Assembly (NCBI RefSeq): GCF_020164495.1
Contig: NZ_JAIQYZ010000001.1
Location: forward strand, 248,001-312,000
DNA: 64,000 bases
Direction: 5' to 3'
Source: Psychroflexus lacisalsi
Lineage (GTDB): Bacteria; Bacteroidota; Bacteroidia; Flavobacteriales; Flavobacteriaceae
This document shows positions 1 to 64,000 of the stretch, in pieces (positions within the stretch are counted from its first letter, which is position 1; each line of letters starts with the position of its first letter). The position numbers and the translations under genes are program-made. The notes below the pieces were generated by a model. The model was given only the letters and a program-made list of their open reading frames with translations, had not been told where the DNA came from and did no database searches.

Positions 1-1
1 A

Positions 2-169
2 GCTTTTTCATTAGACGGAGTTCATCCAACTTCCAGAGGCTATGCTTTAATTGCTAATGAAATTCTTAAAGTTATTGATTCTACTTATGGGACAAACTTT
101 GAAGCTTCAGGAAATCTTATTGACATTTCAAATTTCAATACGACGTATTCGCCAAGCTTACTGAATTAG
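2..169 (+). CDS. SGNH/GDSL-type hydrolase lipoprotein, C-terminal end only
   Basis: The window opens inside a reading frame that ends at a TAG at 167-169. The visible 55 residues include DGVHPTSRGYALIAN, which is block V of SGNH hydrolases, the D-x-x-H holding the catalytic Asp and His. The segment closely resembles the end of the complete SGNH lipoprotein at 1683-3239, including the position of the motif about 45-50 residues from the C-terminus, so the two are paralogues on either side of the FadL gene. The N-terminus, presumably with a lipobox, lies outside the window. The substrate cannot be inferred from this part. Confidence 0.85.
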   Translation, partial: AFSLDGVHPTSRGYALIANEILKVIDSTYGTNFEASGNLIDISNFNTTYSPSLLN

Positions 170-208
170 AGAAACACCAGACTTTATTAATATTCCTTTA
201 AATAGCTC

Positions 209-243
209 AAAAAAGCTTCGTTTTATAAACGAGGCTTTTTTAG
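209..243 (+). terminator. Rho-independent terminator
   Basis: An AAAAGCTTCGTTT arm pairs with AAACGAGGCTTTTT (one mismatch) around a 3-nt loop and runs into T-rich sequence. It lies about 40 nt after the stop of the partial SGNH gene and ends that transcription unit. Confidence 0.8.
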
Positions 244-347
244 TTAACAGCATTTATAATGAATAAAATTAAAGTTTTATCATCATTGATAATCAAATGC
301 TTATAGACCTGAGTGCGATTCTATATTGAAAGAAAGCAGTCTTAGCG

Positions 348-377
348 TTGTGAAATTATTAATAAATGATAAATTTG
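348..377 (+). promoter_or_regulatory. Bacteroidota-type promoter for the FadL gene
   Basis: TTG at 348-350, a 19-nt gap, then TAAATTTG at 370-377. This matches the family pattern TTTG-N(17-23)-TAnnTTTG. It lies about 40 nt upstream of the start codon at 417. Confidence 0.65.
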
Positions 378-416
378 GATACAAATTTTGGAATTTCACA
401 ATAAAATAAATTCAAT

Positions 417-1673
417 ATGAAGAACTTTTTAATCTCAGGTTTACTTCTCATGTTAGCTTCAGCTACAGCTTATGCAGGAGGCTATCGAGTAGCAGCCCAA
501 GGCCAAAGAGCTTTAGCGATGGGTCATGCCGGCGTAGGTGTGGTCAATAGTGCCGAAACAGCATTTTTTAACCCATCAGGTTTAGTGTACTTAGAAGATA
601 AATTCACTGTTTCAGCTGGTATAACTGGTGTATTCTCAAACGTCAAGTGGCAAAATACATCTACGGGTCAATTTGCTGAAACATTGCAAGATCCTGGAAC
701 ACCGTTTTATTTTCACGCTGCCTACAAAGTAAATGAGTGGTTAAGTTTAGGTTTATCCGTTTCAACTCCATACGGTAGTTCGGTAGAATGGGAACAAGAT
801 TGGCCCGGGTCTCACTTGGTTAATGATATTAATCTTGCTGCAATTTTTATTCAACCTTTAGCCTCAATAAAGCTTTCAAAACACTTCAGTATTGGTGGTG
901 GACCTATTTTCGTTACGGGTAATGTAAATTTCAATAGAAATGCCAACCGTACACTCACAGATGAACAGGGCAATAGATCGAACATTACCATTGACGATAC
1001 TGGCGTAAATAATACAGGATGGAGTGCGAGTTTTATGTTCACTCCTGTTGAAGAGTTAAGAATAGGGTTCAATTACAGATCAGAAATACTTCTCAATGCT
1101 GAAGGAGGTGAAGCTACCTTTGCTAACTTCCCTAATTCTACGCTTACTCCACAAAACGGAACGACTGAATTTGATGCTACTCTTCCATTGCCTGCTGAAT
1201 TAACTATTGGTTTTGCATATGAAATGAATGAAAAGTGGTTGTTTGCTTTTGACTACCAAAGAGCATTTTGGGAGGTTTACAACTCACTGGATATAGATTT
1301 TGCAAATCCTAATGTGGCAACTTCAATAAATCCAAGAAACTATAAAAATGCGTCTAGTTATAGGTTTGGTGCTCAGTATAAAGCAACAGATAATCTGACT
1401 TTAAGAGCAGGGTATTATTTTGATGAATCTCCAGTTCAGGAGGGATTTTTCGCTCCTGAAACTCCAAGAAATGATGGAAACGGATATACTGCCGGTCTAT
1501 CTTTTCAAATTTCAGAAAAATTCGCAGTTGATGCTTCCTTCCTTTATTTAAGATTTAAAGAAATTGATGCTTCATATGATTCTTATACAGAGAATGGGCA
1601 AACCGTTCCATTTGAAGGGACTTACAAGTCCAATGCATTTCTACCAGGTATCGGAGTAACTTATAAACTATAA
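417..1673 (+). CDS. FadL/OmpP1/TodX-family outer-membrane transport protein
   Basis: A 418-residue protein with a Sec signal peptide (MKNFLISGLLLMLASATAYA, cleavage near residue 20). The mature N-terminus, GGYRVAAQGQRALAMGHAG followed by ETAFFNPSGL, is the hatch/N-terminal signature of FadL-like porins. The rest is alternating amphipathic strand sequence ending in an aromatic/hydrophobic tail (GIGVTYKL), as expected of a monomeric outer-membrane beta-barrel. Family members take up hydrophobic molecules such as long-chain fatty acids or aromatics. The gene starts 40 nt after a good promoter and is followed 9 nt later by the SGNH lipoprotein gene, so the two are probably co-transcribed. A fatty-acid or lipid role shared with the neighbouring hydrolases is inference. 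Confidence 0.9.
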   Translation: MKNFLISGLLLMLASATAYAGGYRVAAQGQRALAMGHAGVGVVNSAETAFFNPSGLVYLEDKFTVSAGITGVFSNVKWQNTSTGQFAETLQDPGTPFYFHAAYKVNEWLSLGLSVSTPYGSSVEWEQDWPGSHLVNDINLAAIFIQPLASIKLSKHFSIGGGPIFVTGNVNFNRNANRTLTDEQGNRSNITIDDTGVNNTGWSASFMFTPVEELRIGFNYRSEILLNAEGGEATFANFPNSTLTPQNGTTEFDATLPLPAELTIGFAYEMNEKWLFAFDYQRAFWEVYNSLDIDFANPNVATSINPRNYKNASSYRFGAQYKATDNLTLRAGYYFDESPVQEGFFAPETPRNDGNGYTAGLSFQISEKFAVDASFLYLRFKEIDASYDSYTENGQTVPFEGTYKSNAFLPGIGVTYKL

Positions 1674-1682
1674 TCAGAAACA

Positions 1683-3239
1683 ATGAAAAACTATATAAAA
1701 TATTTACCCTTTTTAGCTTTTGGACTCATCGCTTGTGAGCCTGAGTTTGAAGAAGGTATTGAAGAAAACGAAGTCTATAATGCTGGTGAAGCAGATTTCT
1801 CTAACTACGTTTCACTAGGAAATTCACTTACCGCCGGTTATGCTGATAATGCTCTTTATGTGCAGGGACAGGAAAACTCTTTTCCAAATATTTTATCAGG
1901 TCAGTTTGAGCTTGTTGGTGGTGGAGAATTCACTCAGCCGCTGATGGCAGATAATCTTGGTGGATTGAAACTAAATGGTAATCAAATCACCAATAATAGA
2001 CTGGTATTGTCTTCAAATGCAGGACAACCTGTAATTCCGCCATCCCCGATTGCTGGAGATCCGCAGACTGAAGTGACCAACAAGCTTTCTGGTTCATTCA
2101 ACAATATGGGAGTTCCTGGAGCAAAAAGTTACCACTTGTTAGCTCCCGGATATGGAAATGTAGCAGGCCTTCCTGGTCAGGCAAATCCTTATTTTGTGAG
2201 ATTCTCCTCATCAGACAACGCTACTGTGCTTGGTGATGCCTTAGCACAAAATCCTTCTTTCTTTTCATTATGGATTGGAAACAATGATATTTTAGGCTAT
2301 GCAACTAGTGGAGGAACAGGTGTAGACCAAACCGGAAATTTAGACCCTTCTACTTATGCTCCCAATGACATTACGGATCCTAATGTTTTTGCCAGTGTTT
2401 ATAGTCAGTTGATAGGCGGCCTCACAGAATCAGCTTCTGGAGGTGTAGTTTACAATATTCCGAACATTACAGACATTCCATTCTTCACCACAGTGCCCAA
2501 CAATGCCTTGGTTTTGGATGCGCAAACTGCAGGAAACCTTACAGGCTTTTTTCAAGCTCTTGCTGGTATTTTTACCCAAGGACTTATTCAGCAAGGTGTA
2601 CCAGCTCAACAAGCTCAGGCCATTGCGGGTCAATATGCAATCACATTTAATGAAGGTCCTAATAGATTCATCATAGATGTTCCTGTCACACAAACCAACC
2701 CCTTAGGATTTAGACAAATGCAACCCGAAGAATTGCTGTTGCTTACGATTAATCAAGGGGCATTAGCTCAAGGTTATGGTTCTGTAGCACTTTCACCAGA
2801 AGTTCTTCAGGTTTTAGGTCTTCTTCAGCAAGGTGGTAGTCCGAGCCCAGAACAAGCACAATTGGTCTTAAGTGCAGTCAATGGTATTGATGATGAGGAT
2901 GCTTTAGATGCAGCAGAATTACAAAATATTTCAAATGCAAGAACAGCTTATAATTCTACAATTCAAGGTTTGGCGCAAGCCAATAATTTAGCATTTGTGG
3001 ATGCTGATGGATTATTACAAAATGTGTCACAAGGAATTAGTTTTCCTGGAGGTATAGTGACATCAGATTTTGTTAGTGGTGGTGGTTTTTCACTGGATGG
3101 TGTGCATCTAACGCCACGTGGTTATGCCCTAGTTGCTAATGAAACTCTTCGAGCTATAAATATGACTTACGGTTCTGACTTGCCAGAAGTCAATATTGGT
3201 GCATACGGAACGGTTACATTAAGCGATAACGTAAACTAA
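1683..3239 (+). CDS. SGNH/GDSL-type hydrolase lipoprotein
   Basis: A 518-residue protein. The N-terminus has a lipoprotein signal peptide with lipobox LIAC (Cys18). SGNH blocks are visible: GNSLTAG with the nucleophile Ser48, GNND at 199-202 (block III Asn), and DGVH at 472-475 giving the catalytic Asp and His. Between them is a Gln/Ala-rich insertion (about residues 285-395), larger than in minimal SGNH esterases. A surface or periplasmic ester hydrolase is expected; the substrate is unknown. It follows the FadL gene by 9 nt and is followed by a terminator, so FadL and this gene form one unit. The partial gene at the window start is a paralogue, making the local order SGNH-FadL-SGNH. Confidence 0.88.
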   Translation: MKNYIKYLPFLAFGLIACEPEFEEGIEENEVYNAGEADFSNYVSLGNSLTAGYADNALYVQGQENSFPNILSGQFELVGGGEFTQPLMADNLGGLKLNGNQITNNRLVLSSNAGQPVIPPSPIAGDPQTEVTNKLSGSFNNMGVPGAKSYHLLAPGYGNVAGLPGQANPYFVRFSSSDNATVLGDALAQNPSFFSLWIGNNDILGYATSGGTGVDQTGNLDPSTYAPNDITDPNVFASVYSQLIGGLTESASGGVVYNIPNITDIPFFTTVPNNALVLDAQTAGNLTGFFQALAGIFTQGLIQQGVPAQQAQAIAGQYAITFNEGPNRFIIDVPVTQTNPLGFRQMQPEELLLLTINQGALAQGYGSVALSPEVLQVLGLLQQGGSPSPEQAQLVLSAVNGIDDEDALDAAELQNISNARTAYNSTIQGLAQANNLAFVDADGLLQNVSQGISFPGGIVTSDFVSGGGFSLDGVHLTPRGYALVANETLRAINMTYGSDLPEVNIGAYGTVTLSDNVN

Positions 3240-3256
3240 TTAAGGCTTTAATTCTT

Positions 3257-3298
3257 TAAAAACTGCTTCAATAGATTTATTGAAGCAGTTTTTTTATT
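3257..3298 (+). terminator. Rho-independent terminator
   Basis: AAAACTGCTTCAATA pairs with TATTGAAGCAGTTTTTTT around a short loop, 18 nt after the SGNH stop. Its T-tract runs into TATTTTTG (3295-3302), which fits a -7 promoter box for the next gene. Confidence 0.85.
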
Positions 3299-3325
3299 TT
3301 TGATCTTCAACCAAAACCCCAACCA

Positions 3326-3679
3326 ATGAAAGTTCTATTACAGATTATACTCACAGGAATAATTGTCCTGGTGTTGTCCAATTTACTCGGCGGAGTTTAT
3401 GTCTCCGATTTTTTTACTGCTATTGTAGTTGCTGCGATTTTAGCCTTGCTCAATATATTTGTAAAACCGATTCTTCTTATATTAACGCTTCCTGTCACTG
3501 TAGTTACTTTTGGTCTCTTTTTACTAGTAATCAATGCACTTATTATTTTGATGGCAGACGGTCTCGTAGACGCCTTTAGAGTAGACGGGTTCTGGTGGGC
3601 AGTATTGTTTAGTATCTTGCTTTCATTCCTTCAGTCTATTATATTTTCAGTTGCCGAACGTTCAGGAAGAAGAAGATAG
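3326..3679 (+). CDS. Phage-holin-4-2-like small membrane protein (YvlD/DUF360 type)
   Basis: A 117-residue, almost wholly hydrophobic protein with four predicted membrane segments (roughly 4-22, 27-48, 52-74, 88-108). NIFVKPILLILTLPVTVVTFGLF is the typical core of the phage holin family IV / DUF360 membrane proteins, which despite the name are chromosomal and widespread. Function is unknown; family members are usually linked to envelope stress. It sits alone between a terminator and the CPBP protease gene, and nothing here suggests a prophage. Confidence 0.8.
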   Translation: MKVLLQIILTGIIVLVLSNLLGGVYVSDFFTAIVVAAILALLNIFVKPILLILTLPVTVVTFGLFLLVINALIILMADGLVDAFRVDGFWWAVLFSILLSFLQSIIFSVAERSGRRR

Positions 3680-3778
3680 TTTTTATATTTTACAAAGTAA
3701 AAACTTGAACAATAATCACTAGAACTGCTTCTTTAACTTATCCTACTAAAGAATTGAATTTTTAAAATTTATCAATTT

Positions 3779-4363
3779 ATGCTTTTAACCAAAAAAGCCA
3801 TGTTTACTTTATCTGTGTTTACGCTCTTTGGATTTAGCGGCATTGCTTATCTTATTTTAGCATTTTCAGATGAGGTTCAGTATTTTGAAATGTTTAATTA
3901 TGACAACTTGCTTCTTTCTATTCCAGTAGGTTTAGGATTTGGCGCTGTAGCCGCTTTCATTGGGATATTACTGTTGAAATTACCACCGTTAAAAGAAACA
4001 AGCACTTTTTACGCCAACCTTTTTAAGGGTTTGGACTTACATTGGCCAGACATACTTTTTTATTCGTTTTGTGCTGGAGTTGGTGAAGAGATTTTGTTTA
4101 GAGGGGCATTACAACCCCTGTTAGGATTATGGTTTGCTGCAATTTTGTTCGTAATACTTCACGGATACATTTCTACCAAAGATTGGAAAAAATCTATTTA
4201 TGGAGTTTTCCTGATTTTTATTTCAGCTGGGTTTGGATATTTAGTTCTGTATTTTGACATCTATGCAGCGATGGCTGCTCATTTTATTTTCGATGTCATT
4301 ATGTTTATCAAACTGAAAAGAGATTCCAGAGCAATCGCTTCAGAATCTACAGAATTGGATTGA
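3779..4363 (+). CDS. CPBP-family intramembrane metalloprotease
   Basis: A 194-residue polytopic membrane protein. The CPBP/Abi motifs are present: EExxxR at 103-108 (GEEILFRG), FxxxH ending at His128 (FVILHGY), and HxxxD at 168-172 (HFIFD). These form the intramembrane glutamate/histidine active site shared with Rce1. Bacterial members act in peptide maturation, bacteriocin immunity or unknown roles. Its isolated position, 100 nt from the holin-like gene, gives no functional clue. Confidence 0.88.
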   Translation: MLLTKKAMFTLSVFTLFGFSGIAYLILAFSDEVQYFEMFNYDNLLLSIPVGLGFGAVAAFIGILLLKLPPLKETSTFYANLFKGLDLHWPDILFYSFCAGVGEEILFRGALQPLLGLWFAAILFVILHGYISTKDWKKSIYGVFLIFISAGFGYLVLYFDIYAAMAAHFIFDVIMFIKLKRDSRAIASESTELD

Positions 4364-4413
4364 TTTATTTGGAATACTTTAAGCTTTAGATAGCGCTCAC
4401 GATTTATAAAAAC

Positions 4414-4444
4414 TTGGTAAGCAGTGAAATAAATTGTAATTTTG
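4414..4444 (+). promoter_or_regulatory. Bacteroidota-type promoter for tig
   Basis: TTG at 4414-4416, 20-nt gap, TAATTTTG at 4437-4444: a full match to the -33/-7 pattern, 25 nt before the tig start codon. Confidence 0.7.
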
Positions 4445-4469
4445 CACTTTCAAAAAATAATACTTTAGA

Positions 4470-5792
4470 ATGAATATAACGAGAGAAGACAAAGATCAAC
4501 TGAATTCTGTAGTCAAAATTAATATTGAAAAGGACGATTATAGTCCAAAGGTAGATAAGATACTTAAAGACTATCGCAAAACTGCCAACATTCCAGGCTT
4601 TAGAAAAGGCATGGTTCCAATGGGAATGATCAAGAAACAATATGGTCAGGCTGTTTTGGTAGATGAAGTCAATAAATTACTGCAAGAATCTTTAAATTCT
4701 TACATCACAGAAGAAAAGATTGATATTTTAGGAAATCCACTTCCTAAACCACAGGATGACCTTAACTGGGAGTCTGACAACTACACATTTGAATTTGAAT
4801 TAGGTCTAGCTCCAAAATTTGATGTCACTCTAGAGGGTGAAGGTCCTGTAACTTACTATAATATTTCTGCAGACGAGGAAATGATTGATAATCAAATCAA
4901 AACCATTCAGCGTCAATACGGAAAATTAGTGACTCAAGAAGAGGTAAAAGAGAATTATACAGTTGTTGGTACTTTTCATAATGAAGAAGAAGGTATTGAA
5001 AATGAAGCAACTTTCAAAGTTGAAGATATCGAAGGAAAAACCAACAAAAAAGAACTTTTAGGAGCAAAAGTTGGGGACCAAGTCACTCTAAAATCTAATA
5101 AACTTTTTAAGGACGATGATGCTTTAGCGAGACATCTTGGAATTGAAAAAGATAAAGTGGAAGGTCTTAAAGTAGATTTGACATTCACGATTAAAGAAAT
5201 CAACGAACAAATTTTAGCTGAACTTAATCAGGAATTGTTTGATAAAGCATTTGGCGAAGGTGAGGTGACTTCAGAAAAAGAAGCTAAAGACAAGATCGCA
5301 GACCAGTCCAAGCAAACATTTAAGCAACAAGGCGATCAACAGTTTTTCAATGATGTCACAAAGCTTCTTATCGAAAAAGCAGATATGGAATTGCCGGCAG
5401 AATTTCTTCAGAAGTGGCTTCAAACTCAGGGAGAAAAGCAATTGACACCAGAGGAGGCTACAGAGGAATATACTAAAAGCGAAAAAGGTATTAAATACCA
5501 ATTGATCGAAGCTAAAATCGCAAAAGACAACGATATTAAAATCGAAGTCGAAGACGTTAAACAAGTAGCTAAGGAAAAAATAAGAATGCAAATGATGCAG
5601 TTTGGTCAGCAAGATTTCCCGGAAGACCAGATGGATCCTATCATTCAGAACTTAATGTCCAACGAGGAACAGGTGAGACAATTTTCTGAAGAAGTGATGG
5701 TCCAAAAATTACTTGAGCTATATAAAGATAAAATGGAGGTTGAAGAAAAAGATGTGACTTATAAAGACTTTGTCGACAAGATTTATAAGTAA
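4470..5792 (+). CDS. tig: Trigger factor, ribosome-associated chaperone
   Basis: A 440-residue protein. The N-terminal ribosome-binding domain contains GFRKGMVP (about residues 43-50), the signature loop that docks at the ribosomal exit tunnel. The middle region (about 150-240) is the position of the FKBP-like PPIase domain but is diverged, as is common in Bacteroidota. The long helical C-terminal part (about 255-430) is the chaperone cradle, rich in Glu/Lys/Gln. The start is fixed by the promoter 25 nt upstream. The gene precedes clpP and clpX, the classic tig-clpP-clpX order. A 112-nt gap with an inverted repeat separates it from clpP. Confidence 0.93.
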   Translation: MNITREDKDQLNSVVKINIEKDDYSPKVDKILKDYRKTANIPGFRKGMVPMGMIKKQYGQAVLVDEVNKLLQESLNSYITEEKIDILGNPLPKPQDDLNWESDNYTFEFELGLAPKFDVTLEGEGPVTYYNISADEEMIDNQIKTIQRQYGKLVTQEEVKENYTVVGTFHNEEEGIENEATFKVEDIEGKTNKKELLGAKVGDQVTLKSNKLFKDDDALARHLGIEKDKVEGLKVDLTFTIKEINEQILAELNQELFDKAFGEGEVTSEKEAKDKIADQSKQTFKQQGDQQFFNDVTKLLIEKADMELPAEFLQKWLQTQGEKQLTPEEATEEYTKSEKGIKYQLIEAKIAKDNDIKIEVEDVKQVAKEKIRMQMMQFGQQDFPEDQMDPIIQNLMSNEEQVRQFSEEVMVQKLLELYKDKMEVEEKDVTYKDFVDKIYK

Positions 5793-5820
5793 GTCCTATT
5801 CAACATATAAAAACTAAGCC

Positions 5821-5879
5821 TATAGCTTGAAGTTAACATTTAGTAAAAGAACAACGCTAGACTTTAACTTCAAGCTATA
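5821..5879 (+). repeat. 16-bp perfect inverted repeat between tig and clpP
   Basis: TATAGCTTGAAGTTAA (5821-5836) is exactly complementary to TTAACTTCAAGCTATA (5864-5879), separated by 27 nt. The transcript could form a strong stem, but only a weak T-run follows, so it may be a partial terminator, an mRNA processing or stability element, or an operator ahead of clpP. Confidence 0.6.
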
Positions 5880-5904
5880 TTCGTTTTAAAATAGAGAGTA
5901 TACT

Positions 5905-6579
5905 ATGAAAATGGATAAAGAATTTAAAAAGTTTGCCACCAAAGATCACGGTGTCAATGCCAATTATTACGACAAGGTCATCACGAGTATGATTCCTACA
6001 GCGATGACTCCAAATATCATCGAAGAGCGACAAATGAATGCTGTGGCTATGGATGTTTTTTCAAGATTGATGATGGATAGAATCATCTTTTTAGGAACAC
6101 CAATAAACGACCAGGTAGCCAATATCATTCAGGCGCAGTTGTTATTCTTAGAAAGTACAGATTCCTCTAAAGATATCCAGATTTACATCAACTCTCCTGG
6201 TGGAAGTGTTTATGCTGGTCTTGGAATTTATGATACAATGCAATTTATCAAACCTGATGTTGCGACTATTAATACTGGAATTGCCGCATCTATGGGAGCA
6301 GTATTATTATGTGCAGGAACACACGGCAAGAGAAGTGGATTACCACATTCCAGAGTGATGATACACCAACCTATGGGTGGCGCTCAAGGACAGGCAGATG
6401 ATATAGAAATTACAGCAAAACAAATTGTTCTTTTGAAAGAAGAACTTTATAAAATCATTTCCAAACATTCCGGAAAATCCTATGATGACGTTTATAACGA
6501 TGGAGACAGAGATTTCTGGATGAAGGCAGATGCTGCCAAAGAGTACGGAATGATTGATGAAATATTGACAAGAGAGTAA
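5905..6579 (+). CDS. clpP: ATP-dependent Clp protease proteolytic subunit
   Basis: A 224-residue serine protease subunit that forms the tetradecameric chamber fed by ClpX. The catalytic triad is visible: Ser129 in GIAASMGA, His154 in MIHQPMGG, and Asp203 in DRDFWMKADAAKEYG. The N-terminal ~30 residues precede the usual core and probably form the propeptide/axial loop. An ATG two codons inside the chosen start (5911) is an alternative. The clpX start is only 3 nt past the stop, so the two are translated from one message and regulated together. Confidence 0.95.
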   Translation: MKMDKEFKKFATKDHGVNANYYDKVITSMIPTAMTPNIIEERQMNAVAMDVFSRLMMDRIIFLGTPINDQVANIIQAQLLFLESTDSSKDIQIYINSPGGSVYAGLGIYDTMQFIKPDVATINTGIAASMGAVLLCAGTHGKRSGLPHSRVMIHQPMGGAQGQADDIEITAKQIVLLKEELYKIISKHSGKSYDDVYNDGDRDFWMKADAAKEYGMIDEILTRE

Positions 6580-6582
6580 ATT

Positions 6583-7815
6583 ATGGCTAAAGAAGAGTTA
6601 GAATGTTCATTTTGCGGACGTAAAAAAGCGGAAACCAGCTTGCTTATTGCAGGACTGGATGCTCATATTTGCGACCGATGTATAGAACAAGCTCACGGTA
6701 TTGTTTTAGAAGAATCTAAGCAGGATAGTACGGAGGAATTGACTTCAGAATTGAAGTTGAGAAAGCCTAAAGCGATTAAAGATTTCTTGGACCAATACGT
6801 GATAGGACAAGATCAAACCAAAAAGGTGATGTCCGTTGCTGTCTATAATCATTATAAGCGCTTATTACAGCCAAACTCCAATGATGATATTGAAATTCAA
6901 AAGAGTAACATCATTATGGCAGGGCAAACTGGAACGGGTAAAACTTTAGTTGCCAAGACCATTGCCAGAATGTTGAATGTACCTTTAGCCATTGTTGATG
7001 CAACAGTTCTTACTGAAGCTGGATACGTTGGAGAAGACGTTGAAACTATTTTGACCAAACTACTTGCGGCTGCAGATTATAATGTGGAAAAAGCCGAGCA
7101 CGGTATCGTATTTATAGATGAAATTGATAAAATCGCCAGAAAGAGTGATAATCCATCCATCACACGAGACGTGAGTGGTGAAGGCGTACAACAGGCTTTA
7201 CTCAAGCTTTTGGAAGGAACTACAGTGAATGTTCCACCAAAGGGCGGTAGAAAACATCCCGATCAAAAGTTTATTGAAGTCAATACTGAAAATATTCTGT
7301 TCATTGCAGGTGGTGCTTTTGATGGTATTGAAAAGAACATTTCCAAACGACTTAATATGCAAGCCGTAGGTTATGGCGCATCTAAGTTGGGAGAAAGTGT
7401 AGATAAAGAAAATATTTTGCAATATATCATTCCGAAAGACCTGAAAGATTACGGACTTATTCCTGAAATCATCGGTCGTTTGCCTGTCTTAACTTACATG
7501 GATCCCTTGGACAAAGATACTTTGCGATTAATCTTGACTCAACCCAAGAATGCAATCATAAAGCAGTATCAGAAGTTATTTGAGATGGATAATATCGATT
7601 TTCAAATTACAGACGGTGCTTTAGATTTTATTGTGGAGAAAGCTCTTGAGTATAAATTAGGTGCGAGAGGCTTGCGTTCATTGTGTGAAGCAATACTGAC
7701 CGACGCCATGTTTGATATGCCGGAAGGTGATGAAACAGAGTTAAAAGTTACTAAAACTTACGCTGAAAAAGCTTTAGAAAGAACAAGTCTTAGAAAATTG
7801 AAGGCAGTGAGTTAG
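6583..7815 (+). CDS. clpX: ATP-dependent Clp protease ATP-binding subunit ClpX
   Basis: A 410-residue AAA+ unfoldase. The N-terminal C4 zinc finger has Cys8, Cys11, Cys30 and Cys33. Walker A is GQTGTGKT (114-121), pore loop 1 is GYVG (147-150), Walker B is IVFIDEID (175-182), and sensor 2 lies in the C-terminal GARGLR motif. It recognises and unfolds tagged substrates and feeds ClpP, encoded directly upstream. A terminator follows 28 nt after the stop, closing the clpPX unit. Confidence 0.96.
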
Positions 7816-7842
7816 AATAAATTCACTAGCAAATTATACACA

Positions 7843-7875
7843 ACCTCGTCAATTAGTTTTGATGAGGTTTTTTTG
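7843..7875 (+). terminator. Rho-independent terminator after clpX
   Basis: ACCTCGTCAA and TTTGATGAGGT form a stem with a G.T pair around TTAG, followed by a T7 run. Confidence 0.85.
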
Positions 7876-8048
7876 TGAGATTATTCGAGTAGGATTTTTC
7901 TTTGACCTTAAGAAATGGATTAAAATATCTACGGGTCCAATTTGATGAATAGGCGGGCTACAATTGATGTGCGTACTTTATTTGACACAATAAACCAGTA
8001 GCATTAAAATTATTTCTAACTTAGAATTATAAATCAAAAATTCAACTC

Positions 8049-9398
8049 ATGAAAATCCTGTTAACTCTAGTCCTTGCTTTAATCATGTCCATTAGCTTGC
8101 AAGCTCAGGATTTTGCTGTTCTGTCTCAAAAAAAACAATCTGAAGTGATTGACCAATGGCTAGGTGAGCGACTGGAAACGGTCCTTCCAAAAGTGATGGA
8201 TCGAGCAGGTATAGACATGTGGCTGGTTATTTCCAGGGAATATAATGAAGATCCTATCATTAAAACCCTATTGCCAAGTACCTGGTTAGCAGCGAGACGT
8301 AGAACCATGTTGCTGATGTTTAAGCCCAAGTCTAGTAATGAGGTGGAAACCATCGCTGTGGCCAGGTATAATGTGGGAGAACACTTCAAAAAAGCATGGG
8401 ACCCTGAAAAGCAACCTGACCAGTGGAAGCGATTGGTAGAATTGATAGCAGAGAGAAATCCGAATAAAATCGGCATCAATACCTCTGAAGATTTTGGTCA
8501 TGCCGATGGGTTGAATCACACAGAATACGAATTGCTTTTAGAGTACTTGCCAAAATCAGATCATAAAAAATTAGTGTCGGCTGAAGATTTGGCGGTGGGT
8601 TGGTTAGAAACCAGAACCACTTCAGAACTGGCGACTTACAGACATATCCAAAGCATTGCGCATGACATTATTCAGGAAGGTTTATCAGAACAAGTGATCA
8701 CTCCTGGGGTAACAAAAACTACAGATGTGGTGTGGTGGTATAGAGACAGGATAAAAGATTTGGGAATAGAAACCTGGTTTCACCCCACTGTCGATATCCA
8801 AAGGGTGAGCAATGAAAGCAAGGAGCATTTAAGAACATTTGATAACAATCCAGACCCCGAAGTTATTCTGCCGGGTGATGTCTTGCATATGGACTTTGGG
8901 ATTACTTATTTAAGACTAAACACAGATACTCAGGAATTAGCCTATGTCTTAAAGCCAGGTGAGAAGGAGGTTCCGCAGTATTTGGTGGATGCTTTAGTTG
9001 TTGGAAACCGTTTACAGGATATTTTATCGACCAATTTTAAAACTGGACGAACTGGTAACGAGATTTTGAAGGAGGCTAGAACACAAATGAAGTCTGAAGA
9101 CATCAAGGGAACGATTTATACGCATCCCATGGGTTATCATGGACATGCCGCAGGACCAACCATCGGCATGTGGGACAACCAGGGAGATGTGCCCGGCTCT
9201 GGAGATTATCCGCTATATCCAAATACGGTTTATGCGATTGAACTCAATGCTGAAGTTTATCTTGAAGAGTGGCAAAAGCCCTTCAGAGTCATGCTGGAAG
9301 AAGGGGCTTATTTTGATGGTGAAAAAGTGATCTACTTAAATGGCAGACAAAAGGAATTTTTAACCATTCCTAGACAGAAATCTTACTTAAAAGATTAA
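8049..9398 (+). CDS. Secreted M24-family metallopeptidase (Xaa-Pro aminopeptidase-like)
   Basis: A 449-residue protein with an N-terminal signal peptide (MKILLTLVLALIMSISLQAQ). A creatinase-like N-terminal domain is followed by an M24 pita-bread domain. The metal-binding set can be traced as HMDFG (first Asp), TDTQ about ten residues on (second Asp), GYHGHAAGPTIG (His), AIELNAEV (Glu) and MLEEGAYF (last Glu). M24 enzymes with this layout remove N-terminal residues before proline, but some family members are not aminopeptidases and the substrate is not certain. It is preceded by ~230 nt with the clpX terminator and no strong promoter match. The aromatic operon leader starts only 74 nt downstream with no clear terminator between. 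Confidence 0.85.
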   Translation: MKILLTLVLALIMSISLQAQDFAVLSQKKQSEVIDQWLGERLETVLPKVMDRAGIDMWLVISREYNEDPIIKTLLPSTWLAARRRTMLLMFKPKSSNEVETIAVARYNVGEHFKKAWDPEKQPDQWKRLVELIAERNPNKIGINTSEDFGHADGLNHTEYELLLEYLPKSDHKKLVSAEDLAVGWLETRTTSELATYRHIQSIAHDIIQEGLSEQVITPGVTKTTDVVWWYRDRIKDLGIETWFHPTVDIQRVSNESKEHLRTFDNNPDPEVILPGDVLHMDFGITYLRLNTDTQELAYVLKPGEKEVPQYLVDALVVGNRLQDILSTNFKTGRTGNEILKEARTQMKSEDIKGTIYTHPMGYHGHAAGPTIGMWDNQGDVPGSGDYPLYPNTVYAIELNAEVYLEEWQKPFRVMLEEGAYFDGEKVIYLNGRQKEFLTIPRQKSYLKD

Positions 9399-9419
9399 TT
9401 TTTTGAATTTTATTTAGGA

Positions 9420-9447
9420 TTGGACTTGTGTATTCAAAATAAATTTT
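9420..9447 (+). promoter_or_regulatory. Candidate promoter of the Phe/Tyr operon leader
   Basis: TTG at 9420-9422, 17-nt gap, TAAATTTT at 9440-9447 (seven of the eight consensus positions; final G is T). Transcription from here would begin near 9453 and give a ~20-nt 5' leader before the leader-peptide ATG at 9473. Read-through from the M24 gene is an alternative. Confidence 0.45.
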
Positions 9448-9472
9448 AATTTAGTCTCACATTAAAGAACAA

Positions 9473-9535
9473 ATGACAACACGTTTTTATTTTTATTTTA
9501 ACTTTTATTTTGCTGACCCAGCGAAACGAGGTTGA
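9473..9535 (+). CDS. Phe/Tyr-rich attenuation leader peptide
   Basis: A 20-codon frame, ATG at 9473 and TGA at 9533. It encodes MTTRFYFYFNFYFADPAKRG. Codons 5-13 read F-Y-F-Y-F-N-F-Y-F: five Phe and three Tyr in nine codons (9485-9511). It sits directly upstream of a terminator hairpin and the pheA/tyrA operon, the architecture of the enterobacterial pheL-type leader. Ribosome stalling on Phe or Tyr codons when charged tRNA is scarce would expose the antiterminator segment inside the last codons (9523-9531). When the peptide is completed, the ribosome at the stop covers that segment. The function is inferred from sequence; no homologue search was possible. Confidence 0.8.
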   Translation: MTTRFYFYFNFYFADPAKRG

Positions 9536-9590
9536 TATGAAATAAATTCATTATTAATAGATAAAGCCTCGTTTCATACGGGGCTTTTTT
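9523..9590 (+). promoter_or_regulatory. Transcription attenuator: mutually exclusive antiterminator and terminator
   Basis: Terminator: AAAGCCTCGT (9563-9572) pairs with ACGGGGCTTT (9578-9587) over a 10-bp stem with one T.G wobble and a 5-nt loop, ending in a T6 run at 9585-9590. Antiterminator: GAAACGAGG (9523-9531), overlapping the last codons of the leader peptide, is perfectly complementary to CCTCGTTTC (9567-9575), which occupies the left arm and loop of the terminator. The two structures cannot coexist. The terminator ends 6 nt before the pheA start codon at 9596, so termination here would silence the whole operon. Confidence 0.8.
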
Positions 9591-9595
9591 AGTTT

Positions 9596-10420
9596 ATGAG
9601 AAAAAAAATAGCCATGCAAGGTATCAAAGGATCCAACCATTATAAAGCACTCACCGAGCTTTTTGATGAAGACGAGGTTGAAGCTGTAGAATGCAATACA
9701 TTTCAGGGACTTATCAACTCTCTTGTGTCTGGAGCGTCTGAAAAAGCAGTAATGGCTATAGAAAATTCTATAGCGGGAAGCATTCTGCCTAATTACAGAC
9801 TTATTTTGGATCATAAACTGCAGGTGACAGCAGAACACTACTTGAACATTAGTCACAATTTAGTTGCCTTACCAGGTCAGACTATAGAAGATTTGGTGAA
9901 GGTGAAATCTCATCAAATGGCACTCCATCAGTGTAGCAATTTCTTTACAGAACAAAGACATATTCATCTTATTGAAGATGTGGATACAGCGCTTCCAGCA
10001 CAAATTATAGCGCAGCAGCAAATCTTTGGAGTAGGAGCACTGGTCCCAAAAGGAACAGCAGAACTATTTAATTTAAAGGTAATCGCTGAAGATGTTCAGA
10101 ACAATAGTTTAAATGAAACTCGATTTGTAGTTCTTGAAAAACAGGGCCATACAAATCCTGATGTGGATACGGCTACCCTTCAGTTTGAAATTGCTCACGA
10201 GTCTGGAAGTCTTGCTAAAGTTCTAAATACAATGGCTGGATTTGAATTGAATTTATCCAAAATTCAAAGCATTCCTATCCCTAATGATATATGGAAATAT
10301 GCCTTTATTGTGGATGTGAGTTTTTCTAATCCCGTTCACTTTCAAAAGGCATTTTCAGAAATTTCAAAAATCAGTATTAACCCGACCTGTATTGGTCAAT
10401 ATAAAAGTGGAAAGTCATGA
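9596..10420 (+). CDS. pheA: Prephenate dehydratase with ACT domain
   Basis: A 274-residue monofunctional enzyme converting prephenate to phenylpyruvate in phenylalanine synthesis. The catalytic part (1-180) contains AVMAIENSIAGS (about 51-62) and the TRF motif (175-177), both hallmarks of the family. The C-terminal ACT regulatory domain (about 193-270) keeps the Gly-Ser-Leu turn (SGSLAKVL), but the usual ESRP phenylalanine-binding motif reads QSIP (224-227). It is the first gene of the operon and starts 6 nt after the attenuator T-run. Its stop overlaps the next start by 4 nt (ATGA). Confidence 0.93.
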   Translation: MRKKIAMQGIKGSNHYKALTELFDEDEVEAVECNTFQGLINSLVSGASEKAVMAIENSIAGSILPNYRLILDHKLQVTAEHYLNISHNLVALPGQTIEDLVKVKSHQMALHQCSNFFTEQRHIHLIEDVDTALPAQIIAQQQIFGVGALVPKGTAELFNLKVIAEDVQNNSLNETRFVVLEKQGHTNPDVDTATLQFEIAHESGSLAKVLNTMAGFELNLSKIQSIPIPNDIWKYAFIVDVSFSNPVHFQKAFSEISKISINPTCIGQYKSGKS

Positions 10421-11577
10421 TCTCAGTATCTAAAAGACTTCAGGAAACAAAAGAATACTACTTCAGCAAAAAGTTAAGGGAGGTCGCTCAGCTTAAAAAA
10501 CAGGGCAGGCCTATTATCAATTTAGGTATAGGAAGTCCAGACTTGGCTCCGCCAAAAGAAGTAGTAGAAGAGTTGATGAAAGCAACTCAGGCTCCTGGAG
10601 CTTATCAGTATCAGGCTTACAAAGGCCTGGACGAATTGAGGGAAGCCATGTCTGGATTTTATCAAACTCATTATGGAGTTGAGGTGAATACAGAAACTCA
10701 AGTCTTGCCACTGATGGGTTCCAAAGAAGGAATTGCTCTCATTTCTATGGCTTTCCTCAACGAAGGCGACCAGGTCTTGGTGCCAAATCCCGGCTATCCC
10801 ACCTACCAGGCTGCGACCAAATTGCTGAACGCCGAACTTGTTTCTTATAATTTAACCGAAGACAACTTCTGGCATCCAGATATAGAAGAACTCCATAAAA
10901 TGGATCTCTCAAAGGTGAAACTGATGTGGATCAATTATCCTAACATGCCGACGGGTCAGCCCGCAGATCATGAAAAGCTTCAGGAATTGATTCGTTTTGC
11001 GAAAGCCAACGATATCCTATTAGTCAACGACAATCCGTACAGCATGGTTTTGACGGATGAAAAATTTTCGATTTTTCAATTGGAAGGTGCTGAAGAGGTG
11101 TGTTTAGAATTGAATTCTTTGAGCAAATCTTTTAATCTGGCTGGTTTTCGGGTAGGATTTCTGGTAGGTAATGCTGAATTTATTTCAGCGGTCTTAAAAG
11201 TGAAAAGCAATATGGACAGCGGAATGTTTTTTCCTATTCAAAAAGCTGCAACTAAAGCTTTGAAACTTGACTTAGCTTGGTTTGAATCCCAAAATGATAT
11301 TTATAAAAAACGTCGGGCACTGATCTGGGAGATGTGTAAAGCTTTGGATTTGGAAATCAATCCTTCAGCTGTCGGGCTTTTTGTCTGGGCTAAAATTAAT
11401 TCCAATCAAACAGCAGAAGAACTGGCGGATGAGCTGCTTTACAATCGCAATTTGTTTGTCACTCCTGGAACCGTTTTTGGAACGAACGGATCTAATTATC
11501 TCCGCTTTTCTTTATGTGTTACAGTTGAAGATTTAAAAAGTTGTAAAGAACGCATCCTAAAGCCAAAAGCCGTATGA
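10417..11577 (+). CDS. Class I/II PLP-dependent aminotransferase (aromatic or prephenate aminotransferase of the operon)
   Basis: A 386-residue fold-type I aminotransferase. The PLP-lysine is Lys237 in NSLSKSFNLAGFRVG, the cofactor-contacting Asn/Tyr lies around NYPNMPTG (173-180) and NDNPYSM (204-210), and a C-terminal substrate-carboxylate Arg is in NYLRFSLC. Sequence alone does not separate aspartate, alanine or aromatic specificity. Its place between pheA and tyrA, with 4-nt overlaps on both sides, makes transamination of phenylpyruvate/4-hydroxyphenylpyruvate, or prephenate to arogenate, the likely role. Confidence 0.88.
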   Translation: MISVSKRLQETKEYYFSKKLREVAQLKKQGRPIINLGIGSPDLAPPKEVVEELMKATQAPGAYQYQAYKGLDELREAMSGFYQTHYGVEVNTETQVLPLMGSKEGIALISMAFLNEGDQVLVPNPGYPTYQAATKLLNAELVSYNLTEDNFWHPDIEELHKMDLSKVKLMWINYPNMPTGQPADHEKLQELIRFAKANDILLVNDNPYSMVLTDEKFSIFQLEGAEEVCLELNSLSKSFNLAGFRVGFLVGNAEFISAVLKVKSNMDSGMFFPIQKAATKALKLDLAWFESQNDIYKKRRALIWEMCKALDLEINPSAVGLFVWAKINSNQTAEELADELLYNRNLFVTPGTVFGTNGSNYLRFSLCVTVEDLKSCKERILKPKAV

Positions 11578-12443
11578 AAGTAGCAAGTATAGGTCTAGGT
11601 TTGATAGGAGGTTCCTTTGCATTATCTCTGAAAAAGAATTTTGATGAAATACAACTTTATGGGATGGATAAGAATCCGAAACATCTTCAAAAAGCCCTTC
11701 AGCTGAATATTATAGATAAAGCTTTGAGTGATGAAGATGTAATTGAAATGGACTTAATAGTAGTGAGTATCCCTGTAGATAAAGCAAATTCAGTGATTCA
11801 GGATGTTCTGGACAAGGTTCATCCAAAAGCTTTGGTGATGGACATGGGATCGACCAAAGGTAAATTATGTAAAGCCATTGCGGAACACCCAAAACGCGAT
11901 CAATTTCTAGCTGCGCATCCTATTGCTGGAACTGAGTTTTCAGGTCCTGAAGCGGCGTTTAGTTTGCTTTTTGAAAAGAAAACGATGATTTTTTGTGATG
12001 TTGAAGCTTCACGTCCAGAGCTTTTAGATATGGCCTTATCGCTAATTGCGCCCTTGGAAATGAGCATCAAATACATGGGAGCACAAGATCACGACAAGCA
12101 CTTGGCTTATGTATCTCATTTGTCGCACATCAGTTCGTTTATGCTTGGTAAAACTGTACTTCAAGTGGAACAAAACGACAAAACTATTTTTGATTTAGCA
12201 GGTAGTGGATTTGCTTCCACAGTAAGATTAGCTAAATCCAACCCTACCACATGGACAGCGATTTTTAAAGAAAATCAAAATGAAGTGCTTCAGGCTTTGG
12301 AGGAATATATTCAAAATTTAAAAGCATTTCAGAACCAGTTAGAAACTCAGAATTACTCAGAAATACACCAACAGTTGGCAAATGCCAATGAACTCAAACC
12401 TATTTTGAACGGAATATTAAAAAAAGAAAGTCATGGAAATTAA
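11574..12443 (+). CDS. tyrA: Prephenate (or arogenate) dehydrogenase
   Basis: A 289-residue NAD(P)-dependent enzyme of tyrosine synthesis. The N-terminal Rossmann motif is GLGLIGGSFA (7-16). MDMGSTKG (about 90-97) and AAHPIAGTEFSG (about 113-124), including the catalytic His region, are typical of TyrA. The C-terminal half is the all-helical dimerisation domain. No chorismate mutase or ACT domain is attached. It overlaps the aminotransferase by 4 nt and the DAHP synthase gene by 11 nt, consistent with translational coupling. Confidence 0.93.
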   Translation: MKVASIGLGLIGGSFALSLKKNFDEIQLYGMDKNPKHLQKALQLNIIDKALSDEDVIEMDLIVVSIPVDKANSVIQDVLDKVHPKALVMDMGSTKGKLCKAIAEHPKRDQFLAAHPIAGTEFSGPEAAFSLLFEKKTMIFCDVEASRPELLDMALSLIAPLEMSIKYMGAQDHDKHLAYVSHLSHISSFMLGKTVLQVEQNDKTIFDLAGSGFASTVRLAKSNPTTWTAIFKENQNEVLQALEEYIQNLKAFQNQLETQNYSEIHQQLANANELKPILNGILKKESHGN

Positions 12444-13518
12444 TAACACACAAAGAAAATGGTTGGATGCCTTTAATCTTGATCATCCCTTAGTTATAGC
12501 AGGACCTTGCAGTGCAGAAACCGAAGAACAAGTGGTGAAAATCGCTCATCAGCTTAAAGAAACCGATACCAGTGTTATGCGTGCGGGTATCTGGAAACCC
12601 AGAACTCGTCCTGGCAATTTTGAAGGCGTAGGAGCTATTGGTTTAGAATGGCTGAAGACTGCAAAACAGGAAACAGGACTTAAGCTAGCGACCGAAGTTG
12701 CCAACAGAAATCATGTAGAATTAGCCTTAAAAGCGGATATCGATGTGTTGTGGATTGGTGCGCGCAGCACTGTGAGTCCATTTATTGTTCAAGAAATCGC
12801 AGATGCCTTAAAAGGAACCGATAAAACAGTACTGGTCAAAAACCCTGTCAATCCTGACCTGGCATTGTGGCTTGGCGCAGTAGAAAGGATCCATGATGCC
12901 GATATTAAAAACCTAGGCGTTATTCATAGAGGGTTTTCCACTTACGAAAAAACGAAATACCGAAACAATCCGGAATGGCAGATTGCGATTGACTTACAAA
13001 CGGAGTTTCCGGATTTGCCTATTATTTTGGATCCCTCGCATATTGCTGGGCGACGTGATATCATTTTTGATATCTGTCAAACAGGGCTTGATTTGAATTT
13101 TGATGGAATCATGGTAGAAACTCACTTCGATCCAGACAATGCCTGGAGTGATGCTAAGCAGCAAATCACGCCGAAAAATTTAGATCAAATGACGATTGAT
13201 TTGAAAATGAGAAAGGAGTTCACAGAAGCAACAGCTTTTCAGAATAAACTCCAGACCCTAAGAACCCAGATTGATGTGGTAGACCACCAGCTCATTGATC
13301 TTTTAGGGAAACGAATGAAAATCGCAGATGATATCGGTAGGCTTAAAAAGAAAAATAATGTGGCCATTCTTCAGGCCAAACGCTGGAATTTTGTACTGGA
13401 TTCTATGATTGAAGCAGGGGCAGAACATAATTTAAGTGAAGAATTTATCACTAAGATTCTAAAAGCGATTCATGAAGAATCCATCAGCCATCAGCATAAA
13501 ATTATAAGTGAGTATTAA
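12433..13518 (+). CDS. Bifunctional DAHP synthase / chorismate mutase type II
   Basis: A 361-residue fusion. Residues 1-255 are a class I (KDO8P-like) DAHP synthase: IAGPCSAE (about 18-25), MRAGIWKPRTRPG (about 49-61), VKNPVNPD and LDPSHIAGRRD supply phosphate- and metal-binding residues. Residues ~265-350 are an AroQ-type chorismate mutase helix bundle (TQIDVVDHQLIDLLGKRMKIADDIGRLK). The protein thus catalyses the first step of the shikimate pathway and the branch step to prephenate. The C-terminal mutase probably also serves feedback control by prephenate/chorismate, as known in related fused enzymes. With pheA and tyrA it completes the Phe/Tyr branch under one leader. Confidence 0.93.
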   Translation: MEINNTQRKWLDAFNLDHPLVIAGPCSAETEEQVVKIAHQLKETDTSVMRAGIWKPRTRPGNFEGVGAIGLEWLKTAKQETGLKLATEVANRNHVELALKADIDVLWIGARSTVSPFIVQEIADALKGTDKTVLVKNPVNPDLALWLGAVERIHDADIKNLGVIHRGFSTYEKTKYRNNPEWQIAIDLQTEFPDLPIILDPSHIAGRRDIIFDICQTGLDLNFDGIMVETHFDPDNAWSDAKQQITPKNLDQMTIDLKMRKEFTEATAFQNKLQTLRTQIDVVDHQLIDLLGKRMKIADDIGRLKKKNNVAILQAKRWNFVLDSMIEAGAEHNLSEEFITKILKAIHEESISHQHKIISEY

Positions 13519-13529
13519 TTTGATGGTTT

Positions 13530-13866
13530 ATTTTATAAAAGGGACGTTAGCCCTAGATTCGAATGCGGTTTGTATTTGTAGGTGTTTTTTTGGTAGGGGC
13601 AGCGCCCTGAAATCTTCGTTGATTTGAATGCGATTCGCATTTTGAATGTACTATTTTTGACAGGGGCGTTAGCCCTGACATCTTCGTTGATTCGGATGTG
13701 GTTTGTAATTGTAGGTGTTTTTATATAGGGGCTTTAGCCCTGACACCTTCGTAGATTTGAATTTGATTTGTATTTTGAATGTAATATTTTTGATAGGAGC
13801 TTTAGCCCTGGTATCTTCGTACATGGTTTATTTAATAAAAGGGGCAGCGCCCTGACATAAAAAGCG
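13530..13866 (+). repeat. REP-like hairpin array upstream of the RAYT gene (about six units)
   Basis: Short GC palindromes recur at 13541, 13595, 13662, 13726, 13795 and 13840. They are of two kinds, GGGGCAGCGCCCTG and GGGGCTTTAGCCCTG (variants GGGGCGTTAGCCCTG). Each is followed by a conserved tail beginning with a form of ATCTTCGTNGATTCGNATG and ending TTTGTATTTGTAGGTGTTTTT or TTTTGAATGTAATATTTTT. Spacing is 44-69 bp. All units face the same way and lead up to the transposase start at 13867. The block fills the gap between the aromatic operon and the RAYT gene. Confidence 0.85.
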
Positions 13867-14328
13867 ATGGCAAATACATACACACAATTATACATTCAAT
13901 TTGTGTTTTCCGTTAAGGGTCGTAAAAACATGATTCACGAATCCTTTCGAGAAGAATTGGAAAAGGTGATATGTGGTATTGTGGATAGTTATAAATGTAA
14001 AACCTATGCGGTTTATTGCAATCCAGACCACACGCATATTTTTGTTGGAATGCATCCCGATATCTCTCCCTCTAAACTAATGGAACAGGTCAAATCAGGT
14101 TCATCCAATTGGATAAACGACAAAAATTTTATTTCAAACAAGTTTAATTGGCAAAGGGGTTTTGGGGCGTTCACATATTCTAAATCTCATATTGATAAGG
14201 TCGTGAAATACGTGTTGAATCAACCGCAACATCATAAAAAGCAGTCTTTTAAAGAGGAGTACGTGTTGCTACTAGAAAAATTTGAAGTCGATTATGAGGC
14301 TGGATATTTATTTGAATGGTACGATTAG
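13867..14328 (+). CDS. RAYT: REP-associated tyrosine (IS200-like, Y1) transposase
   Basis: A 153-residue single-domain HUH endonuclease. The metal-binding HUH motif is HTH at 55-57 (CNPDHTHIFVGM), and the nucleophilic tyrosine is most likely Tyr115 in VVKYVLNQPQHH. Length and motif order match the Y1_Tnp family of IS200/IS605 TnpA and domesticated RAYTs. It has no terminal inverted repeats or TnpB partner, but is bracketed by arrays of the same small palindromes, with one inverted copy (14355-14370) just after its stop. That is the usual arrangement for a RAYT acting on its own REP elements. All catalytic residues look intact. Confidence 0.88.
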   Translation: MANTYTQLYIQFVFSVKGRKNMIHESFREELEKVICGIVDSYKCKTYAVYCNPDHTHIFVGMHPDISPSKLMEQVKSGSSNWINDKNFISNKFNWQRGFGAFTYSKSHIDKVVKYVLNQPQHHKKQSFKEEYVLLLEKFEVDYEAGYLFEWYD

Positions 14329-14344
14329 GTTCAACCCAGGCTCA

Positions 14345-14862
14345 TTAAAGATTTCAGGGCGCTGCCCCTGGTTTTTTGATAACGAAGATCGGAAGCCGAT
14401 CCTCGTGGATTAAAAGGTATTGATTTTTTCAATTAGTGGTGTTAGCCCTGTAATCTTCGTAGATTCGAATGCGATTTGTATTTGTAGGTGTTTTTTTGAT
14501 AGGGGCTTTAGCCCTGTAATCTTCGTAGATTCGAATGCGTTTTGTAATTGTAAGTGTTTTTTTGATAGGGGCTTTAGCCCTGGCATCTTCGTAGATTCGA
14601 ATGCGTTTTGAATGTAATATTTTATAGGGGCAGCGCCCTTGCATCTTCGTAGATTCGAATGCGGTTTGTATTTGTAGGTGTTTTTTCAATTAGGGGCTTT
14701 AGCCCTGTAATCTTCGTAGATTCGGATGCGGTTTGTAATTGTAAGTGTTTTTTTGATAGGGGCTTTAGCCCTGTAATCTTCGTAGATTCGGATGCGGTTT
14801 GTAATTGTAAGTGTTTTTTTGATAGGGGCTTTAGCCCTGTAATCTTCGTAGCTATCGAAAAG
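14345..14862 (+). repeat. REP-like hairpin array downstream of the RAYT gene (one inverted plus seven direct units)
   Basis: The first unit is inverted (CAGGGCGCTGCCCCTG, 14355-14370) and is followed by a separate palindrome GATCGGAAGCCGATC (14387-14401). Then come direct units with palindromes near 14433 (degenerate), 14500, 14567, 14625, 14692, 14758 and 14823, at a period of 58-67 bp. The last three units are almost identical, which suggests recent tandem expansion. Open frames of 60-90 codons through this block on both strands are by-products of the repeat period, not genes. dnaE begins 84 nt after the array. Confidence 0.88.
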
Positions 14863-14945
14863 CGTATAATTTAGCAGTAATAAATTCAGAATAAAATCAG
14901 TTTAAACTCTGGTTTTTGCTAATTTTATAATTCAAAATTCTGCTC

Positions 14946-17900
14946 ATGTATATCATTTTTGATACCGAAACTACCGGCTTACCTAAACGTTGGAATGCAC
15001 CAATCACCGATACGGACAACTGGCCAAGGGCCATACAGATTGCGTGGCAGGTGCACGATGAGTGGGGGAATTTGGTAGAGGCCAAGGATTATTTGATCCG
15101 CCCTGATGGTTTCGATATTCCTTACGATGCGGAACGAATTCACGGCATATCGACGGCTTTGGCTCAGGAAAAAGGAGAGTCGCTTGACTATGTGTTGGAG
15201 GAGTTCAATGAAGCCTTGCTGAAGTCGAAATTTGTCGTGGGACAGAACGTAGGGTTTGATGTGAATGTGATGGGGGCAGAATTTCATCGGGCACGACTGG
15301 AGTCGCCGATGGCGTCGATGCCAGTGCTGGATACCTGTACTGAAAAAACAGCAAAACTTTGTCAAATCCCTGGTGGTCGTGGCGGTAAATTCAAGTTGCC
15401 AACCCTTACAGAATTGCACGAGCATTTATTTGGCGAGCCTTTTAGTGAGGCGCACAATGCTACTGCTGATGTGGAAGCGACAACCAGGTGTTTTCTGGAA
15501 TTGATCCGAATTGGAAATTACTCGGAGAAAGAACTCCAAGTGGAAACAGTTTATTTAAGGGAATTTAAAGCTAAACATCCTCAGCTTATTGAAAAGGTGG
15601 GGTTGAATCATATTAACCTCAAAAAAGCCTCTGAAAAACTAAAGCAAAAGCAAGAGGCTAAATCAGAAGACAAAGCACCTTCAAAAGCAGAGTTGGATGA
15701 GAATCTGGAGCAACTTCAGGAATCTAGTTTTGTGCATCTGCATAACCACACGCAGTTTTCGGTGTTACAATCGACGACGTCTGTGCCAGATTTGGTAGCA
15801 GCGGCGGCAAAACACCATATGCCTGCAGTGGCGATTACCGATCATGCCAATATGATGGGTGCTTTTCATTTTGTGAATGCAGTGAAAAAACACAATGCTT
15901 CAGTGGCTTCTGAAGATGGCGAAAGTTCCTCTCAACCTATTAAACCTATCATTGGTTGTGAGTTTTTTGTGTGTGAAGATCATTTGGATCGCACTCACAA
16001 AGACAATGGATACCAGATGGTAATTTTGGCTAAAAACAAAAAAGGCTATCACAATCTGGCCAAAATGTCTTCGATTGGTTTTACCAAAGGCTTTTATTAC
16101 ATCCCGCGAATCGATAAAAAAGTGATTGAAGCTTACAAAGAGGATTTGATTGTGCTTTCGGGAAGCATGTATGGTGAAATTGCCAGTAAGCTGTTGAACC
16201 TTGGTGAAAATCAGGCGGAAGAAGCTTTGCTGTGGTGGAAAGAAACTTTTGGAGATGATTTCTACGTAGAAATTATGCGCCATCAGCAGGAAGATGAAGA
16301 CCGCGCTAATGAGGCTTTGATTCGCCTGGCGCAAAAACACGACATCAATATGGTGGCAACCAACAATACCTATTATGCCGACCAAAAAGATGCGAATGCT
16401 CACGATATTTTGCTGTGTGTAAAAGACGGCGAAAAGCAGGCGACGCCCATAGGTCGTGGTCGGGGTTACCGTTACGGTTTGCCCAACGATCAATATTACT
16501 TCAAGTCGGCTGAAGAAATGAAGTCGCTTTTTAAAGACTTGCCAGAAGCTATTTCCAATACTGAAAAGATTGCGAATAAAGTTGAAGCTTTTGAACTGGC
16601 CAGAGAAGTCTTATTACCAGCTTTTGAAATTCCAGAACAGTTTCTGGATGAAAGAGATAAGGACGATAAGGGAAAGCGAGGCGAGAATGCTTATTTAAAA
16701 CATATCACCTTTGAGGGTGCCAAAGAACGTTACGGCGACTTGAGCGAAGACATCAAAGAACGCTTAGAATTTGAATTATCGGTCATTGCCAATACAGGTT
16801 ATCCAGGATATTTTTTGATTGTTGAGGATTTCATAAGGGAAGCCAGGACAATGGGAGTTTCTGTTGGTCCCGGGCGAGGATCGGCGGCAGGGAGTGCCGT
16901 GGCTTACTGCTTGAAAATTACCAATATCGACCCGATCAAATACGACTTGCTTTTTGAGCGGTTTTTGAATCCGGAGCGAGTAAGCATGCCCGATATTGAT
17001 ATCGATTTTGATGATGAGGGTCGGAGTAAAGTCATGGATTATGTCATCGATAAGTATGGAGAAAATCAGGTGGCTCAAATTATTACCTATGGTACGATGG
17101 CGGCGAAGTCGGCGATTCGGGATACCGCTAGAGTATTGGATTTACCGCTTTACGAAGCAGACCGCATTGCCAAATTGATACCTGACATGTCCAAGCTGGG
17201 CAAGATTTTCAGCATGGATGAGAAAGAAATTCGGAAGAAATTCAGAGCTGAAGAAATCGATAAGGTTCTGGAACTGATTTCAATTTCAGAGCAAGACTCA
17301 CCCGAAGCCGAAACCGTGAACCAGGCTAGGATTTTAGAAGGATCAGTTAGAAACACGGGGATTCATGCCTGTGGAGTCATCATTACGCCAGACGATATTA
17401 CCAAATTCGTTCCCGTTTCGGTGGCCAAAGATTCCAACTTATACGTCACTCAGTTCGATAACTCAGTGGTAGAAGATGCCGGTCTGCTGAAAATGGACTT
17501 CTTGGGTTTAAAGACACTAACTTTAATTAAAGATACCGTCGACATTGTGAAAGCACGTCATGGCATCGAGCTGGATCCGGATGCATTTCCGCTGGATGAT
17601 ACAACCACCTACGAGCTTTTCCAACGCGGGGAAACCATAGGAATTTTTCAGTATGAATCTCCGGGGATGCAGAAGCACATGAAGGATTTGAAGCCAACGG
17701 TATTCGCGGATTTGATTGCAATGAATGCCTTGTACCGACCTGGACCGATGGAATACATCCCGAGTTTCATTAAGCGGAAACACGGTGAAGAAGAGATTTC
17801 TTATGATTTGCCGGTAATGCAGGAATATCTGGAAGAAACTTATGGGATCACGGTTTATCAGGAGCAGGTGATGTTGCTGTCGCAGAAGCTGGCCAGTTTT

Positions 17901-19310
17901 ACCAAAGGTGAAGCGGATATCCTTAGAAAAGCTATGGGTAAAAAGCTGAAAGATGTCCTGGCAAAGTTGAAGCCTAAATTTATTGATCAGGCAAAAGATA
18001 ACGGACATGATGAAGAACAACTAGAGAAAATATGGAAAGACTGGGAAGCTTTTGCAAGTTATGCCTTCAATAAGTCCCATTCTACCTGTTATGCTTATAT
18101 CGCCTACCAAACCGCTTACCTCAAAGCTCAATATCCAGCAGAATACATGGCGGCGGTGTTGTCCAACAACATGAGTGACATCAAAAAGGTGTCTTTCTTT
18201 ATGGAAGAATGCAAGCGCATGGGCTTACCTGTTTTAGGGCCAGACGTGAATGAATCTTACTACAAATTTTCGGTGAATAAAGACAATGCCGTTCGTTTTG
18301 GAATGGGAGCCATAAAAGGAGTTGGCGGCGGAGCTGTGAATACCATCGTGGAGCACAGAAAAGAGGAGGGACATTATTTGTCGATTTTTGATTTGGCTAA
18401 GCGCATCGATTTACGGGCAGCCAACAAAAAAGCCTTTGAAAGTTTGGCTTATGCCGGAGCCTTTGATAGTTTGGGAGAGGTGCACCGGGCGCAGTACTTC
18501 CAGGTGACTGAAGGGGATTTGACATTTCTAGAAAAAGTCATCAAATACGCGGCGAGGTATCAGGAAAATAAAAATTCGGCGCAGGTGAGTTTATTTGGCG
18601 ATGCCAGTGAAGTTCAGATTCCAGAACCTGAGGTGCCGCCTTGTGAGCCCTGGCATACCATGCGGACTTTAAAGGCTGAAAAGGAAGTGGTTGGTTTGTT
18701 TTTAACGGGTCACCCTCTGGATGATTTTAAGCTGGAAATCAATTCGTTTTGCAATTCGAGTCTAAGGAATATGTCTCATATCGAAGACAGTTTAAACAAA
18801 GAAATTAGCCTGGCTGGGGTGGTCACCGATGTAAACCACAGGGTGAGTAAAACTGGAAAAGGCTTTGCGACTTTCGTGCTGGAAGATTACAACGAAAGTC
18901 ACGAGTTCTGGATTTTTGGGGAGGAATATTTAAAGTACAGGCACTTTTTGATTCAGGATAACTTTGTGCACGTGAAGCTGAAAGCGACTCAGTTCATGAA
19001 CCGGGAAACTGGAGAACCCGGACGAACACGAATAGGATTTTTAGCCTTTAAACAGTTACAGGATGTACTTAAAGAAAACGCTAAAAAGCTCACTATACAG
19101 ATGGATGTTGCAGATCTAGACGAAGCCCAGGTCATGGCTCTTCAGGATTTATTCTCTTCCCATACAGGCGATCATATTTTGAATTTTGTCGTCTATGAAA
19201 TGAAAAATAAAATCAAAATTCATATGCCCAGCAAAAGTAAAAAGGTTAATATTTCCACTGAATTGATTTCAGCCCTGGAGGAGCACAAGATCAATTATAA
19301 GCTCAATTAA
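14946..19310 (+). CDS. dnaE: DNA polymerase III alpha subunit with fused N-terminal DEDDh exonuclease
   Basis: A 1,454-residue replicative polymerase, about 290 residues longer than E. coli DnaE because of an N-terminal DnaQ-like proofreading domain. Exo motifs are FDTETTG (Asp6, Glu8), GQNVGFD (Asp105) and HNATADVEA (His170, Asp175). A Lys/Glu-rich linker (about 225-255) leads to a PHP domain (VHLHNHTQFS, ITDHANM). The polymerase core follows, with the catalytic aspartates in SMPDIDIDFDDEGR and the signature GPGRGSAAGS, then a helix-hairpin-helix region and a C-terminal OB domain (EISLAGVVTDVNHRVSKTGKGFATF). This carries polymerisation and proofreading on one chain, a layout I recall for Bacteroidota DnaE. 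No clear promoter was seen in the 84 nt between it and the REP array. Confidence 0.94.
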   Translation: MYIIFDTETTGLPKRWNAPITDTDNWPRAIQIAWQVHDEWGNLVEAKDYLIRPDGFDIPYDAERIHGISTALAQEKGESLDYVLEEFNEALLKSKFVVGQNVGFDVNVMGAEFHRARLESPMASMPVLDTCTEKTAKLCQIPGGRGGKFKLPTLTELHEHLFGEPFSEAHNATADVEATTRCFLELIRIGNYSEKELQVETVYLREFKAKHPQLIEKVGLNHINLKKASEKLKQKQEAKSEDKAPSKAELDENLEQLQESSFVHLHNHTQFSVLQSTTSVPDLVAAAAKHHMPAVAITDHANMMGAFHFVNAVKKHNASVASEDGESSSQPIKPIIGCEFFVCEDHLDRTHKDNGYQMVILAKNKKGYHNLAKMSSIGFTKGFYYIPRIDKKVIEAYKEDLIVLSGSMYGEIASKLLNLGENQAEEALLWWKETFGDDFYVEIMRHQQEDEDRANEALIRLAQKHDINMVATNNTYYADQKDANAHDILLCVKDGEKQATPIGRGRGYRYGLPNDQYYFKSAEEMKSLFKDLPEAISNTEKIANKVEAFELAREVLLPAFEIPEQFLDERDKDDKGKRGENAYLKHITFEGAKERYGDLSEDIKERLEFELSVIANTGYPGYFLIVEDFIREARTMGVSVGPGRGSAAGSAVAYCLKITNIDPIKYDLLFERFLNPERVSMPDIDIDFDDEGRSKVMDYVIDKYGENQVAQIITYGTMAAKSAIRDTARVLDLPLYEADRIAKLIPDMSKLGKIFSMDEKEIRKKFRAEEIDKVLELISISEQDSPEAETVNQARILEGSVRNTGIHACGVIITPDDITKFVPVSVAKDSNLYVTQFDNSVVEDAGLLKMDFLGLKTLTLIKDTVDIVKARHGIELDPDAFPLDDTTTYELFQRGETIGIFQYESPGMQKHMKDLKPTVFADLIAMNALYRPGPMEYIPSFIKRKHGEEEISYDLPVMQEYLEETYGITVYQEQVMLLSQKLASFTKGEADILRKAMGKKLKDVLAKLKPKFIDQAKDNGHDEEQLEKIWKDWEAFASYAFNKSHSTCYAYIAYQTAYLKAQYPAEYMAAVLSNNMSDIKKVSFFMEECKRMGLPVLGPDVNESYYKFSVNKDNAVRFGMGAIKGVGGGAVNTIVEHRKEEGHYLSIFDLAKRIDLRAANKKAFESLAYAGAFDSLGEVHRAQYFQVTEGDLTFLEKVIKYAARYQENKNSAQVSLFGDASEVQIPEPEVPPCEPWHTMRTLKAEKEVVGLFLTGHPLDDFKLEINSFCNSSLRNMSHIEDSLNKEISLAGVVTDVNHRVSKTGKGFATFVLEDYNESHEFWIFGEEYLKYRHFLIQDNFVHVKLKATQFMNRETGEPGRTRIGFLAFKQLQDVLKENAKKLTIQMDVADLDEAQVMALQDLFSSHTGDHILNFVVYEMKNKIKIHMPSKSKKVNISTELISALEEHKINYKLN

Positions 19311-19506
19311 AGGCGGTTTGAAGCCAAAGATAGGTTTAAATAAGTCCAAAGAACCAAAGGGGTAGTTTTGACGTATATAGTTGAGATTAAATAAGTTAAA
19401 TTTACTTATTATTGCTCTAGTTTACTTTTATTGCTTATTTCATTGATTTTGAAACAGATAGAGGTTTAATTTTAATTAAGCTTCTTATTCTGAACTCAAA
19501 ATTTCA

Positions 19507-19514
19507 TATCTTTG
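19507..19514 (+). promoter_or_regulatory. -7 promoter box for the large secreted protein
   Basis: TATCTTTG fits TAnnTTTG; no clear -33 TTG. It decides the start: the in-frame TTG at 19512 overlaps this box and would be upstream of the transcript, so the ATG at 19533 is preferred. The ~190 nt between dnaE and here show nothing else. Confidence 0.55.
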
Positions 19515-19532
19515 ATTAAATTATATCCTATT

Positions 19533-22500
19533 ATGACTAAACTTCTACACTACAGGTTTCTAGGACTTTTACTCATCTACCTATTTGCTGCACAATCGAA
19601 TTACGCTCAAGAGGTGATCCATTGCTGGGATTTTAATGGTACAACTCCTTTTACGACTCCGTTAAATACAGATAATAGAGTTTCAGGATCCGGCTCTATT
19701 ACTCATAATTTAGTATCAACCACTTCATTTGATGGTTCAACTATAAATACATGTTCTGGAAGCGAAGCTGGCACTTCTTTTGCAGTAAGTGGAGGCTCAG
19801 GAACATCATCTGGAGGAGGCAATAATGGAAAACATCTTGATTTTAATTTTTCTTCAGAGGGTTATGAAAATCTTACGTTTTCGTTTTGGGCGCAAAAGAC
19901 TTCTACAGGCTTCAGTAGCAATACTATAGAATATTCAACTGATGGAACAACGTTTACAAGCTTTCCCACGGGTTCACCTTTCGATCCGGCTTTAAGCCCA
20001 GGCGGACTTTTATCTTTTAACTTATCCTCGGTCACAAGTATCGATAATCAATCTAATTTAGTCATTAGAATCGTATTTAACGGTGCCACAGATGCTAATG
20101 GTAATAATCGTATTGACAACGTTAAACTCGAGGGAACTCCTGTTAATCCCAATGATGGAAATTCTCAAGTTAATGCTCCTGAAAACCAAATTACCGCAAA
20201 TACTATTTTTGCAGCCAATACCACGACAATTGCAGATGCCGAACCTGTGTTTAGTTTCGACATACAGGATCAAGGAACTAGTGATGCTTTACCTACTAAC
20301 GTCACTAAAATGCAGTTTACCCCAGGAGATGCAAACACTGCAAATTGGACTACTACAATTCAAAATGTCATTATAAAAGATGATACGGATACTGAAATTG
20401 ACGGTGTCTTATCAGTTTTTGGAGGAGAAATAGTGTTTGTTCCAGATTCTCCTATTGTAATTGCTGATAATAGTTCACAAACTTTTATTGCAGAAGTTGT
20501 ATTAAATGATACAGGTATTGTAGATGGTGATATTATTCAATTTGAAGTTTCTGGGGTGGATGCTGATTTTCAAGCTAATCTTGATGGATCTGATTTTTCA
20601 TCAGATTTTGATGGCGGAGATGTTACTGGCAGCGAAATCACAATCGATGTTATCGCTTCAGAAATAGCCTTTTTACAAGAACCTAGTGATGTGAATGTTT
20701 TGGCAACAATGTCTCCGAATGTAGAAGTAGGTCTTACAGATATAAATGGAAATTTAGACACCTCTAATACGTCTGTAGTAGGGTTAACTTCTTCTGGAGA
20801 TCTTGATAGTACGCCTTTATCTGCTACTGCTGTAGCTGGAATTGCTACCTTTTCATCTATTACACATAATACTCAAGGTCAAGGCTTAATCTTAACCGCT
20901 TCGACTACAGATCCTTTTACAGCAGAGAGTTCTCCTTTTGATGTTTTTTCCAACGATACAACCTCAGAAGTCGTTGCGCCTTCAAATCAAGTAGGAGTAA
21001 GTACAGTTGTTGCTGCGGGTACAACTACACTTCCTGTCTTTAGTTTTGATATTCAAGATCCCGGCAGTGGTGATGAAACTCCTACGAGTGTAACTCAAAT
21101 GCGTTTTGTCACTGGATCTACTAATACAGTAGATTGGTCAACATTCTCGAATGTTGCTATACAAGATGCTTCATTCACTGAAATTCCAGGAAATGCAGTT
21201 GTTACAGCGAATGAAGTTATTTTTACACCAGATAATTCTGTGGTTGTTGCTGATGGTGCTTCAGTTAATTTTACGGTTGAAGTCACTTTGGATCAGTCTA
21301 ACATTATAGATGAGAGTGTAATTCAGTTTCAAGTTTCTGGTACTAATTCTGGTTTTGAAGCAGATTTTTTTGGATCTATTTTCAACTCTTCTTTTGCAGC
21401 AGGGGACGTGGTTGGAAATAATATCACTCTGGATGTGGTGGCGACAGAAATAGCCTTTTTGCAACAACCTACTGATGTGGAGGTAAATGCGTTTATGACT
21501 CCAGCTGTAAGTATTGGTTTTGTAGATGTAAATGGCAATGTCGATATCTCTAATAGCTCTTCCATAGACCTGAGTTCATCTGGTGGCTTATTTATTAATT
21601 TACCTGCGACTCTTTCAGCAACCAATGGTGTAGCCACTTTTCCAAACATAGCCTATTCAGCCACAGCTACAGGGCTTACCTTGACTGCTGAAACTGCAGA
21701 CACCAGCATTAGCCCATTTTCAATTATAAGTAATCCTTTTAACGTAGGTATACCTGTGATTGCTATTCAAGATTTTGATGGGACGCAACCAGAATGGGTA
21801 TATACCACCAGTATTCCACCATTTGATGATGGATGGGGGACTGATTTCTTTGGAGTGATCAATATCGCAGATGCTTCTCGACTTGAAAACCCGAATTTTA
21901 TAAATAATATTTTTGGAGAAAACGATTTAAATTCTCCAAGTGGTACGCCTGGATTTGCCTCCTTAGATTTTGTGACTGTTGATATTTCTGGATATACAGG
22001 GGTTAATCTTAGCTTTGACTGGGAGGTTGTAGGATATAATGTTTCAGGAGATCGAATAGAGTATCAAGTAACTTTTGATGGAGTGGCTCAAACTAGAGTT
22101 ACTTTATTTGAAGGGAGTGCAACTCAAGATGGTTCAGGAACACAAACCATACCTGTGCCTGACACAGTTTCTGAAGTCTCTTTCCAATATTTTATACAAA
22201 ATGATGGTGCGGTTGGTTTTTCAGGTTTGGATAATGTAAAACTAACTGGCGATTCCAATGCTAGAGATACCGATATTACGGCACCCGGAAGTGGACAACT
22301 GCCTGATGCAACTATCATTGCAGATGTGAATGATAATTCAGCAAATTCTGTAAACGTTTTTAGTTTCGATGTAGTGGATTCAGGAAATTTCGACAATTTA
22401 CCAACCAATATCACTAGATTAAGATTTGTGCCGGGTCCAAATAACACAACCGACTGGACGGAAGTGATTGGAGGTATTTCGATTTCTGAAGGGACAACTA

Positions 22501-25367
22501 CGCTCAACGAAGCAGACCGGAGTTTAACTATTAATCCAGGAGAAATTCTTATTGATATTACCAATGATCCTGATTCTGTTATGGAAGTTGGTAATGGTAC
22601 AACCAAAACCTATACGCTAAGTGTATTTCTTAGCGGCACAGGGATTACTGATCAAGAAATTATTCAGTTTGCCATCGCAGATGGTAATGAGAATCAAATA
22701 GCTAATAGCGATGGGTCTATTTTTTCTAGTGATATCACAGCTTTTGAAGGTGGCTTATTTACTATTGATGTTGTAGGTAGTGTGTTAGAATTTTTAGTTC
22801 AGCCAACGACAACGGTCATTAATATAAGCATGGCCCCTTCTGTAAGAGTTGTAAATTTAGATAGCAATGGAAATAGAGATCTAGATGACACTATAAGCAT
22901 TACAATTTCATCTGATGGAACTCTTGTTGGTGGGGATATATCAAGAAACATAAGCTCTTCGCTTGGTTATGCCAACTTTAATACTATTCAACATTCTGCT
23001 TTGGGATTTGGACTTAGGTTAACTGCAGCCGCAACAGGCTTTACCGATGTATTAAGTAGTGAATTTAATATTGTCTTTGAAGACGTTCTACTCATTTCTG
23101 AAGTTGCTGGTCCTTTTTCCTCTGGTAGTCCTAATGCAGATCAAAGATTTGTAGAATTATTTAATATGGGGGTTGAGCCAATAGATTTTTCTGCCACCTC
23201 TTACTATCTTCATAATGCCACTTCAGTAAATAGTGTTCAATTGACGGGGATTTTAGCTCCTAAGTCCTATTATGTCGTGAGTTTTTCAGATGCAACAACC
23301 TTTGAAGGAATTTATAATGGAGTGAGCCCAGATCTTGTATCTCCTAGTGTCATTACGTCTAACGGTGAGGATTCGTATTATTTATCAATACAGAATACTC
23401 TTGAATCCCTAGTAGATGTTCACGGAATTCCTGGAGATCCTAAACCAGCTGATTATGGTACTGGTCGTTTTTATAGAAACATCCCAACTGTGAGAGTATC
23501 CAACCCCGTCTATGATGAAGCTGGAGAGTGGACAAAAGACGTACCTGCTACTATTGAAGAGCGTACTCCTGGAGTTGGAGATAATGACTTCGTTTATGCT
23601 GGTGATTGGACTACAGGAATAGGAGACTCACCAGAAAACGTTGATTTAGGCGTTAATCCAGGGAAGAGTATTTTCGTTGAATCTGGAATTACAACACTAA
23701 CTGAAGATAACACTATCTCAGATGTTGTCGTAAGAGCAGGGGCAACTTTAATTTTTCAAGGGGCTGTGACTTTGAATGGAGATTTTGCCAATTTTGGAAA
23801 AGTGATTTTCAGTAGTACAGCATCTCGAACAGCTGCTTTGGGAGAGTTTGATTCTGAAAACAGGGAGTTAGTAGGGAACAATTTTGAAATACATCGGTTT
23901 ATTCCTAAGAGTAATAGGGCTTTTAGATATTTATCCTCTCCTGTTAATACTTTCCAATCACCAAAACCAACTATAAGAGACAATTGGCAAGAAGGCACCA
24001 ACAATACTCAAACTGGAGATACAAATAATTTAGATCCAAATTCAGGTTTTGGAACTCATATCACGGGGTCAACCACTGGAGCTAATGGCTTTGATGCAAC
24101 TGAAACAGGAAACCCCTCTATGTTCGAGTGGAATTCTTCTGACGTTGAATGGAACTCAATCCCAAATACCAGCAGTAAAACTTTTAACGCTGGAGATGCC
24201 TATGCCATACTGATTAGAGGAGATAGATCGACCACGCTAAACTCCAACACTGCTGTTGGTCCAGCAACCACTCTAAGAACAACTGGAAAATTGGTGGTAG
24301 GCTCTAAACCTGCTCCTAACTTATCCTCAACAGTAAATGGATTTTCCTTGATAGGGAACCCTTACCAAGCTAAGGTTGATATGGCAAGTTTGCTAAATTC
24401 TGATAATGCAAATGCTGTAAGTTCTCAATTTTTCTATATTTATGATCCTACTATTGGGACTATTGGTAGTTACGCTACTGTAGACTTAAGCGATGGGACA
24501 TCTACTCCTGACTCTGGTGCTAATCTGTTTTTAGAACCAAATCAAGCCTTTTTTGTGGAAACAGTATCTGCTGCTGGAAGTCCAATAGTCATATTCAGAG
24601 AAAGTTATAAAACAACGACAACGGGCAATAACACCACCTTTAGTGAGCCAGAAGAGTTCACCAATATGAACATTAATCTTAATGAAGATATTTTAACTAA
24701 TGGTAATGCAGTTATAGATGCAGTGAGGGTGAAATTCAGAAATGGAGGAAATAATGCTAAAGACACTTTAGATGCTACCAAATTTTGGAACTATGAAGAG
24801 TCTTTTGCTATCGATAGAAACCCAAACTATATGTCCATAGAATCTCGAGCGATGCCAACTGCTCAAGATAGTGTTCCGTTATATTTTGGAAATTCTAAGC
24901 TTTTAGCCTATCGCTTGGTCGTTGAACCAGAAAATCTAGTGAACACCAAGGCGTATTTATACGATAGATATTTAGAGTCTAGTACAGAACTACCAACCGA
25001 CATAGCAACTTCTGTGTCCTTTAACCTTGACCCTTCTATACCAGAATCTAAAGCAACAGATAGATTTGTGATCAAATTTGAAGAAGTGAGCTTAGGCACA
25101 GAAGATGTCGTTTTCAACTCTTCTATGGTGGTGTATCCAAATCCAGTAAGAGGAAATAGCTTTAGTATTTCTCATCAACAAGCCTTTGATGGACAAGTCT
25201 TAAGTCTTAAATTATTTGATCTTCAAGGAAGATTAATTGTCGATCAAACTATAGAGAACGCTCCTAATGTTGAAGTCAACTTAAATAAGGAATTAGCTTC
25301 CGGGGTGTATATCTTGAATCTTTCCGATGGAAAAGCCAGTCAGTCAGTGAAGCTGATGGTTAAGTAA
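19533..25367 (+). CDS. Large modular secreted protein with lamin-tail domain and T9SS type A sorting domain
   Basis: About 1,944 residues. A signal peptide (FLGLLLIYLFAAQSNYAQ) is followed by a jelly-roll-like N-terminal region. Three homologous ~265-residue modules begin near 20160, 20960 and 22270; each runs from an APxNQ-like start through FSFDIQD, FTPG/FVTG, a VIQFxVSG strand, then an xEIAFLQxP element and a C-terminal Ig-like half. Modules 2 and 3 are separated by a second FDGTQPEW jelly-roll segment (21755-22260). A lamin-tail domain (LISEVAGPF, QRFVELFN) lies at ~23085-23560. The last ~80 residues (from YPNPVRGN) are the type IX secretion type A sorting domain ending in SVKLMVK. It is probably a cell-surface adhesin or carbohydrate/nucleic-acid-binding protein; no catalytic domain was recognised. 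A perfect hairpin follows 20 nt after the stop. Confidence 0.88.
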   Translation: MTKLLHYRFLGLLLIYLFAAQSNYAQEVIHCWDFNGTTPFTTPLNTDNRVSGSGSITHNLVSTTSFDGSTINTCSGSEAGTSFAVSGGSGTSSGGGNNGKHLDFNFSSEGYENLTFSFWAQKTSTGFSSNTIEYSTDGTTFTSFPTGSPFDPALSPGGLLSFNLSSVTSIDNQSNLVIRIVFNGATDANGNNRIDNVKLEGTPVNPNDGNSQVNAPENQITANTIFAANTTTIADAEPVFSFDIQDQGTSDALPTNVTKMQFTPGDANTANWTTTIQNVIIKDDTDTEIDGVLSVFGGEIVFVPDSPIVIADNSSQTFIAEVVLNDTGIVDGDIIQFEVSGVDADFQANLDGSDFSSDFDGGDVTGSEITIDVIASEIAFLQEPSDVNVLATMSPNVEVGLTDINGNLDTSNTSVVGLTSSGDLDSTPLSATAVAGIATFSSITHNTQGQGLILTASTTDPFTAESSPFDVFSNDTTSEVVAPSNQVGVSTVVAAGTTTLPVFSFDIQDPGSGDETPTSVTQMRFVTGSTNTVDWSTFSNVAIQDASFTEIPGNAVVTANEVIFTPDNSVVVADGASVNFTVEVTLDQSNIIDESVIQFQVSGTNSGFEADFFGSIFNSSFAAGDVVGNNITLDVVATEIAFLQQPTDVEVNAFMTPAVSIGFVDVNGNVDISNSSSIDLSSSGGLFINLPATLSATNGVATFPNIAYSATATGLTLTAETADTSISPFSIISNPFNVGIPVIAIQDFDGTQPEWVYTTSIPPFDDGWGTDFFGVINIADASRLENPNFINNIFGENDLNSPSGTPGFASLDFVTVDISGYTGVNLSFDWEVVGYNVSGDRIEYQVTFDGVAQTRVTLFEGSATQDGSGTQTIPVPDTVSEVSFQYFIQNDGAVGFSGLDNVKLTGDSNARDTDITAPGSGQLPDATIIADVNDNSANSVNVFSFDVVDSGNFDNLPTNITRLRFVPGPNNTTDWTEVIGGISISEGTTTLNEADRSLTINPGEILIDITNDPDSVMEVGNGTTKTYTLSVFLSGTGITDQEIIQFAIADGNENQIANSDGSIFSSDITAFEGGLFTIDVVGSVLEFLVQPTTTVINISMAPSVRVVNLDSNGNRDLDDTISITISSDGTLVGGDISRNISSSLGYANFNTIQHSALGFGLRLTAAATGFTDVLSSEFNIVFEDVLLISEVAGPFSSGSPNADQRFVELFNMGVEPIDFSATSYYLHNATSVNSVQLTGILAPKSYYVVSFSDATTFEGIYNGVSPDLVSPSVITSNGEDSYYLSIQNTLESLVDVHGIPGDPKPADYGTGRFYRNIPTVRVSNPVYDEAGEWTKDVPATIEERTPGVGDNDFVYAGDWTTGIGDSPENVDLGVNPGKSIFVESGITTLTEDNTISDVVVRAGATLIFQGAVTLNGDFANFGKVIFSSTASRTAALGEFDSENRELVGNNFEIHRFIPKSNRAFRYLSSPVNTFQSPKPTIRDNWQEGTNNTQTGDTNNLDPNSGFGTHITGSTTGANGFDATETGNPSMFEWNSSDVEWNSIPNTSSKTFNAGDAYAILIRGDRSTTLNSNTAVGPATTLRTTGKLVVGSKPAPNLSSTVNGFSLIGNPYQAKVDMASLLNSDNANAVSSQFFYIYDPTIGTIGSYATVDLSDGTSTPDSGANLFLEPNQAFFVETVSAAGSPIVIFRESYKTTTTGNNTTFSEPEEFTNMNINLNEDILTNGNAVIDAVRVKFRNGGNNAKDTLDATKFWNYEESFAIDRNPNYMSIESRAMPTAQDSVPLYFGNSKLLAYRLVVEPENLVNTKAYLYDRYLESSTELPTDIATSVSFNLDPSIPESKATDRFVIKFEEVSLGTEDVVFNSSMVVYPNPVRGNSFSISHQQAFDGQVLSLKLFDLQGRLIVDQTIENAPNVEVNLNKELASGVYILNLSDGKASQSVKLMVK

Positions 25368-25387
25368 CAAATTACAAATCCCAAACC

Positions 25388-25419
25388 AAAAGCCTAGCTG
25401 ATTAATCAGCTAGGCTTTT
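25388..25419. terminator. Perfect 32-bp palindromic terminator
   Basis: AAAAGCCTAGCTGATT followed immediately by its exact complement, with A4 and T4 ends, so it can work in either direction. It ends the unit of the large secreted protein. Confidence 0.8.
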
Positions 25420-26190
25420 GTCATTCTGACCAACGCGATAGCGAAGTGAAAAACCTCTATTTCACGATAACACCGGAACTCTTTGGCTAAGCCGTAATAC
25501 AGTAATCAAACCTTTTAGCAGTTAGAAATTAATTAAGAATTTTTAATTCATAATTTTAAATTGAGTGGAGTGTCATTCTAAAGGAGCTTTTTTGGCGACA
25601 GAAGAATCTTTGTATAATAAAAATACTAAAATCATTTTGATACTTTTGATTCAGATCAAAAACTCATCTGAATGGTTTTGTCTTGCAGGCTTAAAGATCA
25701 ACTAAAAATATTAGTTTTAAATACGGGAATCAGAAACCGGCCTATTTTTTATGGATGTGTGAAAACAAGAAAGTGGAGAAGACAGGAAGAGGAGCAATGC
25801 CCTAGTGAAACGGTTGGCATTGCGTCGAGGAGACACTTTTATAGTTTTCAAAGACATAAAAATAAGCCTAGACTTTTTTTGATTCTTTTTTTGGGCGATG
25901 CAAAAAAAGAATGAAGGCATTATTTTAAATAAAAACTGTCATTCTAAAGAAGCTTTTTTAGCGACTGAAGAATCTCTTCTTGTTTAAAACCCCAAGAATT
26001 TCATGCAGCCAGACACTGCGAAGTAAAAACTTTTAGTTAGTTTCCAGTACTGGTCTCGTGACTCCTTGACTTCCGACTATACCATTACACGACTATACGA
26101 CTACATGAATAACGCTAGATAGTCATCCGAAAACAGTCAAAAAAACCGACTACTGAAAACTGACTACTGAAAACCGAAGACAGAAGACCG
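25420..26190. other. Non-coding, repeat-rich gap
   Basis: No gene is supported here. It begins with TGTCATTCTGA-type dispersed repeat. Two similar ~45-bp blocks start with TGTCATTCTAAAG at ~25570 and ~25937. It holds copy A of the ~180-bp dispersed repeat (listed separately) and ends in word-mosaic sequence (ACGACTATACGACTACA, CCGACTACTGAAAAC). Open frames of 67-80 codons at 25672-25920 coincide with the dispersed repeat and are not counted as genes. Confidence 0.7.
25734..25913 (+). repeat. Dispersed ~180-bp repeat, copy A
   Basis: Begins AAACCGGCCTA, contains GAGCAATGCCCTAGTGAAAC, then GGTTGGCATTGCGTCGAGG, AGACATAAAAATAAGCCTAG and ends near GGGCGATGCAAAAAAAG. Same orientation as copies B (30232), C (31100) and D (59963). 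This copy is the most diverged in its 5' half. Confidence 0.85.
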
Positions 26191-26610
26191 CTATTTACAC
26201 TTCGTATTATAAAATCGTATCATATCGGTTGTGGTGACAATACCCACCAATTTATCATTTTCCAAAACTGGTAGTGCATGGAAATCTTTAGTGATAAATA
26301 GCTCAGCTGCGACTTCAATTGGGTCGGAAGCATTGACAAAAGACACTTGCTTAGACATCACTTGCTCAAGGGTAAACATGTCGTACACTGTAGTTTCTAC
26401 GGTGTCGCCATCATCGTCTGTCGCATCGGCAAAGGAAATGCGTAGGAGGTCATTATAACTCAGCATACCTACAATTTTATCCCCGTTGACCACAGGGAGG
26501 TGTCGGATCTTGTGACTTTTAAACAAGGATTCTGCTTTGGTAAGTGTGTCCTCAAGATTTAATTTTACTAAGTTTTGGGTCATTATTTTTTGAATGGGAG
26601 TCGTTTTCAT
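26191..26610 (-). CDS. CBS-domain protein (two tandem CBS motifs)
   Basis: A 139-residue soluble protein made only of two CBS motifs (about 7-60 and 78-135), each ending in the typical strand-helix pattern (HLPVVNGDKIVGMLSYNDLLR and ALPVLENDKLVGIVTTTDMIR). Such stand-alone Bateman modules bind adenine nucleotides and act as energy or ligand sensors for a partner; no partner is encoded next to it. An acidic insert (DATDDDGD) separates the halves. It lies alone between repeat-filled gaps and is transcribed leftward. Confidence 0.88.
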   Translation of the reverse strand: MKTTPIQKIMTQNLVKLNLEDTLTKAESLFKSHKIRHLPVVNGDKIVGMLSYNDLLRISFADATDDDGDTVETTVYDMFTLEQVMSKQVSFVNASDPIEVAAELFITKDFHALPVLENDKLVGIVTTTDMIRFYNTKCK

Positions 26611-27048
26611 GGCTTCTGATTTTGAATTTGTTATAAAGATGCAACAGAATTAAGTTATGTCCACTGACGAAAATCAGGATTTCGATAATTAAGAATTTTA
26701 AATTACCAGTCCACCATTCCACCAGTCCACCAGTCCACTAGTGAACCAATCTACCAGTAAATCCAATTTTAAGATGTCAGGGCTAAAGTTTCTTTTAATA
26801 GTTATTGAGTTCGTGAGTTTATGAGTTGTTTATGAAATTTAAAATTAATCACTTGCTAATCCTTGGCTCTTTGATTTCCGATTATTCCACTACACGAATA
26901 AACGATTACACCAATCTAATAAAAACGCTAAACCGAAAACGGTCAACAAAAAACTGATTCCACCAGTCACCACTTTCCAGACATCAAAATAATTTTGAAA
27001 TGCCAAATTTGAAATAAGAATTTTGAAATATAAAGATTGTATTATATT

Positions 27049-27137
27049 CGACTCACGACTCACGACTCACGACTCACGACTCACGACTCACGACTCACGA
27101 CTCACGACTCACGACTCACGACTCACGACTCACGACT
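27049..27137. repeat. Heptanucleotide tandem array (ACTCACG)n
   Basis: About 12 uninterrupted copies of the 7-bp unit ACTCACG over ~87 bp, directly followed by a REP hairpin GGGGCAGCGCCCTG (27149 on) of the type found around the RAYT gene. Confidence 0.95.
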
Positions 27138-27342
27138 ATTCATTTGAAGGGGCAGCGCCCTGACATCTTTCTCACTCATTTTTAGAGTGTCTAAACCGTA
27201 AGTCTAATATTAATTCCTTCAGATAAAACTTTTAACCCCGGACGGAGCTTCAAGTTAATTTAATCCTTAAGCTGAATGTCTAAAAGCACAAATCTTTCTC
27301 TGCTCAAATTCAGAAGAAAGAAACCAAACAGCCCATAAATAA

Positions 27343-27370
27343 AAAAGCAAGGCTTGAAGGCCCTGCTTTT
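27343..27370 (-). terminator. Probable terminator for the zinc metalloprotease gene
   Basis: AAAAGCA pairs with TGCTTTT, extended by GGC/GCC after one mismatch. On the minus strand the stem runs into a T6 tract. It is ~195 nt past the stop of the leftward gene at 27566; the + strand also has a T-run, so it may be bidirectional. Confidence 0.55.
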
Positions 27371-27456
27371 CTTTGGAACGGTCTCAAAATCAGATGAAAT
27401 TTTGACTAACCTTTGGTTGAGTTACGCAAATATCATTTTTAGAAATGACTTTGAGT

Positions 27457-27499
27457 TACGGTTCGACCGTACATGTGTTACGGTCGAACCGTACTTTTT
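27457..27499 (+). terminator. Perfect 15-bp hairpin whose arms are themselves palindromic
   Basis: TACGGTTCGACCGTA (27457-27471) and TACGGTCGAACCGTA (27479-27493) are exact complements separated by 7 nt and followed by CTTTTT. Each arm is also a small hairpin on its own (TACGGT-TCG-ACCGTA), so the sequence can form one long stem or two short ones. The T-run is on the + strand, where no gene lies upstream, so a terminator role is uncertain; a protein-binding site or mobile-element end is possible. Confidence 0.55.
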
Positions 27500-27565
27500 A
27501 GTTTTGCTTTATTTTCATCTAACCTTATAAGTCCCCCCGTTTGGCGTTAAGGGGATCACGAATTA

Positions 27566-29905
27566 CTAGTCACCAACTTCCATAGCCTTTTCAAGCATCT
27601 TCACCATATAAGTATAGTGCGCTTTTAAAGTCTGGTCACTGGTATTCATTTCAGTTTTTAAATTGGATAACACCCCATTTTGAAGTGCCAGACTATGTCC
27701 TTTCAGCTCGAGAGCTAGGTCTTTGTCCTTTTCCAATTCAATAAGCTGATGCACCAAATGCTTCTGTAACTCCCGTTCTACTTGGTCTGGTGTAGTTCTG
27801 GACGTCAAGATATCTTTTACCAGGGCATCAAGAAGCTCCTGAGGAGATAAACCTTCGCCCGGTAGGGTAGAATGGGTATCCCACATCATATTGAGGCGCT
27901 TGGCATTCGTTAGACGATTGAGGACTCTTTTGTTCATGTTGATCAGACTTTCCAGTTTTCCGCCTTTGGCAAACTTGGAGACCAGGGCCTCATCTACCAG
28001 CCAGTATTGAGGTGTCCATACGTGATCACTGATGAATTTCAAGGCATTTTCCTGTTCAGTTGTATTGACCACCTGGTAAGGAATCCCTTCCTGACCTTTA
28101 TGTAGCAGCGTCTCATTAACGCCACCAACAATGGAAACCACATGGTAAATGTAGCGTCTGTATACTCCAAGCATTTCGCCGTATAGCTCTTCCAAATCCT
28201 CATAATTCTGACCTGCAGTCGTTGTCCAGGAGTCGAGATTTTTGGCGACAATTTTCAGATTGCTCAATCCGTAAGTACTTGCTTTAACAGAATTATTACC
28301 GATGTCTTCGGTTTTGGCATCGGGATCATTTCCTCTGCCCCCAAACATGTACAGCGGATCTGTGCTGCGCTGATCTACAAATTTTTTCAAAATATCTTTG
28401 TCTTCCTCAGCAGAGCTGTTTGGGAAATACCGGTAACCCCATTCAATGGCATAATCATCATAAGGCCCGAGTTGCCTCACAAAACGTATGTTTTTATCGC
28501 CAGGTTGCGCCACATAGTTATAGCGGGCATAATCCATAATTGTAGCGGCGATTCCCATCTTTTGAGTGAATTCTCCCGATCTCAAAGATTCCACATCGTA
28601 AGCAGAACTGGCCTTCATGTTGTGGGGTAAGCCAAGGGCGTGACCAATTTCGTGTGAAATGACGCGGCGCATCATCTCCCCAATTTCTTCTTCTGGCGTA
28701 TCTAGGCTTCTGGCCTTTGGATTAGCAGCACCGGTTTCTAGTAAATAGCGGTTACGATAAGACCTTAGGTGATTGTGATACCAGATGATGTCTGACTCGA
28801 TAATCTCTCCCGTTCTTGGATCCGACACACTAGGTCCCACTGCATTACGAGTGGTGGAAGCGACGTATCTAACGGTTGAAAAACGAACATCTTCCGGACT
28901 AAAATTAGGGTCTTCCTTTTCTGTTGGTGCAACTTTCGCCTGGATGGCATTTTTGAAGCCTGCCTTTTCAAACGCAGAGTTCCAATCTTCGATACCTTGA
29001 ATAAAGTACTTTCTCCATTTTTTTGGAGTCGCTGGATCTAAGTAGTAAACGATAGGTTTTATGGGCTCCGTCAATTTACCTTTGGCATACGCCTTTTCGT
29101 CTTTGGGTTCCAGTCTCCAGCGACGAATCAATCTTAGCTCATCGGATTTTAAGGCATCCGAGCTATAATTGTATTTTCTTAAACCAAACCAACCTACACG
29201 TGAGTCTTCATACCGGACCTGCATTGGATTTTCGGGTAAAGCAATAATGGAATGGTTGATTTGAAAGGTAAAGGTATTGGTAGAATTACCGCGGGGTGGC
29301 TTACTGGTAGGGAAGGTAAGCGTGTGGGTGATTTCGGTATTTTGAGGAAAACTTTTCACCGTATTGATCCGACTTCGCTTATCATCGGCCTTTCCAATTT
29401 TATATTCTGATTTTAATCCGTCTGGGATGATGTTGAAGGAAGGCGAATCGGCATTGAAGAATGATGAAACTTCGATCACGATGTCTTTGCCTTCATCAGA
29501 TTTAATAGGAAAAGAAGCTAAAATAGGGTTGAGGTTATTTTGTGCCACACTTAGGCTGATAGGATCTTCCTCATCAGCCACATTGGTAGTCAGCACCTGA
29601 ACCAAATCGATCGACTTCCCCACTTTTACAAAGTGGATCATTTGTTCTGAAGTCTTTGATCCCGCATTCCTGTAAGCCGAATAATTAGCTGGCAGTTGCT
29701 TAAGGCGAGTCACCATGAGCAGATCTTTTTCGAGAACTTCTTCTGGAAACTTAAAGTAGAGTTTATCATCTTCAAAGTAAGTAGAGATGAGCCCTTCACT
29801 TTTGGGCATGGTCTGAAGGATAGAATCTAAATCTTTGGTGCTTTTGTCCTGTGCAAGACCTAGTTGAAGACTAAGTGCAAAAACAAGAAGTAAGATGTAT
29901 TTCAT
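27566..29905 (-). CDS. Secreted zinc-dependent metalloprotease (DUF5117/DUF4953 type)
   Basis: A 779-residue protein with signal peptide MKYILLLVFALSLQLGLAQ. The zinc site HEIGHALGLPHN (HExxHxxGxxH, metzincin pattern) lies about residue 420, preceded by a long beta-rich propeptide-like half and followed by a helical C-terminal half. Proteins of this architecture are common in Bacteroidota as periplasmic or secreted peptidases; substrates are mostly undefined. No T9SS sorting domain is evident at the C-terminus (it ends YMVKMLEKAMEVGD). It is transcribed alone and leftward, with repeat-rich gaps on both sides. Confidence 0.88.
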   Translation of the reverse strand: MKYILLLVFALSLQLGLAQDKSTKDLDSILQTMPKSEGLISTYFEDDKLYFKFPEEVLEKDLLMVTRLKQLPANYSAYRNAGSKTSEQMIHFVKVGKSIDLVQVLTTNVADEEDPISLSVAQNNLNPILASFPIKSDEGKDIVIEVSSFFNADSPSFNIIPDGLKSEYKIGKADDKRSRINTVKSFPQNTEITHTLTFPTSKPPRGNSTNTFTFQINHSIIALPENPMQVRYEDSRVGWFGLRKYNYSSDALKSDELRLIRRWRLEPKDEKAYAKGKLTEPIKPIVYYLDPATPKKWRKYFIQGIEDWNSAFEKAGFKNAIQAKVAPTEKEDPNFSPEDVRFSTVRYVASTTRNAVGPSVSDPRTGEIIESDIIWYHNHLRSYRNRYLLETGAANPKARSLDTPEEEIGEMMRRVISHEIGHALGLPHNMKASSAYDVESLRSGEFTQKMGIAATIMDYARYNYVAQPGDKNIRFVRQLGPYDDYAIEWGYRYFPNSSAEEDKDILKKFVDQRSTDPLYMFGGRGNDPDAKTEDIGNNSVKASTYGLSNLKIVAKNLDSWTTTAGQNYEDLEELYGEMLGVYRRYIYHVVSIVGGVNETLLHKGQEGIPYQVVNTTEQENALKFISDHVWTPQYWLVDEALVSKFAKGGKLESLINMNKRVLNRLTNAKRLNMMWDTHSTLPGEGLSPQELLDALVKDILTSRTTPDQVERELQKHLVHQLIELEKDKDLALELKGHSLALQNGVLSNLKTEMNTSDQTLKAHYTYMVKMLEKAMEVGD

Positions 29906-30231
29906 GAGTTGAATTTATTTTAGGACTGGATTTCTAGTAAAAAGTTTAATGGGGATTGGTTGTCTGTTATCAGTTGACAGTTGTCAGTTGATGGTTTTCG
30001 ATTTGTAGAGTGTAGAGTCCTGTATAGGATTGACCAGTCAACCAGTTGACTAGTTCCCTAACAAAGCTATTCTCTCGACTCCTCGACCCTTTGACTTTAG
30101 GCCATTTACTATACGGATACACCATTAGACGACTATCCGATTCCACGAAAAACCGTCAACAGAAACCGATTTTTACCCCAAACCTAAAGGGAGTTCTTAA
30201 AAACTACATCTTTTAATTCACCTCAAATCTT

Positions 30232-30405
30232 AAAACCGGCCTACTTTTTATGGATGCTAAAAAACAAGAAAGTGGTGAAGCAAGGAGGAGGAGCAATGCC
30301 CTAGTGAAACGGTTGGCGTTGCGTGGAGGAGACACTTTTGTAGTTTTTAAAGACATAGAAATAAGCCTAGACCTTTTTGGTTACTTTTTACGGCGATGGA
30401 AATCG
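30232..30405 (+). repeat. Dispersed ~180-bp repeat, copy B
   Basis: AAAACCGGCCTAC start, conserved core GGAGCAATGCCCTAGTGAAA and GGTTGGCGTTGCGTGGAGGA, end near CGGCGATGG. Upstream similarity to copy C extends a further ~85 bp (from about 30140), so B and C share a block of ~265 bp. Confidence 0.9.
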
Positions 30406-31099
30406 AGGTGCGAGATTCATGAACACTTAAAACAATAACATCGAGGGTGAACTAAAAAAGTAATGAAAGCTTTAATCATATCGAAATTCTCAAGATCTAG
30501 AAAAATAATCAAAGGTGAACTAATAAGTAAAAGAAGAACCAACGTCATTTCGATACATTTTGATTATCATCAAAACACTCAATGACCATCTTAAACCGGT
30601 GGCTGAGTGATCCCGACATTTTGGTTGGGATCGTATCGAAGCTACAGTTACTTAGAATTAAAAATTCTCAATTCAAAATTATCTATCTTGACTCTTCGAC
30701 CCACGACCCATGACCATTCGACAACACGATTACACCACTAAACTATTATTCAATTATACGAAAACCGTCAACAGAAAACCGACAACCGACTAAACCAGTC
30801 CACCAGTCCACCGATTACACCACTACACTATTATTCAATTATACGAATAACGGTTAACAGAAAACCGACAACCGACTACACCATTACACCACTATTCTAC
30901 TAAACGACTACACGAAAAACCGTCAACAGAAAACCGACAACCGACTAAACCAGTCCACCAGTTCACCGACTACTCGACTACACGACTATCCGACTATACG
31001 ACTATACGATTCCACGAAAAACCGTCAACAGAAACCGATTTTTACCCCAACCCTAAAGGGAGTTCTTAAAAACTACATCTTTTAATTCACCTCAAATCT

Positions 31100-31288
31100 T
31101 AAAACCGGTCTACTTTTTATGGATGCTAAAAAACAAGAAAGTGGTGAAGCAAGGAGGAGGAGCAATGCCCTAGTGAAACGGTTGGCTTTGCGTGGAGGAA
31201 CCGCTTTTGTAGTTTTCTAAGACATAAAAATAAGCCTAGTCCCCAAAGCTTTGGGGATTTGTTTCTTTTTTGGGCGATGCAAAAAAGA
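31100..31288 (+). repeat. Dispersed ~180-bp repeat, copy C
   Basis: Nearly identical to copy B in its first 130 bp, then carries an extra TCCCCAAAGCTTTGGGGA palindrome before the TTTCTTTTTTGGGCGATGC end. The preceding ~85 bp (from about 31010) also match those before copy B. Confidence 0.9.
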
Positions 31289-31563
31289 AAAGAAAGTAAT
31301 TTTATCTAGGGCTTAAACAAGAAATTACTTAAAGCCTAATTACATCAATTATAAAGATTCCGCATCTCGCTATCGCTTGCACGGAATGGGAGAGACTCTG
31401 CATCGCGGCTATCACCTTGCACGGAATTAAAAAAGGCAACAAGCTAATGGCTAAATACGCACTACAATAGTGCAAATTATTAAATAAAACGCACTGCCTA
31501 AGTGCAAATAATTTATATGAATAAATAACAATGGATAGCTTATTTTAATATTCAATTAGAATC

Positions 31564-31841
31564 ATTCCCCTTAGCACCACATCGGGGATCACTCTCGACC
31601 ATTTGACTACAGACTACCAACTTCCAACTATCCTACTACACCATTACACCACTAGACGAATACACGAATACACGAAAACATTTTAAATTTTGAGATAGTA
31701 AATTTGAGATTTGAATTTTGAAATAATTCCCCTTAGCAGCACATCGGAGATCACTCTCGACCATTTGACTACAGACTACCAACTTCCAACTATCCTACTA
31801 CACCATTACACCACTAGACGAATACACGAATACACGAAAAC
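31564..31841 (+). repeat. Direct duplication of a 117-bp segment (31564-31680 and 31725-31841)
   Basis: Both copies run from ATTCCCCTTAGCA to ACACGAATACACGAAAACA and differ at two positions I can find. The offset is 161 bp with 44 bp of A/T-rich sequence between. The content is word-mosaic sequence rather than coding. Confidence 0.9.
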
Positions 31842-32120
31842 ACCACTCCACCATCACACGAATACACGATTATACAATTACACCAAAAATAACTCCCAAA
31901 ACCTTTGGTTTTATTTAAGAAACTCACCTACTTTGTAATTGCAAAATCTATGGATAGCCTTAACGAGAAAACTCATCCTATCTTCTCTATATCAATCCTG
32001 TGCTAAACTGCCTAAATTATTGGATGAGTAAACTCTTGTGAGCGTATCTTAGAGGTTTAAAAATGCGCTGCGGTGACCTTACTATGGGACTCACCAAGGC
32101 GAAGCCGTTTCTAATCCTTA

Positions 32121-32540
32121 AGTTGGTTGACGCGTTCCGAGTTGGCGGGTTGACGCGTTCCGCGTTTGCGAGTTGGCGGGTTCTCGAGTTGACGGGTTCC
32201 GAGCTGGCGGGTTTCGAGCTGGCGGGTTCCGAGTTGGCGGGTTGACGCGTTCCGCGTTGGCGAGTTGGCGGGTTGACGGGTTCCGAGTTAGCGGGTTCCG
32301 AGTTGACGAGTTGGCGGGTTGGCGGGTTCCGAGTTGAGGGGTTCCGAGTTGGCGAGTTGACAAACCCGAAATAAAAAAACCCGAAACCCGAAATAGAACA
32401 ACCCGGAATAACAAAACCCGTAACCCGGAATAACAAAACCCGAAATAGAAAAACCCGGAATAGCAAAACCCGAAATAGTACAACCCGGAATAACAAAACC
32501 CGTAACCCGAAATAAAACAACCCGAAATAACAAACCCAAA
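32121..32540 (+). repeat. Inverted word array 1 (CGGGTT words then AACCCG words)
   Basis: 32121-32358 is a chain of 7-8 nt words such as GGCGGGTT, GACGCGTT, CCGAGTT and GGCGAGTT. At 32359 it switches, through GAGTTGACAAACCCG, to a chain of AACCCGAAATA, AACAAAACCCG and similar words to 32535. The halves are roughly reverse complements (CGGGTT versus AACCCG) and could form a very long imperfect hairpin. It ends about 10 nt before the four-helix-bundle start codon. Confidence 0.9.
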
Positions 32541-32544
32541 AGAA

Positions 32545-32958
32545 ATGGCAACAATCACAACCTTCGAGGATCTTAAAGTTTGGCAGGCCAGTAGAAGTTT
32601 AAACAAAAGGATGTTTGAAATTTTATCAAAACGACAAGATCAGAACAGAGGCTTTCTTATAAATCACTTGTTTAAGACAAGCGGGAGTATTATGGATAAT
32701 ATTGCGGAAGGTTTTGAACGCGACGGGAACAAGGAGTTTAAAAATTTTCTATCCTATTCTAAAGGCAGTGCAGGTGAGCTCATTTCACAACTGTATCGCG
32801 CTTTAGATATCGAAATAATTAATCAAAATGAATTTAACGAGCTAAAAGAAAAGACCAATACAATAGCTAATCAACTAGGGGCTTTGATGAATTACTTGAA
32901 AACCTCGCCTTATAAAGGGAAAAAGTTCACTGAACCACCGAGTAAATATAGTTCTTAG
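32545..32958 (+). CDS. Four-helix-bundle protein of the S23/IVP family
   Basis: A 137-residue, all-helical protein. FEDLKVWQASRSLNKRMFEI near the start, FKTSGSIMDNIAEGFER in the second helix, and a third helix with KGSAGELISQLYRALD are the family pattern of proteins first noted in 23S rRNA intervening sequences. Related proteins also serve as the Avd accessory factor of diversity-generating retroelements, but no reverse transcriptase or variable repeat is seen here. The gene is bracketed by two direct copies of the same inverted word array. Function unknown; nucleic-acid binding is plausible for the family. Confidence 0.85.
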   Translation: MATITTFEDLKVWQASRSLNKRMFEILSKRQDQNRGFLINHLFKTSGSIMDNIAEGFERDGNKEFKNFLSYSKGSAGELISQLYRALDIEIINQNEFNELKEKTNTIANQLGALMNYLKTSPYKGKKFTEPPSKYSS

Positions 32959-33180
32959 GTTTGCGGGTTCTCGGGTTGGCGGGTTAACGCGTTCCGCGTT
33001 GGCGAGTTGGCGAGTTGATGCGTTCCGAGTTAGCGGGTTCCGAGTTAGCGGGTTCCGAGTTGGCGAGTTGACAAACCCGGAATAAAAAAACCCGAAACCC
33101 TGAATAAAACAACCCGAAATAGAAAAACCCGAAATAAAAAAACCCGTAACCCGAAATAGAACAACCCGAAATAACAAAAC
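32957..33180 (+). repeat. Inverted word array 2, upstream of wecB
   Basis: Same two-part layout as array 1 but shorter: CGGGTT/CGAGTT words at 32957-33071, the same junction GGCGAGTTGACAAACCCG, then AACCCG words to 33180. It overlaps the stop codon of the four-helix-bundle gene and ends within 10 nt of the wecB start. The last ~20 nt before both start codons are nearly the same (AACCCGAAATAACAAA then A/C-rich). Confidence 0.9.
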
Positions 33181-33187
33181 CAAAACA

Positions 33188-34270
33188 ATGAACATCACAC
33201 TTATCGCTGGGGCGAGACCCAATTTTATGAAAATCGCGCCCATCCTTCATGCTATTCAAAAGTCAAACAGCTCCATCACTTGTCGTTTAGTGCATACAGG
33301 TCAGCATTATGATGAAAAGATGAGTGAGACTTTTTTTAGACAACTTAACATCCCGCATCCCGACGTTAACTTGGAGTGTGGAAGCGGCTCTCAAGCCGAG
33401 CAAACCGCTTCGATTATGTTGGCCTTCGAAAAGGAATTACTAGCCCATCCTACCGATTTGGTGATGGTGGTGGGCGATGTCACCTCTACCATGGCTTGTA
33501 GTATTGTGGCGAAAAAGTTAGGCGTAAACGTAGCACACGTCGAAGCGGGCATCCGGTCTTGGGATAGAAGCATGCCCGAAGAAATAAACCGTATGCTCAC
33601 CGATAGCATAGCCGACTATTTCTTTACGACCTCCACTTTGGCGGGAGACAACCTTTTAAGAGAAGGACACCGCCAGGAACAGATTTTCTTTACCGGGAAT
33701 GTGATGATCGATACCTTACGCGCTAACGAAAGCCGACTACAGCAACCCGAGGTTTGGAAGGTGCTGGGTTTACAAGAAAAAAACTACCTGGTGATGACCA
33801 TGCACCGACCTGCCAACGTAGATGAAGAACATAAACTAAAGGAATTTATCCAAAGCATCGATGATAACACGCAAGGGATGCCGGTGGTGTTTCCAATCCA
33901 TCCTCGGACCAAGGGCATTTTGGAAAAAGCAGGAATCCTCATGAAAAACATCCATCTGGTAGAACCTTTAGGATACCTAGAATTTAATTACTTGGTAAAG
34001 CATGCCAAAGGCGTGTTAACCGACTCTGGTGGGATTACCGAAGAAACCACGGTGATGAACGTCCCCTGCATTACGCTACGGGACAACACCGAGCGCCCGG
34101 AAACGATAGATATAGGTACCAATGAGCTTATTGGCACGGCCCCTAAAAGAATAAAACCTGCTTTAGAAAAACTCATCGCTGGTCACTGGAAACAAGGCCA
34201 AATTCCCGAAAAATGGGATGGCAAAGCCGCTGAACGGATTGTGGAAGTGTTGAGTGGTATGCTCAAATAA
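33188..34270 (+). CDS. wecB: UDP-N-acetylglucosamine 2-epimerase (non-hydrolysing)
   Basis: A 360-residue GT-B-fold epimerase converting UDP-GlcNAc to UDP-ManNAc. The N-terminal motif is AGARPNFMKIAPI, and catalytic positions can be traced as GDVTST (Asp), HVEAGIRS (Glu), MPEEINR (Glu) and MHRPANVD (His). DSGGITEET, the UDP-binding loop, lies in the C-terminal half. It opens the polysaccharide locus. wecC, which would oxidise UDP-ManNAc to the uronate, is not in the window. The 5' region is the repeat array described above, with no ordinary promoter recognised. Confidence 0.93.
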   Translation: MNITLIAGARPNFMKIAPILHAIQKSNSSITCRLVHTGQHYDEKMSETFFRQLNIPHPDVNLECGSGSQAEQTASIMLAFEKELLAHPTDLVMVVGDVTSTMACSIVAKKLGVNVAHVEAGIRSWDRSMPEEINRMLTDSIADYFFTTSTLAGDNLLREGHRQEQIFFTGNVMIDTLRANESRLQQPEVWKVLGLQEKNYLVMTMHRPANVDEEHKLKEFIQSIDDNTQGMPVVFPIHPRTKGILEKAGILMKNIHLVEPLGYLEFNYLVKHAKGVLTDSGGITEETTVMNVPCITLRDNTERPETIDIGTNELIGTAPKRIKPALEKLIAGHWKQGQIPEKWDGKAAERIVEVLSGMLK

Positions 34271-34335
34271 ACTCACATTAAAGCACTTCTATACAAACTT
34301 AAGTCTATGATTTATCCATAAAAAGAAGGCAATAA

Positions 34336-34673
34336 CCAAAATCTAATTATGCTTTTGTTGGACTTTATTTTTATCCTAATTCTGTTGTTGAAATCGCTAA
34401 AAATGTAAAACCATCTCATCGTAAGGAATTAGAAATCACTTTTGTAAATCAAGCTTATCTAGATGAAACAATTTAAAACTTCAAATCCTTAGTGGAGGTT
34501 TTGCTTGGTCAGACAACGAAACAAATGAAGAATTGACGGAAGCAACTGAGTTTGTGAAAGCGATTGAGAAAAGAACAGGGTTGAAAATTGCTTGTTTAGA
34601 AGAAATAGCATGGTTAGAATCTAAAGAGATTAAAAAAGCAGTGGGGCAATTTAAAGGAAATTACTATGATTAA
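34336..34673 (+). pseudogene. Remnant of rmlA/rfbA (glucose-1-phosphate thymidylyltransferase)
   Basis: The 3' part of an rmlA gene remains. One frame reads [20 protein letters not shown], continues through [11 protein letters not shown] and stops at a TAA (34470-34472). After a frame change the next reads LSGGFAWSDNETNEEL, RTGLKIACLEEIAW and a KGNYYD end, stop at 34671-34673. These match the C-terminal third of RmlA (SNYAVVGLYFYP, ELEIT, GFAWLDTGT, GLKIACLEEIA). The first ~170 residues with the nucleotide-binding motif are missing, the frame is broken, and the GFAWLDTGT motif has decayed to GFAWSDNET. It cannot encode an active enzyme. Confidence 0.85.
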
Positions 34674-34731
34674 GTAAATTAGTTTAAAACCTGAGATAAT
34701 TCTTAAAACATTACAAAATACTTTAACTAGA

Positions 34732-35532
34732 ATGAAAACTAAATTTAAAAATATAGAGGCTTTGCGTCTAGAAATAGGAGAAGGTTCATTTATTGAAGAA
34801 TCGGCATCAATAAAAGGGATAAATGGGGCGGCCCAAAGTATAAAAATAGGCGATCATTGTTATGTTGGAAAAAATGTTCAAATTATCTGTGATGATTTTG
34901 AAATAGGTGATTATTCTAAAATCCATCACAATACAAACATTCATGGATATAAGCCTTGTAAAATTGGACATAATGCTTGGATTGGACAATACTGTATAAT
35001 CGACACTATAGGAGGGGCGATAATTGGAAATAATTGTGGTATCGGAGCTCATTCTCAACTATGGTCACACATTAAATATGGAGACACATTAGAAGGGTGT
35101 AGGTTTTTAAGTGAAGAATCTTTAAAAATCGGCAACGATGTTTGGTTTGTAGGGCATTGCATTGTAACTCCTATAATAGCAGAAGATAAATCTATGGCAA
35201 TGGTCGGTTCTGTTATTACTAAAAACATGATTAAAAACCATATATACGCTGGAACTCCAGCAAAAGATATTACTGATAAAATAGGGGAACAATTCGAATC
35301 AGTATCAACGGAACTGAAAAATAAAAAAATGAATAGTTATCTTTTAGAAGTAGAATTAGAAAGGAAGAATATCCAAATAGTTACCACAACAGATGATTTT
35401 AAATTTGATAACAAAATAACATATTTCGATGTAAGTTCAAGAACATATACCAAAAAAGGCACAATTGATGAAGTGAAGTTCATGAAATATTTGCTTCCAG
35501 AAAAAGGTAAATTTACTCCTTTTAATAGCTAG
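34732..35532 (+). CDS. Left-handed beta-helix (hexapeptide) acyltransferase
   Basis: A 266-residue protein. Residues ~15-180 are hexapeptide repeats (IKIGDHCYVGKN, IGHNAWIGQYCII, IGNNCGIGAHSQ), ending in the usual NHIYAGTPAKDI turn. The C-terminal ~80 residues (from about 190) form a separate small domain not typical of simple acetyltransferases. It lies 4 nt before the wecE-type gene, so its likely job is N-acylation of the amino sugar made by that transaminase (dTDP-Fuc4N to an N-acyl form), in place of WecD. That assignment is inference from context. Confidence 0.8.
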   Translation: MKTKFKNIEALRLEIGEGSFIEESASIKGINGAAQSIKIGDHCYVGKNVQIICDDFEIGDYSKIHHNTNIHGYKPCKIGHNAWIGQYCIIDTIGGAIIGNNCGIGAHSQLWSHIKYGDTLEGCRFLSEESLKIGNDVWFVGHCIVTPIIAEDKSMAMVGSVITKNMIKNHIYAGTPAKDITDKIGEQFESVSTELKNKKMNSYLLEVELERKNIQIVTTTDDFKFDNKITYFDVSSRTYTKKGTIDEVKFMKYLLPEKGKFTPFNS

Positions 35533-35535
35533 ACT

Positions 35536-36699
35536 ATGATACCATTCAACAAACCTTATTTTTCTGGGAAGGAAACTCAATATATATCAGAATCTATAAA
35601 GTCCGGTAAAATTTCAGGAGATGGAATGTTTACCAAAAAGTGCCATCGCTTTTTTGAGGAAGAAATGAGCTTTGAAAAAGTTTTATTAACTACGTCTTGT
35701 ACAGATGCTTTGGAGATGGCTGCTATTTTAGTAGATATCCAGCCAGGGGATGAAGTTATTATGCCTTCTTACACCTTTGTTTCTACATCCAATGCTTTTG
35801 TTCTTCGTGGTGCAAAAATAATTTTTGCAGATAGTAGGAAAGACCATCCTGGGATAGACGAAAGTACAATTGAGGAGCTCATCACACCGCAAACAAAAGT
35901 AATCGTTCCTGTTCACTATGCAGGGGTAGCTTGTGATATGGATAAAATCATGGAACTTGCAAATAAATACAATCTATTCGTTGTAGAGGATGCTGCACAA
36001 TCAATTGATAGTTTTTACACCAATAAAAATGGAGAAAAACAAAAGCTTGGTTCTATTGGTCATCTTGCCGCATTTTCATTCCACGAAACAAAAAATATTA
36101 TTTCTGGTGAGGGTGGTATGCTCGTTATCAATGATAAGCGTTTTGAAGGACGAGCAGAAATCATAAGAGAAAAAGGGACCAACAGAAGTGCTTTCTTTAG
36201 AGGCGAAGTTGATAAATACGGATGGGTGGATATTGGCAGCTCCTTTTTACCTTCAGATATAATAGCCGCCTATTTATATGCTCAATTAGAGAACCTAGAT
36301 AGTATACAAGATAAACGGAAGTTGATCTGGGAAAATTATGATAATGCATTTAGAGGCATATTGGATAAGAAATATGGAATTGGACTACCATTTATACCTC
36401 ATTTTGCTTCTAATAATGCCCATATGTACTACATAATTTGTAAGAATATCGAAGAAAGAAGCTCTCTTCTAAAATTTTTAAAAGAAGAAGGTATATTAGC
36501 AGTATTTCATTATTTGTCCCTACATAAAAGTAAGTTTTTCGAAGATAGTTATCAAGGCCAGGAATTATATCAGTCAGATCGATATTCCGATAGCTTAGTA
36601 CGTCTTCCATTTTTCCCAGAACTGTCAATGCAGCAGCAGGATTTGATCATAAGCAAAATCATATTCTACTATAATAATAGAAAGAGGTATAACAACTAG
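35536..36699 (+). CDS. wecE: dTDP-4-amino-4,6-dideoxygalactose transaminase (WecE/RffA-like, DegT family)
   Basis: A 387-residue PLP-dependent sugar aminotransferase. MIPFNKPYFSGKE at the start, MPSYTFVSTSNAFVLRGA (77-94), VEDAAQSI (150-157) and the PLP-lysine Lys186 in SFHETKN match WecE. The SFHETKN wording separates it from other DegT members, which usually have a SFxxxK of different context. It would make dTDP-Fuc4N from dTDP-4-keto-6-deoxyglucose. It follows the acyltransferase by 4 nt and its stop overlaps the next gene's GTG start by one base. Confidence 0.88.
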   Translation: MIPFNKPYFSGKETQYISESIKSGKISGDGMFTKKCHRFFEEEMSFEKVLLTTSCTDALEMAAILVDIQPGDEVIMPSYTFVSTSNAFVLRGAKIIFADSRKDHPGIDESTIEELITPQTKVIVPVHYAGVACDMDKIMELANKYNLFVVEDAAQSIDSFYTNKNGEKQKLGSIGHLAAFSFHETKNIISGEGGMLVINDKRFEGRAEIIREKGTNRSAFFRGEVDKYGWVDIGSSFLPSDIIAAYLYAQLENLDSIQDKRKLIWENYDNAFRGILDKKYGIGLPFIPHFASNNAHMYYIICKNIEERSSLLKFLKEEGILAVFHYLSLHKSKFFEDSYQGQELYQSDRYSDSLVRLPFFPELSMQQQDLIISKIIFYYNNRKRYNN

Positions 36700-38162
36700 T
36701 GGTAGATAAAGGTAAGCACAAAAAAGATACGATTTCTGGAATAAAATGGACGGTACTCGATCAGGTTATTTCGCAAGGTGTAACCTTCGGTCTTGGTATT
36801 TTGCTGATGAGCATAATCGTCCCAAGAGAATTTGGTTTGCTTGGAATGGTTACGGTTTTCAGTGGCTTTTTAAGTGTTTTTAAAGACTTTGGACTAGGAA
36901 GTTCGCTCATTCAAAAAAAGGAAATAGAGAAAAAAGAAATAGACACGATATACTGGACTACGGTAGGTTTAGGGTTGTTTTTAACCATATTATTGATAGT
37001 TTTATCACCTGTTATTGCAAAATATTACGATGAACCACTATTATTTGAAATAAGTCTATCACTTTCTTTTTTGTTCATACTTCAATCTTTTTCTTCCGTT
37101 CAAATGAGTTTGGCTAAAAAGAAAATGAAATTTAAACTCATTTTTCAAGTACATACTATAGCTGTAGTTATTTCAGGGGTAATTGCACTTTTTTTGGCCT
37201 ATTCAGGCTTTGGTGTATGGGCTTTGGTCATTCAACAAATTACAGCCGCATTTTTAAGCTCCGTGGCTTTTTATATTCTATCTAATTACAAGCCCAAATT
37301 GTTTTGGGATAAAAAAACTTTAAAGCCACATATAAACTTTAGTCTGCCTTTAGTTGGTATGGGTTCTATAAACTATTGGTCTAGAAATGCAGACAATTTC
37401 TTTATAGGAAAATTTTTAGGAGCTGAATTATTGGGAATATATTCTAGGTCTTATTCTATTATGATGCTTCCAGTTGGTCGTATAAGCGGAGTGCTTTCTA
37501 GTGTTTTATTTCCATCTTTATCTTTAATACAGGATGATAGTCAGCGAGTAACTAGTATTTTTTTAAAAATAACAAGGGCAATTGCATTTGTCACTTTTCC
37601 ATTAATGGCAATGCTGGCTTTAGGGGCTAAAGATTTTGTGAATTTAATTTTGGGCGATGAATGGTCAGAAATGATACCGATACTTCAGATTTTAGCAAGT
37701 GTGGGAGCATTACAATCTCTAGCTACCCTAAATGGAAATATATTTTTAGTTAAAAATAGAACCGATTTAGCATTTAAAATCAATATGTTTAATAGTGCTG
37801 TTTATGTAATTGGTTTTTATTTTTCTAGTCAATATAATTTAATTTCAGTAGCACTTATATACTTAATTTCAAATGTTCTATTAATGCTAATTAACTGGTA
37901 TTTAGTAGAAAATATTTTACAAATCAAATTTCTCACTTTAACTAAGAATGTCTGGTTTATATTAGTAAATTATATGGTTGTATTAGGAATCGGACATTAT
38001 GGAATAGGGTCAATACTGAAATATTTAGAGTTTACAAATCTTATAAATTTAATTATAATTCTTTTTTATGTAACGCTCTTATGGCTTGGAATGTTTATTA
38101 TTTTTAAAAAATCATCTTTAGAGGAATATTTGAAATTAATAAAAGAAGCCGTTAAGAAATAA
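36699..38162 (+). CDS. Wzx-type polysaccharide flippase (MOP superfamily, WzxC-like)
   Basis: A 487-residue protein with about 12-14 membrane segments across its length. The N-terminal GIKWTVLDQVISQGVTFGLG and PREFGLLGM are typical of the WzxC/TuaB-type exporter branch. It should flip undecaprenyl-linked repeat units across the inner membrane. The start is GTG at 36699, sharing the final G of the wecE TAG; it is the only start that gives the full N-terminus and implies coupled translation. Confidence 0.88.
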   Translation: MVDKGKHKKDTISGIKWTVLDQVISQGVTFGLGILLMSIIVPREFGLLGMVTVFSGFLSVFKDFGLGSSLIQKKEIEKKEIDTIYWTTVGLGLFLTILLIVLSPVIAKYYDEPLLFEISLSLSFLFILQSFSSVQMSLAKKKMKFKLIFQVHTIAVVISGVIALFLAYSGFGVWALVIQQITAAFLSSVAFYILSNYKPKLFWDKKTLKPHINFSLPLVGMGSINYWSRNADNFFIGKFLGAELLGIYSRSYSIMMLPVGRISGVLSSVLFPSLSLIQDDSQRVTSIFLKITRAIAFVTFPLMAMLALGAKDFVNLILGDEWSEMIPILQILASVGALQSLATLNGNIFLVKNRTDLAFKINMFNSAVYVIGFYFSSQYNLISVALIYLISNVLLMLINWYLVENILQIKFLTLTKNVWFILVNYMVVLGIGHYGIGSILKYLEFTNLINLIIILFYVTLLWLGMFIIFKKSSLEEYLKLIKEAVKK

Positions 38163-38223
38163 CAAAGAATAAAATAATTTTACTAAAGTTTAAAAAAAAC
38201 CATCAAAATATTTAAATTCAAAA

Positions 38224-39369
38224 ATGAGGATTAAACATTTTACTACAGATGAAAAATTTATAAATGGAGCTATGTCAACCTTCGAATTGGCATTTCCAAG
38301 TCAAAATAGACTTTATCTACTAAAATCTCCCGCAAATCCTAAAACTCGTTATGTTCATCAAAAATATATTACTCAAGAAATAGTAAAGAACTCTCAAGTT
38401 CTTGATTTTTATAAAAGAATTGCTAAAAATGCCGATTGGGTTATTATCCATGGCATGAATGATGTCTGGGCGGAATTTATTCTCAAAAATAAAAATATTA
38501 AGATATTATATGTGATTTGGGGGGCCGAGATTTATGGCAATCGTTACTTATATGCAAAGAATATTCTTGGTGAGAAAACAAAAAATTTATTTGAAAAAAA
38601 TTCTAAATTTAGTTTAAAGGATTTTTTAAAAATGAAATTTAATAGTTTTAGATATGGCAAATCTAAGTCAAAAGAAGAGGTTCAACTTTTAAATAAACAA
38701 GCGATACAAAAAATTGAAAACATTGCTATTTTATATAAAGAAGAAATAGAAGTTTTTTTTAAAAATGAAATTTTGATTAAACCCATTAACTACTTGAAAT
38801 TTGGGTATTATCCATTTGAATATTTTATGGATCAAGTAGATTCGAAAGTTAAATTAGGTAATAATATTTTAATTGGAAACTCCAGCTCATACTCCAATAA
38901 TCATTTAGAAGTATTCGAACATTTAAAAACATTCGACTTAGAAGATAAGAAATTGATAGTTCCATTAAGCTATGGTGACCCCATACTAAGTAAACAACTT
39001 GTTTCTAAAGGGCAAAATCTCTTAAAAGATAACTTTTATCCTATATTAGATTTTATGCCTCTTAGTGATTACACAAAATTGATGCAAACTTGTAACGTTG
39101 TAATTATGAATCATTATCGACAACAAGCCGTTGGAAATATTATAAGTGCTGTTTATCTAGGAGCTAAAGTTTTTTTGAATAAAGAAAATTCTGCATACCT
39201 ATATCTTAAAGCTTTAGGATGCCATATTTATGAAATTACTGAAGATTTAAACTCTCATAACGATTTGTTAGGCTTAACAAATATCGAAATTAATCATAAT
39301 CGTTATCTTCTGCAAAATGATATTAACCAATCGAAATTAGTAAAGAACTTGAAGACATTCTTAAATTGA
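38224..39369 (+). CDS. WecF-like dTDP-Fuc4NAc transferase (GT56 family)
   Basis: A 381-residue protein resembling WecF. N-terminal RIKHFTTDEKF, then WVIIHGMNDVWAEF and VIWGAEIYGNRYLY, and in the second half IGNSSSYSNNHLEVFEHL, VPLSYGDP and MNHYRQQAVGNI are the conserved stations of the family, which adds 4-acetamido-4,6-dideoxygalactose to a lipid-linked acceptor. With wecB, wecE and the acyltransferase next to it, use of a dTDP-Fuc4N-derived sugar is well supported. The acceptor is unknown. It ends in a TTGA overlap with the next gene. Confidence 0.82.
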   Translation: MRIKHFTTDEKFINGAMSTFELAFPSQNRLYLLKSPANPKTRYVHQKYITQEIVKNSQVLDFYKRIAKNADWVIIHGMNDVWAEFILKNKNIKILYVIWGAEIYGNRYLYAKNILGEKTKNLFEKNSKFSLKDFLKMKFNSFRYGKSKSKEEVQLLNKQAIQKIENIAILYKEEIEVFFKNEILIKPINYLKFGYYPFEYFMDQVDSKVKLGNNILIGNSSSYSNNHLEVFEHLKTFDLEDKKLIVPLSYGDPILSKQLVSKGQNLLKDNFYPILDFMPLSDYTKLMQTCNVVIMNHYRQQAVGNIISAVYLGAKVFLNKENSAYLYLKALGCHIYEITEDLNSHNDLLGLTNIEINHNRYLLQNDINQSKLVKNLKTFLN

Positions 39370-40478
39370 AAAGTAAAAAAATCCTTATTATATCCCGTTC
39401 TTTTTTCCCTATAAATTCCCCACGTTCTTTTAGAACTACTGAACTGGCTAGGGAAATGGCTTGTAAGGGTCATAAAGTAACCTTGCTTTTACCACATAAT
39501 AGTAAAACACAAAAAGGTATGGCCTTTGCGGATGAGAACAATATTAAATTGGAGTTTTTCGGGCCTTTAAATTGGCAGCCTTTTGTAAAATCCAAAATCC
39601 TAGGAGATTGGAATCGTAAATTTGGGCGTTTGTTATTTTTACTGTTTGAATACCCTAATATTGAAATTTACTTTAAGTTGCCTAAGTACCTCAAAAGGAT
39701 AAATAAAAAATATGATCTAGTATTGAGTATTGCAGTCCCGCACGAAAATCATTGGGCAGTAGCCAAAATCCAGTCAAAAAAACCAATTGCAAAAACTTGG
39801 ATAGCAGACTGTGGTGATCCTTTTGTTGGAAATAAATTGGAGAGCATAGCTCCTCCCTTTTATTTTAAAGCTTTAGAAAATAGCTTTTTGAAATACGCAA
39901 ATTATGTTACAGTCCCTACACACGGAGCCATAGAAGCATATAACAAAAAATACCAAAATAAGCTTAAGGTAGTTCCACAAGGTTTTAGTTTTAAGGGAAT
40001 AGAACTGGGGGAGTACATAAAAAATCCTAGCAAAATCAAATTTGCCTACGCTGGTTCAATCTCTCTTAAGGGAATTCGAAATCCACTCAATTTCATTGAA
40101 TATTTATTGACATTAGATTTGAATTTTGAATTTCACGTGTTTTCCAAACAAGCGAATAGTTTAAAGGATTTGGCCGATAGATCTAGTGGTAGGTTGATTT
40201 TACATAATGGTATTCCTCGAAGCGAACTTCTTATCAAGCTTAGTGTAATGGATTTTTTGGTTAATCTGGATAATGTGTCTACAACAGCTTCACCAAGTAA
40301 ATTAATTGACTATAGTCTAGCTAAAAGACCTATTTTAAATATTAATCCCTTCAATCCCGAAACTGATTTGATTGACGAGTTTCTATCTGGTGATTATGCA
40401 AATCAATTTATGTTAAATGACTTACAGCAGTATAATATTGAAAATGTTGTACAAAAGTTTTTAGATTTGACTGAATGA
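39366..40478 (+). CDS. Glycosyltransferase, GT-B fold (GT4-like)
   Basis: A 370-residue protein. The N-terminal KKILIISRSFFPINSPRSFRTTELAREMACKGHKVTLL is a GT-B donor-side start seen in GT4-type enzymes; the C-terminal half has FAYAGSISLKGIRNP and STTASPSKLIDYSLAKRPIL, matching the nucleotide-sugar-binding region though without the common E-x7-E spacing being clear. It starts with TTG at 39366, overlapping the preceding TGA, because no ATG lies near the conserved N-terminus. Substrate unknown. Confidence 0.78.
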   Translation: MKSKKILIISRSFFPINSPRSFRTTELAREMACKGHKVTLLLPHNSKTQKGMAFADENNIKLEFFGPLNWQPFVKSKILGDWNRKFGRLLFLLFEYPNIEIYFKLPKYLKRINKKYDLVLSIAVPHENHWAVAKIQSKKPIAKTWIADCGDPFVGNKLESIAPPFYFKALENSFLKYANYVTVPTHGAIEAYNKKYQNKLKVVPQGFSFKGIELGEYIKNPSKIKFAYAGSISLKGIRNPLNFIEYLLTLDLNFEFHVFSKQANSLKDLADRSSGRLILHNGIPRSELLIKLSVMDFLVNLDNVSTTASPSKLIDYSLAKRPILNINPFNPETDLIDEFLSGDYANQFMLNDLQQYNIENVVQKFLDLTE

Positions 40479-41698
40479 AACAAATCAAAAGCGCCAAAAG
40501 AAAATCCATCTTCATTAGCATTATATGGCCTGTATTAGGCCTGATAGTGGCGATTAAAAATTATAATAGATTTAATGCAGATGCTGTTATTCTAGGGTTT
40601 TGCGTACTATTTGGGTTTACGTTTGTAATTTCAGAAGAAATGGATGGGCAGCGATATGCTGAAAAGCTTAAGGTGGCTTATGATGAACCGTTTTCTTCAT
40701 TCACAGATCAATTGTTTGAACTATATACTACAAGTTTAGATTTTGTAGAACCCCTAATTACTTTTATAGTATCTAGATTTACAGACTCTCATCATATACT
40801 GTTTGCGATCTTTGCATTGATTTTTGGTTGGTTTTGGCTAAAATCCATAAGATTAGTTAGTGAGAAATTTTATTTTAATGTAAATAAAATGTCGCTCTTG
40901 TTTACTATCTTATTTATTTCCATACTGCCAATTTTTAGTATAAATGGCTTCAGGATGTGGACGGCAGCGTGGGTATTCATTTACGGAGTTTTGCATATTC
41001 TTTTAAATAAAGACAAAAGATTTTTTCTGCTTTGCCTTGCGGCTTGTACCATACACTTTTCTTTTTTAACCGCCAATGCGGTTTTGGTCTTATGGATGGT
41101 GTTGGGTAATCGCAAATGGAGCTATTTGATACTAGCTTTTGTGACTTTAGCTATTTCAGAAATTGATTTAGCAGCTGTAAGATCTTATGCAGAGTTGCTT
41201 GGCCCAGCTTTTGAAGAGAAGACCAGAACATATGCAGGAGATGAATATGCCGCTAATGTTTCAGAACGGAAGGCAGCTTCAGTTTGGTTTATTACTTTGT
41301 CTTCAATTCTAAGTAAGTATTTGTTACTTCTAAACATACTCGTATTATTTATCATTTCTTTAAAGAGAAAGCTTCCCAAGGAAGAACTCAATTTGTTATG
41401 TTTTACGCTACTCTTTTTTTCTTTTTCTAACGTAGTTGGCTTAGTTCCATCAGGGGGTAGGTTTATGACAGTTTATTTTATTCTTGCGAGCATTTTATCG
41501 ATTGTATTATTTTCTAAATACTTGCACAAGAGACTAGACTCGTTGCTTGGTTTATTTAGTATGGCAACTATTAGTTTATCCGTACTAATTACGTTTAGGG
41601 TGGCAGCACCTACCATTAATACTATTCTCTTTTCACCTAGTATTCTAGTCCCATTTGGATATGATTTAGATTGGTCGCTTATGGAATTGTTATTTTAA
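40475..41698 (+). CDS. EpsG-family O-antigen/exopolysaccharide polymerase (Wzy role)
   Basis: A 407-residue protein with about ten hydrophobic segments and short loops. Features such as INGFRMWTAAWVFIYGVLH and the ACTIHFSFL stretch are characteristic of EpsG-type polymerases. It is the only polymerase candidate beside the Wzx flippase, so it probably joins repeat units in the periplasm. It overlaps the upstream glycosyltransferase by 4 nt (ATGA). Confidence 0.78.
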   Translation: MKQIKSAKRKSIFISIIWPVLGLIVAIKNYNRFNADAVILGFCVLFGFTFVISEEMDGQRYAEKLKVAYDEPFSSFTDQLFELYTTSLDFVEPLITFIVSRFTDSHHILFAIFALIFGWFWLKSIRLVSEKFYFNVNKMSLLFTILFISILPIFSINGFRMWTAAWVFIYGVLHILLNKDKRFFLLCLAACTIHFSFLTANAVLVLWMVLGNRKWSYLILAFVTLAISEIDLAAVRSYAELLGPAFEEKTRTYAGDEYAANVSERKAASVWFITLSSILSKYLLLLNILVLFIISLKRKLPKEELNLLCFTLLFFSFSNVVGLVPSGGRFMTVYFILASILSIVLFSKYLHKRLDSLLGLFSMATISLSVLITFRVAAPTINTILFSPSILVPFGYDLDWSLMELLF

Positions 41699-41712
41699 AT
41701 TTATAATGTAAC

Positions 41713-42813
41713 ATGAAACAACTTATAAAAAAATTAACTGCTAAACTTGGCTATCAAACCGACAAGAAACTAATTCTTATTTTGTCTGATGATTGGGGTT
41801 CATTACGGATACGTTCTGCCAAAGATCAAAAGCAACTAGTAGCAAAAGGTTTAAAAATCAACAATCGTTTTAATCAATTTGATACCTTAGAGACTAACAC
41901 TGATATGGAAAAGCTGTTTGAGGTACTTTTGAAACACAAAGACCATAAAGGTAATCATCCAACAATTACAGCTGTAACCAACGTAGCGAATCCGGACTTT
42001 AAAAGTATTCAAGAAGATAATTTCCAAAACTACTATCACGAAAGTATAGAACAAACCTACCAAAGGTATCCAGATTCTGACAAAGTATTAGAGATGGTTA
42101 AACAAGGTATTCATCAAAATATATTTGTACCTCAGTCACACGGCAGAGAGCATTTACAACTCAATTGGTGGATGCAAGAATTACAAGATGAAAATTCTTT
42201 TGCTCGAAAAGCTTTTGAAAACGAATTTTTCTTTTTGGGTGCTGGGTATCTCAATAACCCAAAAAGGGGAAGAGGTGTCGGCGCTGCCTTCGATGTTCGA
42301 GATAAGAAAGATTTAGAATCACACAAAGAGATTATTTCAAGTGGTTTAACGATTTTTAAAAACCTATATGGCTATAGATCAAAAATATTTACGCCACCTG
42401 CTATCTTTTATAACCCTGCTATTGAAGCCACTTTATTCAATGAAGGAATTGATTGGCTGGATGTAGGGCGTTTTTTTAAATTTCCTTTAGTAGGCGGTGG
42501 AGAGCGTTACCAATACAATTATTTAGGTAGAAAAAAGAAATCTGGTCTAAAAGTATTAGTGCGTAATACCGTATTTGAAACCAATATGTCGCAAAACGAT
42601 AATGGTGTGGCGCGCTGCATGTGGGATATTGAACAAGCATTTATAGCGAAACAACCGGCCTTTATCTCAAATCATAGAGCTAGTTTTGTAGGAGGAATTG
42701 ATACAGCTAATAGAAATAAAGGTTTAACTGCATTAGATAAACTTTTGACACAAATAACAACTAAATGGGGTGATGTAGAGTTTATTTCAGCAAAAGAATT
42801 GTCTAAACTATAG
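41713..42813 (+). CDS. NodB-like polysaccharide (de)acetylase family protein, paralogue 1
   Basis: A 366-residue protein. LILSDDWGS near residue 25 holds an Asp-Asp pair in the position of the NodB TFDDG motif, and QSHGREHLQ (about 140) gives HxxxH, the second metal-binding motif. A PPAIFYNP element (about 228) and NHRASFVGGID (about 320) occupy the places of motifs 3 and 5. A divergent carbohydrate esterase is likely, removing acetyl groups from the surface polymer or an intermediate; transfer of acyl groups cannot be excluded. The next gene is a clear paralogue 3 nt away. Confidence 0.7.
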   Translation: MKQLIKKLTAKLGYQTDKKLILILSDDWGSLRIRSAKDQKQLVAKGLKINNRFNQFDTLETNTDMEKLFEVLLKHKDHKGNHPTITAVTNVANPDFKSIQEDNFQNYYHESIEQTYQRYPDSDKVLEMVKQGIHQNIFVPQSHGREHLQLNWWMQELQDENSFARKAFENEFFFLGAGYLNNPKRGRGVGAAFDVRDKKDLESHKEIISSGLTIFKNLYGYRSKIFTPPAIFYNPAIEATLFNEGIDWLDVGRFFKFPLVGGGERYQYNYLGRKKKSGLKVLVRNTVFETNMSQNDNGVARCMWDIEQAFIAKQPAFISNHRASFVGGIDTANRNKGLTALDKLLTQITTKWGDVEFISAKELSKL

Positions 42814-42815
42814 AT

Positions 42816-43946
42816 ATGAGTATTCTAGGAAAAACGAAGTTTTTACAGTCTTTAATTCAAGGTTTAAAAACAAATAGAAAAATTGTAATTATCGAATCAG
42901 ACGATTGGGGAAGTGAACGCATCCCTGATAATAAAACAAGAGAAAGTTTAGCAGCTGTTGGTATTGATATGAGTACTAATCCACATGCGAAATTCGATAC
43001 TTTAGAACGATTAGAAGATTTGGAAGCGTTGGAGAATTTATTAATTTCGTTTAAAAACGAGTTCAATAAAAAAGTAAGAATCACCACTAATTTTATTACA
43101 GGTAATCCTGATTACTCAAAAATAGAAAAGAGTAACTTTAAAGAGTATAGATATGAGCCCTTTTCTGTAACTTATGAAAAAAGAGACGGTCATACTTTAG
43201 TTTTTGATAAACTTAAAAGCTTAGTCAGCCAAGGGTTTTTACAACCTCAGTTCCATGGTCGAGAGCACATCAATGCACAGTTTTGGTTGGAAGCACTGCA
43301 AAATAAAAACTACAATTATTTAAAAGCATTTAAATTAGGTTGTTACGGTATAGATGCACCAAGTAAAGAAGAACATAGAAAGAATTTAATGGCAGCTTTT
43401 GAATATGAAAATACAAAACAAAAAGAATTTATAGCCACTAGTATACAAGAAGGAATGCAACTCTTTGAAAAAGCATTTGGTTTTCAATCTTCTACTATAA
43501 TTGCTCCAAGATATGTATGGAACAGCAGTTTAGAAAATGAATTTAAAAAATCAGGAATAAAACATATTCAAACTACTTTCTACCAACAAGAGCCCATTAA
43601 AGATGCTTACATTAATAAATACCACTATACAGGTCAGATAAGTAAAGATTCAGGATTGCATTACTTAGTAAGAAACGTGTTCTTTGAACCTGCATACTCA
43701 AATGATTTTGATTGGGTAAACCAAGCTTTTAATAAGGTAAAGCTTGCCTTTCAATTTCATACTCCTGCAATTATAAGTATGCATAGAATTAATTTTGTTG
43801 GAGGCTTAGACAAAAGCAACAGAGAGGATAGCTTGAATCAATTGCAAAAGTTGCTTAAAAAAATAATAGAAACATATCCTAACGTAGAGTTCTTAAGCTC
43901 CGATGATTTAGGGAAATTAATAGAATCAAGACATGTGCGGAATTAG
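42816..43946 (+). CDS. NodB-like polysaccharide (de)acetylase family protein, paralogue 2
   Basis: A 376-residue paralogue of the preceding protein, with the same stations: IIESDDWGS (about 25-33), QFHGREHINAQFW (HxxxH, about 147), IAPRYVWN (about 228) and SMHRINFVGGLDKSN (about 330). The pair diverges strongly outside the motifs, so the duplication is not recent and the two may act on different sugars. Its 3' end overlaps the first asnB by 14 nt. Confidence 0.7.
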   Translation: MSILGKTKFLQSLIQGLKTNRKIVIIESDDWGSERIPDNKTRESLAAVGIDMSTNPHAKFDTLERLEDLEALENLLISFKNEFNKKVRITTNFITGNPDYSKIEKSNFKEYRYEPFSVTYEKRDGHTLVFDKLKSLVSQGFLQPQFHGREHINAQFWLEALQNKNYNYLKAFKLGCYGIDAPSKEEHRKNLMAAFEYENTKQKEFIATSIQEGMQLFEKAFGFQSSTIIAPRYVWNSSLENEFKKSGIKHIQTTFYQQEPIKDAYINKYHYTGQISKDSGLHYLVRNVFFEPAYSNDFDWVNQAFNKVKLAFQFHTPAIISMHRINFVGGLDKSNREDSLNQLQKLLKKIIETYPNVEFLSSDDLGKLIESRHVRN

Positions 43947-45825
43947 CGGTTTTTTTGATAGAACGCAGCAATTGGATCAAAGTCAATTGGAAAAATATAA
44001 TAAAATATTGGCTCATCGTGGTCCTGATGGCAATGGAATGTTTTTTAAAAAGACAGAAAATGGAAATATTGGTCTTGGTCATACAAGGCTCTCTATATTG
44101 GATTTATCGGATTTAGGGAAACAGCCAATGTATTTTAAAAACTTGTCAATAGTTTTAAACGGTGAAATATATAATTATAAAAATATACAAAAGGAATTAG
44201 AAACATTAGGATATTCATTTAACTCGTCTTCCGATACAGAAGTAGTGTTGAAAAGTTTCCATGCTTGGGGAATGGATTGCGTCAAAAAGTTTGTTGGTAT
44301 GTTCTCTTTCGGGATTTTTGATTCGCAAAAAGAACTCTTATCTCTTTGCCGAGATCGCCTGGGTGTAAAACCCCTGTATTGGTATCAAGATGAAAACCAA
44401 TTTATTTTTGGATCAGAACTAAAAGTTTTGTTTAGTACAAAAACCTTTTCTGCTAAAGTAGATCCTACTAGCTTAGCTACATTTATAAATTATGGTTACA
44501 GTACAAATAATAGTACAATGCTGCAAAACGTAAAAAAAGGAGCAATAGGCTCTTGGACAGTTTATAATTGCAGTACTAATTCTTTAAAGGTTTATCCCTA
44601 TTGGAATTATGGTGACTTATTTGAAAAAGAAAGATTTAAGGGCACATTTGACGAGGCAGTTAACGAAACTGAAAGATTGGCTCAGGAAGCTTGTGAATTA
44701 AGAATGATTTCAGATGTTCCAGTTGGTGTATTCTTAAGTGGTGGTTTCGACAGTACATTAGTTACTGCTCTTCTTCAAAAAGACCGAACTGAAAAATTAA
44801 AAACATTTACGATTGGATTTTCTGATGGTGTCGATGAATCAAAAGATGCAGCTAAAATAGCTGCTCATTTAGGAACAGACCATACAAGTTATGATTGTAA
44901 GCAAAAAGATGCAAAGGATTTAATTCCTGAATTAGCTTACTTATATGATGACCCTATTGCTGATATATCTTGCATTCCCACAATGCTGGTGAGTAAATTG
45001 GCAAGAAAAGAAGTAACGGTAGCCTTATCTGCTGAGGGAGGGGATGAGCTATTTGGAGGATATGGTGGTTTTAAAAGTGCACCTAATCTCGTAAAAAAAA
45101 TAAACCAAATTCCATTTAAACAATTTATCGGTGAGTCAGCAAAAACTCTTGCACCAATGTTTAAAGGACGTCATAACCATTTAGAGAAAAAAATAGAAGG
45201 AGTCTCAAATATGCTATTAACTGAAAATAGAAACAGGATCTATGAAATGCACTCACAACAAGGAGGTTTTCCGAAAGACCTTATGAGCAATTTATTTAGT
45301 CAACCATTTAAAATTCAGCATCATCAGCATACCACAAAAGAACTAATAGACCCATTAGATGATTTATACATCCTAGGAGTAGAAGATACTCTAGCCAATT
45401 TATTGCTTGTAAAAATAGACAGAGGAGCAATGAGGTTTTCATTGGAAGGAAGAGAACCATTATTAGATCATAATTTGATGGAATTTGCTGCTTCACTCCC
45501 CTATCACTTCAAACATAATGGTGTTGAAAGTAAAAGACCAATTCGTGAAATTGTATACAAGTATGTTCCTAAGAAAATCATGGATAGACCAAAAGTAGGT
45601 TTTGACTTGCCAATTTATAAATGGTTAAAATAAGATTTATCTTATTTAATTGATCATTATTTGAATGTCACTTCGATAGCTAAAGGAGAGTTTTTTAATC
45701 CCAATTATGTAGAACATTTAGTTAAACAGTTTAAGACTGGTGAGCTAAGATATGTAGCAATTATTTGGAGGTTATTAATTTTTCAAATGTGGCATGAACG
45801 ATGGATCGAGGAAAAAACCAATTAA
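43933..45825 (+). pseudogene. asnB: Asparagine synthase-type amidotransferase interrupted by an in-frame TAA
   Basis: The frame starts MCGISGFFD (Cys2 nucleophile of the N-terminal glutaminase domain) and carries the synthetase ATP-binding motif LSGGFDST (about 264-271) and SAEGGDELFGGYGG. It stops at TAA 45631-45633 after PIYKWLK, giving 566 residues. Reading on in the same frame gives 63 more sensible codons (DLSYLIDHYLNVTSI, EFFNPNYVEHL, RLLIFQMWHERW) to a TAA at 45823-45825, exactly the missing C-terminus of the family. The stop therefore looks like a nonsense change of a Lys or Glu codon. Loss of the last helices may or may not abolish activity. In such loci AsnB homologues amidate sugar carboxylates. 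Confidence 0.85.
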
Positions 45826-45838
45826 AAATGTTTTAATA

Positions 45839-46030
45839 ATGAGCATGAATATTATGGCCTATGTTTTTGTTTTTAATCCTAATAAAAATCCATTAAACAT
45901 AGAAATTAATGATGGTTTTGATCATGAGTCTTATTGGAATTGTTCAAGTTATTGGGATAAAGACCTTAATTGGCATGAAGGGAAATTCAATCAAGTAGAA
46001 TGGATTTTAGAAGAATACATTAAAGACTGA
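45839..46030 (+). CDS. Short hypothetical ORF between asnB and the GT-D gene
   Basis: A frame of 63 codons from an ATG at 45839, ending 7 nt before the next gene. The residues are rich in Asn, Trp and acidic side chains (ESYWNCSSYWDKDLNWHEGKF). I do not recognise a family. The frame is open further upstream into the asnB tail (an ATG at 45794), so the start is uncertain. It could be a real small protein or the tail of a larger gene lost when this part of the locus was rearranged. Confidence 0.35.
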   Translation: MSMNIMAYVFVFNPNKNPLNIEINDGFDHESYWNCSSYWDKDLNWHEGKFNQVEWILEEYIKD

Positions 46031-46037
46031 AATAAAT

Positions 46038-46940
46038 ATGAATTTACAATACGGCAGTTTTTTTAAATACCCTAGAAAAGTATTTAAACACTTTTTAAGT
46101 GAAATTTATCCGTTAGTAATTAAGATATATCCGCTTCCAAAAGTCAAATCGATTCCTGAAACGATTGATAAGATATTAAAGGATAAAGCTTCTATATGTA
46201 GATTTGGAGATGGTGAACTCCTGTATATTTCAGAGAAACGATCACTACCATTCCAAAGACAAGATGATCGATTAAGAAAATATTTCATTAAAATTTTAAA
46301 ATCTGAAAACAAAAATATTCTTATTGGTTTACCTATTGGGTATCATTCTTTAGGTAATTTAAAAAAAAGCTCAAAAATTACCTGGCGTGCCATTATTTCT
46401 TGGACGTATCCAGGAGTAAGAAAAATTTTAAAAAAAGATAAAATATATTATAACGCTTCCATGACACGTCTTTATATGGATTATGAAGATACTTCCCATA
46501 GTGGGGATTGGTTTAAAAAAGTGCAATCCATTTGGAATGATAAAGACATTTTGTTGATAGAAGGAGAAAAAAGCCGTTTGGGGGTTGGAAATGACTTGTT
46601 TAAAAACGCTAATTCGGTTAAAAGAATTTTGGGGCCTGCTCACAATGCTTTTGATCAATTTGATAATTTATTAAATTTTGCTAAAAAACAATCAAAAGAT
46701 AATTTAGTGCTAGTTGCCATGGGTCCGACAGCTAAGCCACTAGCTTATGAACTAGCCTTAGAAGGTTTTCAAGCATTGGATATTGGTAATCTGGATATCG
46801 AATATGAATGGTTTTTAAAAGGAGCTAAAACAAAGGTGAAAATCCAAGGTAAGTATACCAGTGAGGCAAAAGGAGGTAGAAATGTTGCAGATGTTGTAGA
46901 CGAAGCTTACGCCGATCAAATTATAGCAGAGTTTATATAA
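46038..46940 (+). CDS. GT-D fold glycosyltransferase (DUF1792 family)
   Basis: A 300-residue protein with ASICRFGDGELLYI (about residues 51-64), the conserved RFGDGE start of DUF1792 glycosyltransferases, and VAMGPTAKPLAYELA plus DIGNLDIEYEW near the C-terminus. Family members add hexoses to surface glycans or glycoproteins. It overlaps the next glycosyltransferase by a single base (TAATG), consistent with an operon. Confidence 0.82.
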   Translation: MNLQYGSFFKYPRKVFKHFLSEIYPLVIKIYPLPKVKSIPETIDKILKDKASICRFGDGELLYISEKRSLPFQRQDDRLRKYFIKILKSENKNILIGLPIGYHSLGNLKKSSKITWRAIISWTYPGVRKILKKDKIYYNASMTRLYMDYEDTSHSGDWFKKVQSIWNDKDILLIEGEKSRLGVGNDLFKNANSVKRILGPAHNAFDQFDNLLNFAKKQSKDNLVLVAMGPTAKPLAYELALEGFQALDIGNLDIEYEWFLKGAKTKVKIQGKYTSEAKGGRNVADVVDEAYADQIIAEFI

Positions 46941-48004
46941 TGAGGCAAAAATTACTAATTATTGCGCCTTGTTTATCAATGGGTGGTATGGAAAGAGCTT
47001 CAGTAAATACAGCTAATAGTCTCAATGATAAAGAAGTACAAATTGTCTTTATATCATTATTTAAAAAAAAGCATTTCTTCACTTTAAACAAGGACATAAA
47101 ACTGATAGAGCCAGACGGCTTTAATACCAATTCTCTTTCTTTTTTAAAAACGATTCAATGGGTTCGCAACATTGTAAAAACAGAAAAACCTAATAAAGTA
47201 CTTGCTTTTAATAAGTTTTATGCGGCTTTAACCGCTTTTTCATTGATTGGAATAAATATTCCTTTCTATATTTCAGAACGTTCTAGTCCTCTATTTGTAT
47301 GGAGACAACCTTTAAAAACAATAAATCGCATCGCTTTCTGGTTAAAACCTCCCACAGGAGTCATTGCTCAAACCTACATAGCAGCATCTTACCAAAAAAA
47401 GTATTTTAAAAAGTCTAAAATAAAAGTGATTCCTAATATTCTCCGTCCCATAACTTTGCATCCAGAAATAGAAAGAAAGGATATTATTCTAGCAGTTGGC
47501 AGATTGGGAGACCATTTAAAAGGTTTTGATCTACTCATTGAAAGTCTTAGCTTCATGAAAAATAAAACGTGGGAATTGCATATTGCTGGAGGTGATGAAA
47601 ACGCACAAGAATTAAAAGAGTTGGCAACAAAACTCGGCGTTTTAGACCGCATTACTTTTTTAGGAAAAGTCCAAAATGTTGATAAAGTATACGCATCCGC
47701 AGGAATCTTTGTAATTCCTTCTAGAAGTGAAGGTTTTCCAAATGCGCTCGCCGAAGCTATGGGTGCCGGTTGCTGTTGTATAGCTTTTGACTTCATAGCT
47801 GGACCAAGAGATATGATTGATCATGGGGAAAGTGGTTTTATCGTTCTTGAAGAAAACATTTTGGCGCTTGCATCAAAAATAGATGAGTTAATTCATTTAC
47901 CTACAGAGCGAGAGCGAATAGGACAAAATGCTTTGGGTATTAGAGATAAATTGGCTGTAGACAAAGTATCAAAAAAAATATTAAATTTTATATTTTTTAA
48001 TTAA
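46940..48004 (+). CDS. Glycosyltransferase family 4
   Basis: A 354-residue GT-B enzyme. The N-terminal MGGMERASVNTANSL glycine-rich turn and C-terminal VIPSRSEGFPNALAEAMGAG (EGFPNxxxE, the E-x7-E region that binds the nucleotide sugar) identify GT4. ILAVGRLGDHLKGFD is the central strand-loop. Linkage and sugar cannot be told. Its coordinates continue the tight + strand operon; the CDP-sugar genes begin 24 nt downstream. Confidence 0.88.
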   Translation: MRQKLLIIAPCLSMGGMERASVNTANSLNDKEVQIVFISLFKKKHFFTLNKDIKLIEPDGFNTNSLSFLKTIQWVRNIVKTEKPNKVLAFNKFYAALTAFSLIGINIPFYISERSSPLFVWRQPLKTINRIAFWLKPPTGVIAQTYIAASYQKKYFKKSKIKVIPNILRPITLHPEIERKDIILAVGRLGDHLKGFDLLIESLSFMKNKTWELHIAGGDENAQELKELATKLGVLDRITFLGKVQNVDKVYASAGIFVIPSRSEGFPNALAEAMGAGCCCIAFDFIAGPRDMIDHGESGFIVLEENILALASKIDELIHLPTERERIGQNALGIRDKLAVDKVSKKILNFIFFN

Positions 48005-48027
48005 TTAAAAAAATTAAATCAACTTTT

Positions 48028-48798
48028 ATGAAAGCAGTAATACTTGCGGGAGGGTTCGGAACACGACTTAGTGAAGCCACTAATCTTATTCCCAAACCGA
48101 TGGTCGAAATAGGAGGAAAACCTATCTTATGGCATATTATGAAGATTTATGAAAAGTATGGGGTAAAAGAATTCATTATATGTGGAGGTTATAAGCAATA
48201 TGTGATTAAGGAGTATTTTGTAAACTATTTCCAACATAATTCGGACTTAACAGTTGATTTGTCAAATAATACTGTTAGTATACATAATAATAAGTCTGAA
48301 GATTGGAAAGTCACAATTGTAGACACTGGATTAAATACAATGACAGGAGGCAGAATAAAAAGAATACAGGAGTACGTAGGTGATGAACAATTTCTATTAA
48401 CTTATGGTGACGGTGTCAGTAATATTAACATTGAGAAAACTGTAGACGCACATAACAAAAGTGGAAAAGTACTGTCTTTGACAGCCTATCAACCAAGTGG
48501 GCGATTAGGTGTTTTAAAAATCTCAGAAGAAAATGTAGTAGATGCATTTATTGAAAAACCAGAGGAGAGTGGATCTTGGATTAATGCGGGATTCTTCGTT
48601 TGTAATCCTGAAATTTTTAAATATTTACATGGAGATCAGGAAATGTTTGAAAGAGAGCCAATGCAGAGGATTATTGCCGACAACCAAATGGCAGCTTTTA
48701 AACATAGTGGCTTTTGGAAGCCAATGGACACACTTAGAGATAATGTAGAACTGAACGATTTGTGGGATAAAGCTGAGGCTCCTTGGAAATCATGGTAA
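48028..48798 (+). CDS. rfbF: Glucose-1-phosphate cytidylyltransferase
   Basis: A 256-residue nucleotidyltransferase. LAGGFGTRLSEATNLIPKPMVEIGGKPILWHI (residues 6-37) is the specific signature of the CTP-using enzyme, and GDGVSNINI (about 130) is the metal-binding region. It makes CDP-glucose, the entry point of CDP-deoxysugars. It is followed 19 nt later by the matching 4,6-dehydratase. Confidence 0.94.
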   Translation: MKAVILAGGFGTRLSEATNLIPKPMVEIGGKPILWHIMKIYEKYGVKEFIICGGYKQYVIKEYFVNYFQHNSDLTVDLSNNTVSIHNNKSEDWKVTIVDTGLNTMTGGRIKRIQEYVGDEQFLLTYGDGVSNINIEKTVDAHNKSGKVLSLTAYQPSGRLGVLKISEENVVDAFIEKPEESGSWINAGFFVCNPEIFKYLHGDQEMFEREPMQRIIADNQMAAFKHSGFWKPMDTLRDNVELNDLWDKAEAPWKSW

Positions 48799-48817
48799 TT
48801 AAAATTTAGAATTAAAG

Positions 48818-49888
48818 ATGGATAAATTACAACAATTTTACAAAGACAAACGTGTCTTGATAACAGGTCACACAGGATTCAAAGGTTCTTGGCTTTCTAT
48901 TTTACTTAAAGAATTAGGAGCCACTGTAATTGGTTATTCATTAGATCCATATACTCAAAATGATAATTTTGTCCTTTCTGAAATAAGTAAAAAAATCATT
49001 GATGTTAGAGGTGATATATGTAATCGTACGGAATTACAAAAAGTTTTTGATGAATATAAACCTGATATTGTATTACATCTCGCTGCTCAAGCATTAGTAC
49101 GTTATTCTTATGATAATCCCATCGAGACATACGAAACTAATGTAATGGGCTCGATTAATGTGATGGAGGCATTTAGGAAATGCACATTTTCTCGAGTTGC
49201 AGTAATGGTTACCACTGATAAATGTTACGAAAATAAAGAGCAGTTTTGGGGGTATAGAGAAAATGAAGCAATGGGTGGGTATGATCCATATTCTTCATCT
49301 AAGGGATCGGCAGAAATAGCAATTTCTTCTTGGAGACGCTCATTTATGAACCCAGACAAATATGACAATCATGGCAAATCTATTGCAAGTGTTAGAGCTG
49401 GAAACGTAATAGGAGGGGGCGATTGGATTCAAGATCGAATCATTCCAGATTGTATAAAAGCTTTGGAATCAAATAAAACAATAGAGATTAGAAATCCTAA
49501 TGCGATAAGACCTTGGCAACATGTTTTAGAACCGTTATGTGGATACTTAATGCTTGCTCAAAAAATGTGGGAAAGCCCTACGCAGTATTGTGAAGGTTGG
49601 AACTTTGGTCCTCATTCAGAATCAATAGATACTGTGTGGTCTGTGGCCACGAAGGCAGTAGAGAATTTTGGTTCAGGAGAAATAAAAGATGTTTCTTCAG
49701 CTGAATCGCTTCATGAGGCAACATTATTAATGCTAGATATCAGTAAGGCAAAGTTTAAATTGGGGTGGGAGCCTAGAATGAATCTAGATCAAACTATTGA
49801 AATGACCATTGATTGGTATAAAAAATACAAAACACAGCATACCTATGAGTTATGTGTTGATCAAATAAAAAAATATTTTTCATTATGA
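48818..49888 (+). CDS. rfbG: CDP-glucose 4,6-dehydratase
   Basis: A 356-residue extended short-chain dehydrogenase. NAD-binding motif ITGHTGFKGSWL (16-27), catalytic TTDKCYEN (Thr-Asp) and YDPYSSSKG (YxxxK) are present. It converts CDP-glucose to CDP-4-keto-6-deoxyglucose. It shares a 4-nt overlap (ATGA) with the epimerase gene downstream. Confidence 0.94.
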   Translation: MDKLQQFYKDKRVLITGHTGFKGSWLSILLKELGATVIGYSLDPYTQNDNFVLSEISKKIIDVRGDICNRTELQKVFDEYKPDIVLHLAAQALVRYSYDNPIETYETNVMGSINVMEAFRKCTFSRVAVMVTTDKCYENKEQFWGYRENEAMGGYDPYSSSKGSAEIAISSWRRSFMNPDKYDNHGKSIASVRAGNVIGGGDWIQDRIIPDCIKALESNKTIEIRNPNAIRPWQHVLEPLCGYLMLAQKMWESPTQYCEGWNFGPHSESIDTVWSVATKAVENFGSGEIKDVSSAESLHEATLLMLDISKAKFKLGWEPRMNLDQTIEMTIDWYKKYKTQHTYELCVDQIKKYFSL

Positions 49889-50439
49889 AGTTTTCTAAAA
49901 CATTAATAGACGGTCTTTTTATAATTGAATTAAGTCCTTTTAACGATTTAAGAGGTCAATTGTTTAAGCCATTCAATTCTTTTCAATTTGCTCAAAATGC
50001 ACCTCAAGAAATAAATGTTGAAATCAAAGAAGTTTGGTTTACAAAATCTAAAATAAATGTGATTAGAGCAATGCATTTACAAGTTGGTGCATTGGCCTGC
50101 GAAAAAATAGTATCAGTTATTAAAGGAAAAGTGTTAGATGTAATACTAGATATTAGAGAAGGATCATCAACATATGGGAAAGTTTTTGAGATTGAATTAT
50201 CTGAAAGTATACCTCAAGCATTATATATTCCAATTGGATGTGCTCACGGTTATAAAGTATTACAAGACGAATCGATAGTATTATACATGTCAACTCAAAA
50301 TCACTCAGGAAAAGATGATGTTGGTATATATTATAAAAGTTTTGGATATAACTGGAATATAGAAAATCCAATTATCTCAGAAAAAGATAAAAATTTACCT
50401 GATTTTGGTAATTACAAATATAAAAAAGAAACTGAATGA
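49885..50439 (+). CDS. RmlC-like deoxysugar 3,5-epimerase (cupin)
   Basis: A 184-residue protein of the dTDP-4-dehydrorhamnose 3,5-epimerase family. RAMHLQ (about residues 59-64) carries the catalytic His, and PIGCAHGYKVL (about 116) is the conserved cupin turn. Because it is embedded between rfbG and a reductase, with 4-nt overlaps on both sides, its substrate is more likely CDP-4-keto-6-deoxyglucose than the dTDP sugar. Epimerisation at C3, C5 or both is not decided by sequence. Confidence 0.85.
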   Translation: MKFSKTLIDGLFIIELSPFNDLRGQLFKPFNSFQFAQNAPQEINVEIKEVWFTKSKINVIRAMHLQVGALACEKIVSVIKGKVLDVILDIREGSSTYGKVFEIELSESIPQALYIPIGCAHGYKVLQDESIVLYMSTQNHSGKDDVGIYYKSFGYNWNIENPIISEKDKNLPDFGNYKYKKETE

Positions 50440-51314
50440 GAATTCTAATCACTGGAGCAACTGGTTATGTTGGTCAGAACTTTATTCCAAAATTGATTTC
50501 CTTAAATGCAGAAATTAAAATTTTAACAGTAAACTTAACAGTAGAAAAAGCATCTAAACTATATCCTTCTCCTCAGTGTAATCATATTTCAACAGAGGAA
50601 ATAGATAAAATAGCTGAATTTGATCCAGAAATAGTTTACCATTTGGCTACCCTTTCTACTAGTAGAAACGACACGGATATTATATCTTCTTTAATATCAG
50701 CAAATATTGAGTTTGGCGTGAAGCTGCTCGATTCATTAAAAAATTGTAAAAACATTCGAATCTTTGTTAATTTTGGTTCTTTTGCTGAGTACCGCTTAGG
50801 CCCACAAAAGATTAACGATGCTTACTTATATACAGCGACAAAATCGGCTTTTAGATGCTTTGTTGATTATTATTCAAATTTAGTTGGTTTCAAATACATA
50901 ACATTAATTCCTTACACAGTTTATGGTGGGAAAGGTACAGCCAAGAAATTAATAGATTTTATTAAGGATTCAATCGACTCTGTTGAACCTGTAAATATGA
51001 CAAAGGGAGAGCAAATCTTGGATTTTATACATATTGAAGATGTTGTGTCTTTTTTGATCCTAATTTACGAAAAAATCTCAAAGTTCGAATCACTAAAAAA
51101 TGGAGAAGAATTTCATTTAGGTACTGGAAAGGGGACTAAAGTTAAAGATCTTGCTAAGATGATAGAGATATTCTACAATAAAAAATGCAATGTTAATTGG
51201 GGTGGAATACCCTATCGTCCTATGGACACAATGTATGCTGTTGCTCCCATTGCCAAAAATATCGAAATACTAGATTGGAAAACGACTTTAGCTATTGAAG
51301 AACGTTTAGATTAA
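50436..51314 (+). CDS. SDR-family CDP-4-keto-6-deoxysugar reductase
   Basis: A 292-residue NAD(P)-dependent short-chain reductase/epimerase. ITGATGYVGQNF (4-15) binds the cofactor, and YLYTATKSA (about 133-141) holds the YxxxK catalytic pair. Similar enzymes at this position in O-antigen clusters reduce C4 to finish a CDP-6-deoxy or CDP-3,6-dideoxy sugar. No rfbH-type C3 dehydrase is present in the window, so the product should keep its 3-hydroxyl: a CDP-6-deoxyhexose. Confidence 0.82.
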   Translation: MRILITGATGYVGQNFIPKLISLNAEIKILTVNLTVEKASKLYPSPQCNHISTEEIDKIAEFDPEIVYHLATLSTSRNDTDIISSLISANIEFGVKLLDSLKNCKNIRIFVNFGSFAEYRLGPQKINDAYLYTATKSAFRCFVDYYSNLVGFKYITLIPYTVYGGKGTAKKLIDFIKDSIDSVEPVNMTKGEQILDFIHIEDVVSFLILIYEKISKFESLKNGEEFHLGTGKGTKVKDLAKMIEIFYNKKCNVNWGGIPYRPMDTMYAVAPIAKNIEILDWKTTLAIEERLD

Positions 51315-51352
51315 ATACATTATTCAAAATTAAAAAACTAATATATTTCAAG

Positions 51353-52348
51353 ATGAAAGGTATATCGCCAAAAGTAAGTATAATTGTTCCTGTTTATAAC
51401 GTTGAGGAATATGTAGAGCAAAGCGTTTCCTCAATAATTTCTCAGACTTATGAAAATATTGAGGTTATCTTAGTTAATAATGCTTCGACCGATAAATCAA
51501 TCGATATTTGTTCGCGACTGACTGCCGATGATAGTAGAGTAAAAGTAGTTGAAATTGAAAATAACAATGGGGTTTCACATGCAAGAAACTATGGACTGCG
51601 ATTTACGACGGGCGAATATATCATGTACATGGATAGTGATGATTATTGGATAAATGAAAATGTCGTTAGTAAATTGATGGAAATCTTCAGTTCAAACTGT
51701 AAAGTTGACTTTATCACATTTAATTATACGAAGTATTTCCAGAAGGATCATATTTTTAAAAACGAGCTACTTTTTAATCAACAAGCATTAGCAGGTAGAA
51801 CCAAATATGAAAAAATAGAAGGTTTAATAACCAGTGGAACTTTCCCAATGAGTTGTTGGTCAAAAATCATCAAAAAAGATTTCATAGTTAATCATAACAT
51901 CAGTTTTATTTTAGGAACTGCGGGGGAAGATATGGCATGGTTTATTGAACTAATAGATAAATGCGATGATTTTTTAGCGGTAAACGAATTTTTTTATTGC
52001 TATCGCAGACAGAATGGGAAGTCTTTATCTTCAGGCTTTAATGAATCTAGATTTAATTCTCTCTTTAACATAACACAAGTAATAATAGAACAATTTAAAA
52101 CTCAAGAGACGCCGCTTCAAAAATATGTTCTTGCATATATGGCCTACGAATACTCTATTCTACTTGGGATTTCCCACAATTTTACTGGTAAAAAACGAAT
52201 AGAAATTTTAAAAGAATTAAACAATTATAGATGGATATTAAAGTATGACTTAAATCCAAAAGTAAAAAAAGTAAATAAATTAATTTCCCTAGCTGGATTT
52301 AATTTGTCAGTAATACTATTAAATTATCATATCAAGAGACTAAATTAG
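51353..52348 (+). CDS. Glycosyltransferase family 2
   Basis: A 331-residue GT-A enzyme. KVSIIVPVYNVEEYVEQSV at the N-terminus, VNNASTDKSIDI (about 41) and the DxD-type YMDSDDYW (about 92-99) are standard GT2 stations. GTAGEDMAWF in the middle is a usual ED acceptor-site motif. It probably transfers one of the sugars made by the neighbouring pathways. It ends 112 nt before the second asnB, the longest gap in this half of the locus. Confidence 0.9.
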   Translation: MKGISPKVSIIVPVYNVEEYVEQSVSSIISQTYENIEVILVNNASTDKSIDICSRLTADDSRVKVVEIENNNGVSHARNYGLRFTTGEYIMYMDSDDYWINENVVSKLMEIFSSNCKVDFITFNYTKYFQKDHIFKNELLFNQQALAGRTKYEKIEGLITSGTFPMSCWSKIIKKDFIVNHNISFILGTAGEDMAWFIELIDKCDDFLAVNEFFYCYRRQNGKSLSSGFNESRFNSLFNITQVIIEQFKTQETPLQKYVLAYMAYEYSILLGISHNFTGKKRIEILKELNNYRWILKYDLNPKVKKVNKLISLAGFNLSVILLNYHIKRLN

Positions 52349-52460
52349 ATACTCGATGTGTAAAAAGAAATATTGAATCTCCTACGCGAAATAATTACCG
52401 TAACTAGGTATTAGTCTTTTTAGAATATTTGCTATAATAAAAATTAGTTAACAAAAATAA

Positions 52461-54332
52461 ATGTGTGGAATATTTGGATTTAGTGCCGTAGGCATGAAAA
52501 AAAAACAATTAATTACAGCGACGGACAAACTCTCTTTAAGAGGTCCTGATGCATCTGGTTATTTTATGAGTGAACCTATCGGTTTAGGGCATCGACGTCT
52601 TTCTATAATTGATCTCGATTCAGGAGAGCAACCCATGTTTAGTAAAGATAAATCCCTTGTAATTGTTTTTAATGGAGAGATCTACAACTTTAAAACAATA
52701 AAGAAAGAATTAAAGGAATTGGGAATTCAATTCGTTACTGAAAGTGATACAGAGGTTTTAATAGAAGCCTATCAAGCTTGGGGAATAAATAAATGTCTAG
52801 AGAAACTTGAAGGAATGTTTGCCTTTTCTTTATGGGACGAAAAACTACAAAAGCTTTTTGTAGTGCGTGATCTTTTTGGGGAAAAGCCTTTGTACTATAC
52901 TAAAAATGAGCAGGGTTTCTTTTTCGCCTCAGAACTAAAAGCCTTAGAAGGATTTTTTGAAAAGAAAAACATGTCCAAAACAGGGTTAAATCTATTTTTT
53001 AACTTAACCTATATTCCTGCACCTTACACAATTTATGAAAATGTTTTCAAGCTGGAAGCAGGTCATTACCTTGAAGTTTCAACCCTAGGAGAGTTTGAAT
53101 CTTTGCAATACTATGATTTGGAAAAAATCACCTTAGAAAATCAAGAGCTTCAAATTATTCAATATGAAGACGCTAAAAAAGAGCTTCGAGAGAAATTATT
53201 TAGTTCTGTTGAGGAACGCATGGTATCAGACGTACCGTTGGGTAGCTTTTTAAGTGGTGGAATAGACTCAAGTATCGTTTCCGCGATAATGTCAAAATTA
53301 TCAACAAATCCAATCAAAACTTTCTCCATTGGTTTTAAAGAAAAAGAATATGATGAAAGCGAGAGAGCTGATTTAGTTGCCAAGCATATAGGCTCAGACC
53401 ATAAGCTATACATAGTAGGTCATGAAGATCTATTGGAAATAGTCGATGAAACTTTATCCTATTTTGATGAGCCTTTTGGAGATTCCTCAGCCATCCCATC
53501 CATGATGGTGGCGAAAAAAGCAAAGGAAAAAGTCACCGTAGTTTTAACAGGCGATTGTGCAGATGAGCTTTTTGGCGGTTATGATAAATATCTGGGTAAA
53601 TACTATGCTGATAAGTACAATAAATATCCAAAATTATTGAGGAAAGCTTTCAAGAACGGGTTAAAGTTTGTGCCCCATACACGTAAAACAAATCAAACAT
53701 TAAGAAAGATAAAAAAAGTAATATATTCTGCAGGTTTAAGTCCAGAGGAAAGATATACATCTCTTACCTCTTTGGGCTATACAGAATTGCAGAAGAAGCA
53801 ATTGTTAAAGCCAGAATTTCAAGAAAATGCTAACGCAATTATTTTAAAATATTTTTCTGGAATTAAAGGGGATGAACACAACAAAACTTTTTTTAGTGAT
53901 GCAAAACTGGTTTTAGAAGGCGATATGCTGACTAAAGTTGACCGTGCTTGTATGATAAATTCACTTGAGGCAAGAGTTCCATTTCTAGACAGTAAATTGG
54001 TTGAATTTTCAACTCGACTTCCTCATCACTTCAAAATAGATGGTACGAATAAAAAGAAAATTTTAAAAGACACGTTTGCAGATTTAGTTCCAGCAGAAAC
54101 AATGAGTTTTAGCAAAAAAGGATTTGGAATTCCAATACGACTTTGGTTTCAGAATGAATTAAAGGAAGAATTAATAGAACTTTTGTCGGAAGAAAAAATT
54201 AAAAAACAAGGACTATTTAATTTCAATTTTATTCATAAGATACTCACAGAGCATTTTAATAACAAGGAAAATCATTCTTCAAAGCTTTGGTTGTTGTTCG
54301 TTTTTCAGAAATGGCATCAAAAGTATATTTAA
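52461..54332 (+). CDS. asnB: Asparagine synthase-type amidotransferase, intact copy
   Basis: A 623-residue protein, full length for the family. MCGIFGFSAVG gives Cys2 of the glutaminase domain; SLRGPDASG, GHRRLSIIDL and FNGEIYNF complete it. The synthetase domain has FLSGGIDSS (ATP pyrophosphatase loop) and GDCADELFGGYDKYLG. In polysaccharide loci such enzymes amidate uronic acid carboxyls. It is a diverged paralogue of the interrupted copy at 43933. The 112-nt gap upstream contains AATATTTG (7 of 8 to the -7 consensus), a possible internal promoter. Confidence 0.9.
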   Translation: MCGIFGFSAVGMKKKQLITATDKLSLRGPDASGYFMSEPIGLGHRRLSIIDLDSGEQPMFSKDKSLVIVFNGEIYNFKTIKKELKELGIQFVTESDTEVLIEAYQAWGINKCLEKLEGMFAFSLWDEKLQKLFVVRDLFGEKPLYYTKNEQGFFFASELKALEGFFEKKNMSKTGLNLFFNLTYIPAPYTIYENVFKLEAGHYLEVSTLGEFESLQYYDLEKITLENQELQIIQYEDAKKELREKLFSSVEERMVSDVPLGSFLSGGIDSSIVSAIMSKLSTNPIKTFSIGFKEKEYDESERADLVAKHIGSDHKLYIVGHEDLLEIVDETLSYFDEPFGDSSAIPSMMVAKKAKEKVTVVLTGDCADELFGGYDKYLGKYYADKYNKYPKLLRKAFKNGLKFVPHTRKTNQTLRKIKKVIYSAGLSPEERYTSLTSLGYTELQKKQLLKPEFQENANAIILKYFSGIKGDEHNKTFFSDAKLVLEGDMLTKVDRACMINSLEARVPFLDSKLVEFSTRLPHHFKIDGTNKKKILKDTFADLVPAETMSFSKKGFGIPIRLWFQNELKEELIELLSEEKIKKQGLFNFNFIHKILTEHFNNKENHSSKLWLLFVFQKWHQKYI

Positions 54333-55495
54333 TGAAGAAAAAGAAAATCATAAGAATTACAACAGTCCCGATATCTATGAATAAGATTTTGGAAGGGCAA
54401 ATGGCTTATATAAATGACTATTATAATTTAATAGGGGCCTCTCGCTATGTTGAGAAAGATTTTAAGGAGATTGAGGAACGTGAAGGTATAAAGATGCTAG
54501 CTATACCGTTCAGTAGAACAATTAATCCAAGTAAAGACTTAATTTCCTTATATAAACTAATTCAATTATTTAAAAAAGAAAAACCAGACGTGGTTCATAC
54601 CCATACGCCCAAAGCAGGTCTTCTAGGAATGCTTGCGGCCAAAATAACAAATGTTCCTATAAGATTACATACAGTGGGAGGAATGCCTTTAATGGCACTG
54701 ACAGGCAAAAAGTTAAAAATTTTACAATTCACGGAGAAACTAACTTATAAATATGCTCATAAAATCTACCCCAATTCCGTAGGTTTAAAAGAATTTATAC
54801 TTAAAAATAATTTTACATCCTCAGACAAAATTAAAGTTTTAGGTAACGGCAGTTCTAATGGTGTGGATACAAGTTTTTATAATAAGGATTATCCAAATGC
54901 AGAGGTGGAGGCTTTAAATTTAAAGCAAAGATTAAGGATTGAAACTTCCGATTTTATATTTATGTTTTTGGGTAGATTAGCAAAAGACAAAGGTATTATA
55001 GAGCTAGTTTCTGCTTTTAATAAGTTGAGCGGAAATAATCCAAATTTAAAATTACTTCTAGTGGGCCCTTTGGAAGAGGAAAACGGTTCTTTGCCCAAAG
55101 AAACTCTGCAAATAATAAAAAATACGAAAGCTATAATTTATCCAGGCCGCACTGATAATGTACGTGCTTTTTTGAAGCTTGCAGATGTTTTTGTTTTACC
55201 TTCTTATAGAGAAGGTTTTCCTAATGCATTATTGCAGGCAGGCGCGATGAGCTTACCATTAATTGCAACCAATATTAATGGCAGTAATGAAATTATTGAA
55301 GATAATAAAACCGGTTTTTTGGTTCCCATACAAGATGAAAAGTCTTTATTGCATAAGATGAAGTTTCTTTATGAAAATTCAGAAACTCGAATTAATTTTG
55401 CTGATAAAATAAGAGAGACGATAGAAGAAAAATTCAAACAATCTATTATTTGGGAAGAGCTCCTTAATGAATATAAATTTTACTTAAAGAACTGA
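54332..55495 (+). CDS. Glycosyltransferase family 4 (CapM/PglA-like)
   Basis: A 387-residue GT-B enzyme. I place the start at the ATG at 54332, which overlaps the asnB TAA by one base and begins MKKKKIIRITTVPISMNKIL; an in-frame ATG at 54287 would add 15 residues read from asnB sequence. VVHTHTPKAGLLGMLAA and LPSYREGFPNALLQAGAMS (E-x7-E-like region) are the GT4 motifs; HTHTPKAG is typical of the CapM branch transferring N-acetylated deoxysugars to lipid-linked acceptors. Confidence 0.87.
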   Translation: MKKKKIIRITTVPISMNKILEGQMAYINDYYNLIGASRYVEKDFKEIEEREGIKMLAIPFSRTINPSKDLISLYKLIQLFKKEKPDVVHTHTPKAGLLGMLAAKITNVPIRLHTVGGMPLMALTGKKLKILQFTEKLTYKYAHKIYPNSVGLKEFILKNNFTSSDKIKVLGNGSSNGVDTSFYNKDYPNAEVEALNLKQRLRIETSDFIFMFLGRLAKDKGIIELVSAFNKLSGNNPNLKLLLVGPLEEENGSLPKETLQIIKNTKAIIYPGRTDNVRAFLKLADVFVLPSYREGFPNALLQAGAMSLPLIATNINGSNEIIEDNKTGFLVPIQDEKSLLHKMKFLYENSETRINFADKIRETIEEKFKQSIIWEELLNEYKFYLKN

Positions 55496-55503
55496 CGAAT
55501 CGT

Positions 55504-56502
55504 ATGTTACTAAAGAGAACTATCTATTTAGGGTATTACTTAAAGCAGATGAAGTGGTCTCTTCTAAAGGAGTTTCTTTCTTATACTTCAAAACTTACTG
55601 GTAAATCTAAGTCACATTTATTATTAGCTAGCATTCGGGACGTTTATAAATATAATATTTCCATTTTGGAATATTTTCAATTTGGCTTTTATAATAAAAC
55701 CCAGGAAACAAAAGAAGAATGGGCTGGAACGGGGACGATGTATGAATTTCAAAAAATTGCTAACCCACCCAATGAGCGAATCATTTTAGATGATAAGAGA
55801 TTGTTCTACAAAAAGTACAAAGAGTTCTTTATTCACGACTTGTACTCTTTGGAGGAATTGAAGCAAAACCTTACTATTATAGATGCGCTGCTCACTAAAG
55901 AGAAAAAAGTAGTCTTAAAAGAGGCTAGTGGAAAATGTGGTGCGGGCGTTAAAATATGCCATACTGCAAATTTAAATAGTGAACGCCTGTTGGAAATGAT
56001 GCAGGAAGGTGAATTTGATATTTTAGAAACTTACATTAATCAGCATTCACTGATTCAAGAGCTATCTCCGTCTGCAGTCAACACTGTTCGTATCTTCACA
56101 CAAATCCGTAAAGGAGGTCAGTATGAAGTCTTGGGGTGTCGTATCCGTATTTCGGTCAACTGCGAAGTAGATAATTTGGCAGCTGGAAATTTAGCAGCCC
56201 CAATCGATGAAAAAACAGGAAAGATTATTGGTGCAGGGATTTATTCCAATTTTACCCAAGCGCCTGAAGCAATCCATCCTATTACTAAAACACCTATAGT
56301 TGGTTTTCAAATTCCTTACTGGGAAGAGATTTTATCCATGGTAAAAGAGGCCTCATTAAAGCATCCTCAAAATCGCTCTATTGGCTGGGATGTGGTGCTT
56401 ACAGAAAATGGTCCGGGATTATTAGAAGGAAATCATGACTGGTGTAAGTTGGTATGGCAGTTACCCGTAAACAAGGGCTTGAAATATAGGTTGGATGTAT
56501 AA
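55504..56502 (+). CDS. Sugar-transfer-associated ATP-grasp protein
   Basis: A 332-residue protein. KKVVLKEASGKCGAGVKI (about 137-154) and a C-terminal VVLTENGPGLLEGNHDWC are ATP-grasp lysine and Glu/Asn metal-binding stations. Its length and place next to a PglC-like transferase fit the ATPgrasp_ST family. The chemistry is unproved; attachment of an amino acid or other carboxylate to a sugar is the usual guess. It overlaps the sugar transferase gene by 8 nt. Confidence 0.8.
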   Translation: MLLKRTIYLGYYLKQMKWSLLKEFLSYTSKLTGKSKSHLLLASIRDVYKYNISILEYFQFGFYNKTQETKEEWAGTGTMYEFQKIANPPNERIILDDKRLFYKKYKEFFIHDLYSLEELKQNLTIIDALLTKEKKVVLKEASGKCGAGVKICHTANLNSERLLEMMQEGEFDILETYINQHSLIQELSPSAVNTVRIFTQIRKGGQYEVLGCRIRISVNCEVDNLAAGNLAAPIDEKTGKIIGAGIYSNFTQAPEAIHPITKTPIVGFQIPYWEEILSMVKEASLKHPQNRSIGWDVVLTENGPGLLEGNHDWCKLVWQLPVNKGLKYRLDV

Positions 56503-57100
56503 ACATTTCTTTAAAATCATTATTGATTTTTTATTAGCCTTAATGGGTCTTTTGTTTTTAAGCCCATTGCTTGTGTTTATAGCCATAGCTCTTGCTTTCC
56601 AAAATAAAGGGACCCCTTTTTTTACTCAGACTCGTCCTGGTAAAAACCAGAAAGCGTTTAAAATCATCAAATTCAAAACCATGACCGATGAAAAGGATGC
56701 AACAGGCCAGTTGCTACCCGATATAAACCGCATCACTACATTGGGAAAAACAATAAGAAAATTATCTTTAGACGAATTGCCTCAGCTATTTAACATTATA
56801 AAGGGAGATATGAGTTTAATAGGGCCTCGGCCGCTATTATTCAAGTACATTCCTCTTTTTTCAAAAGAGCAACTCAGGCGGCACGAGGTAAAACCAGGAA
56901 TTACTGGTTGGGCACAAGTAAATGGAAGAAACAGCATTAGCTGGAAAAGAAAATTTGAATTGGATGTGGAATATGTAAATAACGTAAGTTTGATATTAGA
57001 TGTAAGGATTATATATCTAACAGTTATTAAAGTGATAAATAAAGAAGGGGTAAATCAAAGCGATTTAAGACCGATGCAGCCATTTGATGGCAATAACTAA
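56495..57100 (+). CDS. Initiating sugar transferase (PglC/WcaJ catalytic-domain type)
   Basis: A 201-residue polyprenyl-phosphate phosphoglycosyl transferase of the short monotopic type: one N-terminal hydrophobic re-entrant helix (about 9-31) and a catalytic domain with KIIKFKTM, LSLDELPQLFNIIKGDMSLIGPRPL (Asp-Glu dyad) and ITGWAQVNGRN. It links the first sugar phosphate to undecaprenyl phosphate and so begins repeat-unit synthesis. Small PglC-like enzymes usually take UDP-diacetamidobacillosamine or related sugars, which suits the PglD-like gene downstream. Confidence 0.9.
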   Translation: MYKHFFKIIIDFLLALMGLLFLSPLLVFIAIALAFQNKGTPFFTQTRPGKNQKAFKIIKFKTMTDEKDATGQLLPDINRITTLGKTIRKLSLDELPQLFNIIKGDMSLIGPRPLLFKYIPLFSKEQLRRHEVKPGITGWAQVNGRNSISWKRKFELDVEYVNNVSLILDVRIIYLTVIKVINKEGVNQSDLRPMQPFDGNN

Positions 57101-57126
57101 GTTAAATTTTTCTCAGTAACTTTAAA

Positions 57127-57765
57127 ATGAAAACTCAAAAAAAACTTTTAATTATTGGAGCTGGAAGCGTAGGAGGGCATTTAGCGGTTAATCTAAAAGA
57201 TTACGATATTGATTTTAAACTACTTGGGTTTCTAGACGATGATAAGGAGAAGATTGGAAAGAAATTCGTGGGCTTTCCAGTTTTAGGAGATATAAATTCA
57301 ATTAAAAATTACGATGAATCTGTTCATATTGCGATAGGCATAGCCTTTCCTTCAATCAAATCAAAAATTATTGAAAATCTGAAATCAATAAATTACTTTA
57401 ATTTTCCAACTTTTATTTCAAAGAAAGCTTGGATATCTGTCATGGTAGAGATTGGAGAGGGGTGTATAATTTACCCAGGGACGTCAGTGAATTATAATTC
57501 TACAATAAAGGATTTTGTTGTTATGAATTTGAACTGTGCCTTAGGTCACGATTGTATGCTAAAAGATTATGTGAGTCTTGCTCCGAATGTTTCTCTAGGA
57601 GGAAATACTACTGTAGGTAGACTAACCGAATTAGGAATAGGTACAAATAGTTTACAAAATATTACAATTGGAAAAAATGTAACTGTAGGTGCTGGTACCG
57701 TAATTATCAAAAGCATTCCTGACCATTCCAAAGTAGTTGGGAATCCAGGTCGTATCATTTTATGA
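57127..57765 (+). CDS. PglD/NeuD-like sugar O- or N-acetyltransferase
   Basis: A 212-residue protein. N-terminal Rossmann-like nucleotide-sugar domain (LLIIGAGSVGGHLAVNL, LLGFLDDD) and a C-terminal left-handed beta-helix (GCIIYPGTSVNYNSTI, LGGNTTVGRLTELGIG) ending in HSKVVGNPGRII. CALGHDCMLKDYVSLAPN contains the catalytic-His position of PglD. Beside a PglC-like transferase it probably acetylates a UDP-4-amino sugar. The matching PglE/PglF genes are not next to it. It is the last gene of the locus. Confidence 0.87.
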   Translation: MKTQKKLLIIGAGSVGGHLAVNLKDYDIDFKLLGFLDDDKEKIGKKFVGFPVLGDINSIKNYDESVHIAIGIAFPSIKSKIIENLKSINYFNFPTFISKKAWISVMVEIGEGCIIYPGTSVNYNSTIKDFVVMNLNCALGHDCMLKDYVSLAPNVSLGGNTTVGRLTELGIGTNSLQNITIGKNVTVGAGTVIIKSIPDHSKVVGNPGRIIL

Positions 57766-57943
57766 GACTCATACTATTTTTATTTTCCCTTTTTTAAAGA
57801 CTTAGCGGCATTTTCTCCAAAAAAGCATAGCAACTTTATCCCAACTAAAGCAACTCAGAAACAAAAGTTAATATTTTTTAGATAAATAGCCTATAAAAGT
57901 GAATTTTCGACTAAGTTCTACAAGCTATTTAACACGGAGACTA

Positions 57944-57951
57944 TATATTTG
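57944..57951 (+). promoter_or_regulatory. -7 promoter box for the OmpA-family gene
   Basis: TATATTTG fits TAnnTTTG, 19 nt before the ATG at 57971. It lies inside a longer open frame beginning GTG at 57899, which argues for the later start. No clear -33 box. The preceding 57766-57943 shows nothing else. Confidence 0.5.
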
Positions 57952-57970
57952 TTTTTATAAAATCAAGATT

Positions 57971-59263
57971 ATGAAAAAAATTACTTTATTAGGCTTTGTT
58001 TTTGCAGCCTTTACGTTAAGTAGCTATGCGCAAGAAAGCTCAAGTTTAATTCCAGATTATAACAGATTTTCTATTGACTTGGGTCTAGGTGTCGCTAAAG
58101 CCTCTTCACCAATTACTGAAAATATCCCTTTTGATACAGAACTTGAAGATTTTGCTTTTGAGGGAGGGGTGCGTTATATGTTGAACGATAAATTCGGTTT
58201 TAAATTGAGCGGATTATACTTTAAAAGTACCAACTCGATTGAAAGTGCTGCCGAAGTGGATGCAGAATTTTTTCGGGCTAACTTAGAAGGGGTGGTTAAC
58301 CTTGGTAATATTTTAGGCTTTAGAGAGTTCACACAACGTTTCAATCTTTTATTTCATGCTGGTGCCGGGGTGAGCAGTATTACCTTACCAGACAATGCCG
58401 TCTTGGCCAATGAAAGTGAAACTCTACTCAACTTTATGGCAGGAATTACACCACAAATCAAAATAACCGATCGTTTTTCCTTTAACTTAGACTTGTCTGT
58501 CCTTGGAAACTTAGGTCAAGATTTAACTTTCGATGGTCGTCAAAATGTACAAACTCGAAACTTTGATGGGATGATAGTCACTGCAACCGCAGGAGTATCC
58601 ATTTACTTAGGTGATAATGAAAAGCATGCAGACTGGTTAGATAATTCACCTAAAAAGCTGTTTGGAGAACGCGTAGAAGAATTAGAAAACGAATTGGCTA
58701 AAATACAACGTGATATGCAAGACACCGATAAAGACGGCGTTGCAGATTACCTAGACAGAGAGCCAAATACAACCTCTGGAGTGGCGGTGAATACTAAAGG
58801 AGAGTCAATTGACTTAAACCAAAACGGGGTTCCAGACGAAATAGAAAAGTCCTTACAGAAAATGTATGTGACCAAAGAATTTGCTAGCGAAACCTATTTT
58901 GCAGGTGGTGTAGAAGGCGTTAAGCCAGATGCCAATGATGATCTTATCAATGTGTACTTTAGATTTGATAGCACTCAGCCAGAATATTACTCTCTAAATG
59001 CCATCAATCAAATCGTAAAATACATGAGAGCACATCCAGAAGCTGAGGCAATGTTAACGGGTTATGCAGATCAAATTGGAAATACAGAATACAACAATAC
59101 ACTCTCTGAAAACCGTGCTAAAAAAGTGTTTGACATTGTGATTGCTTCAGGTATTGAAGCATCTCGTTTAAGCTATAGAGGCGGAGGAGTAGATAGTTCA
59201 GTAGATAAAAATTCTGAAGAAGCTAGACAAATTGTAAGACGAGTCTCTTTCGAACTGAGATAA
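57971..59263 (+). CDS. OmpA-family outer-membrane protein
   Basis: 430 residues from the ATG at 57971, which starts an ordinary signal peptide (MKKITLLGFVFAAFTLSSYAQ). The N-terminal ~190 residues are an outer-membrane beta-barrel. Then a coiled linker and a thrombospondin-type-3 calcium motif (DTDKDGVADYLDREPNT, DLNQNGVPDEIE) are followed by a C-terminal peptidoglycan-binding OmpA domain (VYFRFDSTQPEY, LTGYADQIGNTEYNNTLSENRAKKV). It anchors the outer membrane to the wall. It is separated from the polysaccharide genes by its own promoter and ends in a strong hairpin. Confidence 0.92.
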   Translation: MKKITLLGFVFAAFTLSSYAQESSSLIPDYNRFSIDLGLGVAKASSPITENIPFDTELEDFAFEGGVRYMLNDKFGFKLSGLYFKSTNSIESAAEVDAEFFRANLEGVVNLGNILGFREFTQRFNLLFHAGAGVSSITLPDNAVLANESETLLNFMAGITPQIKITDRFSFNLDLSVLGNLGQDLTFDGRQNVQTRNFDGMIVTATAGVSIYLGDNEKHADWLDNSPKKLFGERVEELENELAKIQRDMQDTDKDGVADYLDREPNTTSGVAVNTKGESIDLNQNGVPDEIEKSLQKMYVTKEFASETYFAGGVEGVKPDANDDLINVYFRFDSTQPEYYSLNAINQIVKYMRAHPEAEAMLTGYADQIGNTEYNNTLSENRAKKVFDIVIASGIEASRLSYRGGGVDSSVDKNSEEARQIVRRVSFELR

Positions 59264-59282
59264 GATAAAAATAAATAATTTT

Positions 59283-59319
59283 AAAAATCCCTGTGAGTTT
59301 GAACTCACAGGGATTTTTG
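59283..59319. terminator. Perfect 17-bp hairpin terminator
   Basis: AAAAATCCCTGTGAGTT (59283-59299) and its exact complement (59302-59318) around TG, with A5/T5 ends. It lies 20 nt after the OmpA gene and can act on both strands. Confidence 0.88.
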
Positions 59320-59778
59320 TTTTAAGTTCAAGCTTGCCAGCACTCAGCGCAGTCTAAGTGTCGAGAACCACGGCTATACCTTTACAAAATCATTCGATTC
59401 TACTAAAAACATTTACGTAAACCTGGTCTATATTCTTAAGAATTTACAAAATTGTATTTATCATTATATAGTGAAAACCGACTGATTTCCAGAAATACCT
59501 GTGGCTTTCGCGGAAGTGCATTACGAAGTAATAGGCATGCAGCGAAGAAGACATCAGGGGTTTTGCGTAGAGGAGCGTAGCAAAAATTTCCTTAAATCAG
59601 TCTTGACTTTTTGGTTCGTTTTGTGTCAAGACAAAATGAACAAGAACCTAGAATGTCCCAAGTTCGAGCTAGCCAGCACTGAGCGCAGTCGAAGTGTCGA
59701 AAACCACGACTATACTTTTACACAATCATTCGATTCTACTAAAAACATCAACGAAAACTGAAAACCGACAACCGACGC

Positions 59779-59910
59779 TTGTCATTCCGATCCCGAAGCG
59801 TCGGGAAAGCTCTTTTGCTTCGCCGAGCCTGCCTGACGGCAAGGCAGGGAATCTCTGAATTTCGACAAGCACAGATTCTTCACTTCGCTACCGCTACGTT
59901 CAGAATGACA
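59779..59910. mobile_element. MITE-like element with TGTCATTC ends
   Basis: About 132 bp from TTGTCATTCCGA to TTCAGAATGACA, so the ends are inverted repeats (TGTCATTC/GAATGACA). Inside is a nested hairpin, CCTGCCTGACGGCAAGGCAGG, and GATTCTTCACTTCGCTAC. Partial relatives are at ~25420-25450, ~25570, ~25937 and ~62870-62960. No coding capacity. Confidence 0.55.
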
Positions 59911-59962
59911 TTTAACCAAAATTCCACAACAAATCTAATAGCTACAATCTAGTTTGAATTTT

Positions 59963-60140
59963 TAAACCGGCCTACTTTTTATGGATGTAGAAAAACAAGA
60001 AAGTGGTGAAGCAAGGAAGAGGAGCAATGCCCTAGTGAAACGGTTGGCGTTGCGTCGAGGAGACACTTTTGTAGTTTTTAAAAACATAAAAATAAGCCTA
60101 GCCTTTTTTGGTTTTTTTTTTGGCGATGAAAAAAAGAGTG
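59963..60140 (+). repeat. Dispersed ~180-bp repeat, copy D
   Basis: AAACCGGCCTACTTTTTATG start, the shared core AGGAGCAATGCCCTAGTGAA and GGTTGGCGTTGCGTCGAGGA, and an end TTGGCGATGAAAAAAAG. Same orientation as copies A-C, ~29 kb from them. Confidence 0.9.
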
Positions 60141-60493
60141 AAAGCAATAATTGTGTTGAAGTCGCCAGTTCACCAGTTGACTCAAAACTAATGATCTTTT
60201 ATTGTTTCAAATTCTATCTTGTCAGCACTGAGCGCAGTCGAAGTGTCGAGAACCACGCCTCCACGACTATACGAATACACGACTATTCGAATACACGAAT
60301 TCCCCCGTCAACGGACAACAGAAAACCGACAACAGTCTACCAGTTCCCTCTCGACCCTCGACTCTTTAACCCAAAACTATTCGACTACACGAAAAACCGT
60401 CAACAGTCAACAGAACTAACTTAATCATTTCATAACAATAGAGCCTTCTATAGACCATAAGAAAGTATCATTTTTGCGGTTGATTTTCTCTGG

Positions 60494-62761
60494 ATGGAAA
60501 CGCTTTACATGTCCCTCATTGTTCTTCTGTTTTTACTCGCCATAGCCGACCTGGTTGTGGGGGTGAGTAACGACGCTGTGAACTTCTTGAACTCAGCGAT
60601 AGGGTCAAAAGCCGTACCTATGCGTACCATTTTGATTGTGGCGGGCTTAGGTGTCTTGGTGGGTGCTGTATTCTCTTCGGGCTTGATGGAGGTCGCTCGA
60701 AAGGGAATCTTCAACCCCGAACTCTTTTTTTTCGATGAAATCATCATTATCTTTTTAGCGGTCTTGATCACCGATATTCTTTTGCTCGATTTTTTCAATT
60801 CCATTGGAATTCCCACCTCTACCACCGTTTCTGTCGTTTTTGAATTGCTCGGTGCTGCCGTTGTTATTTCCTTGCTGAAGCTTTATGAAAGTGGTGAAGG
60901 TTTTGAGGGCTTAAAGCAGTTCATCAACGTTGAAAAAGCTTCAGAAATTAGTTTTGGAATTTTGCTTTCGGTCTTTATCGCCTTTGGAGTGGGGGCTATA
61001 GTTCAGTTCATTTCCAGACTGATTTTTTCTTTCGATTACCACAGGAACCTAAAATATATTGGAGGTTTATACGGAGGCGTATCTCTATCAGCAATCACCT
61101 ATTTTATACTTTTAAAAGGAACCAATTCCATTACTTTTTTAGATCAGAATGTGATTGAGCAGGTTCTGGAAAATAAGCTGTGGATCATCGGGTTCAGTTT
61201 CGTGTTCTGGACAGTGATTTCCCAAATGCTGATTCAGATCTTTCGCTTTCACATCTTAAAAGTGATTGTGGTTTTAGGAACCTTTGCTCTGGCTCTGGCT
61301 TTTGCGGGCAACGATTTAGTGAACTTCATCGGAGTAAGTATTGCTGCCTGGCAGTCGTTTTTGTTGTGGCAGGAAGCCTTTTTAGCTTCTGGGGTATTAC
61401 CATCTCAATTTCTTATGGATGGATTGTCGGGTGAAGTACAGACTCCAGCTTACTTGTTGGTGATCGCAGGAGCGATTATGGTCGTTACCCTTTGGTTTTC
61501 CAGCAAGGCGCAATATGTGGTACAAACTGGCGTAAACCTCGGCCGGCAAGGGGAAGGTCAGGAGCGCTTTAAGCCCAATGCTTTGTCAAGAACCGTAGTC
61601 AGGTATTCTGTATTTGTCGGTCAAACTTTTTCTCAGGTCCTGTCAGACCCTGTTCAGGATAAAATCAATTCCAGATTTAGCTTTCCTGAAAAAGCCTTTG
61701 GTTACAAAAAAGGCGTTGCCAAACCTGCTTTTGACTTATTAAGAGCTTCGGTTAATCTCGTGCTGGCGAGTATCCTGATTTCTTTAGCGACGAGTTATAC
61801 TTTGCCTTTGTCTACGACCTACGTCACGTTTATGGTGGCGATGGGAACTTCATTTGGAGATAGGGCCTGGGGAAGAGAAAGTGCGGTATATCGCGTGGCT
61901 GGCGTGTTTAATGTAATTGGAAGCTGGATTGCTACAGCTGCCATTGCCTTTACAGCAGCAGGACTCTTATCGCTGATCATCTGGTTTGGAACCTACTATG
62001 CGATTGGTGCACTGCTTATTCTGGCACTGTTTTCTATTGTGAGGAGTGCAATTCGTCACTCCAAACGCGTTAGATACGAACGGAATCACAAGAAGTTCAA
62101 CAAAACCGATATCATTACCATTAATGAAATCACTAAAGAATCCTCTGAAAATATTGTAAAGATTATTTCTGGAATTAATCATCTATTACTCGATGTGGTG
62201 AATAACCTGGGGTATCATGATTTGAGTCGTTTCAAAAAGAGTTTAAAAACTCAGGAAGAACTTGAGCTGATCATCGATGAACTAAAGGACAATATTTTTT
62301 ATTACATCAAGTCACTGGAAGATACCAATGTGGAGGCGTCAAAATTCTATGTATTGACGCTGGATTATCTCCAGGATATGGTGCAGTCCTTAGCTTATAT
62401 CACCAGGAGTAGCCATACCCACGTGAGCAATAATCATAAAAATCTAAAGTTTAGTCAGATTCGCGATCTTAAGAGTGTTCAGCGGGATTTAGATGAGGTG
62501 TATAATGAATTGGTAAAAGCCTTTCAGAATTCAGAATTTGATAGCATTCAGGCCTTAATCACCAATGAAAAGAAGGTCTTAGATAAAATATCGGACTTGC
62601 TTCAAAAGCAAATTGAAAGAATCCGTGACACCGAAAATAGTCCTAAAAATTCAAAACTTTACTTCGGAATTCTACTCGAGACCAAAAACTTAACCAAAAC
62701 CTCTATTGCTTTATTGGAGTTGTTTAAGGATTATTACGAAGAAGCCCGGCAGGAGTTTTGA
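60494..62761 (+). CDS. PiT-family inorganic phosphate transporter with C-terminal PhoU-like domain
   Basis: A 755-residue inner-membrane protein. The two PiT signatures are GVSNDAVNFLNSAIGS (about 23-38) and FAGNDLVNFIGVSIAA (about 269-284), one in each inverted half, with ~12 membrane segments over residues 1-520. PTSTTVSVVFELLG and PLSTTYVTFMVAMGTSFGDRAW are the paired conserved loops. The last ~220 residues (from about 540) are soluble and helical with the look of a PhoU-type domain. It should import phosphate with a cation. It stands alone, with repeat-filled gaps on both sides. Confidence 0.9.
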   Translation: METLYMSLIVLLFLLAIADLVVGVSNDAVNFLNSAIGSKAVPMRTILIVAGLGVLVGAVFSSGLMEVARKGIFNPELFFFDEIIIIFLAVLITDILLLDFFNSIGIPTSTTVSVVFELLGAAVVISLLKLYESGEGFEGLKQFINVEKASEISFGILLSVFIAFGVGAIVQFISRLIFSFDYHRNLKYIGGLYGGVSLSAITYFILLKGTNSITFLDQNVIEQVLENKLWIIGFSFVFWTVISQMLIQIFRFHILKVIVVLGTFALALAFAGNDLVNFIGVSIAAWQSFLLWQEAFLASGVLPSQFLMDGLSGEVQTPAYLLVIAGAIMVVTLWFSSKAQYVVQTGVNLGRQGEGQERFKPNALSRTVVRYSVFVGQTFSQVLSDPVQDKINSRFSFPEKAFGYKKGVAKPAFDLLRASVNLVLASILISLATSYTLPLSTTYVTFMVAMGTSFGDRAWGRESAVYRVAGVFNVIGSWIATAAIAFTAAGLLSLIIWFGTYYAIGALLILALFSIVRSAIRHSKRVRYERNHKKFNKTDIITINEITKESSENIVKIISGINHLLLDVVNNLGYHDLSRFKKSLKTQEELELIIDELKDNIFYYIKSLEDTNVEASKFYVLTLDYLQDMVQSLAYITRSSHTHVSNNHKNLKFSQIRDLKSVQRDLDEVYNELVKAFQNSEFDSIQALITNEKKVLDKISDLLQKQIERIRDTENSPKNSKLYFGILLETKNLTKTSIALLELFKDYYEEARQEF

Positions 62762-63081
62762 GTTGGTGGACTGTTCACGGTTATCTGTTTTTTGTTCAGT
62801 CTTGAACTGTGTTGCCGTTATGTTTAAGACTTTTTGACTCAAGACTATTCGACTACACGATAAACCTTTGTCACCTCGAGCGAAACGCTGTGGCGAGAGA
62901 TCTTACCATTCATTGAGAAATGAAGATTCTTCACTCCGCTGCGCTGCATTCAGAATGATAGAAAACTTTTGACCCTTGACTCACGACCCAAGAACTAAGA
63001 CTCTTTGACCTACGAGTTACGACTATACGATTATACGGCTATACGATAAAATGTAAACTAGTGAACCAGTAAACCAGTTAA
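62762..63081. other. Non-coding gap with repeat fragments
   Basis: No gene seen. It contains a partial TGTCATTC-family element (~62870-62960, ending TTCAGAATGATAG) and word-mosaic sequence (ACGACTATACGATTATACGG, GAACCAGTAAACCAGTTAAC) running up to the stop codon of the next leftward gene. Confidence 0.65.
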
Positions 63082-63448
63082 CTAGCCCTTGTTCTTATTC
63101 TCAAAATGGCGTATCAAATTAATAAGTTGCTTGCCTATCAATTGATTATGTTTTTCTAGATCTTGAAATTGATTACCAGTCAAATACTTTAGATTTTTAG
63201 CTATGATAAGCTGTGTTTCTATTTCCGTATTACTCCCTAATGCTATATACAAAAACCTTATTTTTTTCTTTAATTCCTTTTCTAGCAAAGCCTTCTGAAA
63301 TATTAGATGGTACAGAGACAGCAGCTCTTCTTATCTGACTTGTTAGCCCATATTGTTCTGTTTTCGGAAACTCATTAGTCTCTTTATAAAGTTCTGTAAC
63401 AAAACCAATTGACTCCTTCCAAACCTCCAAATCTTTGTGTGTTTTCAT
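63082..63448 (-). pseudogene. Four-helix-bundle (S23/IVP-family) gene with a homopolymer frameshift
   Basis: Read leftward, the N-terminal part is MKTHKDLEVWKESIGFVTEL and RRAAVSVPSNISEGFARKGIKE, a textbook four-helix-bundle start. The C-terminal part, IRFLYIALGSNTEIETQL to RHFENKNKG, lies in another frame. They join if a run of seven A (T7 at 63261-63267 on the + strand) is read as six, which gives GIKEKIRFLYIALGS, the normal family sequence. The intact protein would be about 122 residues. It is a slippage mutation, a phase-variable tract or a sequencing error. It is a diverged paralogue of the intact gene at 32545. Confidence 0.85.
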
Positions 63449-63501
63449 AGCTCTATATTTAATGCCTAAAACTTGTGTATTAATTCTGGAAAATTTAAAT
63501 T

Positions 63502-63620
63502 TTGACCAGTTGACCAGTTGACCAGTTGACCAGTTGACCAGTTGACCAGTTGACCAGTTGACCAGTTGACCAGTTGACCAGTTGACCAGTTGACCAGTTG
63601 ACCAGTTGACCAGTTGACCA
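63502..63620. repeat. Octanucleotide tandem array (TTGACCAG)n
   Basis: About 15 uninterrupted copies of the 8-bp unit TTGACCAG. It lies between the leftward four-helix-bundle pseudogene and the rightward cobalamin adenosyltransferase gene, ending ~60 nt before the latter's -7 box. Confidence 0.95.
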
Positions 63621-63679
63621 GCTACAATTTACTCAAAAATTGCCATCATTTATAACCTTCCACTTACTTTCGATATCAT

Positions 63680-63687
63680 TATATTTG
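63680..63687 (+). promoter_or_regulatory. -7 promoter box for the adenosyltransferase gene
   Basis: TATATTTG fits TAnnTTTG, 14 nt before the start codon; no convincing -33 box. Confidence 0.5.
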
Positions 63688-63701
63688 AAAAAAGAAAACG
63701 C

Positions 63702-64000
63702 ATGAAAATATATACCAAAACAGGCGACAAAGGGACCACTTCCTTATTTGGAGGAAAGCGAGTGGCAAAACATAACATAAGAATAGATAGCTACGGAACA
63801 GTAGACGAGTTGAATGCCAACTTAGGCTTGGTGAGAGATCAGGATTTGGATAAAGACTCTAAAGAGGGCTTGATCACAATTCAGGAGAAATTGTTTACAG
63901 TGGGAGCAATTTTAGCCTCAGATCCTGGCAAATCATCGAATGCATCAAAAATCCCTGAACTCAAAGCCGACGACATTAGGTTTCTGGAAAAAGAAATCGA
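63702..64000 (+). CDS. Cob(I)yrinic acid a,c-diamide adenosyltransferase, PduO type (3' end beyond window)
   Basis: The visible ~99 residues begin MKIYTKTGDKGTTSLFGGKR, the ATP-binding signature of PduO-type ATP:cob(I)alamin adenosyltransferases, followed by SYGTVDELNANLGLVR, the second conserved block. The enzyme attaches the 5'-deoxyadenosyl group to cobalamin to make coenzyme B12. The frame is open to the window edge; family length is about 190 residues, so roughly half is seen. Confidence 0.93.
   Translation, partial: MKIYTKTGDKGTTSLFGGKRVAKHNIRIDSYGTVDELNANLGLVRDQDLDKDSKEGLITIQEKLFTVGAILASDPGKSSNASKIPELKADDIRFLEKEI

Follow-up and report, generated by a model that had tools for sequence, protein, structure and literature searches.

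What controls the operon for phenylalanine and tyrosine synthesis in Psychroflexus, and what part is played by the short, strongly aromatic reading frame directly in front of it? The window, by which we mean the whole 64-kb stretch of DNA that was analysed, corresponds to positions 248001-312000 of contig 1 of a 3.04 Mb genome (Psychroflexus), and the features of interest are set out in Table 1. Judged from the sequence and its conservation, the most probable answer, at roughly 0.88, is that the pheA leader acts as a classic ribosome-mediated transcription attenuator, which would sense Phe and Tyr.

The leader, the operon and the upstream region

The leader ORF begins with ATG at 9473, encodes the 20 residues MTTRFYFYFNFYFADPAKRG and ends on TGA at 9533-9535; the earlier note had described a 20-codon frame with eight aromatic residues in nine codons, and both letters and positions hold. 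Its second statement, that the frame precedes a U-tracted terminator and a Phe/Tyr operon, is likewise borne out, as an intrinsic terminator lies between the leader and the first gene, and the identities of the operon genes were confirmed by Pfam. All four genes lie on the same strand and neighbours overlap by a few bases, while pheA itself begins 5 nt past the U tract of the terminator. Closely downstream of the operon an IS200-like transposase gene (Y1_Tnp, 94.4 bits) is found at 13867-14328.

Table 1. Positions of the leader, its RNA elements and the operon in the window.
Feature	Position	Strand	Evidence
Possible -33 promoter element (TTG), 18 nt 5' of the -7 element	9426..9428	+	Candidate, read from sequence
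Promoter -7-like element TAATTTAG	9447..9454	+	TTAG[CT] conserved before leader ATG
Leader peptide ORF, MTTRFYFYFNFYFADPAKRG	9473..9535	+	Read from sequence; conserved in relatives
Control codons FYFYFNFYF (5 Phe, 3 Tyr, 1 Asn)	9485..9511	+	Enriched versus shuffles and antisense
Possible protector (1:2-like) hairpin: inner 9508-9515 with 9519-9526, outer 9498-9505 with 9528-9535	9498..9535	+	Predicted -12.7 kcal/mol; overlaps antiterminator arm
Antiterminator left arm (segment 2), within the leader's last codons and stop	9523..9533	+	11 consecutive pairs with 9565-9575
Segment 3: terminator left arm 9563-9572, of which 9565-9572 plus loop bases 9573-9575 form the antiterminator right arm	9563..9575	+	Pairing, covariation
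Intrinsic terminator: stem 9563-9572 with 9578-9587 (10 bp including one G-U), U tract (T at 9585-9590)	9563..9590	+	Sequence, fold, helix covariation over 106 relatives
pheA, prephenate dehydratase	9596..10420	+	PF00800, 156.3 bits
Class I/II aminotransferase	10417..11577	+	PF00155, 220.7 bits
tyrA, prephenate dehydrogenase	11574..12443	+	PF02153 and PF20463
DAHP synthase fused to chorismate mutase (aroF-type)	12433..13518	+	PF00793 and PF01817

What an attenuator calls for, namely a short, translated-looking ORF rich in codons for the products of its operon, is found at the pheA leader, and chance was assessed by scanning ATG frames of 8-60 codons in the 300 nt before pheA. In dinucleotide shuffles of this region of the window a score-8 aromatic frame arose in 2 of 3000 cases. 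Across relatives, 172 of 188 upstream regions were kept (15 duplicate loci and one region containing N, L155, were removed), and at least six Phe/Tyr in nine codons were found in 145 of the 172, compared with 0/172 antisense strands and 30/3440 dinucleotide shuffles, figures that measure enrichment and not independent events, as the loci are related.

Promoters in Bacteroidota take the form TTG...TAnnTTTG. Upstream of the leader, 99 of the 106 leaders from the family carry the motif TTAG[CT] 12-45 nt 5' of the ATG (mode 22 nt; 616/5300 in shuffled sequence), and its conservation argues against a transcription start downstream of 9535, which the earlier note had named as a finding that would speak against its proposal. 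The element in the window, TAATTTAG, resembles TAnnTTTG, which is the -7 box named in the available text of a study of Flavobacterium psychrophilum (PMC9723704), where flavobacteria are also reported to lack Shine-Dalgarno sequences.

Conservation within and beyond the family

A pheA gene was found in 360 of 397 family genomes and in 20 of 27 genus genomes. No pheA match was obtained in the other seven genus genomes (G001, G005, G008, G011, G018, G021, and G022), six of which are at least 99% complete; possible reasons are that Phe synthesis has been lost or that a divergent gene was missed. An aromatic leader (score at least 6) precedes pheA at 110 of 116 family loci, 115 of which are distinct (L060 and L133 are identical); among the remaining six, five (L015, L016, L017, L020, and L021) have an aromatic frame scoring 5, and one (L043) has no aromatic frame upstream of pheA. 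A class-wide search of 395 genomes yielded pheA in 107. Of these, 93 lie outside the family, and the upstream region was read in 56 of the 93, mainly those with the better PheA matches. The leader occurs in 35 of the 56 genomes and in 14 of the 22 family labels sampled, with a duplex score (defined below) of at least 16 in 25 of the 35, and 21 of the 56 are without such a leader, including all seven genomes of one label (f13). Conserved Phe/Tyr codon runs in relatives, the first check that the earlier note had proposed, are therefore found within the family and outside it, in counts that are not independent, as the leaders share descent. In a further label (f17: L134, L147, and L181) all three loci carry before pheA only a shorter motif scoring 4, YFWFY or YFWYY, in short leaders that include Trp (TQTYFWFYP and TQTYFWYYP).

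The core positions of the leader accept both F and Y, with preferences, an interchange that is expected if the codons, and not one exact peptide, matter. In 160 of 161 leaders (the exception is L156) a simple purpose-built finder located a hairpin followed by at least five T, although the conservation of the U tract is partly built into this count, as the finder demands five T. With E up to 0.01, a covariance model built from 106 family leaders found a match in 363 of the 397 genomes of the family, a count that is not independent, since many of these genomes supplied the model; pheA lay directly downstream at all 30 loci taken from the best matches of the model. In the window genome the model scores 76.7 bits at pheA and 40.4 at the next place, and the next matches (L196 and L197), considered as extra copies of the leader, were rejected, as they have no pheA nearby.

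Exclusive pairings and a likely mode of action

The earlier note had pointed to a complementarity between the last codons of the leader and 9567-9575. The pairing of GAAACGAGG (9523-9531) with this stretch is indeed perfect, and two further pairs, 9532-9566 (U-G) and 9533-9565, extend the antiterminator to 11, so that it takes up most of the left arm of the terminator and part of its loop. To compare leaders, a simple purpose-built duplex score was used, for which the 34 nt that follow the last core aromatic codon were matched without gaps to the left arm plus loop of the terminator and the best duplex was taken; 140 of the 160 leaders with a terminator were retained after removal of 17 duplicate loci and identical pairs. 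The mean score of segment 2 with its own segment 3 is 18.9, versus 14.3 (sd 0.25) when segments are swapped between loci and 11.7 (sd 0.17) when they are shuffled, and the own duplex equals or exceeds the foreign median in 134 of the 140 leaders. The gain is seen within the family (18.65 vs 14.79, sd 0.31, n=106), outside it (19.65 vs 14.45, sd 0.53, n=34) and in the genus of the window (22 vs 18.31, sd 0.92, n=15), while 8 of 140 leaders score below 14. Segments 2, 3 and 4 vary in concert across many leaders, for example CGGGACT/AGTCCCG/CGGGACT, CGAGAC/GTCTCG/CGAGAC, CAGGGCTTT/AAAGTCCTG/CAGGGCTTT and TCGGAAC/GTTCCGA/TCGGAAC, and the triplets are weak in a few (e.g., L058, L165, L180, and L186).

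Covariation was also counted in an alignment of the 106 family leaders (A1); the 34 non-family leaders are absent from it and entered the pairing, triplet and codon-choice analyses. Of the cells in the terminator helix, 94.6% are paired; six of its nine pairs change on both sides, and its 53 two-sided cells compare with 13.3 +/- 2.8 in shuffles, whereas versions of the helix slid along the alignment drop to 18.5-63.2% paired. For the antiterminator helix in the majority register, 77.8% of cells are paired (51.9% and 59.7% when slid by one), a figure lowered because MAFFT sets a subset of sequences one column off in segment 2, as judged by eye. Its two-sided cells number 40 versus 17.6 +/- 3.3 in shuffles. 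However, 41 (-3) and 37 (+1) are counted in slid versions, and 74 of 500 shuffles reach as many two-sided pairs; the two-sided count alone is therefore not decisive for this helix. An antiterminator that excludes the terminator and changes in a compensatory manner is thus found by the own-versus-foreign test, which is independent of A1, by the triplets and by the fold, with mixed counts in A1, where a subset is out of register. The second check of the earlier note, for compensatory changes in both stems, accordingly gave a positive answer through the own-versus-foreign gain, the covariation of the terminator and the triplets.

Where the duplex score reaches 14 or more, in 132 of the 140 leaders, segment 2 begins a median of 10 nt (IQR 9-11, range 6-17) past the last core aromatic codon and ends a median of 4 nt (IQR 4-10, range -15 to 22) ahead of the stop codon, a spacing that suits ribosome masking. 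With the usual footprint of a ribosome, segment 2 would be barely exposed while the ribosome waits at the last control codon and would be covered once it stands at the stop codon. Folding the window RNA as it grows, with ribosome edges that were assumed, gave the antiterminator at lengths up to 9578 if the ribosome was stalled or missing, and did not give it if the ribosome was placed at the stop codon. In the full-length RNA the terminator is part of the minimum-energy fold in all four ribosome cases, and control must therefore be kinetic.

The proposed course of events is as follows. Transcription would begin shortly 5' of 9473, and translation of the leader would follow immediately. In a shortage of charged tRNA-Phe or tRNA-Tyr, the ribosome would stall within the control codons and leave segment 2 free to pair with segment 3 ahead of the synthesis of the right arm of the terminator, whereupon the RNA polymerase would read on into the operon. 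If both charged tRNAs are ample, the ribosome would reach the stop codon at the end of segment 2 and mask it, and the terminator would then end transcription. Formed between segment 2 and the last control codons, a further hairpin may act in this scheme as a protector or as a pause hairpin.

This last hairpin is predicted from the fold of the window, in which the last control codons pair with the stretch right after them, and it could also serve neither of these two functions. In 140 leaders the choice of codons leans toward the fold when compared with synonymous shuffles (mean z -0.70, negative in 106 of 140). Within the genus, support is modest: in an alignment (A2) of 14 of the 15 genus leaders, which leaves out L019 as being of a different type and comprises 13 distinct sequences, the inner stem is paired in 94.2% of cells and its covariation is weak, with the sole two-sided pair at the top position (G-C, A-U or U-A in 7/13, unpaired in 6/13). 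Shuffles reach the observed scores in 42-44 of 500 cases, and 44 of 500 reach the percentage paired. In folds of the growing RNA with no ribosome the antiterminator is preferred over the protector up to 9578. Directly 3' of the antiterminator arm, a G (A1 column 109, position 9534 in the window) is invariant in 90% or more of leaders although its codon context varies by clade, and a candidate idea is that it possibly marks an RNA polymerase pause site.

Other explanations for the frame and its hairpins can be weighed against attenuation by ribosome stalling. An aromatic peptide that arrests the ribosome in response to a free ligand, and not to uncharged tRNA, as in TnaC, would account for the strong conservation and the hydrophobic nature of the frame, and known arrest peptides likewise use leaders before terminators. 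However, no residue is fixed in the core, whose positions are filled by F or Y, and in part by W, with preferences. The stretch that follows the core (ADPAKRG, KRETGLL, SKRNEALYV, and KSIRDCC) varies by clade together with the RNA pairing, unlike an arrest motif, and comparison of the sequences revealed no conserved nascent-peptide residues at the stall site; such an arrest is very improbable. Less probable again is translational control, in which the hairpin would hide the start of pheA and the antiterminator would free it. The end of the terminator stem 8 nt 5' of the pheA ATG in the window would allow this, but the distance between terminator and pheA ranges from 8 to 239 nt (median 29, n=140), so that hiding of the start is not conserved, and a hairpin followed by a run of T, found in nearly all leaders by the finder described above, speaks for termination.

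The least probable account, and a strongly disfavoured one, dispenses with regulation altogether and assumes a constitutive terminator and promoter with a small frame that arose by chance in AT-rich DNA. TTT and TAT codons come easily in such DNA and U-tracted hairpins are common, but the shuffle and antisense controls, the preference of each leader for its own pairing partner and the conservation outside the family all contradict it.

Amino acids that may be sensed, and relation to known leaders

The earlier note had matched the mixed Phe and Tyr codons to the products of the operon, and this needs a correction, as codons for Trp are added in many relatives. Leaders with a Trp codon at or before the last core aromatic codon number 66 of 140, namely 61 of the 106 family leaders and 5 of the 34 from elsewhere, and Trp makes up 67 of 2068 residues in this part versus 8 of 1048 beyond it. 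Aromatic amino acids in general may therefore be the signal within the family. Among 80 family genomes, a leader Trp codon occurs in none of the eight with three DAHP_synth_1 (PF00793) genes and in 48 of the 72 others, 71 of which have two such genes and one of which has one, and 24 of the 72 are without a Trp codon. The Fisher p of 0.00036 treats genomes as independent, while the eight three-gene genomes all belong to one clade, that of the window, and are effectively one event; the 80 were taken from 93 genomes first listed, and the 13 left out hold both kinds of leader.

The DAHP_synth_1 genes were given identities in the window genome alone, where they comprise the DAHP synthase of the operon, a 359-residue DAHP synthase-like gene (L191, C1:936364-937074) and a 272-residue gene, which we take to be a KDO8P synthase. 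A scan for small frames found no aromatic leader upstream of the second DAHP synthase-like gene. The operon seems to hold the only DAHP synthase in most of the family genomes that were checked, and hence also to feed tryptophan. Tentatively, and with doubt outweighing confidence, one leader may within the family read all three aromatic amino acids, with a codon mix that tracks the end products depending on the operon, superimposed on an older Phe/Tyr attenuator that is present in much of the class. If the Trp codon is functional, a single attenuator would integrate three aromatic amino acids, and its codon content would record gene duplications in the pathway.

Leader-peptide attenuation is textbook knowledge in enterobacteria, and in Bacteroidota the papers that could be searched offer scattered hints only. 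Candidate attenuators in Bacteroidetes/Chlorobi were reportedly described by Vitreschak and colleagues in 2004. In Bacteroides thetaiotaomicron, frames reminiscent of leader peptides were noted (PMC7366714), and a count of leader genes near structural genes includes Bacteroidetes, with pheA not among them in the available text (PMC4833913, which cites Lopatovskaya et al., 2010). Closest to the present case, the available text of the 2021 study of F. psychrophilum speaks of "strong clues" for leader-peptide attenuation before amino-acid operons and of a conserved structured 5' element upstream of pheA, which occurs in other Flavobacteriaceae genera too and has no Rfam hit (PMC9723704). This is probably the same element as the leader of the window, matched by description and not by sequence, and the section on it (section 19) gives no peptide, pairing model or conservation beyond the family (PMC9723704). 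The earlier note knew of no such leader described in Bacteroidota; in part this has to be withdrawn, given these clues, the pheA element and a Bacteroid-trp leader in the same genome, and in part it stands, as no description of the peptide, the pairings, the class-wide spread or the Trp codons was found in the searchable literature, to which most subscription papers do not belong, so that earlier predictions may exist.

Bacteroid-trp (RF01692), the Bacteroidete tryptophan leader, was listed by Weinberg et al. (2010; PMC2864571). A Trp leader of this kind, MLNNQNNSWWWSLLRQTS, lies before trpE in the window genome (L193, C12 near 472400; 1318-1374 of the reverse complement), passes the cut-off of the family with 57.2 bits and has its own terminator-like hairpin. 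In the 64-kb window, neither RF01692 (gathering cut-off 49 bits) nor the Rfam T-box gave a match at the gathering cut-off, and positions 9380-9620 gave none to either at E up to 5. Bacteroid-trp is a leader class of Bacteroidota that shares this genome with the pheA leader, and the two differ in codons, operon and RNA sequence. A His-rich leader, MKKHNLHHHLSISLNAVVM, is found before hisG in the same genome (L192, C1 near 1393100, 1209-1268), followed by a hairpin-like sequence and a T run. A mapped, deeply conserved leader with such His and Trp siblings lends itself to testing the coupling of transcription and translation in flavobacteria.

Membership of the leader in RF01859 (Phe_leader), the best sub-threshold match here with 34.2 bits against a cut-off of 55, was considered and rejected. 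In the family, none of 199 genomes passes this cut-off; sub-threshold matches occur in 189 of the 199, at about 33-42 bits among those listed, and all those compared with the place of pheA (G185, G144, G181, G147, and G160) lie elsewhere.

In enterobacteria, pheL combines a Phe-rich leader with a terminator and mutually exclusive hairpins. The leader of the window shares these traits and the position before pheA with pheL and RF01859, and would work in a like manner. In contrast to pheL, it mixes in Tyr, and relatives often add Trp; its segment 2 lies within the last codons of the leader, and its operon is a four-gene Phe/Tyr unit. One leader with codons for several end products is also known from ilvGMEDA and thrABC, where the codons are branched-chain or Thr/Ile, while those of the pheA leader are aromatic. 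The mechanism is already known, and the pheA leader is very probably a further example of it, apart from RF01859, whose cut-off it fails.
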